From Dyella tabacisoli (lineage in GTDB: Bacteria > Pseudomonadota > Gammaproteobacteria > Xanthomonadales > Rhodanobacteraceae): a stretch of DNA of 64,000 nt. The notes beneath the pieces are model-generated. The model was not told the origin of the DNA, searched no databases, and saw only the letters and a program-made list of their open reading frames with translations. Shown piece after piece: positions 1 through 64,000 of the stretch. The stretch's first letter is position 1, and the number at the start of each line of letters is the position of its first letter. A program made the position numbers and the translations under genes. The DNA lies in assembly GCF_003350925.1 (NCBI RefSeq), contig NZ_KZ857175.1, positions 186,001 through 250,000 of the forward strand, in the 5' to 3' direction.

Positions 1-146
1 TCGATGGATTGCTGTATCGCCGCTTCGGGGGTATCGCCGCCTGGCTTGGCAGCTTCTTGCTGGTCTTTGTCTTTGTTATGGCAGGCGGCGAGCGCCAACA
101 CGGCGACAAACGCAAGCAAGAGATGGCGCAAAGAGTGGAAACGCAT
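1..146 (-). CDS. Putative lipoprotein, N-terminal part only
   Basis: The window edge cuts this gene; only about 48 N-terminal residues are visible. It starts MRFHSLRHLL, runs through a hydrophobic stretch, and ends the signal peptide with a lipobox (LALAAC, Cys at residue 22). A charged, low-complexity linker rich in Lys, Asp and Gln follows. This indicates a lipid-anchored protein exported by Sec and processed by signal peptidase II. The visible part carries no domain that names a function. It lies downstream of the acid phosphatase on the same strand, with a terminator-like hairpin between them, so it probably has its own promoter. Confidence 0.7.
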   Translation of the reverse strand, partial: MRFHSLRHLLLAFVAVLALAACHNKDKDQQEAAKPGGDTPEAAIQQSI

Positions 147-250
147 CGGTATCTCGCGGTAGGTGGCGGTGCGCCAAGCGGGATGCCGAGGGTAAGGGCG
201 GCGATGGCGGCGAAACAAGGGCCGTTAGTCCCAATCATGTGCGGCTGCAC

Positions 251-287
251 AAAAAGAAAACCCCGCTGGCGTTGAGCCTCGCGGGGT
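251..287 (-). terminator. Intrinsic terminator after the acid phosphatase
   Basis: Read on the minus strand, CCCCGC pairs with GCGGGG around an inner GGC/GCC stem and a short loop. TTTTCTTTTT follows. It lies about 150 nt past the phosphatase stop and about 105 nt before the lipoprotein start. It most likely ends the phosphatase transcript. Attenuation of the lipoprotein gene is possible but unsupported. Confidence 0.7.
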
Positions 288-436
288 AATCCGGCAGAGC
301 CGGAAGGGAAATGGCCTTGCCCGCAGAATATTGAGGTCAGCAGGTGTTGGCGTGGGTCATGTTAGCGGCTCGCCAAAGTTAAGGCAATGCTTTATGTTTA
401 ATAGTGTAAGTAATTGATTTTTATTTGCTTATATAT

Positions 437-1318
437 CTACTGCAAGCGCAATGAGTCGATCTTCTGGCGTCGCTGTTGCTCGCGTGGAGCAGACCAGTCG
501 TTGTTGAACAACGCTGGCTCCCAGGAGCCGTAAGTGGGGTTCGGCAAGACAAACCAGCGGCTGCCGATCCATGGCAGGTAGGGTGCGATCACCTGCTGAC
601 GACCCTTGGCGGTATTGGCCGGCACGTCGACAAAGTCGCCGATCTGGTCGCCGAATTGCATCAAGACACGGTAGCTGCGACCGACCCGTTGCCGACGGCA
701 GCCCTTTTCGCTGCCGACCTGCTCGCAGCCGGGAACTACCGTGCCCAGGCCCAGAAAAGCCTCGGCACCGGATACCGGTAGACCGGCTTTGCGTAGATTC
801 GCCAGCGTGGCGGTATCCAGATCCTTGGCGCGGTTGGAGATATAAATCACGGCGACGCCGTGCTTGGCCGCGAATTGAGTGAACTCCACCGCACCCGGCA
901 AAGCATGTGCGTTCTCTTCCTTGCACCAGGCGGCCCAAGCAGCCTCGTCGAAGCCGCTGCCACTCTGGATGAGTCGCGCCTGATAAGGCGAGTTATCCAA
1001 TACGGTCTCGTCGATATCCAGCACCACCGCTGGCTTGAGCCCCTTGAGCGGCGCGACGCGATCGTCTTTGGGCAGTGCATCCCAGCGCGGATCTTTGAGC
1101 GCGGCCAGCAAGCGCGATTGAGCGTCCCGATAGGTCTGCAGATAAATCAGATCATGCTCAATCGCCGTCTGACTCCAGGCGACGGCATTGAGGTTATCGT
1201 TTGCAGTGGCGACCGCTACAGCCTCCGGGACAGTCAGCTTCTTGGATTGAGTCGGCGCAGTGGAGCATGCGCTGAGCAGGGCAAGAGCGGCGAGTGTCGC
1301 CGGCAGACGGATGGACAT
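437..1318 (-). CDS. HAD-superfamily acid phosphatase, lipoprotein e(P4)-like (class B/C type)
   Basis: The 293-residue protein has a lipoprotein signal (lipobox LLSAC, Cys18). The HAD nucleophile motif DIDETVLDNS starts near residue 101, so Asp101 and Asp103 are the expected nucleophile and acid/base. Later motifs also fit: YISNR (motif II) and FGDQIGDF (distal acidic motif). Members of this family are outer-membrane-anchored phosphomonoesterases that release phosphate from nucleotides such as NMN in the periplasm. The start at 1318 was chosen because it gives the signal peptide. Upstream in-frame codons run through the repeat element and are not credible. The gene diverges from the AI-2E-family permease. 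Confidence 0.85.
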   Translation of the reverse strand: MSIRLPATLAALALLSACSTAPTQSKKLTVPEAVAVATANDNLNAVAWSQTAIEHDLIYLQTYRDAQSRLLAALKDPRWDALPKDDRVAPLKGLKPAVVLDIDETVLDNSPYQARLIQSGSGFDEAAWAAWCKEENAHALPGAVEFTQFAAKHGVAVIYISNRAKDLDTATLANLRKAGLPVSGAEAFLGLGTVVPGCEQVGSEKGCRRQRVGRSYRVLMQFGDQIGDFVDVPANTAKGRQQVIAPYLPWIGSRWFVLPNPTYGSWEPALFNNDWSAPREQQRRQKIDSLRLQ

Positions 1319-1378
1319 GCAGATTCCCCTAGAGATGGCGGAGGAGTTGAAACGGGAAAGTTTACGACAGAGGGGTGA

Positions 1379-1738
1379 TGGGGTTACCCCCTCCCAACCT
1401 CCCCCTGCAGGTCCCGAAAAGGGGACTCCCTTCGGTCGCGGGGGAGGGGTAAAAGCAACGAAGCGGCTGCTTTTGACGTTGCTCTTGGCTCTTGACCTCG
1501 GGGCCCCTGTGCGTCGGTGAGGGTCGGACGACAAGGCCCGCAGGGGACTCGGCATGGATGCCGAGTCCTTTTCGCCAGTGCAAGGATGCACTGGCGAAAA
1601 GCCCGGCCGACCCTCACGCACCCGAAGGGCGACGCACCGGGGTGGCCTTTCTTTGGGTTACTTTTCTTTGGCCACTCAAAGAAAAGTGACTCGGCCTCCG
1701 GCAGGAGGTCGAAAGCCCGCCGCAGGCGACCCAACCCG
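1379..1738 (+). repeat. Long intergenic repeat, copy 1 (REP-like end plus structured core)
   Basis: About 360 bp closely matching a second copy at 9419-9760 on the other strand. The left end is a GC-rich palindromic segment of the CTCCTCCCCC type found elsewhere in the window. The rest is a strongly structured core. Indels between the copies are not multiples of three, so the short reading frames inside are unlikely to be genes. The right end stops about 103 bp before the AI-2E-family permease start, in the same orientation. It fills most of the 523-bp gap between the phosphatase and the permease. Confidence 0.85.
1517..1690 (+). ncRNA. Candidate structured RNA core, copy 1
   Basis: Outer stem P1 is GTGAGGGTCGG at 1517-1527 pairing with 1607-1617. 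It encloses hairpin A (1545-1554 with 1559-1568, loop TGGA) and hairpin B (1569-1582 with 1587-1600, 14 perfect pairs, loop AGGA). Hairpin C follows (1657-1669 with 1678-1690, 13 pairs including one G-T wobble, loop GGCCACTC). Compared with copy 2, A and C each differ at three pairs with both arms changed, so pairing is kept. Loops containing GGA resemble CsrA/RsmA sites. Transcription is not shown, and a DNA-level role such as a mobile hairpin element is also possible. Confidence 0.5.
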
Positions 1739-1841
1739 CGAGATCATCCGCAAGATCATGAACAACCCCCACCCCATAGGCTGGCGGCCCAAGCAACCTA
1801 CTGACAGACTGCACCCCACCCCACCCACTCAACTGAATCGA

Positions 1842-2873
1842 ATGGACTCCACCCAACCGGCCCCACGCGAACCCTCGCCCGTCGTCCGCATCGTCAGCTA
1901 TGCGCTCGCGGGTTTGGCCTTGCTGATGGTGATGTGGCTGCGTCTGCTACCCGCCCTGCTGGCGGGTCTGCTGGTCTATGAACTGGTGCAAGCCACCGCG
2001 CCGCTGCTGGGTAAGCGCATTCCAAGCGATCGGGCAAGGGTGTTGGTGGTCGCGCTGCTCGGCGTCATCGTGGTGGGCTTGTTGACGCTGTTGATTCTCG
2101 GTGCCGTCAGTTTCTTTCGTACCGAAATAGGTAATCCCGAACTACTGTGGCAGCAACAGTTGATGCCGCTAGTGGAAAAAGCGCGCCAGCAATTACCTCC
2201 GACGGTAGTGGAGTGGCTGCCTGACAGCGTGGACGACCTGCGCATCATGGCGATGCAACTGGTGAGCAAGCATTCGCTGAGTTTGCAGTTGCTTGGAAAA
2301 GAAGCCGCGCGGGTTTTCGTACACATCATTATCGGTATGGTGCTCGGCGCCATCGTGGCACTCAGTCGCGCACGCCCCGCGCATCAGGTCGGCCCACTGG
2401 CGGCAATGCTGGGACAGCGTTGCCAGCGATTGGCCGAAGCCTTTCACAACATCGTGTTCGCGCAAATCAAGATTTCGCTTATCAACACGGTATTCACCGC
2501 GATCTTTCTGCTTGGCGTGCTGCCGCTGTTGGATATCCATATTCCGCTGACCAAGACCCTGGTAGTCATCACCTTTATCGTCGGTCTGCTGCCGGTCATC
2601 GGTAACCTCGTATCCAACACCGCCATCACCATTGCCGGTTTATCGGTATCGCTTTGGGTCGGCGTTGCGGCACTCGGTTTTCTGATCCTTATTCACAAGC
2701 TCGAATACTTTCTCAATGCCCGCATCGTCGGCACCCAGATACGCGCTCGCGCGTGGGAGTTGTTAGTGGCGATGCTGGCGATGGAGGCCGCGTTCGGCCT
2801 GCCGGGCCTGGTGGCCGCACCGATTTACTACGCCTATTTGAAGAGCGAGCTGGAAGCGGAGCGCTTGATTTAA
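1842..2873 (+). CDS. AI-2E family transporter (PerM/YdiK-like permease)
   Basis: A 343-residue integral membrane protein. N-terminal membrane segments (about residues 15-50 and 70-95) are followed by a soluble stretch with the family's LPPTV-type region. C-terminal hydrophobic segments come next, including VGLLPVIGNLVSNT, and the protein ends with a region typical of the family (NARIVGTQI, then GLPGLVAAPIYYAYLK). The family exports small molecules, for example autoinducer-2 in E. coli TqsA or Na+/H+ in other members. The substrate here is unknown. The ATG at 1842 gives the normal family length. Earlier in-frame codons lie inside the repeat element. Confidence 0.85.
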   Translation: MDSTQPAPREPSPVVRIVSYALAGLALLMVMWLRLLPALLAGLLVYELVQATAPLLGKRIPSDRARVLVVALLGVIVVGLLTLLILGAVSFFRTEIGNPELLWQQQLMPLVEKARQQLPPTVVEWLPDSVDDLRIMAMQLVSKHSLSLQLLGKEAARVFVHIIIGMVLGAIVALSRARPAHQVGPLAAMLGQRCQRLAEAFHNIVFAQIKISLINTVFTAIFLLGVLPLLDIHIPLTKTLVVITFIVGLLPVIGNLVSNTAITIAGLSVSLWVGVAALGFLILIHKLEYFLNARIVGTQIRARAWELLVAMLAMEAAFGLPGLVAAPIYYAYLKSELEAERLI

Positions 2874-2885
2874 GGCGCGCCGCTC

Positions 2886-3383
2886 CTATCCCGCCGAAGT
2901 ATTTCCCGCTGAAGTATTGACTGCCGGCGCTGCGGTATCGGGCGTCAAGAACAGCGTGCGTTCGGCGATACGCCGTCGCAGCAAGCCGGCCACGGGCTGT
3001 CCGCCGGCGTTGCTCCAACGTGGAAACTCAGCGGCGGCGCCAGCGTAGTCGCCAGCGTTGAGTTTGCGCAGCAAGGTGGACCCCGCAAATGCTTTCGCGC
3101 CCAGGTTGAACACGAAACTGGCCAGCGCATCCAGTTGCGGTTGCCGCAATGGCACCGTCACCAAGGACAAGATAGCTGCCGTGGCGTGGGCGAGATCGGC
3201 TTGCAGTAATGAATCGGCCTGTGCCGCGTCGATACTCATGCCTGGCTGTACATCGGGTCCGGTATGGCCGTAACCGATGGTCCATACCCCTACGCTGTCG
3301 CGGTAGGCGACCAGGCGACATCCCTCGAAGCGCTGTATCAGCGCGATACCGGTGGCACTGACCGTCATGCTTTGCATGTTCAT
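2886..3383 (-). CDS. GH24 phage-type lysozyme (endolysin-like muramidase)
   Basis: A 165-residue protein with the glycoside hydrolase 24 catalytic arrangement near its N-terminus. The Glu of RFEGCR is followed eight residues later by the Asp of AYRD and then by the Thr of GVWTIGYGHT, matching the T4/P22 Glu-Asp-Thr triad spacing. It hydrolyses the peptidoglycan MurNAc-GlcNAc bond. No signal peptide is visible, so release would need a holin or lysis. The start at 3383 is preceded by AGGGGGAG. No other phage genes are nearby. The C-terminus ends in a repeated NTSAG pair, encoded by a 15-bp tandem duplication at the stop codon. Confidence 0.85.
   Translation of the reverse strand: MNMQSMTVSATGIALIQRFEGCRLVAYRDSVGVWTIGYGHTGPDVQPGMSIDAAQADSLLQADLAHATAAILSLVTVPLRQPQLDALASFVFNLGAKAFAGSTLLRKLNAGDYAGAAAEFPRWSNAGGQPVAGLLRRRIAERTLFLTPDTAAPAVNTSAGNTSAG
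2890..2919. repeat. 15-bp tandem duplication at the lysozyme stop codon
   Basis: Two 15-bp units lie at 2890-2904 and 2905-2919 and match at 13 of 15 positions. They are in frame and code for the repeated NTSAG at the lysozyme C-terminus, immediately before its stop codon. Similar duplications occur at or after four other stop codons in this window. Confidence 0.8.
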
Positions 3384-3474
3384 GCGTTCGCTCCCCCTAA
3401 GAGCCTCTAAAGCGCCCCCCGATCCCAGCGCGTTGCGAACACTAGCACTGCTGGCACCCACGAAATGTCAACGC

Positions 3475-5457
3475 TTACTTACCGGCCAGCATCGCCGCGA
3501 TTTTCGCCATATGCGACTCGGCGGTTTCACGCACGACTTCTTTATCGGCCTCGGGGTCTTTGCCTTGCCAATGCAAGTCGACCTGGGGCAGTTCATGCAG
3601 GAAGCGGCTGGGTTGGTTGCTGTGGACCTCGCCGTAACGCTTGGTTTTGGCCGACCACGACAAGGTGAGCATTTCTTTGGCGCGGGTAATGCCGACGTAC
3701 ATCAGGCGGCGTTCTTCGTCGATGCGGCCTTCGTCCAGGGCGCCTTCGTGCGGCAAGGTACCGTCTTCGCAGCCGACGATAAAAACGAAGCGAAATTCCA
3801 GCCCCTTGGCCGAATGCAGGGTCATCATGCGCACGGCGTTGCCGGGCTCGTCGCGGTCGGCATGGCTGAGCAGGGCCAACTGGCTGGCGAGGTCGCCGAC
3901 GCTGTTGCCGCCTTTCTGCATGGCGCGGAACCAGTCGGCCAGTTCGCGCAAGTTGCCGAGTCGGCGATCGCGCAGTGCGGCATCAGTGGTGCTGGCGGCG
4001 ATTTGTTCGGCGTAGCGGGTGCGGGTGAGTACGGTATCCACCAGGTCGGCGGCGTTTTGATGCAGCGAAGCGCTGCGCAGTTCGTCGAGCAAGTTGGTGA
4101 ACGATGACAGCGCGGCGGCCGGGCGCGGGGTGAGCTGGCGTAGCACGGCGTCGCTGCGGGCGGCATCGAGCAAGGAGGCGTGTTTGGTCTGCGCGATCTG
4201 GCCGAGTTTTTCCAGGGTGGTCGCGCCGATTTCCCGCTTGGGTACGTTCACCACCCGCAGAAACGCAGCGTCGTCGCTGGGGTTGGTCAGCAGGCGCAGA
4301 TAGCAGAGCAGATCCTTCACCTCGGCGCGGTCGAGAAAGCTCAGCGCGCCGGTGAGGTGGTAGGGGATGCGTGCCAGCCGCAGCGCTTTTTCGAGCGGGC
4401 GGGCCTGGAAATTGCCGCGATAGAGAATCGCGATGTCGTGCCAGCGCGCCTTGTGTTTCTCGGCCAGGGTGGTAGCGATGGCGGCGACGCGTTCGGCCTC
4501 GTGTTCGTTTTCCTTGCACTCCAGAACGCGGATCGGCGGACCTTCCGGGTGGTCGCTCCACAGCTTTTTTTCGTGCAGATGGGGGTTGTTGGCAATCAAC
4601 ATATTGGCGGCGCGCAAAATGCGTTTGCCGCAACGATAGTTTTGCTCCAGCTTGATGACGCGCAGGTTCGGCCAGTCTTTACCGAGCTGGTCGATGTTCT
4701 CGGGATTGGCGCCGCGCCATGCATAAATCGACTGATCGTCATCGCCCACGCAGGTAATGCGGCCGCGCTCGCCGGTCAGTAGCTTGAGCAGGCGATATTG
4801 CGCGTCGTTGGTGTCTTGGTATTCGTCTACCAGCAGGTAGCGCAGACGCTCTTGCCACGCCGTGCGGGCCTCTTCGTCGGTTTCGAGGATTTGCAGCGGC
4901 AGGCGGATCAAATCGTCGAAATCGACGGCGTTGAATGCGGCCAGGCGCGCTTGATAGAGCTGGTAGATCATCGCCGCGTCCAGCTCTTTCGGGCTGCGTG
5001 CGGCGGCTTGCGCCTGCTCCGGCGATAACCCTGCGTTTTTCGCGCGGCTGAGCAGGTTGCGAATGCCGAACAGCGCGTCCGATTTGATGCCTTTGGGCGC
5101 CAGCTCTTTGACGATGCTTTCGCTGTCGTCCGCATCCAACACCGAAAAGCCGCGGCGCAAGCCGGCGCGCGCATGCTCGATCTGCAAAAACTTCAGCCCC
5201 AGCGCGTGGAACGTGCACACGGTAAGCGCTGCCGCATCTTCGGAGCTGATGAGCTTGCCGACGCGCTCGCGCATTTCGCGCGCCGCCTTATTGGTAAAGG
5301 TGATCGCGGCGATCTTCGCCGGCGCCAGTTTCTTACGCGCGATCAAATACGCGATCTTTTGCGTAATGACCGAGGTCTTGCCGGAGCCGGCGCCGGCCAG
5401 CACGAGGAGCGGGCCATCGCAATGTTCGACGGCGGCCAATTGTTGCGGGTTCAGCAT
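3475..5457 (-). CDS. rep: ATP-dependent DNA helicase Rep
   Basis: The 660-residue protein closely follows the UvrD/Rep superfamily 1A layout. It starts MLNPQQLAAV and has Walker A GAGSGKT at residues 22-28. Later motifs are AAITFTNKAAREM, LLVDEYQDTN, the CVGDDDQSIYAWRGA motif III, and C-terminal MMTLHSAKGLEF and YVGITRAKE. Length and motif details fit Rep better than UvrD, which is usually longer. Rep is a 3'-5' helicase that clears proteins ahead of replication forks and helps restart them. The start at 5457 matches the conserved N-terminus. It diverges from tdk. Confidence 0.93.
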   Translation of the reverse strand: MLNPQQLAAVEHCDGPLLVLAGAGSGKTSVITQKIAYLIARKKLAPAKIAAITFTNKAAREMRERVGKLISSEDAAALTVCTFHALGLKFLQIEHARAGLRRGFSVLDADDSESIVKELAPKGIKSDALFGIRNLLSRAKNAGLSPEQAQAAARSPKELDAAMIYQLYQARLAAFNAVDFDDLIRLPLQILETDEEARTAWQERLRYLLVDEYQDTNDAQYRLLKLLTGERGRITCVGDDDQSIYAWRGANPENIDQLGKDWPNLRVIKLEQNYRCGKRILRAANMLIANNPHLHEKKLWSDHPEGPPIRVLECKENEHEAERVAAIATTLAEKHKARWHDIAILYRGNFQARPLEKALRLARIPYHLTGALSFLDRAEVKDLLCYLRLLTNPSDDAAFLRVVNVPKREIGATTLEKLGQIAQTKHASLLDAARSDAVLRQLTPRPAAALSSFTNLLDELRSASLHQNAADLVDTVLTRTRYAEQIAASTTDAALRDRRLGNLRELADWFRAMQKGGNSVGDLASQLALLSHADRDEPGNAVRMMTLHSAKGLEFRFVFIVGCEDGTLPHEGALDEGRIDEERRLMYVGITRAKEMLTLSWSAKTKRYGEVHSNQPSRFLHELPQVDLHWQGKDPEADKEVVRETAESHMAKIAAMLAGK

Positions 5458-5596
5458 GGGGGCGTGCAGATGGGTTGGGATGCGCAGGCGCGGTGGGCGA
5501 TGGTAGCAAACGGACCGGTTACGCGGGTTGGCCGTGCCCGCGATACCATGCGCGACCGCATTCGTTCGATCTGAGATCGTAAACAGGCTCTTAGTC

Positions 5597-6229
5597 ATGG
5601 CCAAGCTCTATTTCTATTACTCGGCAATGAACGCCGGCAAGACCACCACGCTGCTGCAAAGCGCCTACAACTATCACGAGCGCGGCATGCGCACGCTGAT
5701 TCTGACCCCGGCGCTGGATAACCGTTATGGCGAAGGTGTGGTGGCCTCGCGGATCGGGCTAAAGGCGGATGCGCATCGCTTCAGCGGCGACGAAAATCTG
5801 CTCGCCAAGGTCGAGGCCGACATCGCCGTGCGTGGCGCGCTGCATTGCGTTTTTGTCGATGAGGCGCAATTTTTGACTAAGGCACAGGTGTGGCAGATCA
5901 GCGATGTGGTCGATCGGCTGAACATTCCGGTGCTGGCCTATGGTTTACGCACCGATTTTCGTGGCGAGCTGTTCGAGGGCAGCCGCTATTTGCTGGCCTG
6001 GGCCGATAATCTCGAAGAGATCAAGACCATCTGCCATACCGGCCGCAAGGCCACCATGGTGGTGCGCGTAGATGAACATGGACGTGCGGTGACCGAAGGG
6101 CCGCAGGTTGAGATTGGCGGCAACGACCGCTATGTCTCGGTCAGCCGGGCCGAGTTCAAGAACATCACCGAAGGCCACGGACGTATTGAACTGCAGCAAC
6201 CGATGCTGCCGCTGGGCAAAGGGCATTAA
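5597..6229 (+). CDS. tdk: Thymidine kinase, type II
   Basis: The 210-residue enzyme phosphorylates thymidine to dTMP in the salvage pathway. The P-loop YSAMNAGKT lies at residues 8-16. The catalytic Glu is in VFVDEAQFL (about Glu89), and [12 protein letters not shown] is the substrate-binding segment. The lasso region ends with [14 protein letters not shown]. Compared with E. coli Tdk as I remember it, structural zinc ligands appear changed: ICHTGRKA instead of a Cys-x-Cys pair, and SVSRAE instead of SVCRKH. The start at 5597 matches the family N-terminus. Upstream in-frame codons overlap the rep promoter region. Confidence 0.93.
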
Positions 6230-6292
6230 GCCCAGCCCGCGATTACCCACGCTTGGCAACCCCAGGTCAGTGTTTTACTCAAGGAAATGCGC

Positions 6293-7060
6293 ATGAACGA
6301 GCCGATCACCATCCCTGCCTGGCAGCGTCCGCATTGGCAGCCGAGCGACGAAGAGATCGTTCTGCAGTTTTACGTGTTCGGCAAGTTTGAGGCCGTGCGT
6401 GCGCCCTCTGCCGATTACGGCAGTGACGGCCTGCCCACAGGCATCGAGCTGACGAGCCATCACCACAGCACGTTGCGGCAGTGGGAGGGTTATCCGCTCA
6501 AAGGCCGCCTGGGCCGCATGCTGAAAGAAGACGCGCCGGAGGCATACAAGGTTGCCCTCGACGCGCCTGAAGTGCTGGTCGTGCGTGGCCGCATCAAGGA
6601 CAGCGGCGAGACGGGTTATCTGCGCGACACGCTTGGCGTGCTCGCTGCGCTACTCGATATCGGCGGCGTGGCGATACTCGACCCGCAGGTGCTGACCTTG
6701 TTCGATGCCGCTACCTGGCGCCGGCAGTACCTGGTACGCGATGGCGCACCGATTCGCAGCCACGTGCTGATTCTGCGCGACGGAGACGAAGGGAAGGATC
6801 GCCTATGGGTCCACACCCGCGGCCTGCGTAAATTCGGCCGCCCCGACATCAGCCTGCGCAATGTGCCTGAGCGCGAAGGCGATCGGGCTGGCGCATTGTG
6901 CGAGCGTCTGGTCGAGCTGCAGGCGCTGGGTGCGCATTTCAAGGATGGGCAGGCGCTTGAGGCCGAAGGCGTGCCCAGCGGCTTGGTGGCGAAACTGGGC
7001 GGCAGCATCGAAGACCCCGAGTTCAACAACACCTATGTCGAGTTCCGTTGGCCGGTTTGA
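6293..7060 (+). CDS. Conserved hypothetical protein
   Basis: I do not recognise this 255-residue protein. It looks soluble and acidic, with no signal peptide or membrane segment. Notable stretches are LTSHHHSTLRQWEGYPLKGRLG near residues 50-70 and HTRGLRKFGRPDISLRNV in the second half, the latter preceded by RDGDEGKDRLWV. These read like a folded cytosolic domain of a poorly described family. The ATG at 6293 was chosen over 6287 because AAGGA at 6281-6285 is correctly spaced only for 6293. It follows tdk on the same strand with a 63-bp gap and may be cotranscribed. It converges on mutM. Confidence 0.75.
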   Translation: MNEPITIPAWQRPHWQPSDEEIVLQFYVFGKFEAVRAPSADYGSDGLPTGIELTSHHHSTLRQWEGYPLKGRLGRMLKEDAPEAYKVALDAPEVLVVRGRIKDSGETGYLRDTLGVLAALLDIGGVAILDPQVLTLFDAATWRRQYLVRDGAPIRSHVLILRDGDEGKDRLWVHTRGLRKFGRPDISLRNVPEREGDRAGALCERLVELQALGAHFKDGQALEAEGVPSGLVAKLGGSIEDPEFNNTYVEFRWPV

Positions 7061-7076
7061 ACGATCTTGAGCGGGT

Positions 7077-7904
7077 TCAGCGTTGGCAGCGCGGGCAGAA
7101 AAAGGTCGAGCGCTGCCCTAGCGTGACTTGCCGGATCGCCGTGCCGCAGGTGTTGCACGACTGGCCTTCGCGGCCATAAACATTGAGCTCGCGAAAGAAG
7201 TAGCCCGGTGCGCCGTCGGGGTTGAGAAAGTCGCGCAAGGTTGTGCCGCCGCGCTCGATCGCCCAGGCCAGGATGCGCTTCACCTCGGCGGCAAGTTGCG
7301 CATAACGGGCGCGCGAAACCGTGCCGGCGGGCCGGCGCGGGTCGATGCCGGCGGCAAACAAGGCTTCGCTGGCGTAGATATTGCCCACGCCGACCACGAT
7401 GGCGTTATCCATCAAGAATAATTTCACCGCCGCTTTGCGACCGCGCGAGAGATGCCATAGCAAATCACCGTCGAAGGCGTCGGTCAGTGGTTCGGGGCCA
7501 AGTGCGGCAAGCAGGGAGTGGGTTTCGCCGGGCCATTGCCATAGCAGACAGCCGAAACGGCGCGGGTCGGTAAAACGCAATATGCGCGGTCCCCCGCTCG
7601 GTCCTGGTTCTACTGCGATATCGACGTGATCGTGTTTGCCGGGCAGCACATCCGGCGGCAGCACACGCAACATGCCGGACATGCCTAAGTGCAGCAGCGC
7701 ACTGCCGATTTCGGTTTGCAGCAACAGATATTTTGCGCGCCGCTCTACGGCTTCGATGCGTTGGCCGGGCAGCAGCTCGCTGATTTCGCGCGGGATCGGC
7801 CAGCGCAGATCGTGGCGCCGCAAAACCACCGCCGTGACACGTCGGCCGACGAGATACGGAGCAATGCCGCGGCGGGTGGTTTCGACTTCGGGGAGTTCAG
7901 GCAC
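7077..7904 (-). CDS. mutM: Formamidopyrimidine-DNA glycosylase (Fpg/MutM)
   Basis: A 275-residue base-excision repair enzyme that removes 8-oxoguanine and formamidopyrimidines and nicks the abasic site. The mature N-terminus [12 protein letters not shown] supplies the catalytic Pro1 and Glu2. Further motifs include the HLGMSG loop and [14 protein letters not shown]-terminal zinc finger has two Cys pairs (CNTCG and CPRCQR), ending as is usual for the family. Length and both termini are complete. It lies downstream of gnd on the same strand with a 30-bp gap. Confidence 0.96.
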
Positions 7905-7934
7905 GGTGAGATGATCGGCAAAGGAGCGGCGTGG

Positions 7935-9344
7935 TCACGACCAATCCGCGTGAAAGCTGCCGGGCTGATCGATACGTTCGAACGTATGCGCACCGAAGTA
8001 GTCGCGCTGCGCTTGCAGCAGGTTGGCGGGCAGATGTTCGGCGCGGTAGCTGTCGTAGTAAGCGATGGCGGAGGCGAAGCACGGTACCGGCACCCCGGCT
8101 TGAACCGCGCCGGCTACGACATCGCGCAGGGCTTGCTGGTATTGCGTGGCGATGTCGCGAAAATACGGATCGAGCAGCAGATTAGCCAGTTGCGCTTCGT
8201 GCGAGTAGGCGTCGGTGATCTTTTGCAGAAAGCGGGCGCGGATGATGCAGCCGGCGCGGAAGATCTTCGCAATGGTGCCGTAAGGTAGCTGCCAGTGGTA
8301 CTCGTCGGAGGCGGCACGCAATTGCGCGAAGCCCTGGGCATAGGAAACGATTTTGCTGAGATACAGCGCACGGCGCACGGCCTCGATAAAGGCGCCGCGA
8401 TCGCCGTTGAATGCCGAGGGCGCCGGCCCGGTCAGCAGTTTGCTGGCGATGACGCGCTCGTCTTTCAGTGCCGATAGCAGTCGCGCGAATACCGACTCGG
8501 TAATCAGCGGCAGCGGCACGCCGAGATCGAGTGCGCTCTGGCTGGTCCACTTGCCGGTGCCTTTTTGCGCGGCCCGATCGAGAATCACATCGACCAGATC
8601 CTTGCCGCTTTGTGGATCTTTTTTACCGAAGATATCGGCGGTGATCGCGATCAGATAACTGTCCAGCTCGCCCTCGTTCCAATCGGTATAGACCTTGGCC
8701 AACTCGGCATTGGACAGACCAAGCACTTGCTTGAGCACGGCATAGCTTTCGGCGATCAATTGCATATCGCCGTATTCGATACCGTTATGCACCATCTTGA
8801 CGTAATGCCCCGCTCCATCCGTGCCCATATAGGCCACGCAGGGTTCGCCGTCGGGGGCGCGGGCGGCGATTTCAGTAAGGATGGGCGCGACCAAGTCGTA
8901 AGCATCGCGTGGCCCGCCCGGCATGATCGAGGGACCGTGCAGAGCGCCCTCTTCACCGCCGGAGACGCCCGTGCCGATGAAGTGCAGGCCGGCCGCGCTG
9001 AGTTCGCGCTCGCGCCGTATCGTGTCTTTGAACAAGGTATTGCCGCCGTCGATCAAGATGTCGCCCTGGTCCAGCAGCGGCTTTAGTTCGGCGATGGTGG
9101 CGTCGGTAGCTTCGCCGGCCTTGACCATGAGCAGGATGCGGCGTGGTTTTTCCAATGAGTCGACGAAGTCTTTGAGTGTGTAGGCGGGGATCAGCTTGCG
9201 GCCTGGATGGGCGGCGACTACTTCATCGGTTTTTTCGCGGCTGCGGTTGTAGATGGATACCGCGTGGCCGCGGCTTTCGATGTTGAGGGCGAGGTTTCGG
9301 CCCATGACGGCCATGCCGATTACGCCGATCGCTTGTTGGGTCAT
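7935..9344 (-). CDS. gnd: 6-phosphogluconate dehydrogenase (decarboxylating)
   Basis: The 469-residue enzyme converts 6-phosphogluconate and NADP+ to ribulose-5-phosphate, CO2 and NADPH in the pentose phosphate pathway. The Rossmann start [14 protein letters not shown] is followed by [10 protein letters not shown]. The substrate motifs [11 protein letters not shown] and [13 protein letters not shown] carry the catalytic Lys and His. The C-terminus (GAHTFERID, then FHADW) is typical. The length matches the homodimeric enterobacterial type. AGGA lies about 8 nt before the ATG. The 5' leader is C-rich and is preceded by the long repeat (copy 2) in the same orientation. Confidence 0.95.
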
Positions 9345-9418
9345 GGGGGGATTCCTGGGGTGTATGGGTGGTGAAGGATATGGGGAGGGGGTGGAGTTTG
9401 TGCAAGCGGGGGTTTGGG

Positions 9419-9760
9419 CTGGGTTGGTCGCCTGCGGCGGGCTTTCGACCTCCTGCCGGAGGCCGAGTCACTTTCTCTTGAGTGGCCAAGAGAAAGTAAC
9501 CAAAGAGAAGGCCACCCCGCGCGTCGCCCTTCGGGCTTGTGAGGGTCGGCCGGGCTTTTCGACAGTGCATCCATGCACTGGCGAAAAGGCATCGACATCC
9601 CTGTCGATGCCCCTGCGGGCCTTGTCGTCCGACCCTCACCGACGCACAGGGGCCCCAAGGTCAAGAGCAAGAGCAAGGTCAAAAGCAACGTCAAAAGCAG
9701 CGAGCGCTGCGCTTTTGCTCCTCCCCCTACGTGTAGGGGGGGGGGCTGGGAGGGGGTGAG
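9419..9760 (-). repeat. Long intergenic repeat, copy 2
   Basis: Second copy of the 1379-1738 element, on the minus strand, filling most of the 450-bp gap between gnd and the ABC operon. Its 3' end lies about 75 bp before the gnd start. The outer end (9717-9758) is the REP-like palindrome with a run of ten G. The core keeps all stems of copy 1 despite substitutions and single-base indels. A short GTC/AGC-rich stretch (about 9660-9700) is longer than in copy 1. Confidence 0.85.
9467..9639 (-). ncRNA. Candidate structured RNA core, copy 2
   Basis: On the minus strand the same fold forms as in copy 1. P1 pairs 9629-9639 with 9539-9549. Hairpin A pairs 9602-9611 with 9588-9597 (10 perfect pairs, loop GGGA). 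Hairpin B pairs 9574-9587 with 9556-9569 (one mismatch, loop TGGA). Hairpin C pairs 9488-9500 with 9467-9479. The apex of hairpin A reads ACAGGGATGT, which matches the central part of the published CsrA consensus RUACARGGAUGU. It lies upstream of gnd in the sense orientation. Confidence 0.5.
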
Positions 9761-9794
9761 TACTTGCCCCAGCTCCTGCAAACAGCGGAGACAA

Positions 9795-10289
9795 CTAAGC
9801 GTCAGGTTTTTTTCTCAGCCCAGTCGCGGGGCGTGGCGTATAACGCATGGAAACCAGCGCTACCCGTGTGCCCACGCGCACGTAACGCTGTGGTCCGGTG
9901 ACTGAAACTTCGCCGAATTCCAGTCGTTGACCATCCAGGCTCAGCACGGCCAATGGCTTGGTCAGGCCGATTTTCGCCGGATCGAAATCGCTTAGCGGGC
10001 GCCAACTCAACACCGACGCTGCCGCGATTTCGGTCAATTCGCCGAGGCGGCCTTCATCGGCACGTGTTGGGGTGCCGTCGGTACGCCACCAGTGACCGTC
10101 GCGCTTGGCGTAATGCTCGGTGGGGGTGCCTTGCAGGCTTAGTTCGATCTGGGTGATGGCCTCAGGGGCGATGCTAAGCAGGGTTTCTTTCGCGTGTTGC
10201 TGGTCGCGCTGTAGTTGCCATCCGGTCAGCGCGAGCAAGGCGCTGACACCGAGCAGCAAGCTCAGGCGTGTGCGGGTGGCTCGCTTCAT
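9795..10289 (-). CDS. DUF4340-like membrane-anchored accessory protein of an ABC operon
   Basis: A 164-residue protein with an N-terminal anchor (LSLLLGVSALLALTGWQL, residues about 8-25) and a soluble part containing HWWRTDG and RYVRVG-type strands. These resemble DUF4340 proteins that accompany GldF/GldG-type ABC transporters. It would face the periplasm. The start at 10289 overlaps the upstream stop as ATGA, indicating translational coupling. It is the last gene of a four-gene operon. DUF4340 membership is my inference from short motifs and context. Confidence 0.7.
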   Translation of the reverse strand: MKRATRTRLSLLLGVSALLALTGWQLQRDQQHAKETLLSIAPEAITQIELSLQGTPTEHYAKRDGHWWRTDGTPTRADEGRLGELTEIAAASVLSWRPLSDFDPAKIGLTKPLAVLSLDGQRLEFGEVSVTGPQRYVRVGTRVALVSMRYTPRPATGLRKKPDA

Positions 10290-11656
10290 GCGCGGCGGCG
10301 CCGCCATACGATGCATCCGCCGATCGTCAGCAGCAGTAGTGGTAGGCCAATCATGAAGCCCATGCTGACCGCGTTGAGCTGGCTTTGCGAGAGTTGCAGA
10401 ATGCGATCGGGTGCGCCGCGTGGCGGCAGGTTGACCAGTGCGTCGTCGCCGAGCAGCCAGTCGAATACGCGTTCGCCCAAGGCGCGGTTGCCGGCGTTGC
10501 CGAGAAAAGTATTGGAGAGAAAGTCGCCGTCGCCGATCACCACGGCGCGTTGTTCACGCTTGGTGGGACTGGGCGAAAGCCGGCTCAGTGCGAAGCCGAA
10601 ATCCAACGGGCCTTTGAGTTCACCCGCGGCGGCGTCGAAGCGGACATCGGTGGGATGCTCGTTATCGATGGGGTGAAACGCGGTCCAACTCTGCGGTCCC
10701 GAACGGAGAAACGCCTGTACGTCCCAGCCGCTCTGCGCTAGCTGAGCCAATGCGGAGACTTGCGGAAACAGCGTGGTGAGCGTGAAGCCGTGAGTGATCG
10801 CCTGCGGCGGGTAGTCGCCCAGCGCGATCAGGCGCGGGTCCTTAAGGCCCAGCGCGGCGCCTTGGCCGTCCACCAAGACACCAGGCAGTACGCGCACACC
10901 GAGTGCATTCGCCAACGGCGCCAGGCCCAGGTCCTCGTTTGCCGGTTCGGTTAGCCACAGCACATTGCCGCCATTGGCTACATAGTCAGTCAGTGCCTTC
11001 ACCGCGCCGGCGGGCAGCGTCAGCTCGGGGCTGGCCAGCACCACCAGGTCGGTGTGCTCGGGCACCGCCGTGACCTGGGTGAAACTCAGCGGTACCGCGC
11101 GCATGCCACGGCCTTCCAACTGCGAGATGAAAGTGCCCAGGTCGGCATTCGCCTTGCCGTCGGCGCGGCGTTCGCCGTCACCGGTGACAAAGGCGACGAT
11201 GCGCTCGTCGCCGCGCGCGAGCCGTTCCAATGCATTGGTGAGGCCGCGTTCGGACAACTCTTCCAGGCGCTGCTCGCGGTTCTGGTAATGGACGATAAGC
11301 GCGCCATCGACGGTGACACCGAGTTCGCGCATCGCTGCCGGATCTAGCTGCGGGTCGACGAAACGCAGGGCGAGATCCGGTTTGATCCGCTGATAGCGTT
11401 GTACAAAGCCGGCAATGGTTTGGCGTAGATCGCCCTGCGGACTGGCGTAACTGACAATCTCCACTGCGCCGGGCAACGTGGCCAGCACCGCGGCGGTTTC
11501 ATGAGAAAGGCTGGCGCGCCGCCCGTGGGTCCAGTCGGCGATAAATTCATGGCGCGTCGATAGATAACCGATAGCGCCCGCGCCGAGTAACAGTCCCAGC
11601 GCGAACAGCCAGCCGTCCAGACGTCTAAACAGGCCTTGCTTGAATAGCGTCGTCAT
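10286..11656 (-). CDS. GldG-like ABC transporter auxiliary protein
   Basis: A 456-residue protein with an N-terminal membrane segment (LFALGLLLGAGAIGYL) and a C-terminal one (MGFMIGLPLLLLTIGGCIVW) ending in an Arg-rich tail. The periplasmic part between them starts with LSHETAAVLATLPGAVEI and contains AFVTGDGERRA, LVVLASPELTLPAGAVKALTDYV and WLTEP. This is the layout of the uncharacterised ABC auxiliary/GldG (DUF4350-like) family, whose fold resembles IFT52/GldG. The start at 11656 overlaps the permease stop as TGATG. Homologues in gliding Bacteroidetes support motility; here the transported substrate is unknown. Confidence 0.8.
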   Translation of the reverse strand: MTTLFKQGLFRRLDGWLFALGLLLGAGAIGYLSTRHEFIADWTHGRRASLSHETAAVLATLPGAVEIVSYASPQGDLRQTIAGFVQRYQRIKPDLALRFVDPQLDPAAMRELGVTVDGALIVHYQNREQRLEELSERGLTNALERLARGDERIVAFVTGDGERRADGKANADLGTFISQLEGRGMRAVPLSFTQVTAVPEHTDLVVLASPELTLPAGAVKALTDYVANGGNVLWLTEPANEDLGLAPLANALGVRVLPGVLVDGQGAALGLKDPRLIALGDYPPQAITHGFTLTTLFPQVSALAQLAQSGWDVQAFLRSGPQSWTAFHPIDNEHPTDVRFDAAAGELKGPLDFGFALSRLSPSPTKREQRAVVIGDGDFLSNTFLGNAGNRALGERVFDWLLGDDALVNLPPRGAPDRILQLSQSQLNAVSMGFMIGLPLLLLTIGGCIVWRRRRA

Positions 11657-12441
11657 CAGCCGCGCTCCTTTTCTGCCGATAGTCGACGTATCGCCAGCAT
11701 CAGCGAGAATGCGATCAACAGCGCGAACCATACGAGGTCCACGCTGGAGACCAGGCCGCGCAGCAGCGGCTCAAGATGTGTGCTCAGCGCCAGCCAGTTG
11801 ACCGCGCCGTTGCCGACGCCGGCCATCTGCGCGCCCAGATTGACGATGGTCAGGCCCAGGCCCAGCATCAGGCTGGCGGTGGCGGCGATCGCCGGATGCG
11901 AGGCGAAGGCGGAGCAGGCGATGCCTAGCGCGGCCAATGCAGCCAGCATCAGCAGCAGGCCTAGCGATGCGGCAGCGAACTTGCCCCAGTCCAGATGCGT
12001 GCCATGAGCCAGGCTCAAGGGCATCGCCAGAACCAGCAACAGCCATAAGGCCAGCCACAACAGCAGGGCCAGATACTTGCCGAGCACGATTTGCGAACCG
12101 GACAAGCCGCTGGCAAACAGCAGGGGCAGGGTGCCGTTGCTGCGTTCGCCGGCAAGTGTCGACATGGTCAGTAGCGGCACTATGACCAAGGCCAGTTCGG
12201 CCAGGCCAAAGGGCAGCAGGCCGCCGGTAAGCAGGCTGCTAAGCATGGGCACGGCGACCAGGTCGGTATAGCCGGGGCCGCCGGGCAGTGCGGCCAACTT
12301 GATCTGATTGGCCAGGAATTGGCCCAGCAGCAAAATAAAGCGCCACGCCAATTCGCCCAAGGTGAATGCGGCGAGTACCCAGGTCAGCGGGCGTACGAAC
12401 AGGCGGCGAAGCTCCAGCCTTGCAACGGCGATGACGCTCAT
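11656..12441 (-). CDS. ABC-2 type transporter permease (GldF-like)
   Basis: The 261-residue protein has about six hydrophobic segments and no signal peptide. It begins with the short cytoplasmic helix MSVIAVARLELRRLF, typical of ABC-2 permeases, and has the conserved cytosolic stretch TLAGERSNGTLPLLF before a membrane segment. It forms the membrane channel with the ATPase encoded just upstream. The start overlaps the ATPase stop by four bases (ATGA), and its own stop overlaps the GldG-like start, so the genes are tightly coupled. The cargo is unknown. Confidence 0.85.
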   Translation of the reverse strand: MSVIAVARLELRRLFVRPLTWVLAAFTLGELAWRFILLLGQFLANQIKLAALPGGPGYTDLVAVPMLSSLLTGGLLPFGLAELALVIVPLLTMSTLAGERSNGTLPLLFASGLSGSQIVLGKYLALLLWLALWLLLVLAMPLSLAHGTHLDWGKFAAASLGLLLMLAALAALGIACSAFASHPAIAATASLMLGLGLTIVNLGAQMAGVGNGAVNWLALSTHLEPLLRGLVSSVDLVWFALLIAFSLMLAIRRLSAEKERG

Positions 12442-13232
12442 GCGGCGCGGCTCCTGTCGGCGGAGGGTGTGCTGTCGCCGCCACGCATCGCAATATCGAA
12501 AAAGGTCTGTTCCAGTGCCTTGTGGTCGCCATCGGTAATCGGGCCGTCGTGATGCAGTCGGCCTTCATGCAAGATCGCGACACGATCGCAGACGGCGGTC
12601 ACCTCGGCCAGCAAATGAGTCGACAGGATGACCGTCGTGCCGGCACTGACCTGTTCGCGGATCAAGGTGCGCAGGGCGGCCACCTGGATCGGGTCGAGTG
12701 CGTTGGCTGGTTCATCCAGCACCAATAGCGCCGGTTTATGCACCAGGGCACAGGCCAGGCCAAGCCGCTGGCGCTGGCCTTGCGACAGCACGCCGGCGAG
12801 TCGCCGCTGCAAAGGGCCTAGTTCCAGCCGTTCGACAATGGCCTCACGGGCTTGCTTCAGCGCGACGCCGTTCAGGCCGCGCAGGCGCCCGTGCGTGTCC
12901 AGATGCTCGCCAACGGTCAGTTCAGGCCATTGCGGTGCCCGCTCTGGCAGCCAGCCGATCAGCCGGCGCGCGCGTTCAGGGTGTTCCAGGAAATCCTCGC
13001 CATTAAGCGCGATCGTGCCGCTATCGGGGCGCAACGCGCCGGCAATCATCGATAACGTCGTTGATTTACCGGCCCCGTTCACCCCCAGCAGGCCCAGCAC
13101 CTGGCCGCGTTTCAGGGTCAGGCTCAGATCCTGAACGGCTGGACGTCCGGCCCGGTGGCGGCTGAGTCGATCTAACCGTAATAAATCCGGCTCCAAGATG
13201 TCTTGCGGCAAAACGGCGTTAGGCATGGTCAT
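12438..13232 (-). CDS. ABC transporter ATP-binding protein (GldA/CcmA-like)
   Basis: A 264-residue ABC ATPase. Walker A is GVNGAGKSTT (near residue 50), the signature is LSQGQRQRLGLA, Walker B is LLVLDEPANALDP, and the H-loop is ILSTHLLAEV. It powers the adjacent ABC-2 permease and is the first gene of the minus-strand operon ATPase-permease-GldG-like-DUF4340. The start is uncertain between 13232 and 13226, since no clear Shine-Dalgarno sequence lies before either. The 13233-13408 gap holds the divergent promoters of this operon and the desaturase gene. Confidence 0.9.
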   Translation of the reverse strand: MTMPNAVLPQDILEPDLLRLDRLSRHRAGRPAVQDLSLTLKRGQVLGLLGVNGAGKSTTLSMIAGALRPDSGTIALNGEDFLEHPERARRLIGWLPERAPQWPELTVGEHLDTHGRLRGLNGVALKQAREAIVERLELGPLQRRLAGVLSQGQRQRLGLACALVHKPALLVLDEPANALDPIQVAALRTLIREQVSAGTTVILSTHLLAEVTAVCDRVAILHEGRLHHDGPITDGDHKALEQTFFDIAMRGGDSTPSADRSRAA

Positions 13233-13408
13233 TGCGCGATTGTCGGGGTGTCCACATATCCAGCACAACGGGGTAACAACTGCTATACACGAGTCGTGCG
13301 ATCATCGACACGTTTAGATGTAATAACGAACGACCATGCTGGCGGGTACGGAAACCGACGGCATAGACTGCTTTGCGAATCAAAGTAATCAATCCTCTGG
13401 GTGCTTCC

Positions 13409-14602
13409 ATGCTTGATGCAGTACTGAATTTCCTTTCCAACGGCCTGACCAGCGCCAGTTGGCTGACCATGCTGATCTATGTGCTGGTGATGACGCAGAT
13501 CACCATTTTCACGGTGACGCTGTATCTGCACCGCTGCCAGACGCATCGCGGCGTCGACCTGCATCCGCTGATTGCGAACTTCTTTCGCTTCTGGGGCTGG
13601 TTGACCACCGGCATGGTGACCAAGGAATGGGTGGCGGTACATCGCAAGCATCACGCCAAGGTCGAGACCGAAGAAGATCCGCATAGCCCGCAGATCTACG
13701 GCATCAAGAAGGTTTTCTGGGATGGCGTGTCGCTGTATCGCGATGCCAGCGAAGTGAAAGAAGACCTCGAAAAATACGGTCGCGGCACGCCGGACGACTG
13801 GATCGAGCGCAAGCTGTACAGCGCGCACCCGTACTGGGGCCCGACCTTGATGCTCATCATCAGCCTGGCCTTATTCGGCGTGATCGGCGCAGCCTTGTGG
13901 GCCGTGCAAATGATCTGGATCCCGTTCTGGGCTGCCGGTTTCGTCAACGGCGTCGGCCACTGGTGGGGTTATCGCAACTTCGAAAGCGCCGACACCGCGC
14001 GCAACCTAATTCCCTGGGGCTTCTGGATCGGCGGCGAAGAGCTGCACAACAACCACCATGCCTTCCCGAGTTCGGCCAAGTTCGCCCTGCGCAAGTGGGA
14101 GTTCGACATCGGCTGGGCGGCGATTTGCATGCTGCGCGCGGTTGGCCTGGCCAAGGTGCTGCGCGTGGCGCCAAGCCTGGACGTTCGCCCGAACGTGCAT
14201 CTGCCCGATGCCGAGACGCTGAAAGCCGTACTTACCCATCGCTTCCAGGCGATGACCGACTACTACCAGGGCGTGATCGTGCCGACCATGCGCGACGAGG
14301 CTCAGCACGCCGGCGAGAACATCAAGTCGATGCCGCGCCGTTTGCGCCGGGCCATGGCCGATGGCGGCCGCTGGCTCGATAACGAAGGTCGCGATCGTCT
14401 CCAGGCCGTATTGGCCAAGCGCCCCACCCTGAGCGTCGTATGCGAGTTCCGTGCGCGTCTGGCGGCATTGATGGAGCAGCGTGGTGCCGACCAGGCCTTG
14501 AAGGGCCTGCAGCAGTGGATCCACGAGGCCGAGCAGAGCGGTATCCGCGCACTGCAGGAGTTTGCGCAGCGGTTGAAGGGCTATGCCGTCAGCGCTACCT
14601 GA
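13409..14602 (+). CDS. Acyl-CoA desaturase (delta-9 fatty acid desaturase, OLE1-type)
   Basis: The 397-residue membrane di-iron enzyme introduces a cis double bond into saturated acyl chains. The three histidine boxes are present: HRCQTH near residue 41, HRKHH near residue 77, and HNNHH near residue 214. Membrane segments lie near residues 15-40 and 150-185. The C-terminal ~130 residues after the desaturase core are helical and charged, longer than in minimal members. The start at 13409 gives the usual short N-terminus. A perfect terminator follows. It lies divergent to the GldA-type operon. Confidence 0.9.
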   Translation: MLDAVLNFLSNGLTSASWLTMLIYVLVMTQITIFTVTLYLHRCQTHRGVDLHPLIANFFRFWGWLTTGMVTKEWVAVHRKHHAKVETEEDPHSPQIYGIKKVFWDGVSLYRDASEVKEDLEKYGRGTPDDWIERKLYSAHPYWGPTLMLIISLALFGVIGAALWAVQMIWIPFWAAGFVNGVGHWWGYRNFESADTARNLIPWGFWIGGEELHNNHHAFPSSAKFALRKWEFDIGWAAICMLRAVGLAKVLRVAPSLDVRPNVHLPDAETLKAVLTHRFQAMTDYYQGVIVPTMRDEAQHAGENIKSMPRRLRRAMADGGRWLDNEGRDRLQAVLAKRPTLSVVCEFRARLAALMEQRGADQALKGLQQWIHEAEQSGIRALQEFAQRLKGYAVSAT

Positions 14603-14621
14603 TCGTGCTTTGCCATGAGTA

Positions 14622-14656
14622 AAAGAAAGGCCCGCTGATCGCGGGCCTTTCTTTTT
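14622..14656. terminator. Bidirectional intrinsic terminator after the desaturase
   Basis: A 14-bp perfect stem (AAAGAAAGGCCCGC with its complement) around a TGATC loop, followed by TTTTT on the plus strand. The A-rich opposite flank would allow some function on the minus strand. Confidence 0.9.
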
Positions 14657-14696
14657 AGCGAGTCGTCTCAGCAGAGCCTTCGGCCGAATGGCCGGC

Positions 14697-14725
14697 AACA
14701 AAAAACCCGCCTTGCGGCGGGTTTC
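14697..14725 (-). terminator. Intrinsic terminator of the rpmB-rpmG operon
   Basis: On the minus strand AAACCCGCC, loop GCAA and GGCGGGTTT are followed by a T run (TTTTTTGTTG). It lies about 50 nt past the rpmG stop. Confidence 0.88.
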
Positions 14726-14775
14726 TTGTGAAGGTCAGATCCCGGCTTTCGCGGGGATGATCTGCTAGCTGCAGA

Positions 14776-14940
14776 TCACTTGATCTTGCCTTCCTTGTAG
14801 ATCACGTGCTTGCGGACAACCGGGTCGTATTTCTTGAACTCGAACTTTTCCGGCGTGTTCTTCTTGTTCTTCTGCGTGGTGTAGAAGTGGCCGGTGCCGG
14901 CCGAGGAGATCAAGCGGATCTTGTCGTTTTTAGAAGCCAT
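14776..14940 (-). CDS. rpmG: 50S ribosomal protein L33
   Basis: A 54-residue basic protein starting [20 protein letters not shown] and ending in VIYKEGKIK, typical for bacterial L33. It contains no zinc-binding Cys residues, so it is the zinc-independent form. It follows rpmB with 10 nt between them, the usual proteobacterial order, and shares its terminator. The start at 14940 gives the conserved N-terminus. Confidence 0.97.
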
Positions 14941-14950
14941 GATTGATTCC

Positions 14951-15187
14951 TCAGACCTTTTCGCCGCGAGCACGCAGGTCGGCAATCACAGCCTCGATGC
15001 CATTCTTGTCGATGGTGCGCAACGCTTGATTGGAAACGCGCAGTTTGATCCAGCGGTTTTCGCTGGCGACCCAGAAGCGGCGCTCGTGCAGGTTGGGCAA
15101 CCAGCGGCGACGGGTACGATTGTTGGCGTGCGAGACGTTGTTGCCTGTCTGCACACCCTTTCCGGTGACTTGGCATCTACGGGCCAT
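14951..15187 (-). CDS. rpmB: 50S ribosomal protein L28
   Basis: A 78-residue basic protein starting [20 protein letters not shown] and containing TRRRWLPNL, the family hallmarks. GGAGG lies just upstream of the ATG at 15187. A short hairpin (CGCCC pairing with GGGCG, about 15210-15235) lies in its leader and might take part in r-protein autoregulation, though this is speculative. It forms an operon with rpmG. Confidence 0.97.
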
Positions 15188-15490
15188 GAGGACCTCCGTA
15201 ATTAGTTGTGTACGCCCGTTAGCCAGGGCGACATCGGCCCAGCGGCGCTTGGCGCCACGCAATGCTGGAGGGTGGTGCTTTCAGTGTGCATCGTGAGGCC
15301 CGCATCGCGTCGCGGACGTACCCGAAACATCGGGCCGGCACAGTTGAGCCGCGTATTCTCCCAGAAAAACAGGGCTGTGCGCAAACTAAGTGGTTTTTGA
15401 TGATGTTTGGGCATGGCGGGGCTGTCTTCATTTGTGGAACAATCGACCCCTTTGGTTCTAACCACTTACGCGCAAGAGCGAGGGAATCCC
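15188..15490. promoter_or_regulatory. Divergent intergenic region between rpmB and secB
   Basis: This 303-bp gap must hold the promoters for rpmB-rpmG (minus) and secB (plus). A small CGCCC/GGGCG hairpin lies on the rpmB side. I see no convincing gene, repeat or operator in the rest. Confidence 0.4.
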
Positions 15491-15994
15491 ATGGCAGAAG
15501 TCACCGCCAACGGTCAGGCCAATGGCCAGGCCGGTCAGCCACAGCTAATGTTGCAGAAGATCTACGTCAAGGATGTGTCGTTCGAGGCGCCCAATGCGCC
15601 GCAGATCTTCCAGGAGATCGCCGAGACCGATCAGCAGCCCCAGGTTCAGCTCAATCTTGGTCACAAGGCTACGGCGCTGGGTGGCGATTTGTACGAAGTC
15701 ATCCTGAGCCTGACCCTGACTTGCACGGTGGGTGAGCGCACGGCCTACCTGGCCGAGGTGCAGCAGGCTGGTTTGTTCGGCGTAGCCGGGTTCAGCGAGG
15801 CCGATCATGCCGGCATCATCGGCAGCTACTGCCCGAATCTGCTGTTCCCGTATGCCCGTCAGGTGATTTCGAGTCTGGTGTTGGAGGGTGGTTTCCCGCC
15901 GTTCTTGCTGCAGCCGATCAATTTCGACGCATTGTTCGCCGAACAGCAGCGCCGCACGATCGGTGGTGACGAGGCCCCGACGCTCAATAGCTGA
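15491..15994 (+). CDS. secB: Protein-export chaperone SecB
   Basis: The 167-residue protein matches SecB throughout. It has LQKIYVKDVSFEAPNAPQIF near the N-terminus, the LTLTCTVGERTAYLAEVQQAG core, and CPNLLFPYARQVISSL followed by FPPFLLQPINFDALF. SecB tetramers keep preproteins unfolded and deliver them to SecA. The N-terminus has a short Gln/Ala/Gly-rich tail before the fold, and the C-terminus carries an acidic tail. The start at 15491 fits the family. It is followed 9 nt later by gpsA, a linkage common in proteobacteria. Confidence 0.96.
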   Translation: MAEVTANGQANGQAGQPQLMLQKIYVKDVSFEAPNAPQIFQEIAETDQQPQVQLNLGHKATALGGDLYEVILSLTLTCTVGERTAYLAEVQQAGLFGVAGFSEADHAGIIGSYCPNLLFPYARQVISSLVLEGGFPPFLLQPINFDALFAEQQRRTIGGDEAPTLNS

Positions 15995-16003
15995 GCGCAC
16001 GTC

Positions 16004-17032
16004 ATGGTTGAAAATCCGACCCTGGCCGTCCTCGGTGCCGGTTCCTGGGGCACCGCACTGGCGGCCTTAACCGCGCGCAATGGAGTGCCGACCCGGTTAT
16101 GGGGTCGCGATCCCAGGGCGCTGGCGGCCATGGCTGAAAGCCATCGCAACCAGCGCTATCTGCCGGATCTCGAACTGCCGGCAGAGCTACGTTATGAAAG
16201 CGACCTCGCCGCCGCCCTGCGTGGCGCCGAGATTGTCTTGATCGTGGTGCCAAGCCACGCGTTTGCCGCGATGCTGGACGAAATCGCGCCCCTGCTCGAA
16301 CCTGCGGCGACCATTGCCTGGGCGACCAAGGGTTTCGAACCCGGTACCGGGCGCTTTCTGCATGAACTGGTGCAGCAGCGTTTGCCGGGGCGTGCCGCGG
16401 CGGTCGTCACCGGGCCTTCGTTTGCCCGTGAGGTTGCCGCTGGCTTACCCAGTGCCGTTACCGTGCATTCCGACGATGACGCCTTTGCCCATCAGGTGGC
16501 TTCGCTACTGCATGCGCCGAATTTTCGTGCGTATTCCGGCAGCGATGTACTCGGTGCCGAATTGGGCGGTGCGATGAAGAATGTGCTGGCGGTGGCCACC
16601 GGGGTTGCCGATGGCATGGAGTTGGGGCTAAACGCCCGCGCCGGTCTGATTACCCGCGGCATGAACGAGATGTTGCGCCTGGGCGTAGCGCTGGGCGCGC
16701 GGCCTGAGACCTTGATGGGCTTATCTGGCCTGGGCGACCTGGTGCTTACCTGCACCGGTGACCTCTCGCGCAATCGTCGATTGGGTCTGGCGCTGGGCCG
16801 TGGCCAGGCGATCGACGAGGCGGTGCGGGAGATCGGCCAGGTGGTCGAAAGTGTCGTTACCGCCGATGAAGTGACCCGTTTGGCGATCAAGCACGGGCTG
16901 GATCTGCCGATCAGCGCCGGAGTGCGTGCGGTGCTACATGGCGAGGTGACTCCCGCGGAGGGGCTGAAAGCCCTGATGTCGCGTGAGCAGAAGCCGGAGT
17001 ATCCGCAGGGTTTGTTTGGGTCGAGTCCGTGA
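16004..17032 (+). CDS. gpsA: Glycerol-3-phosphate dehydrogenase [NAD(P)+]
   Basis: The 342-residue enzyme reduces dihydroxyacetone phosphate to sn-glycerol-3-phosphate for phospholipid synthesis. The N-terminal Rossmann motif is [12 protein letters not shown]. The [11 protein letters not shown] and [18 protein letters not shown] segments contain the catalytic Lys. [20 protein letters not shown] is the family signature. Length and termini are complete. It is cotranscribed with secB, given the 9-nt gap. Confidence 0.96.
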
Positions 17033-17150
17033 ACTGAGGGCTGGGGAGGGGGGGGCTCTTCAGCTCTTTTTTGCATCTCCGCGCAAAGCCGACGAACACT
17101 AATACGCTGGCCTTGCTAAGCTCGGCGTTTTGGTCGCCACCGCGGACCGC

Positions 17151-20100
17151 ATGCGCATGCAGCAACCCGATGAGAAGCAGCAAGGCGATCTGATTTCGCG
17201 CAGTAGCGGCGGCCGTGACGAGCCGCTACCCGGCGTGTGGCGGCGCTTGCTTGATGCCCCCACCTCAGGGGCCACGCATGAACGCGGCGTACTCGGCTTT
17301 TTTCTTGAGGTGATGCCGGAGGAAGGCTCCCCGAACGCGCGGCTCGATGTGGCGCCGGTGCTGCTGGCCAGCGGCGAGCATGGCCGTTTCACACGGCCGA
17401 CACCGCTGGATAGCAAACACCTGTCGCATCAGCCGTTGGAGCCCCACGAGCAGCGTCTTGCCGCCACCGTGCTCGGTTTGTCGCAAAGCCTGCGCAAAAG
17501 CCGCAGTTACGCCCGGCTGGCCGGTCATGTCGGCGATGCATTGCTGGCCGAGATTCTGGATACCTCGCCGTGCTTCCTCGGTGGCCTGGCCGGGTTGCGG
17601 CTATCGCGCGGCAAATCGCATCCGCTGCGCTGGCAATGGCAGTTGGAGGTCGATGGCAGTCAGCGCTTGCTGCCCTTGCTGCCGCACAATCAGCGTTTGC
17701 TGCGGATCGACGGCTTGTGGTTTCTCGATCCTGAGCGCGCCGAATTGGGGCATCTGGAAGCCAGTGCCGAAGAAGCCCATTGGCTCGATCTGCCTGCACT
17801 GAAGCACGAGCACAGCCGCCGTCTGCGCGACGCCTTGCCTCATAGTCGCCTGGCTCAACGTGTGCCGTTGCCGCAAGTGTTCAGTGAGCTGCGCCGCGCC
17901 GAACTGGCGCCCAAGCCGGTGCTGACCTTGCATGCATTGACGCGCCATGCGCGCCTGGGCGCCGGCACACCGCCGCTGGCCTATGCGCGGCTGGCCTTCG
18001 ATTACGCTGGCGAGCGCTTGCCCGGCCGCGGCGGCGAGCCGCTGGTGCGGCGCGTGCGCAATGGTCAACTGATCGAGATCATCCGGCGTCGTGCCGAAGA
18101 GCTGTCGACGATGGAGCAGCTTGAACACGCCGGCCTGACCCCAGGCGTCGATACCGAAGGCCTGCCTTGGGATGTAGCCGATACCTTGCCCGAAGACGCC
18201 TGGCTGTTCCCCGGTAAGGGTTATGCGGGTGCGCTGGAGGTAAACACGCCGGCGCGTTGGCTGGCGCTGCGGCCAAAACTGGAGGCCGAAGGTTTTCAGC
18301 TCGATTACGCGCCCAGTTTTCCGTTCGAGGTGCTGGAAGGTCCGGTGCGCTGGTACGGCAACGCCGTTGAAGACGCCGACGACCACGCCTTCGATCTGGA
18401 GATCGGCATCGAAGTCGAGGGCAAGCGACACAACTTGCTGCCCGCCGTGGCGCAGGCACTGGCCGAGCATCAGCTCAATCTGAGTCCGGCACCGAACGAA
18501 CCGGAAGACGCCGTGTGGTACGCGCCGGTCGATGAGCGTCGCCGGGTGCCGGTGCGGCTGAAAGAGTTGCGCGGCCTGCTGGCGCCCTTGGCCGAGTACC
18601 TGGAAAAACCAAAGAAAAAACTGCACCTGCCACGCGTGCAGGCCGGCCGTCTGGAAGAAATCATCGATGCGCTGCCCAGCGGCGGCGCCTTGGAGGCGCC
18701 GGAGCAACTGCGCGGATTCACCGCGCGTCTGCGCGATGCCGCCGAGCGCGCCAGCGATGCGATTCCGCAGGGCCTCACGGTGGAGCTGCGGCCTTATCAG
18801 CGCGAGGGTCTGCGCTGGTTGAATGCGCTTGCCGAGGCCGGTGTGGGCGGCGTACTTGCCGACGACATGGGCTTGGGCAAAACGCTGCAATTGATTACCC
18901 ATTTGCTTGCATTGAAAGAACGCGGCGAACTGACTCAGCCGGCATTGATCGTGGTGCCGACCAGTTTGATTCCCAACTGGCTGTCCGAGGTTGCGCGCTT
19001 CGCACCGTCGCTGCGCGTGCTCACCCTGCACGGCCCGCAGCGCGGCGGTGAATTCGCCCAGCTCGGCGGTCAAGATATCGTGCTGACCAGCTACGCCTTG
19101 TTGCCGCGCGATGTCGTCACGCTGCGCAAGCAAGCCTTCGCCTTGATCGCATTAGACGAAGCACAGCAAGTGAAAAACCCCCGCACGCAAGCACGGCGTG
19201 CGGTACTCAGTTTGCGTGCCCCGCGCTGCATCTGCCTCACCGGCACGCCGCTGGAAAATCATCTCGGCGAATTGTGGTCGCAGGTCGACCTCGCCGTACC
19301 CGGCTTGCTGGGCGACGAAGGCGCGTTCCGTCGCCATTACCGGGTGCCGATCGAAAAGCAGCGCGATGCCGAGTGCCAAGAGCGTCTTAACCGCCGCCTT
19401 GCGCCTTTTATTCTGCGTCGTACCAAGGCACAGGTCGCCACTGAACTGCCGCCGAAAACCGAGATCACGCGTCGCGTGGTGCTGGAAGGCCGTCAGCGCG
19501 AGCTATACGAAAGCCTGCGCTTGTCGCTGGCCGACGAATTGCGCGAAGTGATCGCCCAGCGCGGCATCGCCCACAGCGGCATCATCGTGCTCGATGCACT
19601 GCTGAAGCTACGCCAGGTCTGTTGCGATCCGCGGCTGGTGAAATTGGAAGCCGCGCGCGGCGTGCGCGATTCGGCCAAGTTCGAATTGCTGATGGACATG
19701 TTGCCCGCGCTGCTCGCCGAGGGCCGCAAGGTGCTGCTGTTCTCGCAGTTCACCGAGATGCTCAAGCTGATCGCGCACGAGCTGGATCGTCGGCGTATCC
19801 GCTACGTCACGCTCACTGGCGAAACGCGCGACCGCGCCGAACCAGTGCGCCAGTTCCAGGAGGGCGAAGTGCCGCTGTTTCTGCTCTCGCTGAAAGCCGG
19901 CGGCGTCGGCCTCAACCTCACCGCCGCCGATACCGTGATCCATTACGACCCCTGGTGGAACCCCGCCGCTGAGGCACAGGCCAGCGACCGTGCGCATCGC
20001 ATCGGTCAGGACAAACCCGTCTTCGTCTTCCGCTTGATTACCTCAGGCACGGTAGAGGAGCGGATCGAAGAGCAGAAAGCGCGCAAGGCCGAGTTGGCCG

Positions 20101-20186
20101 AGGCGGTGCTGGAAGGTGGCGGTAGCCGCGAGCGGCTCAGCTTCGAGCAAGACGATTTGGACGCGTTGCTGGCGCCGGCTTCGTAG
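17151..20186 (+). CDS. SNF2-family DEAD/DEAH-box helicase
   Basis: A protein of about 1011 residues. The C-terminal half is a complete SNF2 ATPase: DDMGLGKT (Walker A), IALDEAQQVKNP (DEAQ motif II), LTGTPLENHLGELWS (motif III), LLFSQFTEML, LSLKAGGVGLNLTAAD (motif V) and QASDRAHRIGQ (motif VI). The N-terminal 500 residues carry no motif I can name. Related bacterial proteins often start with a SWIM zinc finger, which is absent here. Such helicases remodel RNA polymerase or nucleoprotein complexes. The start is uncertain: an in-frame stop lies at 17100, and 17151 or 17157 is the first ATG. No clear Shine-Dalgarno sequence is visible. Confidence 0.88.
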   Translation: MRMQQPDEKQQGDLISRSSGGRDEPLPGVWRRLLDAPTSGATHERGVLGFFLEVMPEEGSPNARLDVAPVLLASGEHGRFTRPTPLDSKHLSHQPLEPHEQRLAATVLGLSQSLRKSRSYARLAGHVGDALLAEILDTSPCFLGGLAGLRLSRGKSHPLRWQWQLEVDGSQRLLPLLPHNQRLLRIDGLWFLDPERAELGHLEASAEEAHWLDLPALKHEHSRRLRDALPHSRLAQRVPLPQVFSELRRAELAPKPVLTLHALTRHARLGAGTPPLAYARLAFDYAGERLPGRGGEPLVRRVRNGQLIEIIRRRAEELSTMEQLEHAGLTPGVDTEGLPWDVADTLPEDAWLFPGKGYAGALEVNTPARWLALRPKLEAEGFQLDYAPSFPFEVLEGPVRWYGNAVEDADDHAFDLEIGIEVEGKRHNLLPAVAQALAEHQLNLSPAPNEPEDAVWYAPVDERRRVPVRLKELRGLLAPLAEYLEKPKKKLHLPRVQAGRLEEIIDALPSGGALEAPEQLRGFTARLRDAAERASDAIPQGLTVELRPYQREGLRWLNALAEAGVGGVLADDMGLGKTLQLITHLLALKERGELTQPALIVVPTSLIPNWLSEVARFAPSLRVLTLHGPQRGGEFAQLGGQDIVLTSYALLPRDVVTLRKQAFALIALDEAQQVKNPRTQARRAVLSLRAPRCICLTGTPLENHLGELWSQVDLAVPGLLGDEGAFRRHYRVPIEKQRDAECQERLNRRLAPFILRRTKAQVATELPPKTEITRRVVLEGRQRELYESLRLSLADELREVIAQRGIAHSGIIVLDALLKLRQVCCDPRLVKLEAARGVRDSAKFELLMDMLPALLAEGRKVLLFSQFTEMLKLIAHELDRRRIRYVTLTGETRDRAEPVRQFQEGEVPLFLLSLKAGGVGLNLTAADTVIHYDPWWNPAAEAQASDRAHRIGQDKPVFVFRLITSGTVEERIEEQKARKAELAEAVLEGGGSRERLSFEQDDLDALLAPAS

Positions 20187-20200
20187 ATGTTTCGATGTAG

Positions 20201-20521
20201 TTAGCGTTCGGCCGTGGCACGCGTGCGCAGTAGAGCATCCACCGCTTGCTGCCACTCTGGCGAACCCGGTTTCGACTGCGGTGCTTCTTGGTCGAGCTTG
20301 TGCTGCACAGCTTGATTCCATTCGTCGGAGCCAGGATCCGGGCCATGGCCGCTGTCATCGCTGATGCCGAGGGTTTGATCGACCCAGGCATACCACTGGG
20401 CCGAGCCAAGCGTGACATGGGCGGGGCTGGGTTGCGCAGCCTGCTGCGTGGGTGCGGGTGCAGAAGGCGAACAGGCTGCGAGTAGCAGGGTAAGTGAGAG
20501 GCTGCTGGCGAGTCGGCGCAT
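20201..20521 (-). CDS. Small lipoprotein, unknown function
   Basis: A 106-residue protein with a clear type II signal peptide (MRRLASSLSLTLLLAAC, Cys17) and a Pro/Ala/Gln linker. The small domain contains WYAWVDQTLGISDDSGHGPD, then two similar Gly-Ser-x-Glu-Trp-x-Gln-Ala-Val units (GSDEWNQAVQ and GSPEWQQAVD). The repeat hints at a short helical repeat fold. I do not recognise the family. It converges with the SNF2 gene with a 14-bp gap. Confidence 0.75.
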   Translation of the reverse strand: MRRLASSLSLTLLLAACSPSAPAPTQQAAQPSPAHVTLGSAQWYAWVDQTLGISDDSGHGPDPGSDEWNQAVQHKLDQEAPQSKPGSPEWQQAVDALLRTRATAER

Positions 20522-20600
20522 AAGGCGGCTCCGAACGAGAGACTGCCGAGCCTAACCGCTGGAACTGGCGCGGGGATGAATCGCGCCTGACATCCGGGCA

Positions 20601-21284
20601 TCAACTGCGCGCAACGACTTCGTCGATATGCCACAACAAATCGGCGGGATCTTCATACACCCGAAACGCGCCCGAGCGTTCGAGTTCTTCCTGGCCGTAG
20701 CCGCCCGAAAGCAAGCCGATGCCGAGTGAGCGCGCGCGTTGCGCCGCAAGCATGTCCCAGATGCTGTCGCCGATAACCAATGCTTTATGGATATCGCAGT
20801 CGAGTCGATGGGCCGCGGTGATAAACAGATCGGGGTCGGGCTTGGCGTGGCGCACTTGATCGCGGGTTACCACGGGTACCTTCGATGGATCGACGCCAAG
20901 CGCTTCGAGATTGTGCGCGGCCGTTTGCATGCGGCCACTGGTGGCGATCGCCCAGGGAATTTTCTGCTCGGTGAGAAAGGCCAGCAGTTCGCGCGCGCCG
21001 GGCAGTGGCCGCACTGAGCCTTGACTGGCTTGACGGTTGTAGGCCTCGGCATGCCACTGACGCAGGCGCGCCAGTCGCTCTTCGGTGATTTCCAGGCCGG
21101 TCTCGCGCAACAAGATGTTGGCGAACAGTCCGCCGCTCATGCCGATCTTGCGATGAATGCGCCACACCGATAACTCGACGCCCTCCTTGTCCAGCGCCTC
21201 CTTCCAGGCAAGCACGTGCTGGTAGACGCTATCGACCAGGGTGCCGTCGAGATCGAACAGAAACGCGGTATCGCTGCGGGACAT
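20601..21284 (-). CDS. HAD-family phosphatase (phosphoglycolate/beta-phosphoglucomutase-like)
   Basis: A 227-residue subfamily IA HAD enzyme. Motif I is FLFDLDGTLVDS, motif II lies in AIATSGRM, motif III has the Lys of RHAKPDPDLF, and motif IV is ALVIGDSIWDMLAA. A helical cap sits between motifs I and II. The substrate cannot be read from sequence; small sugar phosphates or phosphoglycolate are likely. GGAG before 21284 decides the start. It lies downstream of glk on the same strand, which fits a role in sugar phosphate housekeeping. Confidence 0.85.
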   Translation of the reverse strand: MSRSDTAFLFDLDGTLVDSVYQHVLAWKEALDKEGVELSVWRIHRKIGMSGGLFANILLRETGLEITEERLARLRQWHAEAYNRQASQGSVRPLPGARELLAFLTEQKIPWAIATSGRMQTAAHNLEALGVDPSKVPVVTRDQVRHAKPDPDLFITAAHRLDCDIHKALVIGDSIWDMLAAQRARSLGIGLLSGGYGQEELERSGAFRVYEDPADLLWHIDEVVARS

Positions 21285-21359
21285 GAGGGGAATCTCCAAT
21301 GCCAGCGTTGGACGGTTTAGCAGTATCGCGGCAGTCGTATGATCTACCGCTGATTATTC

Positions 21360-21387
21360 ATCACTTCAATGGATATCACTTCAACGG
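21360..21387. repeat. 15-bp-period duplication over the glk stop codon
   Basis: A 13-bp unit at 21360-21372 recurs at 21375-21387 with one mismatch. The glk stop codon lies in the second unit as written on the plus strand, and the first unit carries the same trinucleotide. Confidence 0.7.
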
Positions 21388-22395
21388 AAAGGACTTGTCC
21401 GATTCCATCATCGCCAGCGCGGCGGCGCCGACCAGGCCTGGTTCGGGGTTCATGATCGCCTGGGTGGGGATGTGTTCCATGGTGTCGCGGAAGCGGCCTT
21501 TCGCCTCAAAGCGTTCGCGGAAATGCCCGCGGCGTTCCAGCCATGGCAGCAGGATCGGGATCAGGCCACCGGTGAGGTAGACGCCATCCCACGCACCGAG
21601 TGTAAGTACCAGGTCGCCGGCGACGCTGCCGAAGATGCCGGCAAAGGTTTCCACCGTGCGAATGCAAATCGCATCGCTGCCGTTCTCGGCACGCTGGGTG
21701 ATGTCTTCGGGTTGCAGTGCTTCGGGGGTTTGCCCGGCGATATTGCAGACCGCATCGTAGAGGTTCACCAGGCCCTGACCGCAGATCAGGCGCTCGTTGG
21801 AAACGCGGCCGAAGCGGTGGTTGAGATAGTTGAGTATCTCGATGTCCTCCGGGTTGTGCGCGGCGAAGCCGGCGTGGCCGCCTTCGCTCTGCAGCACACT
21901 GGCTTTGCCTTGGCGCATCAACAGGCCGCCGACACCCAGGCCGGTGCCGGGCCCGACGATAGCGAAGGTCTGCTCTTCGCGGGCACTGATGACCGGTATC
22001 GGCAGGCTGCCGACCGACACGAGATCTCCCGGCTGCAGCAGGGTCACCGCCATGCTTTGCGCGGCAAAGTCGTTAGCCAGATGCACCGAGTCCATGCCCA
22101 GTTCGGCTTGCAGTTTGTGCGCGGCGATGGACCAGGGATTGTTAGTGATCTTTACCGTTTCGCCATCGCTGATGCGGCCGGCGGCGGCGATCACCGCGCG
22201 CTTGGCGGTCAGACCCGTATCGGTGAAATATTGGCGGATCGCCTCGGCCAACGAGGTGAAATCCTTCACCCGATAACGCCGCACGCTGCCTTCAAGCAGC
22301 GGTGCGGTACGGTCGGGGTGGGTCAGGGCGAAGCGGACATTGGTGCCACCGAGATCGGCGAGCAGGGTCGGGGCGGCACTAGCGGAAAAGCTCAT
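21376..22395 (-). CDS. glk: Glucokinase
   Basis: The 339-residue enzyme phosphorylates glucose with ATP. Near the N-terminus, LLADLGGTNVRFAL is the phosphate-binding loop. GPGTGLGVGGLL and EGGHAGFAAHNPEDIEIL match the E. coli-type glucokinase family (not ROK), and the C-terminal half has GVYLTGGLIPILLPWL. The start at 22395 is preceded by CAGGA. It lies 65 bp after the GH1 beta-glucosidase on the same strand. Glucose released from beta-glucosides by that enzyme would be its direct substrate. Confidence 0.93.
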   Translation of the reverse strand: MSFSASAAPTLLADLGGTNVRFALTHPDRTAPLLEGSVRRYRVKDFTSLAEAIRQYFTDTGLTAKRAVIAAAGRISDGETVKITNNPWSIAAHKLQAELGMDSVHLANDFAAQSMAVTLLQPGDLVSVGSLPIPVISAREEQTFAIVGPGTGLGVGGLLMRQGKASVLQSEGGHAGFAAHNPEDIEILNYLNHRFGRVSNERLICGQGLVNLYDAVCNIAGQTPEALQPEDITQRAENGSDAICIRTVETFAGIFGSVAGDLVLTLGAWDGVYLTGGLIPILLPWLERRGHFRERFEAKGRFRDTMEHIPTQAIMNPEPGLVGAAALAMMESDKSFPLK

Positions 22396-22412
22396 GAACA
22401 ATCCTGGCAACG

Positions 22413-22440
22413 GGTCACGCAAGCCTGGTCACGCAAGCCT
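22413..22440. repeat. 14-bp perfect tandem duplication between bglA and glk
   Basis: GGTCACGCAAGCCT occurs twice head to tail with no mismatch, starting about 20 bp after the GH1 stop and ending about 18 bp before the plus-strand copy of the GH1 stop at 22461. It also sits in the glk leader. Confidence 0.85.
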
Positions 22441-22460
22441 GCCATGGGCGGACATGATGC

Positions 22461-23828
22461 CTATGCGGATAGGCCGTCATCGTCCAGCGCCGTGCCGTTG
22501 CTTTCGATCACCTTGGCGTAAAGTTTCGCCGTCGCTTTGGGCGTGCGCTTCTGCGTGGCAAAGTCCACATGGTACAGGCCAAAGCGCTTGGAGAAACCTA
22601 GGGACCACTCCAAATTATCCATCAGCGACCAGGCGTAATAACCCTTGAGGTTCACCCCGGCGTCGATCGCCCGGTGCAGTGCCCGCAAATGCTTGCGCAG
22701 ATAGTCGGTGCGCAGCGGATCGTCCAGTACGCCGCCCTCGGCCACCGGTGCGTCGTAGAAGGCCGAACCGTTCTCGGTGATGTATAGCGGAATGTCGCCG
22801 TAGCGGCTCTTGAACCAGGTGAGGGTGTCGGTCAGCCCTTGCTCGAAGACCTCCCAGCCGGTCTCCGTGTAGGTCTTGTTTGGCTGGCGCACCGGCGAGG
22901 CTTTGAGCGGGTATTGCAGCGGATCGTTTTTCACCACCGCGCGGGTGTAGTAGTTGATGCCGACAAAATCGACTTTTTGCTTGGTCAGATTGAAGTCGTC
23001 GTCGGGAAAATCCGGCCACGCGTCGCCGAAGATTTCCTTCAACTCCGGCGGATAACTACCCAGCAGCGCCGGGTCGGCGAACTGCTCATTCATATAGGCA
23101 TGAGCACGGCGGGTGGCGGCCAGATCTTCCGGGCTATCGGAGTGCGGATATTTCGGCTCGATATTGAACACCACGCCGATCTCATGCTTGCCGAAGGTGC
23201 GATACGCCAGGATGCCGGCGCCACTGGCGCGCATCAGGTTATGCGCGGCGATCGGCGCTTCGTATTTGCTGCGATGTCCCGGCGCCAGCGCGCCATGCAG
23301 GTAGCCGCCATCGGTAACAACCCAGGGCTCGTTGAGCGTGGACCAGTGCTGCACGCGGCCATCCAGCGCCTTGTACATCACGCTGGCGTAATCGGCGAAC
23401 CAGTTGGCGACGTCGCGGTTGAGCCAGCCGCCGCGATCATCCAGCGCCGCCGGCAGATCCCAATGAAACAGGGTGACGTTAGGTGCGATGCCGTTTTCCA
23501 GCAGCTCGTCGACCAGTCGCGAATAGAAGTCCAGGCCCTTTTGATTGATCCGGCCGGTGCCTTCGGGCAGCACGCGTGCCCAGTTGATGCTTAAGCGATA
23601 GCCCTGCAGCCCCAGCGCCTTCATCAACTGCACGTCGTCTTTGTAGCGGCGATAGTGGTCGCAGGCGATATCGCCGGTGTCACCGTTAATCATCATGCCG
23701 GGGGTATGGGCGAAGCGTTGCCAGATGCTCGGGCCGGCGCCATCGGCCAGCGGCGAGCCCTCGATTTGATAAGCCGAGGTGGCGGCACCCCAGAGAAAAC
23801 CTTCAGGAAAACGGTAGCTACGGCTCAT
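22461..23828 (-). CDS. GH1 beta-glucosidase
   Basis: The 455-residue enzyme hydrolyses beta-glucosides with retention. The acid/base Glu is in TLNEP (Glu167) and the nucleophile Glu in ITENG (Glu352). FLWGAATSAYQIEG at the N-terminus and FGLYHVDFATQKRTPK near the C-terminus are typical of the family. No signal peptide is present, so it is cytosolic and needs imported cellobiose or other beta-glucosides. It probably forms an operon with glk. A LacI-type palindrome about 35 bp upstream of its start suggests control by a sugar-responsive repressor. Confidence 0.93.
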   Translation of the reverse strand: MSRSYRFPEGFLWGAATSAYQIEGSPLADGAGPSIWQRFAHTPGMMINGDTGDIACDHYRRYKDDVQLMKALGLQGYRLSINWARVLPEGTGRINQKGLDFYSRLVDELLENGIAPNVTLFHWDLPAALDDRGGWLNRDVANWFADYASVMYKALDGRVQHWSTLNEPWVVTDGGYLHGALAPGHRSKYEAPIAAHNLMRASGAGILAYRTFGKHEIGVVFNIEPKYPHSDSPEDLAATRRAHAYMNEQFADPALLGSYPPELKEIFGDAWPDFPDDDFNLTKQKVDFVGINYYTRAVVKNDPLQYPLKASPVRQPNKTYTETGWEVFEQGLTDTLTWFKSRYGDIPLYITENGSAFYDAPVAEGGVLDDPLRTDYLRKHLRALHRAIDAGVNLKGYYAWSLMDNLEWSLGFSKRFGLYHVDFATQKRTPKATAKLYAKVIESNGTALDDDGLSA

Positions 23829-23860
23829 CGACTGGGTTCCCGTGCCGCATTGCGGCTTGA

Positions 23861-23874
23861 TGTAAACGATTACA
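23861..23874. promoter_or_regulatory. Candidate LacI-family operator
   Basis: TGTAAACGATTACA is a near-perfect palindrome (12 of 14 positions) with the central CG typical of LacI/GalR-family sites. It lies between the divergent GH1 gene and the sugar ABC ATPase gene, 33 bp from the GH1 start and 140 bp from the ATPase start. No LacI-type gene is present in the window. Confidence 0.6.
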
Positions 23875-24013
23875 TTGCGAGAATATCCGAATGTTCCCTA
23901 CTTGTGCAGCCGGTTTCGTACAAGCATGGATCATGCGCGTGGGCCGTCAGGCTGGCGATCGCTATCCCCAACACTATGGCTGAGCCCAGGGCCAGGCCGC
24001 AGGAGATGCATGC

Positions 24014-25105
24014 ATGGCCAGTGTCCGCCTCGACAAGCTGCGCAAGGTCTACCCGAATGGACATGTCGGCGTGGCCGAGGCCAGTTTCGAGATCGCCGAT
24101 GGCGAGCTGCTGGTGCTGGTCGGGCCCTCCGGCTGCGGCAAGACCACTTTGCTGCGGATGATCGCCGGGCTGGAGTCGATCAGCAGCGGCAGCCTGAGCA
24201 TTGACGGTCGCGTGGTCAACGACGTCGCACCCAAGGATCGCGACATCGCCATGGTGTTTCAGAACTACGCCTTGTATCCGCATATGACGGTGGCGGAAAA
24301 CCTCGGCTTCGGTCTGCGCCTGCGCGGCCAGCCCAAGGCCGAGATCGAACGCCGCGTACGCGAGGCCGCGCAGACCCTGGAGCTGGAGCAGCGCCTGGAT
24401 TCCCGCCCCGCGGCACTGTCTGGCGGCCAGCGCCAGCGGGTTGCGTTAGGCCGCGCGCTGGTGCGCGATCCCAAGGTTTTTTTGCTTGATGAGCCGTTGT
24501 CGAATCTCGATGCCAAGCTGCGCCTGTCGATGCGGGTGGAGATTGCACGGCTACATCGCCAGCTCAAGGCCACCATGATTTACGTCACCCACGACCAGAT
24601 CGAGGCGATGACGCTGGGGCAACGTATCGTCGTGCTCAATGGCGGTGTCATCCAGCAAATCGATACGCCGATGAATCTCTACGACAGGCCGGCGAATCTG
24701 TTTGTCGCCGGCTTTCTCGGTAGCCCGGCGATGAATCTGCTGCGCGGCACATTGCAGATCGATAACGGTTTTCGGCTGGTTGCCGCGCAAGGCGAGCTGT
24801 CGCTCGGTGAGCCCCTACAGGCAAAGGCGCTGCAAGCCTGGCATGGCCGCGAGATCGTGCTCGGTCTGCGCCCGGAAGATATGCAGCCACGCGCCCATGC
24901 CGACGATGCGCTGCTGAGCGCGCAGCTCGAAGTACTCGAACCCGTCGGCAATGAGATTTTCCTCAACCTGCGTTACGGCGACCTCGCCCTTGTTTCGCGC
25001 ATACCGCCGCGAGTTCTGCCGACACCGGGGAGCATCATGCATTTCGGTTTCGATCCCGAGCGGCTGCATTTTTTCGATGCGGAGCGGGGGCTGCGCATTC
25101 AATAA
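24014..25105 (+). CDS. Sugar ABC transporter ATP-binding protein (MsmK/UgpC/MalK type)
   Basis: A 363-residue ABC ATPase of the CUT1 group. Motifs are GPSGCGKTTLLRMIAGLE (Walker A), MVFQNYALYPHMTV (Q-loop), LSGGQRQRVALGRALVR (signature), FLLDEPLSNLDAKLR (Walker B) and YVTHDQIEAMTLGQRI (H-loop). The C-terminal regulatory TOBE-like domain begins near residue 240 and includes LGLRPEDM. No permease or binding-protein gene is beside it, so it may energise carbohydrate porters encoded elsewhere, as MsmK does. It diverges from the beta-glucosidase gene around a shared LacI-type operator candidate. Confidence 0.9.
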   Translation: MASVRLDKLRKVYPNGHVGVAEASFEIADGELLVLVGPSGCGKTTLLRMIAGLESISSGSLSIDGRVVNDVAPKDRDIAMVFQNYALYPHMTVAENLGFGLRLRGQPKAEIERRVREAAQTLELEQRLDSRPAALSGGQRQRVALGRALVRDPKVFLLDEPLSNLDAKLRLSMRVEIARLHRQLKATMIYVTHDQIEAMTLGQRIVVLNGGVIQQIDTPMNLYDRPANLFVAGFLGSPAMNLLRGTLQIDNGFRLVAAQGELSLGEPLQAKALQAWHGREIVLGLRPEDMQPRAHADDALLSAQLEVLEPVGNEIFLNLRYGDLALVSRIPPRVLPTPGSIMHFGFDPERLHFFDAERGLRIQ

Positions 25106-25135
25106 CGGGCTGGACTGAAACGGGCTGGACTGAAA
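25106..25135. repeat. 15-bp perfect tandem duplication right after the msmK-like stop
   Basis: CGGGCTGGACTGAAA occurs twice, directly after the TAA. A degenerate third unit follows at about 25136-25148. The rest of the 287-bp gap to the haem receptor holds a Fur-box candidate. Confidence 0.9.
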
Positions 25136-25220
25136 CAGGTTGGGCTGACGCGCGCACTAAGAGATCAACGAATCGTCGCCAGGGAGATGAGGCGGGGAGG
25201 CGGCTTGCGCAGAAATTTAC

Positions 25221-25241
25221 AAATGAGATACATTCTCATTT
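25221..25241 (+). promoter_or_regulatory. Candidate Fur box of the haem uptake operon
   Basis: Perfect 8-bp arms AAATGAGA and TCTCATTT are separated by TACAT. This matches the bacterial Fur pattern of ATGAGAAT-type inverted repeats. It lies about 150 bp upstream of the haem receptor start, the expected target. Repression by Fur-Fe2+ is inferred from this match and the gene functions. Confidence 0.75.
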
Positions 25242-25392
25242 ATCGATGTGAGCCACTGCTGCCTTGCGCAAGTCTTCGCTGGCGCAGAACGTTCGCACCT
25301 AGTTCTAGATAACCGGCCGCCAGCCGCAGGCGTTTCTTCCCGCCTCCTTCGCCAGCCAGCCGCTTGAAACCTCAAGCATGGCGAAGGAATAC

Positions 25393-27711
25393 ATGATGTC
25401 GATTCTGCGATTTACGCCGTTGGCCGCGGTGATTTCCGTGGCCTTGGCGGCACCCGTATGGGCCAATGATGACGCGGCGCCTGGCGTGGACAACACCACC
25501 GAACTGCCCCGAGTGAAAGTCACCGCGCTCAGTTCCGCGATCAAGATAGATGTGCCGGGCACCGTCTCGGTGATCGATCGCCAGCAGATGGATCGTCGCC
25601 TGGTACTCAATATTCGCGACCTGGTGAATTACGAGCCGGGTGTGTCGGCCATCGGCACCGCCGGCCGTTGGGGGTTGGATAGTTTCAGCATTCGCGGCCT
25701 GGACGGTAATCGCGTAAGCATCCAGACCGATGGCGTGACCGCGGCCAATTCGTTTGGCTTCTCCACCACCGGCATGCGTGCCGGGCGCAACTATGTGGAT
25801 CTGGACACCATCAAGAGCGTGGAGATTGTGCGCGGCCCGGCCTCGGCGTTGGATAGCTCCGATGCGCTGGGCGGCACGGTGCGATATGTCACTAAGGACC
25901 CGGCCGATTATCTGCGCGACAGCCGCAACTATGTCTCGCTGAAAGAGCAATACGGCAGCGCAGATCGTGGCCTCACCACCAGCCTGACTGTGGCTGGCGG
26001 TGACCGCGCCAACGGCATCATGATCGTCGCCACGCATCGCCAGTCGCACGAGCTGGCTAACCAGGGCGATATTCGCAGCACCGATTACACCCGCACGCGC
26101 CCCGATCCACTCGACGCACGCACCGACAGCGTGCTGGCTAAGTACGTGCACACCGCCACCTCCGGTCGCGAAGATCGGTTCACCGCAGACATCTTCAATA
26201 ATCGCGTGAACACGAAGGTGTACAGCGCGCTCAATCCGAAAGCTCCGCAGGTGCAATTGTTGGACGATCACGCGGAAGACACCTCCAAACGCATGCGCGT
26301 TTCTTTCGAGCAACGCTATAGCAAGATCGACAGTGCTTTGGCCGACCGACTGGATTGGAACGTCTACTGGCAAAAAACCGAGACTGAATCCGACACCCGC
26401 ACGCTGGCTTCCGTGCCGCTGCGTGGCAAGGTGTATGACCGTTTGTATCTCAGCTCGCTCAGCGAGCGGCTATTCGGCGGCAAACTCACGCTGCGCAAAG
26501 ATGCCGCCATCGGCGCAGCCGAGCATCGCTTCGCTTACGGTGTCGAAGTCTCGCGCACCACACCGACGGGACAGTTAGGCGGCACGGGCACTGACATAGC
26601 CACCGGCATCACCTCCAGCAAGACGCCGTATATGCCGGAGAATTATCCGCTGAGCTTCTTCCCCAAAAACAACACAGACCGCTATGCGGTGTTTGTGCAA
26701 GATGAAATCGGCTTGCTGGATGATCGCTTGAAGATCGTGCCGGGCATGCGTTTCGATCGCTATTCGTTCAAGCCCGATAGCGGCGACCGCTATTTCGCCG
26801 GCAGCTTCGTGCAAGGCGGCTTGAATCAAGTCACCCACAATCGCTTCTCGCCCAAGCTGGGCATCGACTACGCGGCCACCGACAGCGTCAATGTGTATGC
26901 CAATTACGCGCAGGGCTTCCGCCCGCCGCTGTATAGCGAGCTGGCGGTGGCCTGGGGTACACCGCGGCTATACGGCATCGTGCCCAATCCGCAACTGAAA
27001 CCGGAAACCAGCAAGGGCTTGGAGCTTGGTGTGCGTGGCCGTGGTGATTTCGGTTACTACTCGGCCAGTGTCTACTACAACCGCTATCGCGATTTCATCT
27101 TTGGCGGTTACGCATTGCGACCCGAGCAATGGCCGCAATGGGCGCGCGATCAAAACCTGCTGATCGTGATGCAGTCGGTAAATTTCCCCAAGGCCACGGT
27201 AAAAGGCATTGAAGCCTCCGCTGGATTGGAGTTGGGGGCTCTTACCGAAAGCCTGCACGGCTGGCGGCTGCAGGGCAGCCTCAGTACCGAGCGTGGCGAC
27301 AAGACGGTTTACGGCAGTGGCGTCAGTACGCCACTCAATAGCGTGGATCCGGGCACTGCCGTGCTCGGCATCGCCTACGACACCGAGCGGTGGGGCGCGG
27401 AGTTGATCGGCAAGGGCGTGCGCCGCAAAAACCGCCTGGATGCCCCCGAGCTATTTCGCGCGCCGGGCTACGCCACGCTGGATATGTATGCGCACTGGAA
27501 GCCGCTATCGATGCTGGAGCTATCGGCTGGCATCAGCAACATCACCGATCGCCGCTACTGGGACTGGGGCGGTTTGCACGGTGGCGTACTCGCCAACGTC
27601 GGCAGCATGAATGGCAGCGGCATCGACGACGCGCAAATGCGCTCGGCTCAAATCGACCGCTTAAGCATGCCCGGCCGCAGCTTCAATTTTTCGGCGCGCT
27701 TTACTTTCTGA
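25393..27711 (+). CDS. TonB-dependent haem/haemoglobin receptor
   Basis: A 772-residue outer-membrane receptor with a Sec signal peptide ending near APVWA-N. The TonB box-like RVKVTA is followed by a plug domain (about residues 45-165) and a 22-strand barrel ending in Phe. In the barrel, QGFRPPLYSEL and NPQLKPETSKGLELG correspond to the FRAP and NPNL motifs of haem receptors, although no His is seen between them. AAGGA spaced before 25393 supports that start; 25396 is possible. It heads the hmu operon behind a Fur-box candidate. Confidence 0.9.
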   Translation: MMSILRFTPLAAVISVALAAPVWANDDAAPGVDNTTELPRVKVTALSSAIKIDVPGTVSVIDRQQMDRRLVLNIRDLVNYEPGVSAIGTAGRWGLDSFSIRGLDGNRVSIQTDGVTAANSFGFSTTGMRAGRNYVDLDTIKSVEIVRGPASALDSSDALGGTVRYVTKDPADYLRDSRNYVSLKEQYGSADRGLTTSLTVAGGDRANGIMIVATHRQSHELANQGDIRSTDYTRTRPDPLDARTDSVLAKYVHTATSGREDRFTADIFNNRVNTKVYSALNPKAPQVQLLDDHAEDTSKRMRVSFEQRYSKIDSALADRLDWNVYWQKTETESDTRTLASVPLRGKVYDRLYLSSLSERLFGGKLTLRKDAAIGAAEHRFAYGVEVSRTTPTGQLGGTGTDIATGITSSKTPYMPENYPLSFFPKNNTDRYAVFVQDEIGLLDDRLKIVPGMRFDRYSFKPDSGDRYFAGSFVQGGLNQVTHNRFSPKLGIDYAATDSVNVYANYAQGFRPPLYSELAVAWGTPRLYGIVPNPQLKPETSKGLELGVRGRGDFGYYSASVYYNRYRDFIFGGYALRPEQWPQWARDQNLLIVMQSVNFPKATVKGIEASAGLELGALTESLHGWRLQGSLSTERGDKTVYGSGVSTPLNSVDPGTAVLGIAYDTERWGAELIGKGVRRKNRLDAPELFRAPGYATLDMYAHWKPLSMLELSAGISNITDRRYWDWGGLHGGVLANVGSMNGSGIDDAQMRSAQIDRLSMPGRSFNFSARFTF

Positions 27712-27726
27712 TACGGAGAAATCTTC

Positions 27727-28815
27727 ATGTTTAATGAAACCGAGCGCTTGAACGAGCCAGGCATGCCCATTCCACATTTGCTGGCGGCGTGGCGACAACT
27801 GCGTGAAAGCGAACCCAATCTGCGCGCACGCGATCTGGCCGAGCGCCTTGGGGTGAGCGAAGGCGAGCTGGTCGCCAGCCGTTGCGGCGATGGCGTCACG
27901 CGCTTGCAAGCACCATGGCCTGAGCTGATTCATGCCTTACCCGAGTTGGGCCGAGTCATGGTGCTGACGCGTAACGACAGTTGCGTGCACGAAAAGAAAG
28001 GCACCTTCGCCCATATCGAGATCGGCGGCGCGATGGGTGTGGTCTTGGACGAAGCCATCGACTTGCGTCTGTTTCTGACGCATTGGAAACATGGCTTCGC
28101 CGTGCGCGAAACATCGCGTGGCCGCATGTTGCAAAGCATGCAGTTCTTCGACGGCGATGGCCGCGCGGTGCACAAAATCTACCTCACCGACGATAGCAAC
28201 CGCGATGCGTGGCGCAGCTTGACCAGCCGTTTCGCCGCCGGTGTGCAATCGCCCTTGCTGGAATTGCGTACCGTGGCCGAGCCATTGCCGCATATGTTGT
28301 GCGATGAAGCCGTCGATATCGAATCGCTACGCGCCGGCTGGCGCGCCATGCGTGATCCGCACGATTTTTTCGCGCTGCTGAAGAAGCGACAAGTCACACG
28401 CGTGCAAGCTTTGCATCTGGTCGGCAGCGAATTCGCCAGGCAGGTGCGCAACGATGCGATTCATCTCGCCTTGGAGTCCGCTGCCGCGAGCGGTTTGCCG
28501 ATCATGGTATTCGTCGGCTCGCCCGGCGTGGTGCAGATCCATACCGGTCCCGTGCATAACATCAAGCCGATGGGGCCGTGGCTGAACGTACTCGATGAAG
28601 ATTTCAATCTGCATCTGCGCGTGGATCACATTGTCGAAAGCTGGGTAGTGCGTAAGCCAACACCGGAAGGCCCGGTGACTTCGTTGGAGCTGTACGACGC
28701 GCGCGGCGGGCAGATCGTGCAGTTGTTCGGCAAGCGCAAGCCGGGAATTCCCGAGCTTGAAGCATGGCGTGCACTGGCTGAGAGCCTGCCGCCGATGGAG
28801 ACGACTCATGGCTAA
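27727..28815 (+). CDS. hmuS: Haemin-degrading/haemin transport factor HmuS (HemS/ChuS family)
   Basis: The 362-residue cytosolic protein has the duplicated HemS fold. The two halves show related segments: VMVLTRNDSCVHEKKGTF with VDEAIDLRLFL-type strands in the first, and IMVFVGSPGVVQIHTGPV with LDEDFNLHLRVDHI in the second. It takes up haem after import and either delivers or degrades it to free iron. It lies 15 bp after the receptor, and its last codons overlap the HmuT start by 8 bp, so it is inside the operon. Confidence 0.93.
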   Translation: MFNETERLNEPGMPIPHLLAAWRQLRESEPNLRARDLAERLGVSEGELVASRCGDGVTRLQAPWPELIHALPELGRVMVLTRNDSCVHEKKGTFAHIEIGGAMGVVLDEAIDLRLFLTHWKHGFAVRETSRGRMLQSMQFFDGDGRAVHKIYLTDDSNRDAWRSLTSRFAAGVQSPLLELRTVAEPLPHMLCDEAVDIESLRAGWRAMRDPHDFFALLKKRQVTRVQALHLVGSEFARQVRNDAIHLALESAAASGLPIMVFVGSPGVVQIHTGPVHNIKPMGPWLNVLDEDFNLHLRVDHIVESWVVRKPTPEGPVTSLELYDARGGQIVQLFGKRKPGIPELEAWRALAESLPPMETTHG

Positions 28816-29728
28816 GCGAGATTTTCTCCTCCCCCTGCTAGCAGGGGGAGGCCGGGAGGGGGTTCTTCGACGGCGATGGGGGTTGGCGTTAGCAAGCATC
28901 GTGATGTTGCTACTCCCCGCACTCGCTTTCGCCAATACGCCAGCTCCCCCACAACGCATCGTTGCCCTCGGCGGCGACATCACCGAAACGATTTACGCGC
29001 TGGATGCCGCCGCATCGCTGGTCGGCGTGGACAGCACCAGTCAATGGCCGGTCGCGGCACGCAAGCTGCCGGACGTAGGTTATGTACGCCAGCTCAGTGC
29101 CGAGGGCGTGCTGGCACTGCGGCCGCAACTGATCGTGGCGACTCACGATGCCGGTCCGCCATCGGTCATTACGCAACTGCGCAGTGCCGGTGTACGGATG
29201 GAAATATTGCCGGTGTCGCATACCCCGGCTGACGTCGTAAGCAAAGTACGCGACATCGGCCGCTTGCTCGGACGTGCCGCGCAGGCTGATGTGCTCGCAG
29301 CGAAAATCGAGCAGCAGTACGCCGCCCTGGCAGTCAGCGCCAAGACGATGGCGAAACATCCGCGGGTACTGTTCTTGATGTCTACCGGCGTGGGCAGCCC
29401 GATGGCTGCTGGGCGCGATACCGCCGCCGAGCACGCGATCGCGCTGGCCGGCGGTCACAACGTGGTGGATGGCTACAGCGGCTATAAGCCCATTTCCGCC
29501 GAAGCCCTGGTGGGCCTGGCGCCGGAGGTCATCGTGCTGATGTGCGAGCGGAGTGAGCAAGTGGGCGGTGTCGACGGCGTGCTGAAACTGCCGGGGGTAT
29601 TGCAGACCCCCGCAGGCAAGGCGAAGCAAGTGATCTTTGTCGATGGTCAGGCGTTGCTCGGCTTTGGTCCACGCAGCGCTGAGCAGGCTCAGGCACTGCA
29701 GCGAACATTGGCGGGGCTGGCACCGTGA
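28808..29728 (+). CDS. hmuT: Periplasmic haem-binding protein HmuT
   Basis: A 306-residue cluster A-II substrate-binding protein. It has the class III helix-backbone fold, with PQRIVALGGDITETIYALDA at the start of the mature protein and VGVDSTSQWP following. The signal peptide core is LALASIVMLLLPALAFA. The n-region before it ([14 protein letters not shown]) is encoded by a REP-like palindrome at 28826-28867, so the leader is unusually long. The start at 28808 overlaps hmuS by 8 bp. It delivers haem to HmuUV. A later in-frame GTG or ATG would remove most of the signal core and is unlikely. Confidence 0.9.
   Translation: MAKRDFLLPLLAGGGREGVLRRRWGLALASIVMLLLPALAFANTPAPPQRIVALGGDITETIYALDAAASLVGVDSTSQWPVAARKLPDVGYVRQLSAEGVLALRPQLIVATHDAGPPSVITQLRSAGVRMEILPVSHTPADVVSKVRDIGRLLGRAAQADVLAAKIEQQYAALAVSAKTMAKHPRVLFLMSTGVGSPMAAGRDTAAEHAIALAGGHNVVDGYSGYKPISAEALVGLAPEVIVLMCERSEQVGGVDGVLKLPGVLQTPAGKAKQVIFVDGQALLGFGPRSAEQAQALQRTLAGLAP
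28826..28867. repeat. REP-like palindrome inside the hmuT leader
   Basis: CTCCTCCCCCTGC, a short centre and GCAGGGGGAGG are followed by CCGGGAGGGGGTTCTT. The same layout is seen at 52895-52936, 31656-31691 (inverted) and 9717-9758. Here it is in frame within the signal-peptide n-region of hmuT. Confidence 0.85.
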
Positions 29729-30786
29729 ATAGCATGGCCTTGCCTCGCAGCCGTGCGCGGCCAGGGAAGCCGCTGGCATTCGGTGGCCTGGCTGTATTGC
29801 TGGCGGCAGTAGCGTTATGGAGCTTGAGCTGCGGCGCCATGAACATTCCGCTAAGCGAGGTACTTGGCGCGCTGGGCCGCTGGCTAAGCGGTAGTGAACT
29901 GAGCGGCGATGACCACGTGGTTTTAATGCTGCGCCTGCCACGGGTGTTGCTGGCGATGCTGGTGGGAGCGGCGCTGGCATGCTCGGGTGCCGCGATGCAG
30001 GGCTTGTTCCGTAATCCACTGGCCGATCCCGGATTGATCGGTGTATCCGCCGGCGCGGCGCTGGGCGCAGTGACCATGATTGTGCTTGGCGGCGCGTTTA
30101 CTGGCGTCATGTCCGAACTGGCGGGCTCATTCGGTATCGCTGGCGCTGCCTTTGCCGGTGGTCTGGCGGCCACCGCCCTGGTTTATATGCTGGGACGGCG
30201 ACGGCCTGGCATCGGCGCCCTGTTGCTTGCCGGCGTGGCGATCAGTGCGATAGCGATGGCGGGTGTCGGACTGCTTACGTTTCTCGCCAGCGAAAACCAG
30301 TTGCGCGATCTGACGTTCTGGTCGCTGGGTAGTCTCGGCGGGGCCAGTTGGCAACGGCTGGCGGTGATTTCACTGCCCATGTTGCTGGCCTTGCTGTTGC
30401 TGCCGCGTTCGGCGGCTGCGTTGAATGCTCTGTTGCTGGGTGAGCAAGAGGCGTGCTTGCTCGGCTTTCGCCCGGAGCGGCTAAAGCCGTTGCTGGTCAC
30501 TCTGGTCGCGTTATCGGTCAGCGCTGCCGTGGCGACCACCGGTGTGATCGGTTTTGTCGGCCTGGTCGTGCCGCACTTGCTGCGCATGCTGTGGGGATCG
30601 GATCACCGTATGTTGCTACCCGGCTCGATTCTTGGCGGCGCGGTATTGCTCACCGCAGCCGACACATTCTCGCGAACCGTCGTGGCGCCGGCCGAGCTAC
30701 CGATTGGAGTGCTTACGGCCTTGCTTGGCGGGCCGTTCTTTTTATGGCTGTTGCTGCGGGCCCGCATCGGCGAGGTGCAATCATGA
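29725..30786 (+). CDS. hmuU: Haem ABC transporter permease HmuU (FecCD family)
   Basis: A 353-residue membrane protein of the FecCD/BtuC family with about ten hydrophobic segments. Hallmarks are RLPRVLLAMLVGAALACSGAAMQGLFRNPLADP near the N-terminus (read here in parts), GLVVPHLLR and GVLTALLGGPFFLWLLL. It forms the inner-membrane channel for haem. It starts with GTG at 29725, overlapping the hmuT stop as GTGA; ATG 29734 is the alternative. Its stop overlaps the hmuV start. Confidence 0.93.
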   Translation: MNSMALPRSRARPGKPLAFGGLAVLLAAVALWSLSCGAMNIPLSEVLGALGRWLSGSELSGDDHVVLMLRLPRVLLAMLVGAALACSGAAMQGLFRNPLADPGLIGVSAGAALGAVTMIVLGGAFTGVMSELAGSFGIAGAAFAGGLAATALVYMLGRRRPGIGALLLAGVAISAIAMAGVGLLTFLASENQLRDLTFWSLGSLGGASWQRLAVISLPMLLALLLLPRSAAALNALLLGEQEACLLGFRPERLKPLLVTLVALSVSAAVATTGVIGFVGLVVPHLLRMLWGSDHRMLLPGSILGGAVLLTAADTFSRTVVAPAELPIGVLTALLGGPFFLWLLLRARIGEVQS

Positions 30787-31601
30787 ATGTGGCGCTCGAC
30801 TGGCGCGTACAAAACCAGCCGACGGGATTACTGATTGCCGACGATGTGCATCTAAGCCGTGGCGGCCGGCGTGTGCTGCAAGAAGTCAGCCTCACCGCGC
30901 GGCCTGGGCGATTACTCGTCTTGGTTGGTCCCAACGGCGCCGGCAAAAGCAGTTTGCTCGGCGTGCTCGCCGGTTTACTCGCCCCATCGCTGGGCCGTGC
31001 CAGCTTGGATGATCTGCCGTTATCGCAATGGTCATTGCCGGCCTTGGCGCGTCGCCGCGCGATGCTGTCGCAACACGTGCAGCTTGGCTTTGCGTTTCGC
31101 GTGGACGAAGTGGTGATGCTGGGCCGCAGCCCGCATGCCACGGGAGGTGCGAGCGCTAAAGACGGTTCGGTGGTCGACGCCGCATTGCGTGCCGCACAGG
31201 CCTGGCATCTGCGCGAGCGCAACTATCTGGAGCTCTCCGGCGGCGAGCGCCAGCGCGTGCAATTGGCGCGCGTGCTGGCGCAAGTGTGGGAGCGTAGCGA
31301 TGGCCCCGCCTGGCTGCTGCTCGATGAACCCGAGGCTGGGCTGGATATCGCGCATCAGCATTTCGTGCTGCAACAGGCACGCAAGATGGCGCAACAGGGT
31401 TATGGCGTGATCGCCGTGCTGCATGATTTGAACCTGGCTGCGCGCTATGCCGATGAGGTGGCCCTGCTGGCGCAGGGACGATTGTTGCGTCATGGCAGTC
31501 CCAGTCACGCGCTGGACCCGCAGGTATTGTCGGCGGTATACGGCCTGCCGTTGCGCCGCGTGCCGCTGGACGACGGTGGCTGGATGCTGGGTCCGGTTTG
31601 A
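30783..31601 (+). CDS. hmuV: Haem ABC transporter ATP-binding protein HmuV
   Basis: The 272-residue ATPase drives haem import through HmuU. Walker A is GPNGAGKSSLLGVLAGL, the signature is LSGGERQRVQLARVL, Walker B is LLLDEPEAGLD, and the H-loop is AVLHDLNLAARYAD. QHVQLGFAFRVDEVVMLGRSP is characteristic of the HmuV group (shown in two parts in its family: Q-loop and following helix). The start at 30783 overlaps the hmuU stop as ATGA. It is the last gene of the haem operon before a REP-like pair. Confidence 0.94.
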   Translation: MNVALDWRVQNQPTGLLIADDVHLSRGGRRVLQEVSLTARPGRLLVLVGPNGAGKSSLLGVLAGLLAPSLGRASLDDLPLSQWSLPALARRRAMLSQHVQLGFAFRVDEVVMLGRSPHATGGASAKDGSVVDAALRAAQAWHLRERNYLELSGGERQRVQLARVLAQVWERSDGPAWLLLDEPEAGLDIAHQHFVLQQARKMAQQGYGVIAVLHDLNLAARYADEVALLAQGRLLRHGSPSHALDPQVLSAVYGLPLRRVPLDDGGWMLGPV

Positions 31602-32819
<1,218 letters not shown>

Positions 32820-32822
32820 CGG

Positions 32823-33989
32823 CTACTCCGTCTCCCCTGCTGGAGAGAGGCGCGAGCCAAGAGGGCTTGGTTCGCGTGGACGTTTAGCCTTGCTTGCGCC
32901 AAGCCGCTCACGCAGCCGCAGAAACGGTCGCTCTACGCCGTAATACAGCAAGGCTCCGCCAAGTATCGTGGCGATGGCATACGTGGCGAAGGCCAGTGCG
33001 CCGTGTCCCTCAAACGATGCGCCAAATGCGCTTTCGACCAGATGGAATACGGCCTTGTGGCTCAGATACAAGCTATAGGAGACAAGCGCGATCCAGCTTG
33101 CTCCCGGCACGCGTATCTTGCCGAGCAGGCCACTTGCACTGGTTGCCGCTGCGACGAGCAGGGCCAGGCCGGCCGAGAGCAAGGGGTAGCCGATAACACA
33201 GGGCCAGAAACCCGTGCGGTCCTGAAAAAGCCAGATGGCCGCGCCCACTACCGTCAATCCGGCCAGCATCAGCCCGTTAGCGCTTGTTTGCAGCCGCGTC
33301 CAAATCGACGGCCGATAAGCCTTGATGGTCGCCAGCAGCACGCCCGCCAACAGGCCGTCCAGACGAGCGTAAGTAGGGTAGTAGATACCTTCGATAAAAC
33401 GCAGGCCAAAACGGCCATCGTCCAGCTCGCGTACCGGCGCCATCTCATACAGCCAGACATAGCCGCGGATAGCCATGCCCGCAACGACCAGGCCCGCGCA
33501 AACGGCGATGAACTTGGTCGCCGACGGACGCCGCGTCAGCCACCAGGCCAGCCATGGAAACAACACATAGAAATGTTCTTCGACGCACAGCGACCACAGG
33601 TGCGAGAACGCTTTGTTATGTTGGTAGTCGATCAGAAAGTTGAGCGTGAACGTGAGGAACTGCCATAGCGGCTGGATGCCCGGCGCCTCGCGAAAGGCCG
33701 GCCAGGCGAAATACAAGGCCAACATCACCCATAAGACCGGCAGTACCCGAAAGGCCCGGCGCAGATAGAAGTCCGTAAAAGACAAGGGCTCGCCACGGCT
33801 GAGCGGCATGAGCAACTGCGAGCCGATCAGGTAACCGCTGAGCACGAAGAACAGATCGACGCCCATCCAGCCGTAATGCTCCAGCATGGCAAAGCGTTCG
33901 CCGAGTCCGCCGACGATATACGAATGAAACAGCATGACCCATACGATGGCGATGGCGCGCAATAAGTCGAGCCCAGGCAAGCGGCGCAT
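32823..33989 (-). CDS. Acyltransferase family 3 membrane protein (OafA/YrhL-like)
   Basis: A 388-residue integral membrane protein with about ten hydrophobic segments. The N-terminal LPGLDLLRAIAIVWVMLFHSY contains the conserved catalytic His, and further hallmarks are GVDLFFVLSGYLI, FYLRRAFRVLPVLW and LWSLCVEEHFYVLFPW. These proteins transfer acetyl or other acyl groups to surface glycans or exopolysaccharides in the inner membrane. It is not in a polysaccharide cluster, so the acceptor is unknown. It converges closely on hemB, 3 bp away. Confidence 0.88.
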   Translation of the reverse strand: MRRLPGLDLLRAIAIVWVMLFHSYIVGGLGERFAMLEHYGWMGVDLFFVLSGYLIGSQLLMPLSRGEPLSFTDFYLRRAFRVLPVLWVMLALYFAWPAFREAPGIQPLWQFLTFTLNFLIDYQHNKAFSHLWSLCVEEHFYVLFPWLAWWLTRRPSATKFIAVCAGLVVAGMAIRGYVWLYEMAPVRELDDGRFGLRFIEGIYYPTYARLDGLLAGVLLATIKAYRPSIWTRLQTSANGLMLAGLTVVGAAIWLFQDRTGFWPCVIGYPLLSAGLALLVAAATSASGLLGKIRVPGASWIALVSYSLYLSHKAVFHLVESAFGASFEGHGALAFATYAIATILGGALLYYGVERPFLRLRERLGASKAKRPREPSPLGSRLSPAGETE

Positions 33990-34211
33990 CGTGTTCCTTG
34001 AATTGGGATCGACAGAGATGGGATGAACCCATCGGCGGCGTGAGCGATGCCGCCGAGCTGGCCGGACTATAGCGGGAAGCAGTGAGAGAATTTATGGCTT
34101 ATATCGGCCGCTGCGATGACCCGTGCCTGACTTGCGCTTAGCCGCGCCGGCCTCAAGTGTCGGTTTTGTTCGCCAAGGCTGTGCGCGGGGTATCGGGCGA
34201 GCTCTATTCGA

Positions 34212-34997
34212 TCAGCGGCCGCGCCATTGTGGTTTGCGTTTCTCGGCAAAGGCACGGATGCCCTCGGCCGCGTCTTGCGAAGCGAGCATGCTGCGGTAGC
34301 GAGGCAAGGTACCGCCGCGCATCAGGCGGTAGCCGTCTTCTGCAGGCAGATGCGCGGTGTGCTGCAGGGTCTCTTTAATGGAAGCGACCGCCATCGGTGC
34401 GCCCTCGGCGATACGGTGGGCGAGATCCAACGCGGTGCGCAGTAGCTGCGCCGGTGGGACGACGGTATTGACCAGCCCCCATTGGGCGGCTTCGGTACTG
34501 CTCATACGGCGGCCGGTCAGTAGCATGTCGACAGCAATCGCGCGCGGCAGCCGCTGTGGCAGCCGCAGCACGCCACCGGCATCGGGAATGATCCCCAGCC
34601 CCACCTCGGGCAAGGCGAATTGCGCATGTTCGGCGGCGACGATCAGGTCGGCGGCCAGGGCGAGTTCGAAGCCACCACCGAAAGCCAGGCCGTTGACGGC
34701 GGCGATCACCGGCTTGTGCAGGGCGAAGAACTCGGTCAGTCCGGCGAACCCGCCGGGGCCATGATCGGCATCCACGGCCTCGCCGGCCGCTGCGGCCTTG
34801 AGATCCCAGCCGGCGCTGAAAAATTTCTCGCCATGGCCGGTAATGATCGCCACCCGCAATGCGGCGTTTTCCTGCAAATGCGCGAATGCTTCATATAGCT
34901 CGCAACTGGTGCGGGCATCAATGGCATTGGCTTTGGGGCGGTTTAATTCGATCAGCAGAATATGACCTTCGATGGTTGTACGTACGGCAGTACTCAT
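34212..34997 (-). CDS. caiD: Crotonobetainyl-CoA hydratase (carnitinyl-CoA dehydratase) CaiD
   Basis: The 261-residue crotonase is very close to E. coli CaiD as I remember it, and has the same length. It shows [70 protein letters not shown] and the C-terminal [13 protein letters not shown]. The two crotonase Glu positions lie in the FELALAAD and LPEVGLG segments. It reversibly hydrates crotonobetainyl-CoA to L-carnitinyl-CoA. It diverges from the GlxA-family regulator gene (115 bp between), which suggests direct control. Confidence 0.9.
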
Positions 34998-35112
34998 AGG
35001 ATTGGGTTCCGGTGGAATCAGATTTTTCTCATGGTGCATAGAGGGCGTTTCGTGGCACATAGAGTCATGTCCATGCATCGCCTGCATGCGGTGCTCAAAC
35101 AAGGGAGTGTTG

Positions 35113-36111
35113 GTGGCCGAACTTTTCCAATTCGTGATGCTTCCAGGGTTTTCGATGATCGGGCTGATGGCGACATTGGAGCCGCTGCGTGTCGCCAATC
35201 GCTTTGCCGGTGAGGTCTATCGCTGGCGTTTTCTTTCTGCGGACGGGGCGGCTGTGCGTGCCAGCAATGGCTTGTCCTTGCCGGCGGACTGCGCCATCGA
35301 CGCAGCGCCGAGCGAGGGCTGCATCATCGTGGTTGCTGGTTTCGAGCCATTGCGGCACTACACGCCGGCCCTGGCCAATTGGCTGCGCCATGCCGATCGC
35401 CATGGCGCGACCCTTGGCGCCATCGATACAGGTTGTTTCTGCCTCGCCGAAGCGGGTTTGCTCCGACAGGTGAGAGTGACCTTGCACTGGGAGGCCATGT
35501 CGGCCTTCGAAGAGCGATACCCGGATGTCAGCGTAAGCGGGGCATTGTTCGAGATCGGTCGCCGGCGTCTCACCTCGGCAGGCGGTACGACGTCGATTGA
35601 CATGATGCTGCAGGTTATCGGTGAGCGGCATGGTGCGGGGTTGGCGACAGCGGTATCGGAGCAGTTTGTGCGCGAACGTATCCGCGATCATGGCGATCAC
35701 CAGCGTATGCAGGTCTCGGCGCGCTACGAGGTGCACAACAAGAAGCTGGTGCAAGCCATCGGCATCATGGAAGACAACCTCGAAGTGCCGCTCGGCGCGG
35801 AGACCTTGGCGGCGCGCGTGGCGGTCACGTGTCGCCAATTGCAGCGCTTGTTTCGCGAGCATATGCGGATCACCCCAGGGGAGTTCTACATGCGCATGCG
35901 TCTGCAACGCGCGCGTCAATTGCTGAGGCACACCGACATGAACGTGCTGGAGGTTGGCATGACCTGCGGCTTTTCGTCTTCATCGCACTTTTCGCGTGCG
36001 TATCGCGTGCAATTTGGCGTATGCCCACGCAGCGACCGCTCAGGTTTCACGGCGCCGCGTGCTGCGGGGTCGCACCAGTCAGGTGTTCGCCGCCATCCAG
36101 CGCCAGGGTGA
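35113..36111 (+). CDS. GlxA-family (AraC/DJ-1 domain) transcriptional regulator, CdhR/GbdR-like
   Basis: The 332-residue regulator has an N-terminal DJ-1/PfpI-like domain (residues about 1-190, [25 protein letters not shown] shown across two strands). The C-terminal AraC HTH has [19 protein letters not shown] and [17 protein letters not shown]. Members such as CdhR and GbdR sense carnitine or glycine betaine. The GTG start at 35113 is preceded by AAGGGAG. The C-terminus has a non-conserved tail of about 20 residues after the HTH. Its last 65 bp overlap the convergent SDR gene. Confidence 0.85.
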
Positions 36112-36841
36112 CGCCGGTGATGTAGCTCGCTGCGGGCGAGGCCAAATAGGCAACGGCTTGCGCCACTTCCTCGGGTTCGGCCATGCGCGGTAAGGGCAGG
36201 GCGGCAACATCCGCGCGCAGTTGTGCATCGTCGTATTGCGATAACGCGTCGGTGCGCACGATGCCAGGCGCGACCGCGTTCACGGTCAAGCCGAGTGGCG
36301 CCCACTCCCAGGCGAGGGTCTTGGTCAGATTGACTACGCCGGCGCGTGCGGCCGCCGCGTGCGCCATACCGGGTATGCCACTATCCAGGGCAAGCACGAT
36401 GTTGACGATGCGGCCGCCATGTTCGCGGCGTTGCGCGGAGCGGGCAAAAGCGCCGCACATCAGCCATGTACCCGTAAGGTTCAGGTCGACCACCGCGCGG
36501 AAGCCATTGGGTGAAATATCCAGCGCAGGCGCAGCGAATTGCCCACCGGCATTGTTGATTAGTACATCCGGCTGCAACGCATCGGCATCGAGCTGCTCGA
36601 ATAGTGCTTCAACCTCGCCCTCGTTACGGATATTGATGTCGTACGCGAATGCTTCGATGCCGCGTTCGGTGAGCGTGCCGGTGGCTTGATCCAGCCGGGC
36701 GCGGTTGCGGGCGGTCAGCACCACGCGTGCGCCAAGTTCGCCGAACAGGCTGGCGATGGCAAAGCCGATGCCGCTGCCGCCGCCGCTGATAAGCACCGTT
36801 CGCCCGGAGAAAAGCTGCGGTCGAAATATCGAGGTGGGCAT
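36047..36841 (-). CDS. Short-chain dehydrogenase/reductase, PECR/DECR-like, catalytic Tyr absent
   Basis: A 264-residue SDR. The cofactor motif GGGSGIG lies near residue 20, NNAGG near residue 95, and PGIV with the usual C-terminal SPAASYITG follow. Where classical SDRs have Tyr-x-x-x-Lys, this one has MAHAAAARAG, so the Tyr is Ala and the Lys is Arg. This matches peroxisomal 2-enoyl-CoA reductase-like (PECR) proteins, so an acyl-CoA substrate is likely. Possible roles are reduction of an enoyl-CoA such as crotonobetainyl-CoA or oxidation of a 3-hydroxyacyl-CoA. It is the last gene of a four-gene operon. Confidence 0.8.
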   Translation of the reverse strand: MPTSIFRPQLFSGRTVLISGGGSGIGFAIASLFGELGARVVLTARNRARLDQATGTLTERGIEAFAYDINIRNEGEVEALFEQLDADALQPDVLINNAGGQFAAPALDISPNGFRAVVDLNLTGTWLMCGAFARSAQRREHGGRIVNIVLALDSGIPGMAHAAAARAGVVNLTKTLAWEWAPLGLTVNAVAPGIVRTDALSQYDDAQLRADVAALPLPRMAEPEEVAQAVAYLASPAASYITGVTLALDGGEHLTGATPQHAAP

Positions 36842-36914
36842 GACAGTGGGTCCGAAGTGAGTGAGTTCGTAGTGAAGGGCGGCGGATGGTTTTCGTACCG
36901 TGGCGCAGCAGCCG

Positions 36915-37355
36915 TCAGAGCGATGCGGTGTGGGCTTTGTCTTCCGCGCACAGTTGCTGCAACTGCTGCAGAATCTGCGGCGGAAAGGCGGCGGACTTGG
37001 GTATGCGCACGTCCACGTGAAGAAAGATGAAATCAACCGTCGCAATCAAGTTTTCGCCCAGGTACATCTGATGCCGAAGGCGCAAGCGCTTTGGCGCGAC
37101 ATCCAGTACGTGGTAATGCACCTGCAAGGTGTCGCCGACTCGCGCCTCCTTGATGTAGTGCACATGCGCCTCGACGGTGTATGTCGAATAGTCGCGTGAA
37201 CTCTTGCGGTAAGCATGACCAAGACCTACATGCTCGAAGAACGCATCCGTGGCATGCCCGAATGCCACCATGTAGTAGCCGTCGCTGAAATGATTGTTGT
37301 AGTCGCACCAGGCCTGCGGAACGATGAAGGTGTAGGGCAAACGTTGCGGTTTCAT
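36915..37355 (-). CDS. 4HBT-fold acyl-CoA thioesterase, betainyl-CoA thioesterase-like
   Basis: A 146-residue hotdog-fold protein. WCDYNNHFSDGYYMVAF is the 4HBT signature region with the catalytic Asp, followed by YTVEAHVHYIKEA and ATVDFIFLHVD. The pattern resembles the C-terminal thioesterase of carnitine dehydrogenase fusion proteins, which hydrolyse betainyl-CoA. It probably releases a trimethylammonium carboxylate or another product from CoA. It overlaps the upstream ligase gene as ATGA, so the two are coupled. It may also be a general CoA-recovery enzyme. Confidence 0.8.
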   Translation of the reverse strand: MKPQRLPYTFIVPQAWCDYNNHFSDGYYMVAFGHATDAFFEHVGLGHAYRKSSRDYSTYTVEAHVHYIKEARVGDTLQVHYHVLDVAPKRLRLRHQMYLGENLIATVDFIFLHVDVRIPKSAAFPPQILQQLQQLCAEDKAHTASL

Positions 37356-39454
37356 GGGTTGGATGTTTCCACCTGCATGCGGATCAACGCGTCTGCCATG
37401 ACTACGCCGCGCCCTTCGGGCATGACGAACAGTGGGTTGATATCCAGTTCGAGCAAGCAATCTGCAAACTGTTGAGCGAAGCTGGCGACGGTTAGTACGG
37501 CATCCACCACGGCTTGGATGTCGCCCTTGGGGCCACCACGATAGCCATCCAATAAAGGGAAGCAACGCAATGCGCGCAATGCGCTTTCCACTTTGTCCGC
37601 ATCGGTGGGTAGAAGCAGTGGCCGACTGTCATCGAAAAGATTGACCAGCACGCCACCCGCGCCGACGATCAGCACCGGCCCGAATACCGGATCACGGCTA
37701 ACGCCGACGATAAGCTCGGCTACCGCACCCCGGATCATCGGCTCAATCAGTAAGCGTGGCGTATAGCCAAGCTGCCGGCTACCCGCGAACGCGATATCGC
37801 GCAGTGCCTGCTCCGCGGCCTCTTGCGTTTGCAGGTTCACTTGCACCAGGCCACATTCGGTCTTATGGCTGAACTGCCGGTCTACTGCCTTGACGACTAC
37901 GGGGTAGGACAAGTCAGGTAATGCGGTCAACGCCTCGTGCAATTCGTATAGCGCACCACCCGGCGACGGTATGCCGGCATCGTGCAGATATTGTTTGCTT
38001 TCCCATTCGTCCAGCACGATGGGTGTCCCTTCACTTAGCGAGGGTGCGGAGACGGGTTCGGCGCGAATGCTTCGAGCGAGGTAAGTGGCGGAGACAGCGC
38101 GAATGGCGGTATCTAATCCTTGTAATGGTGCGATGCCTGCGGCGCAGAGCCGCTCGCGCACGTTCACCGGCAAGCCCTCGGGGAAATTCGACGCCACCAT
38201 CATGGGTATATCCGTCTTGCGGCGCACATCGATCATCGCGTCGACGGCGGCATCCCAGGCCGAGCTATCGCTACCGTCTTGCCGTGGGTAATCGAGCACG
38301 AGCATCACCGCATCGAAAGTACGCTTGCGCATGAATGTAGAAATGCAATGTTCGAGGGCGAGGCGGTCGCCCCAAAGCCCGATGTTGTAGTCGAGTGGAT
38401 TGCCGACGCTGGCATGCGCCGGTAGCAGCAACTTCAATTCGGCTGCGATGGACTCCGGTAGATGCGGCAAGGTGACTTGGGTGGCATGCGCGAAATCGGC
38501 CGCGAGCGCGGAGTCGCCACCGGAGCAGGTCAGCACGCCCAGTGCCCGTCCGTGAATGGGGCTGGCGATGGTCATGCATTTGAGTATTTCCAGTAACTCG
38601 GGCTGCGAGTCGGCGCGCGCAATGCCCAGGCGCTCGAACAATGCGTCATACAGGCGGTCCGCGCCGGCGAGCGAGCTTGTATGACTCAAGGTCACCTGGG
38701 CACCCAGGGCAGAGCGTCCGGCCTTGAGCGCGACAATAGGGATGCCGTTGGCTTGCGCGCGGGCAATGGCGCGGCAGAAAGCGCTGATGTCCTTGATCCC
38801 TTCGATATACAGGCCGATCGCGCTGACGCGTGGGTCGTCGGCAAGTACATCGATGTAGTCCTCGATGCCAAGCATGGCTTGGTTGCCTACGCTGATCGCG
38901 TAGGCCAGGGGCAGCGAGCGCGGTGGCATGGTCAGGTTAAGCGTAATGTTGCCGCTTTGACTGATAAGCGCCGCGCCGTGTTCGACGCGATGCCCTCCGT
39001 GGCGGTCCGGCCACAGGCTTACGCCGTTCAAGTAGTTGATGAAGCCGTAGCAGTTAGGCCCGATCAAGGCCATGTCGGCGGCCGCATCGACCAGTTCGGC
39101 TTGAAGTTGCGGATGGCCGGCCTCGGCGAAGCCGGCCGCATAGCAGACACAACCGGCGGTGCCGCGTGCGGCCAGGGCGCGGACTATCGCTACGCACTGT
39201 GTGCTGCGCACGGCGACAAAGGCGGCATCGGGGACATGTTCAAGCGCTTCAACCGAGGGATAACACGGCAGCCCTGCGATTTCCGCCCTGTTTGGATTGA
39301 CGACGGAAATCGTCCCGACGAAGCCAAGCTCACGGCATATTTTGATGGCCGGTATCAGCGTGTCGCCACCGATGAAGGCGATGTGCCGCGCCCAGAGCAT
39401 GCGCCGAAGATGTTGCCGACGGGTTTGCTGCGCCGTGGAATCGTGAGTCAGCAT
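37352..39454 (-). CDS. ADP-forming acyl-CoA synthetase (acetate--CoA ligase family)
   Basis: The 700-residue protein has the fused ACD layout. A CoA-binding Rossmann domain (about 20-135) and two succinyl-CoA-ligase-like domains (about 155-455) contain the catalytic His of SHTSSLAGAD (His258). A C-terminal ATP-grasp domain (about 478-700) follows, with DEWESKQYLHDAGIPSPGG. It forms an acyl-CoA from acid, ATP and CoA with release of ADP and phosphate. In this cluster it is the only activating enzyme, so it is the candidate replacement for CaiC/CaiB. One nucleotide separates its start from the acyl-CoA dehydrogenase stop. Confidence 0.88.
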   Translation of the reverse strand: MLTHDSTAQQTRRQHLRRMLWARHIAFIGGDTLIPAIKICRELGFVGTISVVNPNRAEIAGLPCYPSVEALEHVPDAAFVAVRSTQCVAIVRALAARGTAGCVCYAAGFAEAGHPQLQAELVDAAADMALIGPNCYGFINYLNGVSLWPDRHGGHRVEHGAALISQSGNITLNLTMPPRSLPLAYAISVGNQAMLGIEDYIDVLADDPRVSAIGLYIEGIKDISAFCRAIARAQANGIPIVALKAGRSALGAQVTLSHTSSLAGADRLYDALFERLGIARADSQPELLEILKCMTIASPIHGRALGVLTCSGGDSALAADFAHATQVTLPHLPESIAAELKLLLPAHASVGNPLDYNIGLWGDRLALEHCISTFMRKRTFDAVMLVLDYPRQDGSDSSAWDAAVDAMIDVRRKTDIPMMVASNFPEGLPVNVRERLCAAGIAPLQGLDTAIRAVSATYLARSIRAEPVSAPSLSEGTPIVLDEWESKQYLHDAGIPSPGGALYELHEALTALPDLSYPVVVKAVDRQFSHKTECGLVQVNLQTQEAAEQALRDIAFAGSRQLGYTPRLLIEPMIRGAVAELIVGVSRDPVFGPVLIVGAGGVLVNLFDDSRPLLLPTDADKVESALRALRCFPLLDGYRGGPKGDIQAVVDAVLTVASFAQQFADCLLELDINPLFVMPEGRGVVMADALIRMQVETSNP

Positions 39455-39455
39455 C

Positions 39456-40622
39456 TCACCATTCCGTGAAGGTGCCGGTGCCGCGTTTCTTGATCTGGCC
39501 GCCGACAATGATGCGCTGAATTTCTGAAGTGCCTTCCCAGATGCGGTCCACGCGGGTATCGCGCCATAGGCGTTCCACCGCCTGTTCGCGCATATAGCCG
39601 CGGCCACCAAGGATTTGCACGCCGCGGTCGCAGACGCGGCCGACCATTTCCGAGCAATACAATTTCAGCGCCGCGGCGCGGCCATGGTTGCGTTTGCGGT
39701 CGCTCTCCTGGCTGATGTCCCAGCTCAGGCGGTACAGCATGCTTTTGGCGGCCATGATTTCCACCGCCATGTCAGCCAGCATGAATTCAATGGCTTGAAA
39801 GTCGCGGATGGATTTGCCGAACTGCGTGCGTTGTGCGGCAAACGCATTGGCTTCTTCAAGGACGCGGGTGGCGCCGCCGACGCAGCGTGCGGCGATGCCG
39901 AGCCGGGCCTCGACAAACCAGTCTTTGGTGAGTTCAAAACCATCGCCGATGCGGCCGAGCAACTTGTCTTCGCCGACCTCCACTTGATCGAAAATGAATT
40001 CCGGGTGTTTGTAGGCGAAATGATGCGTGTACTTCGGGGTGCGCTTGACGACGACCCCAGGCAGGTTTTTATCGACGAAGAAGACCGCCGCACGATCTGC
40101 GTCGCCATCAACATGTGCGTGCACCAGAATGTAGTCGGCGACATCGCCTACCGTCACGAACCATTTCTCGCCGCTGATGCGAAAGCCGTTACCGGTACGG
40201 TCGGCTCGGGTAACGCATTGGCGAGGGTCGGAGCCGGCATCGGCTTCGGTGATGGCGTAGGCATCGCGGCGAGTGCCCAGGCAGGTGGGAATCAGGTACT
40301 CGTGTTTTTGTGCTTGGCTGGCGAATCGCAAGGGATAGGCTGGGCGAAATACGGTGTCCCAGATCGCGCCGGTGATGCGGCCGAGCTGTTCGTCCACCAG
40401 CATTTGTTCAAAGATGCTCATGCCTTGGCCGCCGTCTTCGCGAGCCTGGTTGATTGCGTTGAATTCCCAGCTCAGTACTTGCTGGTTGATCGCCGCCAGA
40501 CTCGCCGCCGACAAACCATCGTTGTCTTCGCATTCCATCTCATAAGGCATCAGCACTTCGTCGGCGAACCGTCTTGCCTTTGCTTGCAGGGCGAGATGTT
40601 CTCGGGAAAGAGCGAAATCCAT
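39456..40622 (-). CDS. Acyl-CoA dehydrogenase (candidate gamma-butyrobetainyl-CoA dehydrogenase)
   Basis: A 388-residue flavoprotein. N-terminal helices are followed by AITEADAGSDPRQ (FAD region) and ISGEKWFVTVGD. C-terminal VQILGGRGYMREQAVERLWRD and IWEGTSEIQRI follow, where the Glu of WEGT (about Glu363) is in the usual catalytic base position. E. coli CaiA, as I recall, has GGSDE there instead, so this protein looks like a normal dehydrogenase. It is first in the minus-strand operon and faces the BCCT gene across a 436-bp divergent region. GGAG precedes the ATG. The true substrate is inferred from context. Confidence 0.88.
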   Translation of the reverse strand: MDFALSREHLALQAKARRFADEVLMPYEMECEDNDGLSAASLAAINQQVLSWEFNAINQAREDGGQGMSIFEQMLVDEQLGRITGAIWDTVFRPAYPLRFASQAQKHEYLIPTCLGTRRDAYAITEADAGSDPRQCVTRADRTGNGFRISGEKWFVTVGDVADYILVHAHVDGDADRAAVFFVDKNLPGVVVKRTPKYTHHFAYKHPEFIFDQVEVGEDKLLGRIGDGFELTKDWFVEARLGIAARCVGGATRVLEEANAFAAQRTQFGKSIRDFQAIEFMLADMAVEIMAAKSMLYRLSWDISQESDRKRNHGRAAALKLYCSEMVGRVCDRGVQILGGRGYMREQAVERLWRDTRVDRIWEGTSEIQRIIVGGQIKKRGTGTFTEW

Positions 40623-40720
40623 GCGGGTTCTCCGGTGCTGAGTGCCGATCCGCGAGTGCGGCGATCGACGAATAGGTATTGCATTATTCGGCAGCCGCGT
40701 CATCGCGGTACGCACCAGGG

Positions 40721-40873
40721 GCGACGCAAAGTGTCATGAATGCGACAGGTTGAACATGCGGCGTTACCGCGAGGTAGCGAGCGAGCACGACGGTATGGAC
40801 GCATATCCTTCTGAAGCATGTCGGTACGCGCATGGCAGGCGAGATAGGTCCGTTTCCGCGCGCTTTGTGTCGC
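40721..40873. promoter_or_regulatory. Divergent control region with two opposed 13-bp elements
   Basis: The 436-bp gap 40623-41058 separates the acyl-CoA dehydrogenase and BCCT genes. GCGACGCAAAGTG at 40721-40733 recurs in reverse at 40861-40873 (11 of 13 match). Next to the first lies TGTC-N8-GACA (40732-40747). These could be sites for the GlxA-family regulator, but its binding sequence is unknown here. The short reading frames in this gap look spurious. No other feature is visible. Confidence 0.4.
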
Positions 40874-41058
40874 ATATCGTCAAGTTATCGCCGTGGCTAC
40901 CTGCGTTAATGCCTGACAACGCAAGTGCGCCATGGGCGTATGCGATGTATCCGTCACGAGGTGGCCAGCATGATGCTCGACCTGAAACGTTTCTTTCCCG
41001 CTCACTATCATTCAATGGCAAAGGTTGACCTTTGCGAGCCGGCTAGCGAGGGCCGGCA

Positions 41059-42687
41059 ATGAGCAACGACAGTTTGCTTGCCGCATCCAGCCGCGACCAC
41101 CGTACTTCAGGCATCTACTATGCGTTGCTCGTGCCAGCGATGCTAATTGTGCTCGTCGCCTGCATTCCGCTTGCGCTGTACCCAGAGGACGGCAAGCGCA
41201 TCGTCGATAGCGTATTGGCCTGGATCACTCAGCGATTCGGCTGGCTTTTTCTGTGGACCGGCCTGGGCAGTCTTCCATTGATGGCCTGGTTCGCGTTTGG
41301 CCCGTTGGGCCGCATCAAGTTCGGCAGCGCCGACGAGGCGCCCGAGTTCGGAAATTTGTCGTGGTTCGCGATGCTGTTCTGCGGCGGTATCGGCATCTCC
41401 ATCGTCAACTGGGCGTTTGTCGAGCCGCTTTATATCTATATGAGCCCGCCGCTTGGCATGGATGCCAAGACACCGACGGCGATGGAGTGGGCTGCCATGT
41501 ATCCGATGCAGCATTGGGGGCTGGTACCGTGGGCACTGTATCTGCTGCCGTCGCTACCGATCGGTTATCTGCTGTACGTGCGTCGTGGTAAATCCATGCG
41601 CTTCGGCGAAATTTGTACCGGCGTGCTGCCGGCGCGCCACCGCGGCTGGTTGGGGCGCGTGATCGATATCGTGGTGATTCTTTCGATCGTCGGTGGCGTG
41701 GGGACTTCGCTGGGCTTGTCAGTGCCGCTAGTGTCCAGCTTGATCGCACATCAACTTGGCGCCGGCGACGGCATAGTGCTGCAGGGCACCGTGTTGACGA
41801 TATGGCTGTGCTTGATCGGTTACAGCGTCTACAGCGGGCTCAATAAGGGCATCCGCTATTTGTCCAATATCAACGCCGTGCTGGCCATCGCCATGCTGTT
41901 GCTGGTGTTGCTGGTGGGCCCGTTCACGTTTCTGATGAATCTGGCATCGAACAGCATGGGTTTGCTGGCCGATAATTTTTTCCGCATCAATTTATGGACC
42001 GATCCACTGGGAGATGGGAGCTTCCCGCGCAACTGGACGATCTTCTACTGGGCCTGGTGGATCGCTTACTGCCCGATGATGGGTTTGTTTGTCGCGCGTA
42101 TTTCGCGTGGCCGCACGATCCGTCAAGTTGTCGTGCATGGCACGGCCTGGGGCAGTCTCGGCTGCATAGTGTTTTTTGCCATCTGGGGTGGCTACGCGCT
42201 TTATCTGGAAGCCAATGGTATTGCGCCGGTGACTGCCACCCTGGACAAGGAGGGCATTTCGGCCACGGTGATCCTGGTGTTGAGTACGTTGCCGATGCCC
42301 AAGCTGGTATTGCTGCTGTTTACAGTGCTGTGCTTTGTATTTCTGGCGACCACCGTGGATTCCGCTTCCTACACGTTGGCATCGCTCGCCACACGAGAGA
42401 TCGACGGCTATCAACAACCCTCGCGCGGACATCGCGTGCTTTGGGTTGCTCTGCTTGGCGTGGTCGGGGTGGGGCTGCTGTCGGTGGGCGGACTCAAGGC
42501 TGCGCAAATTTCCACGGTCATCGTCGCTGTGCCGATGATTCCCGTCTTGATTTGTCTCGCGTTGGCCCTGGTGCGCTGGGCGCGTGAGGATTTCGGCAGC
42601 CGGATTTCAGCAACCTCGTTGAGTCTGCCCACTTCGGTGCGAGAGGCATCGCAGGGCAAATTTCCAAAACCGCAAGAGGAGACATAG
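41059..42687 (+). CDS. BCCT-family transporter, CaiT-like (carnitine/betaine/gamma-butyrobetaine)
   Basis: The 542-residue protein has 12 predicted membrane segments. NWTIFYWAWWIAYCPMM and FVARISRGRTIR form the BCCT signature and are close to CaiT, including the Trp pair, the Tyr and the Met (CaiT W323/W324/Y327/M331 by memory). The TM3 region reads CGGIGISIVNWAFVEP. In TM5 it has GIRYLSNINAV, with Asn where CaiT has the sodium-replacing Arg262, so Na+ coupling is possible. It imports a trimethylammonium compound. The TorF-type porin gene follows 3 bp later. Confidence 0.88.
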   Translation: MSNDSLLAASSRDHRTSGIYYALLVPAMLIVLVACIPLALYPEDGKRIVDSVLAWITQRFGWLFLWTGLGSLPLMAWFAFGPLGRIKFGSADEAPEFGNLSWFAMLFCGGIGISIVNWAFVEPLYIYMSPPLGMDAKTPTAMEWAAMYPMQHWGLVPWALYLLPSLPIGYLLYVRRGKSMRFGEICTGVLPARHRGWLGRVIDIVVILSIVGGVGTSLGLSVPLVSSLIAHQLGAGDGIVLQGTVLTIWLCLIGYSVYSGLNKGIRYLSNINAVLAIAMLLLVLLVGPFTFLMNLASNSMGLLADNFFRINLWTDPLGDGSFPRNWTIFYWAWWIAYCPMMGLFVARISRGRTIRQVVVHGTAWGSLGCIVFFAIWGGYALYLEANGIAPVTATLDKEGISATVILVLSTLPMPKLVLLLFTVLCFVFLATTVDSASYTLASLATREIDGYQQPSRGHRVLWVALLGVVGVGLLSVGGLKAAQISTVIVAVPMIPVLICLALALVRWAREDFGSRISATSLSLPTSVREASQGKFPKPQEET

Positions 42688-42690
42688 CCC

Positions 42691-43557
42691 ATGTCAGGGA
42701 CACACCGCCTCAAAGCAAGTAGACATTTCTTGGGTTGCGCATTACTCGCCATATTCGGCGATGTGGCGGCACAGGATCACGGTATCGACGAAGACGGGCC
42801 AGTGGAGCGCCACAGAACATCTCCGGCCGAGTCGGATAAGCGCTGGGGCGGCACGTTGTCCCTGGCCAGCCAATACGTTGCCGGCGGTTTTCATATGAGC
42901 TGGGGTCAGCCGGCTCTGCAGGGCGGTATCGATTATTCGCATCCTTCCGGCTGGTATGCCGGCCTATGGGCCAGCACGGTAAGCCCTTATGCGATTGAAG
43001 GCGCCGGCAGCGAATGGGACGTGCAGCTCGGCTATGCCCGCACGCTGGGCGATTTTCGCCTGGGCGGATCGATCCAGTACTACATGTATCCGGGAGCCAG
43101 CATGGCTTATGCCGGCGGTGCAAGTTACGACTATGGCGACATTACCGCCACGGCGAGCTATCGATGGTTGACCGTACGCTATCTGTGGACATACACGCGC
43201 GACTATTTCGGATACAACAGCGTGGTCATGGGGCGTGGAGTGAATCGGCATAGCCGCGGGTCGAGCCTGGCGGACATCGGCGCCACGGTGGACATCGGCA
43301 GTGATTATGCCCTCGCGGCACGCGTTGGCTATCGCTACGTGCGCGGCTTCCAGCGCAATAATCTGTTCAATGCCAAAGTCGAAGTCACGCGCAGGTTCGG
43401 GGAGAACTGGCAATTGCGCGGTACCTATATGAAGGCATGGAGCAAACATGGTGTGCTGACTAACTACACGACCGGCGTGCCCGATTCATCCGGGCGTATT
43501 CACTATCGCAACAGCATCGCCGGTACGTTTTTCGTCACGCTGACGCGCACGTTCTGA
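42691..43557 (+). CDS. TorF-family putative porin (TIGR02001-like outer membrane protein)
   Basis: A 288-residue outer-membrane beta-barrel with a signal peptide ending near DVAAQ. The mature start KRWGGTLSLASQYVAGGF, then QPALQGGIDYSHPSGWYAGLWAST (split across two strands), fits the TorF/TIGR02001 family, and it ends in TLTRTF with the terminal Phe of OMPs. It would let the BCCT substrate cross the outer membrane, a role inferred from the gene pair. AGAGGAGA precedes the ATG. The gene is cotranscribed with the BCCT gene. Confidence 0.82.
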   Translation: MSGTHRLKASRHFLGCALLAIFGDVAAQDHGIDEDGPVERHRTSPAESDKRWGGTLSLASQYVAGGFHMSWGQPALQGGIDYSHPSGWYAGLWASTVSPYAIEGAGSEWDVQLGYARTLGDFRLGGSIQYYMYPGASMAYAGGASYDYGDITATASYRWLTVRYLWTYTRDYFGYNSVVMGRGVNRHSRGSSLADIGATVDIGSDYALAARVGYRYVRGFQRNNLFNAKVEVTRRFGENWQLRGTYMKAWSKHGVLTNYTTGVPDSSGRIHYRNSIAGTFFVTLTRTF

Positions 43558-43580
43558 ATCGGATTCGCTTGTTCAAGCAA

Positions 43581-43601
43581 TGCCGTCTTCTGTTGACGGC
43601 A
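43581..43601. terminator. Stem-loop between convergent TorF and tautomerase genes
   Basis: TGCCGTC, loop TTCTGTT and GACGGCA form a 7-bp stem between two convergent genes. No T run follows on either strand, so it is at best a weak or Rho-assisted terminator. Confidence 0.35.
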
Positions 43602-43650
43602 CTGACCCGGAGCAGCGTGTGCCGCGATCGACTAAGTCCATCGCACTTCA

Positions 43651-44031
43651 TCAAGCGTACTGTGCAATGCCATTGCCGAATGACCAATTCTCTTTTGCCG
43701 TCTCCAGCAAGTTGATGAAAAGGTCTTGCGGCCGCAGTCCCGGATCGGCTGCGAGCAATTCGGCCATGCGCCGATACAGCGCCTGCTTCTGCTCCACCGT
43801 GCGCGTGTTATTGCAAGTGATTTGCACGATCACCAGATCGTCGCTACGTTCGATATCCAGATAATTCTTGTCGTAGTCGAATGCGTCGGCGTCGTACTGG
43901 TCGACCAAGATAAAGCGGTCGTTCTCGGGCACGTTGAAGGTTTCGCGCATGGCGCGATAGACGCCGTTGCGCAGGGCGGCAAGCTGTTGTGGCGATTTGC
44001 CACGGCGCAGAGCAATGCGGACGAGAGGCAT
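43651..44031 (-). CDS. Tautomerase family protein (4-oxalocrotonate tautomerase superfamily)
   Basis: A 126-residue protein with Pro directly after the initiator Met (MPLVRIAL), the catalytic N-terminal Pro of this superfamily. It is about twice the size of 4-OT, with motifs RDAMRETF-like (VYRAMRETFNVPENDRF) and DLVIVQITCNNTRTVEQKQ. This resembles long tautomerases/malonate semialdehyde decarboxylase-like proteins. The reaction is unknown. It belongs to a minus-strand group CMD-DUF4865-tautomerase controlled by a divergent LysR gene. Confidence 0.83.
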   Translation of the reverse strand: MPLVRIALRRGKSPQQLAALRNGVYRAMRETFNVPENDRFILVDQYDADAFDYDKNYLDIERSDDLVIVQITCNNTRTVEQKQALYRRMAELLAADPGLRPQDLFINLLETAKENWSFGNGIAQYA

Positions 44032-44072
44032 GGGGATTCCTGTTGCAGTGATGTTGGTGGAGAAAGAATCGA

Positions 44073-44645
44073 TCAGTTCTTTGCGTTCGGCATCGATATA
44101 TGGCCGACGTCATACATCTGCCGGCCTTCGCTGGCGAGATCGGCACGTGGTTCGCCCCATAGACGAAAGCGTACTAGCGTCCAATGGGCCGGCTCGTACG
44201 CGGTGACCGTGCCGAGTGCCCCGTCGGCAAGGTCTCGCTGTGCGACATCGCGTTCTTGGTGCTGCCATTCGTCGAGCGCGGCATAAGCGGGTATGGCGAC
44301 GATTTCGCGCGTTGCGCATACCGCTTTGGGTAGATCCGGCGACAAGCTGGCCTGCCACACCGACCAGGTCTGCACCGATGGCCAGCCGAACGATTGAGTG
44401 AGCGCGGCGAAACCATCGCTGCCGAGAAAATCATTCATGCCATCGCTGTTCTGCCATAGATAGAACGGCGCATACAGGTTGTCTTGGCTGGGTAGCCCCG
44501 GCTTGCTGCGGTCGGCACTGAGATAGGCCTTGAACAGCAGGTTGGGGAAGTTATCCAGCAAATGACCTTTGCTGGCGATGCGCTGCCGGATGATGGCCAT
44601 GTCGTAGTCGGCCGGCAGTACGAAGCTGTACTGCATCGCGATCAT
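44073..44645 (-). CDS. DUF4865 family protein
   Basis: A 190-residue protein starting MIAMQYSFVLPADYDMAIIRQRI, the hallmark of DUF4865, with HLLDNFPNLLFKAYL and NLYAPFYLWQN following. The function is unknown; it may be a dimeric alpha/beta-barrel (ABM/YdhR-like) protein. It commonly accompanies tautomerase and CMD-type genes. Its start overlaps the CMD stop as ATGA. Confidence 0.82.
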   Translation of the reverse strand: MIAMQYSFVLPADYDMAIIRQRIASKGHLLDNFPNLLFKAYLSADRSKPGLPSQDNLYAPFYLWQNSDGMNDFLGSDGFAALTQSFGWPSVQTWSVWQASLSPDLPKAVCATREIVAIPAYAALDEWQHQERDVAQRDLADGALGTVTAYEPAHWTLVRFRLWGEPRADLASEGRQMYDVGHISMPNAKN

Positions 44646-44971
44646 GGCCTACTCGCTCCTGCGCTCAGCGTGCGCAGCACGTTCACCGCCGATACCGCGG
44701 CCGGCCAGCCGGCGTAGAAGGCGAGATGGGTAATCAATTCGACCAGCTCGTCATGGCCGATGCCGTTGTCCAACGCGCGGCGCAAGTGAAACGGCAACTG
44801 CTCGGTGCGGTTCAGGGCGATAAGCGTCGCCACGGTTGCCAGGCTGCGATCACGTGGAGATAAGCCAGGGCGTTCCCAGATATCGCCAAATAGAACCTGG
44901 TCGGTCAGTTCCGCCAGCTTGGGGGCTATGTCGCCCATCGCCTGCTGGGCGAGATTCGTTGTTTTATCCAT
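44642..44971 (-). CDS. Carboxymuconolactone decarboxylase (CMD) family protein
   Basis: A 109-residue all-helical protein with FGDIWERPGLSPRDRSLATVATL and GIGHDELVELITHLAFYAGWPAAVSA, the CMD core. It contains no Cys at all, so it is not an AhpD-type peroxidase; it resembles gamma-carboxymuconolactone decarboxylase-like proteins. GGAGG lies upstream of the ATG at 44971. It is first in a three-gene operon with DUF4865 and tautomerase, opposite the LysR gene. Confidence 0.88.
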   Translation of the reverse strand: MDKTTNLAQQAMGDIAPKLAELTDQVLFGDIWERPGLSPRDRSLATVATLIALNRTEQLPFHLRRALDNGIGHDELVELITHLAFYAGWPAAVSAVNVLRTLSAGASRP

Positions 44972-45040
44972 GGGAATGCCTCCGGGTCTTGAACAGGCGC
45001 TAAAGGTAGCGCGACAATTCAATCCTGAAAATTGGTAAAT

Positions 45041-45054
45041 ATGGAATTGACCAT
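45041..45054. promoter_or_regulatory. Candidate LysR-type operator
   Basis: ATGG-N6-CCAT (ATGGAATTGACCAT) lies in the 105-bp gap between the CMD operon and the divergent LysR gene. This is the typical place for LysR autoregulation and activation. The match to a generic T-N11-A motif is weak. Confidence 0.4.
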
Positions 45055-45076
45055 CCATAAAAACGGGATGATTGCC

Positions 45077-45973
45077 ATGCGCCGTGTAACCTTTGACCTC
45101 GATGTATTGCGTAGCTTCGCGTTGGGTATGGAACTGGGCAGTTTCGCCAAGGCAGCCGACCGGCTGGGACGCTCCACCTCGGCGGTGAGCGCGCAGCTCA
45201 AGAAACTGGAAGATCAGGCCGGTACCCCGATACTGCGGCGGCTTGGTCGTGGCATGGCGCTGACCGAGGCCGGCGAAACCATGCTGGCCTACGCGCATCG
45301 CCTGCTCGACCTCAACGATGAGGCCGCCGTGGCGATTCACGGCGGCGAGCTGGAAGGTTGGATCCGTCTTGGCCTGCAGGAGGATTTTGGCGAGGCCCTG
45401 TTGCCCCAGGTGCTGGGGCGTTTCGCGCGGGCTCATCCAAAGGTACGGATCGAAGCGCGAATCGCACGTAATGCCGAGTTGCTGGAGCGCATCAGCTCGG
45501 GTCGCCTGGATCTTGCGCTTGCCTGGGATGCCGGGGCGGGCTCGGCGCATCTCGAACGTATCGGGGAGGTGCCGATGTGCTGGATCGGACCGGCTGACGA
45601 GCCGGTCGGCTGGCATCGCGACAGCGGCGAGCCGTTGCCCCTGGTGGCGCTGGAGGCGCCGTGTCTGCTGCGAACCGCCGCGACGGCGGCGCTCGATCGC
45701 GCAGGGATTCCCTGGCGAATGTCATTTACCAGCGCGAGCCTGGCGGGTATCTGGGCAGCGGTAGCGGCCGGTTTGGGTGTGGCCTTGCGCACGACCGTCG
45801 GCCTGCCGGGCAGCGTGCATGCACTGGCGCATGCCGACCTCGAGCTTCCACCGCTGCCGATGCTTGGCTTGGCCCTGCACCGCGCCGAAGCCGAGCCGAC
45901 CCCCGCCGTTGCGCGTTTGGCTGACATCATGCTGCAGAGTCTGCAGCAGCTTTCCGAGTTTGGCCGCGCATGA
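45077..45973 (+). CDS. LysR-family transcriptional regulator
   Basis: A 298-residue regulator with an N-terminal winged HTH (DVLRSFALGMELGSFAKAAD and RLGRSTSAVSAQLKKLE, residues about 7-45) and a C-terminal substrate-binding domain. RVTFDLDVLRSF fits the LysR start. It probably controls the divergent CMD-DUF4865-tautomerase operon. GGGA lies 8 nt before the ATG at 45077; 45068 is possible. The effector is unknown. Confidence 0.92.
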   Translation: MRRVTFDLDVLRSFALGMELGSFAKAADRLGRSTSAVSAQLKKLEDQAGTPILRRLGRGMALTEAGETMLAYAHRLLDLNDEAAVAIHGGELEGWIRLGLQEDFGEALLPQVLGRFARAHPKVRIEARIARNAELLERISSGRLDLALAWDAGAGSAHLERIGEVPMCWIGPADEPVGWHRDSGEPLPLVALEAPCLLRTAATAALDRAGIPWRMSFTSASLAGIWAAVAAGLGVALRTTVGLPGSVHALAHADLELPPLPMLGLALHRAEAEPTPAVARLADIMLQSLQQLSEFGRA

Positions 45974-46067
45974 TGGCGCCATGGATGGCGAGCGGCGCGT
46001 GATCCGACCTTCGTGGAGTCGCGCACGCATGGAATAATCCCATTCTTCCGAGCGGAGCCGTGCGCAC

Positions 46068-47918
46068 ATGGACAATCATCATTTTCTACAGACTGCGCTG
46101 GTGTTCTTGCTGGCGACCGTGATTGCGGTGCCGTTGACCAAGCGCTTTCGACTGGGCGCGGTGCTGGGTTATTTGATCGCCGGCGTGGTGATCGGTCCGC
46201 AGTTGCTGAGTTTGGTCGGCGATACCGCGGGTATTGCCACCATCTCCGAGTTCGGCGTCGTACTGATGCTGTTCGTCATCGGCCTGGAGCTATCGCCGCA
46301 GCGCTTGTGGGTGATGCGGCGCGCGGTGTTCGGCACCGGCCTGTTGCAGGTACTCAGTTGCAGTCTGGTCATCGGCCTGGCGAGCTATTACCTGTTTGGT
46401 CTCGCTATTCATGCCGCGGCGATCATCGGCGGCAGCCTGGCGTTGTCGTCCACCGCGTTCGGTTTGCAGATTCTGGCCGAGCGTAAAGAAGCCGGTTCGG
46501 CTTATGGACGGCAGGCCTTCGCGATCTTGCTGTTTCAAGACCTGGCGGCGATTCCCCTGATCGCCGCGGTGCCCTTGCTGGCCAGTTCCGATTCGCCGCA
46601 TGGTTTCGATCTACAGCAAAGTCTGCGCACGCTGGGAGCCATCGTGGCGGTGGTGGTCGGTGGCCGTTATCTATTGCGGCCGGTCTTTCGTTTTGTCGCG
46701 CGAGCCAAGGCGGTCGAGGTTTCCACGGCAACGGCGCTGCTGGTAGTGATGGGCACGGCCTGGTTGATGGAACTGGTCGGCGTGTCCTCGACCCTGGGCG
46801 CCTTTCTTGCCGGCGTGCTGCTGGCCGATTCGGAATATCGACACGAGCTGGAATCGCACCTCGAACCGTTTAAAGGTTTGCTGCTGGGCTTGTTCTTTAT
46901 CAGCGTAGGCATGTCGATGGATGTGTCGCTGCTCTTGCATCAACCCTTGCAAGTGTTGGCGCTGGTGCTGGCGGTATTGCTGGTGAAGGGCGTATTGCTA
47001 TGGCCGCTGGGGCGGGTGGTTGGCATGCTCAATCGTGCCGATGCGCTACGACTGGCGGTGCTGCTGGCTTGTGGCGGCGAGTTTGCTTTCGTGGTTCTCA
47101 AGCAGGCCGACGAACAGCATTTGATAAGCTTGCCGCAACACGGCTTGTTGGTGCTGGCGATTACCTTGTCGATGGCCTTGACGCCGCTGCTGGTGATGCT
47201 GGTGGCGAAGTTGTTCGATGTCAGCGCGAAGAAATCGACGCGCGAGTACGACGAAATCAATACCGAGGCGCCGCGCGTCATCATTGCCGGCTTCGGCCGG
47301 GTCGGACAGATTGTCGGCCGCGTGCTGCGTGCGCAGCGCATTCCTTTTGTCGCGCTGGAATCGTCGGTGGAACAGATGGATACGCTACGTCGTTTCGATA
47401 CCAAGCGTAATTTCAATAACACCTCGCTGTTCTTCGGCGATCCGGCACGCCCGGACATGCTGCGCGCCGCGCAAGCGGACAAGGCCGAGGTGTTTGTGCT
47501 GGCCACGGATGACCCTGAGGCGAATCTGCGGATTGCCCGGCTGGTGCGGCGGCAGTACCCGCATTTGAAGCTGATTGCGCGCGCACGCAATCGCCAGCAC
47601 AGCTTCAAGCTGATGGACCTGGGTGTGGATGAGCCGGTGCGCGAGACCTTTTACTCCAGCCTCAAGATGACGCGAAAAACACTGGAGGCGCTGGGTCTAT
47701 CGAGCGAACTGGCCGCCGATCGGGTAGAGCGGTTCCGCCAGCACGACATCAAAGTGCTCAAGGCGCAGTACCTGGTGTTCGACGACGAGACACGTTTGGT
47801 GCAAACCTCGCAGGAAGCGCTCAACGATTTGCTGCATTTGTTTGATGCCGATGACGAACCCAGTGCGGAGCGCGAGCGCGAAAAGACCACGCCTGAGCCG
47901 CTGTCCGATCAAGGTTAG
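46068..47918 (+). CDS. CPA2 monovalent cation:proton antiporter, KefB/KefC-like
   Basis: The 616-residue protein has about 12 N-terminal membrane segments with GLELSPQRLWVMRR and LFFISVGMSMD, then a C-terminal RCK_N domain starting RVIIAGFGRVGQIVGRVL (near residue 404), ending in an acidic tail. This is the glutathione-gated K+ efflux type, which acidifies the cytoplasm under electrophile stress. GSH gating and the KefF/KefG partner are not seen in the window, so kefB versus kefC and a non-Kef role stay open. The stop codon is embedded in a 15-bp repeat. Confidence 0.88.
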   Translation: MDNHHFLQTALVFLLATVIAVPLTKRFRLGAVLGYLIAGVVIGPQLLSLVGDTAGIATISEFGVVLMLFVIGLELSPQRLWVMRRAVFGTGLLQVLSCSLVIGLASYYLFGLAIHAAAIIGGSLALSSTAFGLQILAERKEAGSAYGRQAFAILLFQDLAAIPLIAAVPLLASSDSPHGFDLQQSLRTLGAIVAVVVGGRYLLRPVFRFVARAKAVEVSTATALLVVMGTAWLMELVGVSSTLGAFLAGVLLADSEYRHELESHLEPFKGLLLGLFFISVGMSMDVSLLLHQPLQVLALVLAVLLVKGVLLWPLGRVVGMLNRADALRLAVLLACGGEFAFVVLKQADEQHLISLPQHGLLVLAITLSMALTPLLVMLVAKLFDVSAKKSTREYDEINTEAPRVIIAGFGRVGQIVGRVLRAQRIPFVALESSVEQMDTLRRFDTKRNFNNTSLFFGDPARPDMLRAAQADKAEVFVLATDDPEANLRIARLVRRQYPHLKLIARARNRQHSFKLMDLGVDEPVRETFYSSLKMTRKTLEALGLSSELAADRVERFRQHDIKVLKAQYLVFDDETRLVQTSQEALNDLLHLFDADDEPSAEREREKTTPEPLSDQG

Positions 47919-47953
47919 ATGCGGCAAAGTTAGATGCGGCCGTAATTAGATGC
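47914..47953. repeat. 15-bp-period repeat containing the antiporter stop codon
   Basis: GTTAGATGCGGC at 47914-47925 recurs at 47929-47940, and TTAGATGC once more at 47946-47953. The stop TAG (47916-47918) lies inside the first unit. Confidence 0.85.
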
Positions 47954-48154
47954 TTCTGTAACAACCCCCGTAGTGCGCAGGTTGTAGGCTCTGACTGCAG
48001 GGGCGGTGTGCCGGGATGGCGCCGTGTGTCGCAAAAATTTGCGTGTGAGTTCGTGAGTCATCGCATTTCTACGCAGGTTGGCGTAGCAAAGCGGGCGATA
48101 AGTGAAATCAGTCATACAGGGAGTTGACTACATGCTTTTTATCCATGGGTGACC

Positions 48155-49267
48155 ATGTCCATATCGCATAGCCCGGTGGTGATCCGTTTCGGTCGCCTCG
48201 GCGACATCTTGTTGCTGCAGCCTTTGCTGCAAGAGCTGCATCGGCGCTATGGCATGCCGTGCCGCCTGCTGGCGGTAGGCACATGGCCGGCGCCGCTCTA
48301 TGCGAAGCAGCCAGAGGTCGGCGAAGTCATTGCCTTGGAGGCGGCGCATCGGCCCTTGTTATTGAGCGTGCAGCGTTGTCGCGCCGTGCTGGCGCTGCGG
48401 CGGATGCGCGATGCGCCGTTTTACATCTGCGAACCCGAGCCGCGTGCGTTGGCCAAAATACGCCGCATGCTGGCCTTGGCCGGTGTTGCCCAAGATCACT
48501 GCGTGTTTATCACCGAGACCTCGGCGATGAGCGAGGTGCACTGGGTCGATCGAATGCTGGCCTTTGGCATGCATACGCCGAAGGCGTTCACCGCGGTGGC
48601 CAAGCCCGCCGCCGCGACCGTAGCGGCGCCTCGATTACAGGTATGTGCTGCCGAGTGTGCGGACCTCGATCATTGGCTGGATACCCATGGCTTGCGCGGC
48701 CATCCGTTAGTGCTGCTGCAACCGGCGAACAAACGCACCATACGCTGGAGCGGTGTACGTCACGCCGCCGACGACGATAAATCCTGGCCGGTCGAGCGCT
48801 GGGCGGCGCTGACGCAGGCTGTTCTAGCGCGGCGGCCGGATGCCCGCGTGCTGCTGTGCGGTTCACCGGCCGAGGCGGCCTATCTGGAAACGATACGCAT
48901 CGCCTGCGGCGATCCAGCGGTCATAACCGTCGCGGGAGAATTGCCGCTTGGTCGACTCAAAGCGTTGCTATCGATAGCCCACAGCATGATTTCGGTGGAT
49001 ACCGGGCCGGCCCATATCGCCGCTGCGGTGGGTTGCCCGCTGGTCGTGCTGTTCGGCTCCGGCTCGCCTTTGCAATGGATGCCGCGCAGCGCATGCCAAA
49101 GTGCGGTGAGCGCGCTTGGTGGGCCGCCGCTCAGTCGGCGTGTGGATGCCATTACCTTGGCGCAAGTCATCGTGGCGTGGCAGCAGTTACCGCCGCGTGC
49201 ATTAAATATCGCGGAGGCTGTATACCAATCTGCAGGCACGGGCGTTATGGATCACTCCGCCGGCTAG
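48155..49267 (+). CDS. Glycosyltransferase family 9 (heptosyltransferase-like), copy A
   Basis: The 370-residue protein has the GT9 fold. HSPVVIRFGRLGDILLLQPLL is the N-terminal acceptor domain start (read in parts), PLVLLQPANKRTIRWSG comes in the middle, and the C-terminal donor motif is ISVDTGPAHIAAAVGCPLVVLFG. Members add heptose or other sugars to lipopolysaccharide core in the cytosol. The start is uncertain (48155 ATG versus 48149 GTG). A paralogue follows 24 bp later in the same direction. The 47919-48154 gap holds only the antiporter repeat and no other feature I can see. Confidence 0.85.
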   Translation: MSISHSPVVIRFGRLGDILLLQPLLQELHRRYGMPCRLLAVGTWPAPLYAKQPEVGEVIALEAAHRPLLLSVQRCRAVLALRRMRDAPFYICEPEPRALAKIRRMLALAGVAQDHCVFITETSAMSEVHWVDRMLAFGMHTPKAFTAVAKPAAATVAAPRLQVCAAECADLDHWLDTHGLRGHPLVLLQPANKRTIRWSGVRHAADDDKSWPVERWAALTQAVLARRPDARVLLCGSPAEAAYLETIRIACGDPAVITVAGELPLGRLKALLSIAHSMISVDTGPAHIAAAVGCPLVVLFGSGSPLQWMPRSACQSAVSALGGPPLSRRVDAITLAQVIVAWQQLPPRALNIAEAVYQSAGTGVMDHSAG

Positions 49268-49291
49268 TTCGGCTGATGCAGCATAGATCAC

Positions 49292-50386
49292 ATGCAAGAC
49301 ATGGCACTCGCCCAAGTTCCGTCCAGCCGCGCCGTACAACCTGCTCTCAGCCCTGTGGTGATTCGCTTCGGTCGTCTGGGCGACACGGTGCTGCTGCAGC
49401 CGCTGCTACATAAATTGCATCTGCGTTACGGCCGGCCGTGCCGATTGCTGGCGCTGGGGGGCTGGCCGCCGGCGCTCTATGCAGGGCAACGCGATGTGTC
49501 CAGGGTGATTACCTTCCGTACCCAGCACCGACCCTTATGGATGAGTCCGCTGCGATTGCGCGCGGCTCTCGCGTTGCGGAGCATGCGTGAGGCGCCGTTC
49601 TACATCTGCGAGCCGGAGCTGCGTACGCAAACCAAAGTGCGCCCGATGCTGGCGCTCGCCGGCATCCCGGCCGAGCACTGCGTCTTTATTGAAAATACGC
49701 CGTTGCAGCAAGACGAGCATTGGGCCGATTGGCTGGTGCGCTTTGCTGAAACGACGCCGGCGGCTTTTCGCCAAACGCATGGACAGACCATCGCGTCCGT
49801 GCGCGCAGCGCCACAGTTACAGGCCAGTGCGGACGAGCGTAATCATTGCGACGCCTGGTTGTATGCGCGCGGCTTGAATGACAGCCCGTTGGTGCTACTG
49901 CAGCCAGCCAACAAACGCACCATGCGCTGGAACGGCGTGCGCAAAGGCGCGGACGACGACAAATCGTGGCCGGTTTCCCGTTGGGCTGCGCTGGCACGCG
50001 CCATCATCGATCGGCTACCCGGCGTGCGGGTACTGCTTTGCGGTGCGCCGGCCGAGGCTCGCTATCTCGATTCGATCCAGCAGGCTGCCGCTCATGCCGC
50101 GGTTTCGGTCGCTGCGGCCGATTTGCCGCTGGGCCGTTTGCGCGCCTTGCTCGAAGTCGCGCACAGCATGGTGTCGGTAGATACCGGGCCGGCTCATCTG
50201 GCCGCTGCGATGGGATGTCCCCTGGTGGTGCTGTTTGGTGCGCGATCGCCCTCGCAATGGGCGCCGCGCAGCGCGCGCGACAGTGCGGTCTCTGTGCTGG
50301 GCGGGCTGCCATCGATCCATCGCGTGGATGAAATCGAAACGGCCCAAGTGGTGGATGCCTGGCATCGGTTGCCGTTGCGTCGGTAG
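49292..50386 (+). CDS. Glycosyltransferase family 9 (heptosyltransferase-like), copy B
   Basis: The 364-residue paralogue of the preceding gene shares SPVVIRFGRLGD, APFYICEPE, VLLQPANKRT, DDDKSWPV and SVDTGPAH. The two differ in their N-terminal tails and in the acceptor-facing middle region, so they may add successive sugars or use different acceptors. The pair arose by tandem duplication in an ancestor, because their sequences have diverged throughout. No LPS biosynthesis genes lie beside it. Confidence 0.85.
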   Translation: MQDMALAQVPSSRAVQPALSPVVIRFGRLGDTVLLQPLLHKLHLRYGRPCRLLALGGWPPALYAGQRDVSRVITFRTQHRPLWMSPLRLRAALALRSMREAPFYICEPELRTQTKVRPMLALAGIPAEHCVFIENTPLQQDEHWADWLVRFAETTPAAFRQTHGQTIASVRAAPQLQASADERNHCDAWLYARGLNDSPLVLLQPANKRTMRWNGVRKGADDDKSWPVSRWAALARAIIDRLPGVRVLLCGAPAEARYLDSIQQAAAHAAVSVAAADLPLGRLRALLEVAHSMVSVDTGPAHLAAAMGCPLVVLFGARSPSQWAPRSARDSAVSVLGGLPSIHRVDEIETAQVVDAWHRLPLRR

Positions 50387-50491
50387 CCGTGGCGACTTGC
50401 CCGCAATCGGACACAATCCGGTAAGGTAAACGCCCGTTCATATAGCCAATATGCGCGGCAACATCCCTCCTCTAACGCAAGGAAGCGCTTT

Positions 50492-51682
50492 ATGTTCCGC
50501 TCTCCCGTCTTGCCCGTGGTTGCTCTGCTGTGCGCGTTCGGTACTCCTGCGGTGTATGCCGAGCAGTTGTCGGTGCAGGTTCTCAGCGCGACAGTCAAAG
50601 ACCAGAAGATCGAAAGCGCTAACGTGATCGTGCAGAAAAACGGCGCTCGTTCGGTGCAGACGACGACCGATGTGCAAGGTCATGCAGGCTTGGTCAGCGA
50701 GTTTGCCGATGACGCCAACGCGCTAATCATCGTGAAAAAGCCGGGCTACTCCGATCTGGTCGCCAAATGTCCTTGCGCGGGTATGACCTATGCGCTCAGT
50801 CCGGTGATGCAAAGCCTCGACGGCATGCGCATCGTGCTCACCTGGGGCGCCAAGCCGAGCGATCTGGACTCGCACCTGGTGTACCCCGGCGGCAACATCT
50901 ATTTCGGTAAAAAGGTCGGCCCAGATGCCAACCTCGATGTCGACAACACCCAGAGCTACGGTCCCGAGACGATTACCGTCGAGCGCAAGCACGCCGGTCA
51001 GACCTATGTTTATGCGGTGCACGACTACAGCGATCGCGGTCGTCAATTCACTACGGCGCTGTCCAACAGTCAGGCCAAGATCCATGTCTATGTCGGCGAA
51101 TCGCTGGTACGCACCTATTACGTGCCGACCGGTAAGCAGGGCAATTTGTGGACGGTGTTCCGCATTACCGGCGAGGGTGAGTTTCAAGACATCAACACGC
51201 TTAGCGGTGTGACGGTCGATGACCCGGCTGACGTGCTGGGCCAGATCGATCATTACAGCGATGAACACACGATGGTGGTTGCGGCCAATCAAGTCATTGA
51301 CGAAGCCAGTGCCCGCACGCTCAATGCACAAGGCGAGCGGGCGTATCACGCGGGTGATTTGAACGGTGCCATCGATGCCGTGCGTCGTGCGGTCGATGCC
51401 GACCCGAACTACGGCCAGGCTTATAGCAATCTTGGTCTGTTCTATCAGAAGGCCGGTCGCAGTGCCGAGGCGATCTGGGCCGCGCGCAAGGCTATTGCGC
51501 TGGCCAGTGGCGCCACTGCCGCTACGGTACGTGCGAGTTCCTTCTACAACATTGGACGTCTCTATGAAGACGCCGGTGACCTGCAGCAGGCATTGGACAA
51601 CTACCAGTCGGCCAAGCAGTCGAAGGCCAACCCGGTCTATGACAAGGCGATCGAACGCGTTCGCACCAAGCAGGCGCATTGA
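50492..51682 (+). CDS. Secreted DUF2135 (YfaP-like) protein with TPR domain
   Basis: A 396-residue protein with a signal peptide cleaved near PAVYA-E. A carboxypeptidase-like/Ig-like region (about 25-95) precedes a DUF2135 domain (about 108-215) containing LTWGAKPSDLDSHLVYP, DNTQSYGPETITVER and YVYAVHDYSDRG. The C-terminal part (about 270-380) has TPR-type helices (AYHAGDLNGAIDAVRRAVDADPNYGQAYSNLGLFYQKAG, given here in parts). The function is unknown; it looks periplasmic or surface-exposed with a protein-binding tail. It is followed by a polysaccharide deacetylase gene. Confidence 0.8.
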   Translation: MFRSPVLPVVALLCAFGTPAVYAEQLSVQVLSATVKDQKIESANVIVQKNGARSVQTTTDVQGHAGLVSEFADDANALIIVKKPGYSDLVAKCPCAGMTYALSPVMQSLDGMRIVLTWGAKPSDLDSHLVYPGGNIYFGKKVGPDANLDVDNTQSYGPETITVERKHAGQTYVYAVHDYSDRGRQFTTALSNSQAKIHVYVGESLVRTYYVPTGKQGNLWTVFRITGEGEFQDINTLSGVTVDDPADVLGQIDHYSDEHTMVVAANQVIDEASARTLNAQGERAYHAGDLNGAIDAVRRAVDADPNYGQAYSNLGLFYQKAGRSAEAIWAARKAIALASGATAATVRASSFYNIGRLYEDAGDLQQALDNYQSAKQSKANPVYDKAIERVRTKQAH

Positions 51683-51700
51683 ATCGAATGATCGTTTTTC

Positions 51701-51723
51701 ACGGGGCCGCCATGCGGCCCCGT
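51701..51723. other. Perfect 10-bp hairpin between DUF2135-TPR and deacetylase genes
   Basis: ACGGGGCCGC, CAT, GCGGCCCCGT. No T run follows on the plus strand. It may be a weak terminator or a transcript-stabilising hairpin. Confidence 0.5.
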
Positions 51724-51745
51724 TCGCATATCCAAGGAATTCGCG

Positions 51746-52876
51746 ATGCGCTCATGCTGGTTAATCATGTCGTCTTTGTTGTTGAGTTTCGCCGCGCATG
51801 CTGCCGGACCACAGGCGGTGGCAGCACCGGAGCGTGACCTTTGGCCTGATTCATTGGGTTCTAATGCGGGTTTCGACCGAGCCTCGCGCGCCGAGTTGCT
51901 CGTTTTCGGTCACGTATTGGCTGAAAGCGAAAGCATCGATGCGGCGACGCTGGCGACCCGTTTGAAGATCAAGCAGGTCGATGAGGCTTCGGTAGCGCGT
52001 CTACGCAACCAATGGTGGCAACGTTTGGCGGTGAACTACCAGGCCGCGGCGGCAGGGTGCGCAGCCAAGGAGCCGTTCTGTTTGCCGGTGCATGACTTGG
52101 GTGGTTTTCGCAAGGCGGCAACGGCGTTTGCCGGAGCTGGGGATGCGCGTTATGCGCCCTGGTATGACAACGCGCTGAAATTTCATCGCACCTATCTCGA
52201 TGAGCTGCTGCGCCTGGCCGCCTTGTTTCCGCGTACCAATAGTGAGGTCGATGTTTTCTCGCCGCGGGAGATCACCGGCAGCGACTGGCCTGATCGTCAC
52301 TTTCAGTTGAGCTTCGATGACGGCCCCACGGCGATCGGTGGCGGAACGGATCGGCTGCTGGATATGCTGCGCGAGCATCAACTGCACGCGGTGTTTTTTG
52401 TCCTGGGTGAGCGCTTGCAGCCGCGCTTGGAGGCGGGCGGCCGCGATGCGATGGCCCAAGCTTATAAGGGCATGTGCGTGGGTTCGCACGGTTGGGAACA
52501 TAAATCGCACAGCAGTTGGCCGCAGTGGCAGGATTCGGTAAGCCGCAGCACGGCGCTGATACGCACACAGTTGCCGGAGGTGCAGACGCCTTTATTTCGT
52601 CCGCCTTATGGCCAGCGCCGTGCCGACAGCGGCGCATTCTTCGATGCCCAGGGCCTGCGCGTAGCGCTATGGAATATCGACTCGCAAGACTGGAGCAGCA
52701 AGGTCGACGCCGATCAAGTCAGTCAACGCGTGCTGACGTTGATGCTGCTGTGGCGGCGTGGCGTGATTCTGTTTCACGACGTGCACAACAAGGCGCAGCA
52801 GGCGGTGCCGTGGTTGTTGCAGCAGACGCGCGATAGTGGCGTGGTGTGGGCCGATTGCCATGAGTTGGCTGGCTGA
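51746..52876 (+). CDS. Polysaccharide deacetylase (NodB homology domain)
   Basis: A 376-residue exported protein with a signal peptide (MSSLLLSFAAHAAG). The NodB domain starts near residue 190: SFDDGPT (metal-binding Asp), GSHGWEHKSH (metal-binding His pair), RPPYGQRRA and ILFHDVHN. It would deacetylate N-acetyl sugars in peptidoglycan or exopolysaccharide in the periplasm. The N-terminal 180 residues are helical and carry no motif I know. It follows the DUF2135-TPR protein. Confidence 0.87.
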   Translation: MRSCWLIMSSLLLSFAAHAAGPQAVAAPERDLWPDSLGSNAGFDRASRAELLVFGHVLAESESIDAATLATRLKIKQVDEASVARLRNQWWQRLAVNYQAAAAGCAAKEPFCLPVHDLGGFRKAATAFAGAGDARYAPWYDNALKFHRTYLDELLRLAALFPRTNSEVDVFSPREITGSDWPDRHFQLSFDDGPTAIGGGTDRLLDMLREHQLHAVFFVLGERLQPRLEAGGRDAMAQAYKGMCVGSHGWEHKSHSSWPQWQDSVSRSTALIRTQLPEVQTPLFRPPYGQRRADSGAFFDAQGLRVALWNIDSQDWSSKVDADQVSQRVLTLMLLWRRGVILFHDVHNKAQQAVPWLLQQTRDSGVVWADCHELAG

Positions 52877-52894
52877 GGCGAGCTTTTGCTTTCG

Positions 52895-52936
52895 CTCCTC
52901 CCCCTGCGTGCAGGGGGAGGCTGGGAGGGGGTGAAG
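52895..52936. repeat. REP-like palindrome between deacetylase and ankyrin genes
   Basis: Same layout as at 28826-28867: CTCCTCCCCCTGC, GTG, CAGGGGGAGGCTGGGAGGGG. It lies in the convergent gap between the deacetylase and ankyrin genes, so it may act as a terminator for both. Confidence 0.85.
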
Positions 52937-52958
52937 GCCCTTAACGCCAACCCGCCGC

Positions 52959-55900
52959 TCAATCCGCCGGTTGCGCCGGCTGCCGCAGCATTTGCCGCAC
53001 GCTGGGAATGGCGCCGCTGCGTGCGGTCAATTCATGCGCGATATCGATATAGCCGAGTTGGCGCGCTACATCGGCGGCGGTGCGGCCGAACGCATCGACG
53101 GCGTTGCGATCGGCGCCCCGTGCCAGCAATACCCGTGCAGGTGGCAGCAACGCATGCATGGCGCAGGCGTGCAGGGCGGTAACACCGCGTTTGTCGGCAT
53201 GTTCCAGTTGCGCGCCGGCATCCAGCAGCACCGGCAGCAGGGCGCCGATATGCGTGGCATCGCAGGCGCTGCCAGGGCGCTCTTGCGCGCCAAGCAAGAG
53301 CAACAGTGGCGTGGTGCCTTCGTTGTCGGCGCGGTTGATGCCGGCCTCGCGCTTGAGCAGGGTGTCGAATAAGCGATGCGCGCGCAGGCTATCGTTGTGC
53401 TCAAAGCCAAACTGCGCGGCGGCGTGCAGTGCGCTATGGCCGCGTGCGTCGACGGCGTTGATGTCGGCGCCGGCATCGAGCAGTTTCTCGACGATCTCTG
53501 GATACCCCATGCTGGCGGCCACCATCAATGCGGTGGCTTCGCTGGGCAGGCGCTGGTCGGCGTTGACGCCGCGTTCCAGCAGTAGCGTGACCAGTGCCTC
53601 GCGCCGCGCCGCGACGGCGGCGGCCAGCGGCGTCATGCCATTGGTGGCCGTCAAGGCAGGATCGGCGCCGGCGTCAAGCAGACGCGCGGCGACCTCGCGA
53701 TGGCCTGCACCGCAGGCATGCAACAACGCGCTGACCCCTTTGTGGTCGCGGGTGTCTACCGGAAAACCTAGCTCTAGCAAGCGTTCCACCGCGACCAGTG
53801 CACCGGTGGTCGCGGCAGCGGGCAGGTCGTCGGCGCGCAGCGGGCGACGCGGCCGCGGCCATTCGCCCCAGTTGAGCCAGCGCTCGATCTCGCTGTGCTC
53901 CAGCGACAGGCCCAGCGGGGTGACTCCATTGGCATCGACAGCTTCGGGGTCGGCGCCGTGCGCGATCAATGCACGCACGAACGGCAGCGCTTTTTCACCA
54001 TGCTCAAGCGCGGCGAACAGCGGCGTGTGGCCGTTGGGGTCGCGGGTATTGGGATTGCAGCCGCGATTGAGCAAGGCCTGCAGTAGCGGTAGCTGGCCAT
54101 TGATGACGGCCAGATGCAGCGGCGTGCGTTCACGTGCGTCGGGGCCGAAAGGATCGGCGCCGCGTTCGAGCAGAGCCAGCGGCAGTGCGGCGTCTTGGGC
54201 GCCCTCGTTCAGCCGCAGCAGTGCTTGCGCCAGCAAGCCGGCACCGGCCGGGCTGGCGCCGGCCTGGAGCAGATCGTCGATCGCCTCGGTCGACGCCGGC
54301 AGTTGCTGCAACAAGGCGTCGAACAGGCGCCGGCCCAGCGGTGCGGGCGACGGTTCGGTGGCATGGACGGTTTCCGCATCATCGATGAGCTGCGCCTGCA
54401 GGCGTGCCTCGGGACTCAACGCGTGATCGAGCAGCCAGCGACGGGCCATGCTTTGCCCGGCGGCGGACAGTTCGAGATAGAGCTGTGCCAACTGGGCTTG
54501 CGGCCAGTCGCGGACGCGATGGACGAAGGTGGAGACGATGGCCCAATGACCGAAGCGCAAGGCGTCGAGCAGATGCGCCGGCGTGTCGGCGCCTTCGGGT
54601 AGTGCGTCCAAACTGAGGTTGGCCGGCAACGGGGTTTCTGGATCGAGCAGGGCGACAAGATCCCAGCGGCCGGCGGCGGCGGCGTGGTCGAGCGCGCTGC
54701 GGCCATTGCTGCCGGTGGCTTTGGGTTCGGCGCCGAGTGCGATCAGCGCGCGCACGGTTTCGGCGTGGGCATGCGGCGATTGGCAGGCCAGGGTCAGGGC
54801 GTCGCGGCCGTGGCTGTCGCGCGCGCGCGCATCGGGTTGCGCTTCAGCCAGCAACTGCACGATGCCGACCGCGCCGGCACGCGCGGCTTCCATCAAGGCG
54901 GTGCTGCCGTGACGGTCGGTCAGCGTGACATCGGCGCCGGCGTTGCGCAGCACGCGGGCGATTTGTTCGTGGCCTTCGGCGGCGGCGGTCATCAGTGCGC
55001 TGCGATGGCGCGCGTCTACCGCATTCACGGCGGCACGATGCTTGAGCAGCAGTTTCACGCCTTCGACATCGTCGTCGGCGATGCCTGCCGCGGCGACCAG
55101 GGCGGGTTCGCCATCGGGCGGGGTCGGCTTGGCGCCGTGTTCCAGCAGAAATTTCACCAGCGGCCAATTGGCGGCGTGGCAAGCCGCCGCCAGCGGACTG
55201 ATGCCGGCACGGTTCAGTACGTTGGTGGGTGCCGCGGCGTCCAGCAGCATGGCCGCGACAATCGGCTCGGCGCTAAGCGCCGCACCGTGCAATGAGCTGT
55301 TGCCTTGCGTGTCGGTGGCGAGTGGGTTGGCGCCGTTGGCCAGCAGGGTCATCACCGCTTCGGCGCGTCCATGCCGGCTGTCGCGGGTGGCGGCCAGCAA
55401 GGGCGTGAGGCCGCCGCTGGCTCGGTTCACATCGGCGCCTTTGGCGATCAGCGCGCGTAGCAGGCGCGTATCGGGCAAGAGCGCGGCGAGCATGAGTACC
55501 GGACGCTGATCGCGGTCGCCGGTGGCTGGCGCGGTATTCGGATCGGCACCGGCTTCGACCAGCGCGATAGCGCGCTCGATGTCGCTTTCGCGAGTAGCTC
55601 GGAGCAGTGCCTGCGCCTGCTCCGGGGTGCCGGCGGTGCGTTCTTCTTCGCTTAATTGCGGCGGCAGGGTGGCCGTTGCCGGTGGGCGAGGCTGGTCAGT
55701 GCTGTCAGCCCGACGGCGCAAGGGTGTGCGGTTTTCGCAGAGCAGGGCGCGCAAGGTGCGATTGGCGATCACCAGGCAACCCAGCGGCAGCAGCACCACG
55801 CCGTACAGCACCAGTGCGCTGATGCGCAGCTCGTTCGGCAATGCGCCGTAAAGGCCGGTCAGCGTGATGGCGCCAAACGCCAGCACCAGCAGCGCCAGCG

Positions 55901-56423
55901 CGGCCGGCAAGAAATGGGTGAAAAAACGCTCTTCGCGCGACAGGTGCCGGCCGAAGGCCATGCTGCGTGCCGTGGCGGTGAAGATCCACGAGCCATCGCT
56001 TTTTGCGGGATAAGCGTCGTCCCATACGAAGACCAGGCCGAATGCCGGCCATATGCGCCACAAGGCGGTGAGCGCAAGCACCAGGGCCGCAGCCAGCATC
56101 AAGGTAGCGCCGAGGCCGTGCTCCTGGTTGAGTTTCAACATGGGCCAGGCGATCAACAGAAACACCAGGGCGACATAACCGGTAAACATCACCAGATGCG
56201 CTGCGCCTCGACGTAACACGGTGCGGCCAAAACGCGGCTCGGGATCAAAGCCGATCGCATGGCAAACCGCTGCCATGGTCAGTGCGTTGGCAGCCAGTAG
56301 CGGGATCAGGGCCAGTGGATGCGCGCCGAGCGCGGCGAGCGCCACGGCGATCAAACCGGGCACGAACCAGGCAAGGGCTTTGAGGAGGGTTGGCGGGCGG
56401 CGGCGCGATTTGGGTTCGGACAT
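52959..56423 (-). CDS. Large membrane-anchored ankyrin-repeat protein
   Basis: A 1154-residue protein. Five or six membrane segments occupy about residues 12-225, with a short charged stretch after them. From about residue 255 a long array of ankyrin units runs to the end, broken near residues 600-720 by a less regular stretch. Typical units read GADPNTA, GNSSLHGAAL, GITPLAAACHAANWPLVKFLLEHGA, GHTPLFAALEHGEKAL and GHSALHAAAQFGF. The array probably binds proteins on the cytosolic side. No catalytic domain is seen. It lies convergent to the deacetylase. The start at 56423 gives a short N-terminus before the first segment. Confidence 0.85.
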   Translation of the reverse strand: MSEPKSRRRPPTLLKALAWFVPGLIAVALAALGAHPLALIPLLAANALTMAAVCHAIGFDPEPRFGRTVLRRGAAHLVMFTGYVALVFLLIAWPMLKLNQEHGLGATLMLAAALVLALTALWRIWPAFGLVFVWDDAYPAKSDGSWIFTATARSMAFGRHLSREERFFTHFLPAALALLVLAFGAITLTGLYGALPNELRISALVLYGVVLLPLGCLVIANRTLRALLCENRTPLRRRADSTDQPRPPATATLPPQLSEEERTAGTPEQAQALLRATRESDIERAIALVEAGADPNTAPATGDRDQRPVLMLAALLPDTRLLRALIAKGADVNRASGGLTPLLAATRDSRHGRAEAVMTLLANGANPLATDTQGNSSLHGAALSAEPIVAAMLLDAAAPTNVLNRAGISPLAAACHAANWPLVKFLLEHGAKPTPPDGEPALVAAAGIADDDVEGVKLLLKHRAAVNAVDARHRSALMTAAAEGHEQIARVLRNAGADVTLTDRHGSTALMEAARAGAVGIVQLLAEAQPDARARDSHGRDALTLACQSPHAHAETVRALIALGAEPKATGSNGRSALDHAAAAGRWDLVALLDPETPLPANLSLDALPEGADTPAHLLDALRFGHWAIVSTFVHRVRDWPQAQLAQLYLELSAAGQSMARRWLLDHALSPEARLQAQLIDDAETVHATEPSPAPLGRRLFDALLQQLPASTEAIDDLLQAGASPAGAGLLAQALLRLNEGAQDAALPLALLERGADPFGPDARERTPLHLAVINGQLPLLQALLNRGCNPNTRDPNGHTPLFAALEHGEKALPFVRALIAHGADPEAVDANGVTPLGLSLEHSEIERWLNWGEWPRPRRPLRADDLPAAATTGALVAVERLLELGFPVDTRDHKGVSALLHACGAGHREVAARLLDAGADPALTATNGMTPLAAAVAARREALVTLLLERGVNADQRLPSEATALMVAASMGYPEIVEKLLDAGADINAVDARGHSALHAAAQFGFEHNDSLRAHRLFDTLLKREAGINRADNEGTTPLLLLLGAQERPGSACDATHIGALLPVLLDAGAQLEHADKRGVTALHACAMHALLPPARVLLARGADRNAVDAFGRTAADVARQLGYIDIAHELTARSGAIPSVRQMLRQPAQPAD

Positions 56424-56508
56424 GGGCGGCAGTATAGGAATCGTCCGACGATCAGACGGTAATCCTTTGTTAACAGAGATCAGCTAGGCGATCGGCGAGT
56501 AGAGCGGT

Positions 56509-56802
56509 TTAGTGACTGCGGTCGCTCTGCGGAGCGCTTTTATAGGCGAGGTGATTGGCACTCGCGAGGGTTTCTTTCGGCGGTAGCTGCAGATGCCAGC
56601 CTTGGTTGCGCAGGTGCGTCAGCACTTGCCGGGCATCCTCCTGCGGCAGGCGACGCTGTTCGCTCAGTTCCATTTCCATCACGAAGCGCAAACCGCCGAG
56701 CAACTGCGCCAATGACTCCGACATCACGTTGAAGTCATCACGCTTGGCTAACCATAGATACGTGTCGGCCTTGCGCAGGCTGGCATAGACGAAACAATGC
56801 AT
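56509..56802 (-). CDS. YcgL domain-containing protein
   Basis: A 97-residue protein starting MHCFVYASLRKADTYLWLAKRDDF, the YcgL signature, with LGGLRFVMEMELS and GWHLQLPP following. YcgL is a small conserved gammaproteobacterial protein of unknown role, often near rnd. No rnd is seen in the window. The start at 56802 gives the canonical N-terminus. Confidence 0.9.
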   Translation of the reverse strand: MHCFVYASLRKADTYLWLAKRDDFNVMSESLAQLLGGLRFVMEMELSEQRRLPQEDARQVLTHLRNQGWHLQLPPKETLASANHLAYKSAPQSDRSH

Positions 56803-57214
56803 AGGTGAGTACCCGACAGCGACGAAAAGCGCTGGACGCACAAGCGTCGGCGCAGGCAGTAAAGCGTAACAGCCTGCGGCCCTAAGCGGGGCGGGGTAAA
56901 CATGCGTGCAGTACGAGGAAGTGAAGCCAGCATTAAGTCGTTGCGCGGACTTTTAACGTTGAAAATACAAGTGGCAAAAACGGTGGGTGGCGCCGCCACG
57001 GCCCACTCCCGCGATCTTCCGACATTGATGAGGCAACGGCAGGCAACGAACCCTATCCACCACGAAATTGCTGCAACTGCACTTGCATGCCTTTATCCGA
57101 GGCGGCACAGTGCCGGCCAGGGGTATCAAACGCGCGTATGAATCCAGCCTGCGGTCAAGCCCCAGCCCCTCGCAAGATATTCGAGCCGGATCAACGATAA
57201 GCAGGAGCAAATCG
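56803..57214. other. Intergenic region upstream of the FadL gene, nothing clear
   Basis: About 410 bp between ycgL (minus) and the FadL-type porin (plus). Only short, non-conserved-looking reading frames are present. It must contain the ycgL and fadL promoters. I see no repeats, RNA gene or operator that I can defend. Confidence 0.4.
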
Positions 57215-58651
57215 ATGCAGATGTCTTTCCCAAACATATCGCGTGTTGCGCACCCGTTCGCGGTTGCCGCACTGAGCCTGGCTATCGTTGGCGCCCTGGC
57301 TGCGCCGCGCAATGCACAAGCCAGTGCCTTCCAGCTCAAAGAAAACAGTGCCAAGAGCATGGGCCGCGCCTTTGCCGGCTCCGCCACCGCCGGTGGCGAC
57401 GCCTCGGTCGCGGTCAACAACCCGGCCGCGATGACCGAGCTCAAAGGCACTTATTTCCAGGCCGATGTCACCGCCATCAACTTCAGCACCAAGTTCAGCG
57501 GTTCGGCCCATGACGCTTTGGGTCGTCCGATCAGCGGCGGTAACGGCGGCGATGCCGGCACCACGCTGCCGGTGCCGGCGTTGTTTGTCGTCACTCAGCT
57601 TGGCGACCGTTGGCATATCGGTGGCGGCCTCTCGGTGCCGTTCGGTTTCCAGACCGAATACGACAATAACTGGGTCGGTCGCTACAACGGCATCAAGTCC
57701 AAGTTCGAGTCCTACGACGCCACACTGTCGCTGTCGTATGACATTACTGACACCTTCGCCGTGGGCGTCAGCGGTATTGCGCAGAAGACTGCGGCCGAAC
57801 TGACCAGCGCGATCAACTACAACATGGTCGGCCTGGGCGTGATCCAGCAAGCTGCCGCGGCCGGCAAGATCAGTCCGGCGCAAGCCGGGGCGCTGGCACA
57901 GCAGGTCAGCGCGATCGTGCCGCAGGGTTCGGATGGCACCGCCCGCATCAAGGGCGACGACTGGGCCTACGGCTATCAGGTCGGTGCCTTCTGGAAGCTG
58001 ACCCCCAACGACAAGTTCGCCTTCAACTACCGCGGCAAGATCTCGCACACGATCGAAGGCACCGGCAACTTCACCGTGCCGACCAATGTGCAGGCCTTGC
58101 TGAGCAATCCGACCGTTGGTGCCTTGCTTGGCGGCGGTGTGCCGTTCCAGCACACGACCGGCACGGCTGCCTTCGCGACGCCGGCCACGGCAGGTTTGAG
58201 CTTCTGGCACCAGGACGAGAAATTCGGCCTCGGTATGGATCTGTCCTGGACCCAGTGGAGCGAGTTCAAGAAGCTCCAGGTGAATTTTGCCAACTCGGCG
58301 CAGCCGCCGAGCGCAGAAAACTACCAGTGGAAAAACTCCTGGTTCGCGTCGATCGGTGGCGATTACTACCTCGACGACAAGATCACCCTGCGTAGCGGTA
58401 TCGCCATCGACACCACGCCGACCCATGCCTCCACCCGCAGCCCGCGCGTGCCCGATTCGACTCGCAAGTGGCTTGCCTTCGGTGTGGGTTACAAGGCCAG
58501 CAAGAACTTTGAGTTGAATGCGTCCTACGTGCATGTCTTCGTCAACAGCGCGCATATGAATGGCGCCGTTAGCTCGACCGGCGATGTGCTGACTGGCGAA
58601 TCGGATGATTACGGCAACCTGCTGAGCATCTCGGCGCAGTACAAGTTCTAA
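57215..58651 (+). CDS. FadL-family outer-membrane long-chain fatty acid/hydrocarbon porin
   Basis: The 478-residue barrel has a signal peptide ending near RNAQA. The mature N-terminus SAFQLKENSAKSMGRAFAGSA, followed by VNNPAAM, is the FadL hatch/NPA region (given in two parts), and SISAQYKF is the terminal strand. It takes up long-chain fatty acids or hydrocarbons across the outer membrane. GCAGGAG lies 7 nt before the ATG at 57215. It ends at a strong terminator shared with the convergent aldehyde dehydrogenase. Confidence 0.9.
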   Translation: MQMSFPNISRVAHPFAVAALSLAIVGALAAPRNAQASAFQLKENSAKSMGRAFAGSATAGGDASVAVNNPAAMTELKGTYFQADVTAINFSTKFSGSAHDALGRPISGGNGGDAGTTLPVPALFVVTQLGDRWHIGGGLSVPFGFQTEYDNNWVGRYNGIKSKFESYDATLSLSYDITDTFAVGVSGIAQKTAAELTSAINYNMVGLGVIQQAAAAGKISPAQAGALAQQVSAIVPQGSDGTARIKGDDWAYGYQVGAFWKLTPNDKFAFNYRGKISHTIEGTGNFTVPTNVQALLSNPTVGALLGGGVPFQHTTGTAAFATPATAGLSFWHQDEKFGLGMDLSWTQWSEFKKLQVNFANSAQPPSAENYQWKNSWFASIGGDYYLDDKITLRSGIAIDTTPTHASTRSPRVPDSTRKWLAFGVGYKASKNFELNASYVHVFVNSAHMNGAVSSTGDVLTGESDDYGNLLSISAQYKF

Positions 58652-58686
58652 GCAATAACGTCGTCACGCGACGCTGCAGAAAACAA

Positions 58687-58717
58687 AACCTCCCCGTGCA
58701 AGCGGGGAGGTTTTTTT
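58687..58717. terminator. Bidirectional terminator after the FadL gene
   Basis: AACCTCCCCG, loop TGCAAG, and CGGGGAGGTT followed by five more T. The A-rich left flank would allow use on the minus strand for the aldehyde dehydrogenase gene. Confidence 0.9.
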
Positions 58718-58733
58718 ATGGTCCGGTTGTGTT

Positions 58734-60140
58734 TCAGCCGTGCCGCAGCAGCAACTTCAGCATGCGCCGAAAGCGCGCGCCATAAGGCGGATTGAGCAGG
58801 CCGGCGCCGTTGAGTCGGGCCTGGTGAAATACCGGCTTGATATGCGAGAAGGTGCGAAAACCGGCTTCGCCATGATAGCCGCCGATACCCGATGGGCCGA
58901 CGCCGCCAAAAGCCAGGCCATGCTGGGCGATGTGATACAGCGTGTCGTTGACGGTGACACCGCCGGCCTGGGTGTGCGACAGCACGCGTTCGACCGTCGC
59001 CCGATCGTGCTCGAACAGATACAGCGCCAACGGATGTGGATGAGCGTTGATGTAGGCGATGGCTTCGTCCACGGTGTCGTAGGGCACCAGCGGGAGCAAC
59101 GGGCCGAAGATTTCTTCTTGCATCACGGCCATGTCGTCGCGCACACCGGTCAGCAAGGCCGGCGGAAGTAGCCGACGTGCCGGCTCGTCGATGGCTTCAC
59201 TGAGCGATTCCAGGCGGGCGCCGGCTGCGACCGCGCCATCGCGCAGCGCGAGCAATCGTTGATATTGCCGATCTGAGGCGATGCTGGCGTATTGTGCGTT
59301 GCTCTTCAGCGCCGGATACAGGCGCGCGAGGGTGCTGCGCGCGGTGGCCGTGAAATCTCCGATGTGTTCGCGCGGTAGCAAGACATAGTCGGGGGCGATG
59401 CAGGTTTGACCGGCGTTGAACATCTTGCCGATGAGGATGCGCTCCACCGCGTGATCCATGCGTGCGCCGGGGCCGATGATGGCGGGCGATTTGCCGCCCA
59501 ACTCTAGCGTCACCGGGGTCAAGTTGGCGGCGGCGGCGCGCATCACGTGGCGGCCTACGGCGGTGGAGCCGGTGAACAACAAATGATCGAATGGCAGGGC
59601 GACGAAAGCTTGCGCCACCTCGGCATCGCCGTTCACTACGTGGACTTCGTCGGCGTTGAAATAGCGCGCGATGAGTTGCGCGAACAAGGTCGAGAAAGCC
59701 GGCGTGTATTCGCTCATCTTGACCATGACGCGATTGCCGGCGGCCAGTGCGTCGATCATCGGGCCGGTGGCCAGATAAAGCGGGTAGTTCCATGGCACGA
59801 CAATGCCGACCACCCCTAACGGCTGTGGCCGCTGCTCGATGCGCGCCGGTAGAAAGGCCATGCCGGCGAACCGTCGCCGGGGCTTCATCCAGCGGCGGCC
59901 ATGACGCAACGTATGGCGGATCGCGGAGAGGCTGGGAAATATTTCGAGCAGCTCGGTTTCTTCGCTGGGCCGGCAGCCAAAATCCGTATGGATAGCGGCG
60001 GCGATATCGGCGCGATGCTCGATGATGAGTGTCTGTAGCGCACGCAGCCGTGCGGCGCGTGCCGGCCATGCCGGCAACGGCGCGCGCGCATGTGCCTCGC
60101 GCATCCGTTGCAGGCATTGGGTGGGTGTGCTGTTACTCAT
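58734..60140 (-). CDS. Aldehyde dehydrogenase, coniferyl-aldehyde dehydrogenase-like (class 3)
   Basis: A 468-residue NAD(P)-dependent enzyme. VVPWNYPLYLATGPMIDAL is the cofactor site, ELGGKSPAIIG contains the proton-relay Glu, and MFNAGQTCIAPDYVLLP has the catalytic Cys. The C-terminal extension after residue 440 is typical of class 3/CALDH enzymes, which act on aromatic and long-chain aldehydes without a transmembrane anchor. It probably oxidises such an aldehyde to the acid. It lies 30 bp after a TonB receptor gene on the same strand. Confidence 0.9.
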   Translation of the reverse strand: MSNSTPTQCLQRMREAHARAPLPAWPARAARLRALQTLIIEHRADIAAAIHTDFGCRPSEETELLEIFPSLSAIRHTLRHGRRWMKPRRRFAGMAFLPARIEQRPQPLGVVGIVVPWNYPLYLATGPMIDALAAGNRVMVKMSEYTPAFSTLFAQLIARYFNADEVHVVNGDAEVAQAFVALPFDHLLFTGSTAVGRHVMRAAAANLTPVTLELGGKSPAIIGPGARMDHAVERILIGKMFNAGQTCIAPDYVLLPREHIGDFTATARSTLARLYPALKSNAQYASIASDRQYQRLLALRDGAVAAGARLESLSEAIDEPARRLLPPALLTGVRDDMAVMQEEIFGPLLPLVPYDTVDEAIAYINAHPHPLALYLFEHDRATVERVLSHTQAGGVTVNDTLYHIAQHGLAFGGVGPSGIGGYHGEAGFRTFSHIKPVFHQARLNGAGLLNPPYGARFRRMLKLLLRHG

Positions 60141-60170
60141 CTTGATCTCGACCTCATGGCGAACGGGCTC

Positions 60171-62627
60171 TTAAAACTTGGCGCGTAACTCGACCCCCCA
60201 CATACGTGGCGGTGTGATCGAAGCATACGGTGTACCAAAGACCGTGGCGCTGATGTTATCGATGCCGGTCACATAGCGACGATTGAACAGGTTGTTGACG
60301 AACAAGGCAGCACCCCAGCGATTGCCTGCCGAGCTCCAGTCCAGCCGTGCATCGGTGCGCTGGGTTGCCGTGCCGATCCGAAAGTTCGGGCTGGCCGAGC
60401 ACTGGCCTTGCAGTTGCGAATCGGTATTGCAGCGTGCGCGACCGCGATAGGCCTGCGACAGGTTGAAGTCGAGGTTGCCGTTGAGCACGTTGTGCCAGCT
60501 ATAGGTCAGTCCGCCGGCAAAGGAGAATCGTGGTTCGCCGGTAGGTTGTCCGCTCAGGTCGGCGCCGGAATCGGCATGTGCTTTGCGATAAGTGGCATCG
60601 ATATAACTGCCGACCAGATTGAGCTTGAGCGCATCTACCGGCTGCCAGAGGGCCTCGAATTCCAGGCCCTTGGCTTCCTGGTTTGCACTATTGACCAGGT
60701 AGCGCGGCACGCCCGAGCCGGCACTGTTGGGGTCCAGCACCAAGGATTGCTTGTTGTCGTAACGGTAGTAGTAGACCGAGGCATTGAGCAGCAGGTTTTG
60801 TTCGGGGAACAGCGTTTTCACGCCAGCCTCGTAGTTAATGACTTTCTCGGGCGCAAAGCGCGAACCGACCTGCACGCTGTTGAAGCCGCCGGCCTTATAA
60901 CCCTTGGTGACCGAGGCGTAGCCCATTACGTCGGGGGTGAACTTATAGTCCACGACTACACGCGGGCTGAGGTTGTTCCAGGTGTTCTTGTATTGCACCG
61001 GCGTGCCTATGGCGTCGGTGAAAATAACGTTGTTGCCGAAGGCGGCCAAGGCGGCCTGGGCATCGGGCGGCAGCATGCCGATGACGCCCGCTTGATTGAG
61101 TGCCTGCACGGTAGCGTCGAACTGGTCGGCGCGACGCGGCATGTTGTACCAGGAGAAGGTCTTCTGGTCGCGCGTGTAACGGATGCCGGTGGTGATGTTG
61201 AAGCGATCGTTGATATGCCAGATCACATCGCCAAACGCCGCATAGGCCTTGAAGTGACCGATATTGCTGATCGCTTCATGCCATGGATCGCCGAGCAAGC
61301 TATAGGGCAGGCCCATCGCGGCCAGGCCGTTGCTGATATCGGTCAGCGGAGTGCCTGCGCCCATCACGTTTTGCGCGATGGTGTCGATGCTGTCGGTATA
61401 GGTATTGGTCTGGCTGGTTTGCCGCGCTTGCTCTTGGTAATAGCTGATGCCGCCGACCCAGTCGGCGATGCCTGTGTTGCCGGAAAGTTTGAACTCCTGA
61501 TACCAACTGTTGTTGTGCTCGACATTGGTGGTATCGAGATACGAGGTGATGCGATTGGTGCCGTCGTAGTCACCGCGATTGAAGGTGTTGAAACCGCGCC
61601 AGGCCGTGGTGGAAACCAGGCTGCCCCAACTGAACGAGTGGTCGAGTGACAGCGTGACGCCGTCGAATCGGCGTGTTTCGGCGGCACCGACGGCATCGTT
61701 GAAGAGTGGCGCATGCAGCGGGTTGAGATACGTTGACGGGTCAGGCGGAAACGGCGGGCGCTGGCTGGGATCGCCAGGCATCGGGATCAGGCCGATCGCC
61801 GGGTGTGGCGGTTGCTTGAGTTTTTCGTGATCCCACGACAGCAGCACGCGGGTATCGGGGGTGATGTTCCAGCGCAACACGGCGCGGGTGCCCCAATCGT
61901 CGTCCTTGCCGTAATGCTTGCCAGTGGCGGCGTCTTTGATCCAGCCGTTGCTCTGGTTGTCCAGCACGCTGAAACGGAAGGCCATGTCCTGGTTGATCGG
62001 GATGTTCAACAAGGCATCGGCATAGCGCTTGCCATAGTTGCCAAGGCGCACGCGGGCCTTACCTTCGAAGCGGTCGCTGGGCTCATTGGTAATGATGGAG
62101 ATCGCGCCGGCGGCGGCGTTGCGGCCGAACAAGGTGCCTTGCGGACCCTTCAATACTTCGATGCGCTGAATATCGTTGAAGGCGAGCAAGGCGCCACCGG
62201 AGCGCGCGGCATAAACACCGTTCACATACACGCCCACCGCCGATTCGGTGCCGATGCCGAAATCGCTGGTGGAGATGCCGCGCAGTTGATAGTTGGGCTG
62301 GGTCGGCTGCGTGGCACTCACCACCAGGCCAGGAATGAAGATGTCGATCTTGCTCAGATCGGTGGCCGTATGGGTGTCCATTTGCTGGGCAGTGAGGATT
62401 TGCAGCGGAATCGGTACGGCCTGCATTTCCTGACTGCGGCTTTGCGCGGTAACGGTGATATTGCCGAGCAGTTTGGCCTTGGCCGGGTCGGCGGCCTGGG
62501 GCTTGTCAGTGTCCGTACTGCTCTGCGGGTCGGCGGCCCATGCGGCATGCGTACCGCACAGCAATACCGTGCTTCCCAGTAGCAGCCTGCGCAAACAGGT
62601 GGTCAGCGGACGTTGACGAATGCTCAT
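60171..62627 (-). CDS. TonB-dependent receptor, unknown substrate
   Basis: An 818-residue outer-membrane receptor with a signal peptide ending near AAWAA. The TonB-box-like ITVTAQSRSQEM is followed by a plug domain (YVNGVYAARSGG, then VLKGPQGTLFGRNAAAGAI) and a long barrel ending in MWGVELRAKF. It resembles the iron-complex/polyketide-type OMR class. No Fur box is evident, so a non-iron substrate such as an aromatic or steroid is possible. GGGAG lies before the ATG at 62627. It precedes the aldehyde dehydrogenase gene. Confidence 0.9.
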   Translation of the reverse strand: MSIRQRPLTTCLRRLLLGSTVLLCGTHAAWAADPQSSTDTDKPQAADPAKAKLLGNITVTAQSRSQEMQAVPIPLQILTAQQMDTHTATDLSKIDIFIPGLVVSATQPTQPNYQLRGISTSDFGIGTESAVGVYVNGVYAARSGGALLAFNDIQRIEVLKGPQGTLFGRNAAAGAISIITNEPSDRFEGKARVRLGNYGKRYADALLNIPINQDMAFRFSVLDNQSNGWIKDAATGKHYGKDDDWGTRAVLRWNITPDTRVLLSWDHEKLKQPPHPAIGLIPMPGDPSQRPPFPPDPSTYLNPLHAPLFNDAVGAAETRRFDGVTLSLDHSFSWGSLVSTTAWRGFNTFNRGDYDGTNRITSYLDTTNVEHNNSWYQEFKLSGNTGIADWVGGISYYQEQARQTSQTNTYTDSIDTIAQNVMGAGTPLTDISNGLAAMGLPYSLLGDPWHEAISNIGHFKAYAAFGDVIWHINDRFNITTGIRYTRDQKTFSWYNMPRRADQFDATVQALNQAGVIGMLPPDAQAALAAFGNNVIFTDAIGTPVQYKNTWNNLSPRVVVDYKFTPDVMGYASVTKGYKAGGFNSVQVGSRFAPEKVINYEAGVKTLFPEQNLLLNASVYYYRYDNKQSLVLDPNSAGSGVPRYLVNSANQEAKGLEFEALWQPVDALKLNLVGSYIDATYRKAHADSGADLSGQPTGEPRFSFAGGLTYSWHNVLNGNLDFNLSQAYRGRARCNTDSQLQGQCSASPNFRIGTATQRTDARLDWSSAGNRWGAALFVNNLFNRRYVTGIDNISATVFGTPYASITPPRMWGVELRAKF

Positions 62628-62705
62628 TCCGGTATCTCCCCTCAATCGTTGTCGTGACGCAATGCGATGAACTGTCTCCCCTGTCTGCAGGGAAGCGGCT
62701 CGCTT

Positions 62706-63902
62706 TTAATGGATCGTGATGCAGCTCCCCGACTGCTCCGCGATCCAGGCTTTGATAAGTGCCACCCCTTCACGATGCACCGTGCTGCGGCCGATCTCCG
62801 GCATCATTTCGCCGGGATCGGCCGATGCCATGCGATAGGGCAGGATCGAGTCGTCAGGCTTGCCCGGCACGATGTCGAAAAAGTGATCGCCGGTGCCGCG
62901 ACCGGCGGCGACGGGTGGTTTGCAGACGCCTAGATGGCGATCCGCTGCTGCGCTTATGTCGAGCGTCAGCGCGGTTGTGTTTGCCGCACCTTTCGGGTTG
63001 TGGCAGTGGCCGCAATTGATGTCCAGGTAAGCGCGTGCACGTGCGTCGAGCGAGGCGTGGGTGTCCATCCAGTTGGCATTGCGCGGTGCCGAAGCCGGTG
63101 CTGGCGCGCCGCTGAGATAGCCCACCTTCATCAGATGTTCGAGCTGATTCTCGCTATCTTGGGCATAGCGGTAATCTCGGTTGAGATGACGTGCTTTCGG
63201 GCCGATGGGGTGGATTTTGCGGCTGATCCAATCTTGCGCATGGCAACTGGCGCACTGGCTTTCATCCGGCACGACGTAGTTGAAATCCTCACGTGTGCTG
63301 CCTGCGCCAACCAGGGTCAGCGGCAGCACCGCGCCGGTGCGCGCCAGGCTGGCCTCGGTTTGCGCATCGTTCCACACATAGGGCATGGCGGCCCAGCCAT
63401 CGCTACGGCGCACCAGGATGCGTGTCTCGACCAGGTGCACTTGCGCCAGATCCAGGCCTTCGCCGGCGAAGTCGTGCGAGCTGTCGTAGCTGCGTGCGAC
63501 ATCGCTTGGGTTGCCGTCCTTGCCGCCAACTTTTGGGTAGTAGAAAGTCTTGCTGATGATGGTGCCGACTGGAAAATCGAAGGTATCGACGGGGTCGTAT
63601 GTCGCCGACACGCCCTTGGGCATCCAGATCGTGCGCAGCTTATGCGCGTAGTCGGTGAACAAGGGCGTGTTGAGGTCATACGGCACCACGCCCTGGTTCA
63701 ACACCAGTTTGCCGTCGCGTGCTTCCACCACATGCCAGTCGCTGAGCTTGAGTGGTCGCCCATCGGCTTGGAACGCCACCGGCTGCATCTGATTGCTGCA
63801 TGCCGTCAGTAATAAAGCCGGCACCGCCAAGGCGAACATGATGAGTATGCGTAGCCACCGGTTTTTCGAAAACAAGGCCATCGAATCCACTTTCGTCAGC
63901 AT
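62706..63902 (-). CDS. SO2930-family diheme c-type cytochrome (lipoprotein)
   Basis: A 398-residue protein with a lipoprotein signal (LLLTAC). Two haem-binding CxxCH motifs occur, CASCH and CGHCH, and the C-terminal region has MMPEIGRSTVH. This is the SO2930/TIGR03806 family, usually paired with a TIGR03805-type parallel beta-helix protein, as here. Its biochemical role is unknown. The start at 63902 overlaps the upstream stop as TGATG; 63881 (MALFSK) is an alternative with a weak Shine-Dalgarno sequence. Confidence 0.85.
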   Translation of the reverse strand: MLTKVDSMALFSKNRWLRILIMFALAVPALLLTACSNQMQPVAFQADGRPLKLSDWHVVEARDGKLVLNQGVVPYDLNTPLFTDYAHKLRTIWMPKGVSATYDPVDTFDFPVGTIISKTFYYPKVGGKDGNPSDVARSYDSSHDFAGEGLDLAQVHLVETRILVRRSDGWAAMPYVWNDAQTEASLARTGAVLPLTLVGAGSTREDFNYVVPDESQCASCHAQDWISRKIHPIGPKARHLNRDYRYAQDSENQLEHLMKVGYLSGAPAPASAPRNANWMDTHASLDARARAYLDINCGHCHNPKGAANTTALTLDISAAADRHLGVCKPPVAAGRGTGDHFFDIVPGKPDDSILPYRMASADPGEMMPEIGRSTVHREGVALIKAWIAEQSGSCITIH

Positions 63903-64000
63903 CAGGTTTTCGGTGCCGGGTCCAGCACCACCGCCGGCAGCTTCGGCAGCGTGCATTGATAGGGCTTGGTGTCGGTGCTGGGGTTTTTGTAATCGTTGGG
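63902..64000 (-). CDS. C-terminus of a TIGR03805-like parallel beta-helix protein (partial)
   Basis: Only 32 C-terminal residues are visible: YKNPSTDTKPYQCTLPKLP, then AVVLDPAPKT and a stop. I recall the same Cys-Thr-Leu-Pro-x-Leu-Pro tail in the beta-helix partner of SO2930-type cytochromes, and the position directly upstream of that gene agrees. The rest lies outside the window. Confidence 0.6.
   Translation of the reverse strand, partial: PNDYKNPSTDTKPYQCTLPKLPAVVLDPAPKT

Follow-up and report, generated by a model that had tools for sequence, protein, structure and literature searches.

Two copies of one repeat in the window, the whole stretch of 64,000 nucleotides of Dyella tabacisoli DNA analysed here, belong to a larger genome-wide family of which the original prediction had seen a part, and the comparison of many members lets us conclude with high confidence that the predicted fold is selected and that the tail would adopt a triplex pseudoknot. 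We lean towards regarding the repeat as an interspersed element that is mobile-like but non-autonomous, with selection acting on its ends as a single strand that folds. According to this proposal, the full form would consist of two unlike copies, inverted and tail-out, with single copies as solo ends or remnants, and each end would encode a single-strand fold of about 230 nt comprising an outer stem, a closing stem, two GGA-loop hairpins, a pseudoknot and a terminal hairpin, in which the pyrimidine first loop of the H-type pseudoknot would lie as a third strand in the major groove of the second stem. The functional strand would be RNA, the GGA hairpins would bind RsmA (CsrA), the triplex knot would guard or mark the 3' end and an enzyme acting on the ends would have moved the element. 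If true, bacteria would have a triple helix that is natural, widespread and supported by covariation, present in up to tens of copies per genome, and the orphan TwoAYGGAY RNA would find its place as the head of a dispersed element. Additionally, two questions would become testable, namely the titration of RsmA/CsrA by repeats and whether the triplex fold serves mobility or 3'-end stability.

The window copies and the fold of the head

Copy 1 (type A, plus strand, head to tail 1379-1745) lies between the start of a minus-strand gene at 1318 and the start of a plus-strand gene at 1842, and copy 2 (type A, minus strand, 9419-9760) between the end of a minus-strand gene at 9795 and the start of gnd at 9344. 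The original prediction had matched 1379-1738 (plus) with 9419-9760 (minus), and these coordinates hold, with 85% identity and with indels between the two stretches. It had also described compensated changes in two hairpins, which we could confirm: in hairpin A (GGACTCGGCA 1545-1554 / TGCCGAGTCC 1559-1568 in copy 1, GGCATCGACA 9611-9602 / TGTCGATGCC 9597-9588 in copy 2) three positions per arm differ between the copies and every one is compensated, and in hairpin C three pairs differ (GTTACTTTTCTTT at 1657 versus GTTACTTTCTCTT at 9500), each compensated, with one T.G wobble retained. The genome-wide family of at least 51 copies, the pseudoknot with its triple helix, the GGA loops, hairpin D (GGCCTCC/GGAGGTC) and the inverted pairs had escaped it. 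RNA folding of the heads compared to shuffled sequences gave z = -8.0 for copy 1 and -5.0 for copy 2 and, because the same stems covary over 30 diverse copies, the fold seen in the window is not due to chance. Furthermore, in copies collected from many genomes the head stems and both tail stems, S1 and S2, covary, so the further claim that the fold itself is selected is now supported by covariation over many sequences and many genera.

The outer stem P0 of copy 1 (GTGCGTCG 1509-1516 with CGACGCAC 1630-1637, plus strand) was assigned by eye; it is imperfect in many type A copies and, also by eye, is re-paired otherwise in type B copies and relatives (TGCAGCG/CGCTGCA, TACCGC/GCGGTA). The closing stem P1 (TGAGGGTCGG 1518-1527 with CCGACCCTCA 1607-1616, plus strand; 9540-9638, minus strand, in copy 2, from copy comparison and folding) shows two-sided changes in 9 of 11 pairs, with 82% of cells paired. 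A short triloop hairpin, CCC-GCA-GGG (1537-1545, plus strand), was recognised by eye, as were its variants in relatives (CCGC-GCA-GCGG, CCCC-GAA-GGGG, GCAC-GCA-GTGC); a candidate CCCCT...AGGGG pseudoknot was rejected, AGGGG being an arm of this small hairpin, which covaries locally. Hairpin A (1545-1568, plus strand, with loop CATGGATG of the CsrA/RsmA type; 9588-9611, minus strand, with loop CAGGGATG in copy 2, from copy comparison) and hairpin B (1569-1600, plus strand, loop CAAGGATG) carry two-sided changes in 8 of 9 and 10 of 14 pairs, respectively, and in each of them the GGA of the loop is constant (29/30) while the stems vary freely. Taken over the 30 diverse copies, P1 and hairpins A and B comprise 34 pairs, 91% paired, with two-sided changes in 27, a level of covariation reached by none of 500 shuffles and to which no slid register came close. 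Hairpins A and B are nearly perfect Watson-Crick helices, with 2 G.U among about 690 cells. Over the genomes, heads are of at least two kinds, having either GGA hairpins or a UGAG...CGAGU hairpin that by eye resembles a K-turn.

A pyrimidine third strand in the tail pseudoknot

In copy 1, the pseudoknot stem S1 (1642-1675, plus strand) pairs GTGGC (1642-1646) with GCCAC (1671-1675), which belongs to the hairpin C loop, and shows two-sided changes in 5 of 5 pairs. Of 128 distinct sequences, 91% form at least 4 bp of this stem, compared to 29% when permuted, and it exists as GTGGC/GCCAC, GTGCT/AGCA, TGTC/GACA and TCGCC/GGCGA. Hairpin C, which forms stem S2 (1657-1690, plus strand; GTTACTTTTCTTTG 1657-1670, loop 1671-1676, CAAAGAAAAGTGAC 1677-1690), covaries as well, with 99.8% of cells paired and two-sided changes in 11 of 15 pairs. 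A hairpin loop thus pairs with an upstream strand and covaries with it, as in an H-type pseudoknot, and the pyrimidine tract between S1 and S2, L1 (TTTCTTT, 1648-1654, plus strand), is the first loop of that pseudoknot and makes a parallel Hoogsteen match to AAAGAAA (1678-1684). The corresponding structure of copy 2 (9467-9515, minus strand) has S1 from GTGGC (9515-9511) and GCCAC (9486-9482), S2 from GTTACTTTCTCTTG and CAAGAGAAAGTGAC, and L1 as TTCTCTTT (9509-9502), whose parallel match is AAGAGAAA (9479-9472). Hairpin D (GGCCTCC-GGCA-GGAGGTC, 1693-1710, plus strand) has compensated variants, CCACCGGCAGGTGG and CCCCGGCAGGGG, found by eye. An intrinsic terminator was considered and rejected, no U-run following the hairpin on either strand by eye.

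L1 matches the purine strand of S2 in parallel (T to A, C to G) perfectly, at 7/7, in 85% of 115 distinct sequences, whereas permuted L1 gave 31% perfect matches and a maximum of 44% in 1000 permutations, in a test that ignores kinship and uses sequences gathered with a model containing an average L1. Among 50 asymmetric L1 tracts, the parallel match was found in 70% and the antiparallel one in 12%. A third strand of pyrimidines in parallel orientation is recognised by such mirror matching, which is not what palindrome repair would yield. The parallel covariation of L1 with the purines therefore points to a pyrimidine-motif triple helix that covaries.

In this regard, an intrastrand triplex of class IV has been defined for bacterial DNA (PMC4666352), and the tail agrees with it in the 5' to 3' order of third strand, pyrimidine strand and purine strand and in its parallel T.A-T and C.G-C triples. 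Class IV and the TM-ECO repeats, as described there, share with our repeat this order on one strand and the dispersal in bacterial genomes, but TM-ECO is a G/C-rich purine-motif triplex of class II, whereas the repeat described here is A/T-rich and of the pyrimidine type and also has a large, folded head and a stem that makes the pseudoknot; neither 'pseudoknot' nor Xanthomonas occurs in the main text of PMC4666352. A known pseudoknot has the same predicted topology, from which the repeat differs in being multi-copy and in having at least 7 matched triples that include C.G-C. Near the repeat in three loci of family members (L115, L137 and L165) we also observed elements of the form CCCTCTCC...GGAGAGGG...GGGTGAGGG, which resemble the TM-ECO purine-motif triplex.

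Candidate CsrA/RsmA hairpins and alternative roles of the fold

CA(N)GGANG is the hairpin site of CsrA/RsmA, and the head hairpins end in this motif, which gives the head several putative loops of this kind. In relatives from other families, among them Pseudoalteromonas and further genera, the heads pass the Rfam TwoAYGGAY model with 51-65 bits (threshold 43) and the match stops 1-20 nt upstream of the tail, and the Aeromonas copy reached 41.5 bits, just under the 43-bit threshold. TwoAYGGAY (RF01731; clan CL00106, the CsrB clan, with RsmW and RsmV) is like the head of the repeat in having two GGA-loop hairpins within a closing stem; the Rfam model, as matched, does not cover the triplex pseudoknot or the multi-copy tail-out layout, which have no mention in the parts of the TwoAYGGAY papers PMC2864571 and PMC4333381 considered. 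The TwoAYGGAY covariance model found no match in the window copies or family members, and a scan of the window against Rfam returned no family at threshold. The original statement that no named family has this layout thus stands for the window copies and the layout as a whole, but not for the head, which in other genera is TwoAYGGAY. In the AYGGAY loops the GGA is always there and the Y fits one hairpin per window copy (ATGGAT and AAGGAT in copy 1, AGGGAT and ATGGAT in copy 2).

CsrB and RsmZ sequester RsmA/CsrA on GGA hairpins. The copies could similarly be kept because their transcripts sequester RsmA dimers on paired GGA hairpins, with the triplex knot stabilising the 3' end, an explanation that fits the constant GGA in freely varying stems but that we consider rather unlikely. 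In its favour, CsrA binding was predicted for TwoAYGGAY by Gardner and Eldai (PMC4333381), the D. tabacisoli genome has one csrA, and Xanthomonas is known to have an sRNA from a different family that sequesters RsmA; RsmU of X. campestris, likened here by description, has several GGA motifs as the repeat does and binds RsmA, whereas binding is predicted for the repeat, and RsmU occupies one locus, within a 3' UTR, and is reported to have no relation to known families (PMC7694677). Additionally, strict CsrA-type hairpins were present in 22 of 42 repeat genomes with csrA and in none of the 8 essentially complete genomes lacking it (p = 0.006), an association that is suggestive only: the strict criterion was chosen after a looser GGA-hairpin criterion, tried earlier on much the same data, had shown no csrA association (p = 0.71). 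Counted by family, p rises to 0.11, one family accounting for 6 of the 8 genomes that lack csrA, and adding 8 incomplete genomes with no csrA match, 5 of them with sites, gives p = 0.13. The same element is present in genomes without csrA and nearly half of the csrA-containing genomes have no strict sites; binding is therefore not its core function, and the predicted RsmA binding, though likely, would be at most lineage-specific.

The fold could also act at the DNA level: when the repeat becomes single-stranded in replication or transfer, its DNA would form hairpins together with an intrastrand triplex of class IV, and these would serve integration or functions of the nucleoid. This is unlikely in our judgement, even though the topology equals that of the published triplex (PMC4666352), the copies sit between genes and hairpins A and B have hardly any G.U, as expected of single-stranded DNA hairpins. 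An RNA that drifts slowly would be expected to show more G.U than this, and copying or selection at the DNA level would agree with such a near lack. However, S2 retains the T.G wobble and shows class-wide 64 G.U versus 0 A.C cells, 51 of the 64 at one position and from a covariance model that favours G.U, which points to the head-to-tail strand, and the heads of some lineages are, by eye, K-turn-like, the K-turn being an RNA motif. We therefore favour RNA as the functional strand, with DNA a possible one. Finally, gene conversion between copies or template switching could keep the palindromes perfect with no selection on the fold, and the module-like shuffling of hairpin variants and the unusual perfection of hairpins A and B would agree with this. 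Such homogenisation is very improbable, as template switching gives inverted or direct copies and not the mirror match of L1 with the purines, and GGA loops have stayed fixed while their stems changed.

Distribution, arrangement and signs of mobility

The D. tabacisoli genome (5.07 Mb in 33 contigs) contains at least 51 copies with a length of 200 bp or more, dispersed over it and two of them in the window; this is a minimum count from a search in which 40 candidates were scored. About 40 are of type A and 11 of type B, and hairpin variants are shuffled between them as modules; family members often have 10 or more copies each. The tail model detected the repeat in 69 of the 274 Gammaproteobacteria sampled, representing 61 of 222 genera, and, in a phylum-wide sample, in 54 of 299 genomes, including one family of another proteobacterial class. 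Named matches are Aeromonas, Pasteurella, Pseudoalteromonas, Burkholderia, Paraburkholderia and a megaplasmid of the fusobacterium Ilyobacter, those of Burkholderia and Ilyobacter being scattered copies. Searches of phages and E. coli gave no match, and a search of the literature for the sequence or such repeats found nothing relevant. An identical tail-like copy without clear S1 was observed at about 4001-4045 in a Burkholderia cepacia replicon (L221, lpdA-aceF interval) and in a matching B. arboris stretch (L222).

In D. tabacisoli, each type B copy lies 80-215 bp from a type A copy, always inverted and tail-out. In other genera, the nearest second copy within 1.5 kb was tail-out in 17 of 19 cases, tandem in one and tail-in in one, by a hand count over loci fetched for a single copy. 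According to a simple gene caller, for which the window served as training sequence, the copies sit between genes, with the tail toward a neighbouring gene's stop codon in 34 of 51 and with just 3 in divergent promoter regions. In one genome (G185), some dozen loci share a unit of about 546-561 bp with fairly sharp ends, 87-93% identical between them, half or enlarged units being found at further loci, and there the unit has imperfect terminal inverted repeats as MITEs do. The repeat is like MITEs and REP/BIME in being short, non-coding and interspersed, in its inverted pairs and in its preference for gene 3' ends, but its folded ends are much longer and more complex, no target duplication was visible at 14 G185 loci, where the exact ends are uncertain, and no linked transposase or other mobilising gene was found. 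Its units of 230-560 bp also set it apart from REP/RAYT, a palindrome of 20-40 bp with a RAYT gene. Thus the MITE-like nature raised in the original prediction as a way to refute it applies in so far as the repeat is apparently mobile with inverted ends, while its hairpins go far beyond simple terminal inverted repeats. Y1_Tnp occurs in 186 of 274 genomes compared to 69 for the repeat, in a survey of presence, and D. tabacisoli has one weak match (E 5.5e-4).

A copy occupies the gnd site in both genomes of the genus, that of D. tabacisoli included, and none is present at the 24 more distant family loci examined. Orthologous copy sites can be common to a genus at 82% identity, and movement is therefore not recent everywhere. 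Sites without a copy, at the gnd locus of more distant family members and in G356, were considered as precise empty sites and rejected, their diverged flanks hiding the junction. We have moderate confidence in a mobile-like element with a fold at each end. A broader reading is tentative, possible rather than probable: a class-wide mobile element, including TwoAYGGAY, with ends that are recognised, in the form of folded RNA or single-stranded DNA, by way of the triplex pseudoknot and with a head that has swappable regulatory hairpins, RsmA-binding or K-turn-like, would be a new kind of transposable element.

An autonomous element was sought between distant tail-out copies and rejected, these intervals holding a DpnII/MboI-type nuclease and proteins without Pfam match but no transposase, and the genes may be chance neighbours. 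The nuclease gene (L203, 1108-2025) lies between two tail-out copies 1.4 kb apart and other such intervals contain single genes without Pfam match; they may represent cargo or chance. Contigs begin or end in or beside the repeat in D. tabacisoli (C10:179761, C2:646076) and start there in G243, G551 and G568, so assemblies probably break at the repeat and the copy counts are too low. In the genus relative (L082), about 15-20 tandem GGCTCTT heptamers lie upstream of the copy that precedes gnd, at its 5' edge, where the window copy at gnd has a few imperfect ones. The 5' edge of copy 2 has a G/C-rich inverted repeat (9711-9750) that recurs alone at 31659-31698 (40 nt, 80% complementary), far from any copy, and is therefore probably a separate small repeat. 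Lastly, the window contains a direct repeat (48674-48894 and 49856-50076, 71%) inside two adjacent genes of like size, which are probable paralogues.
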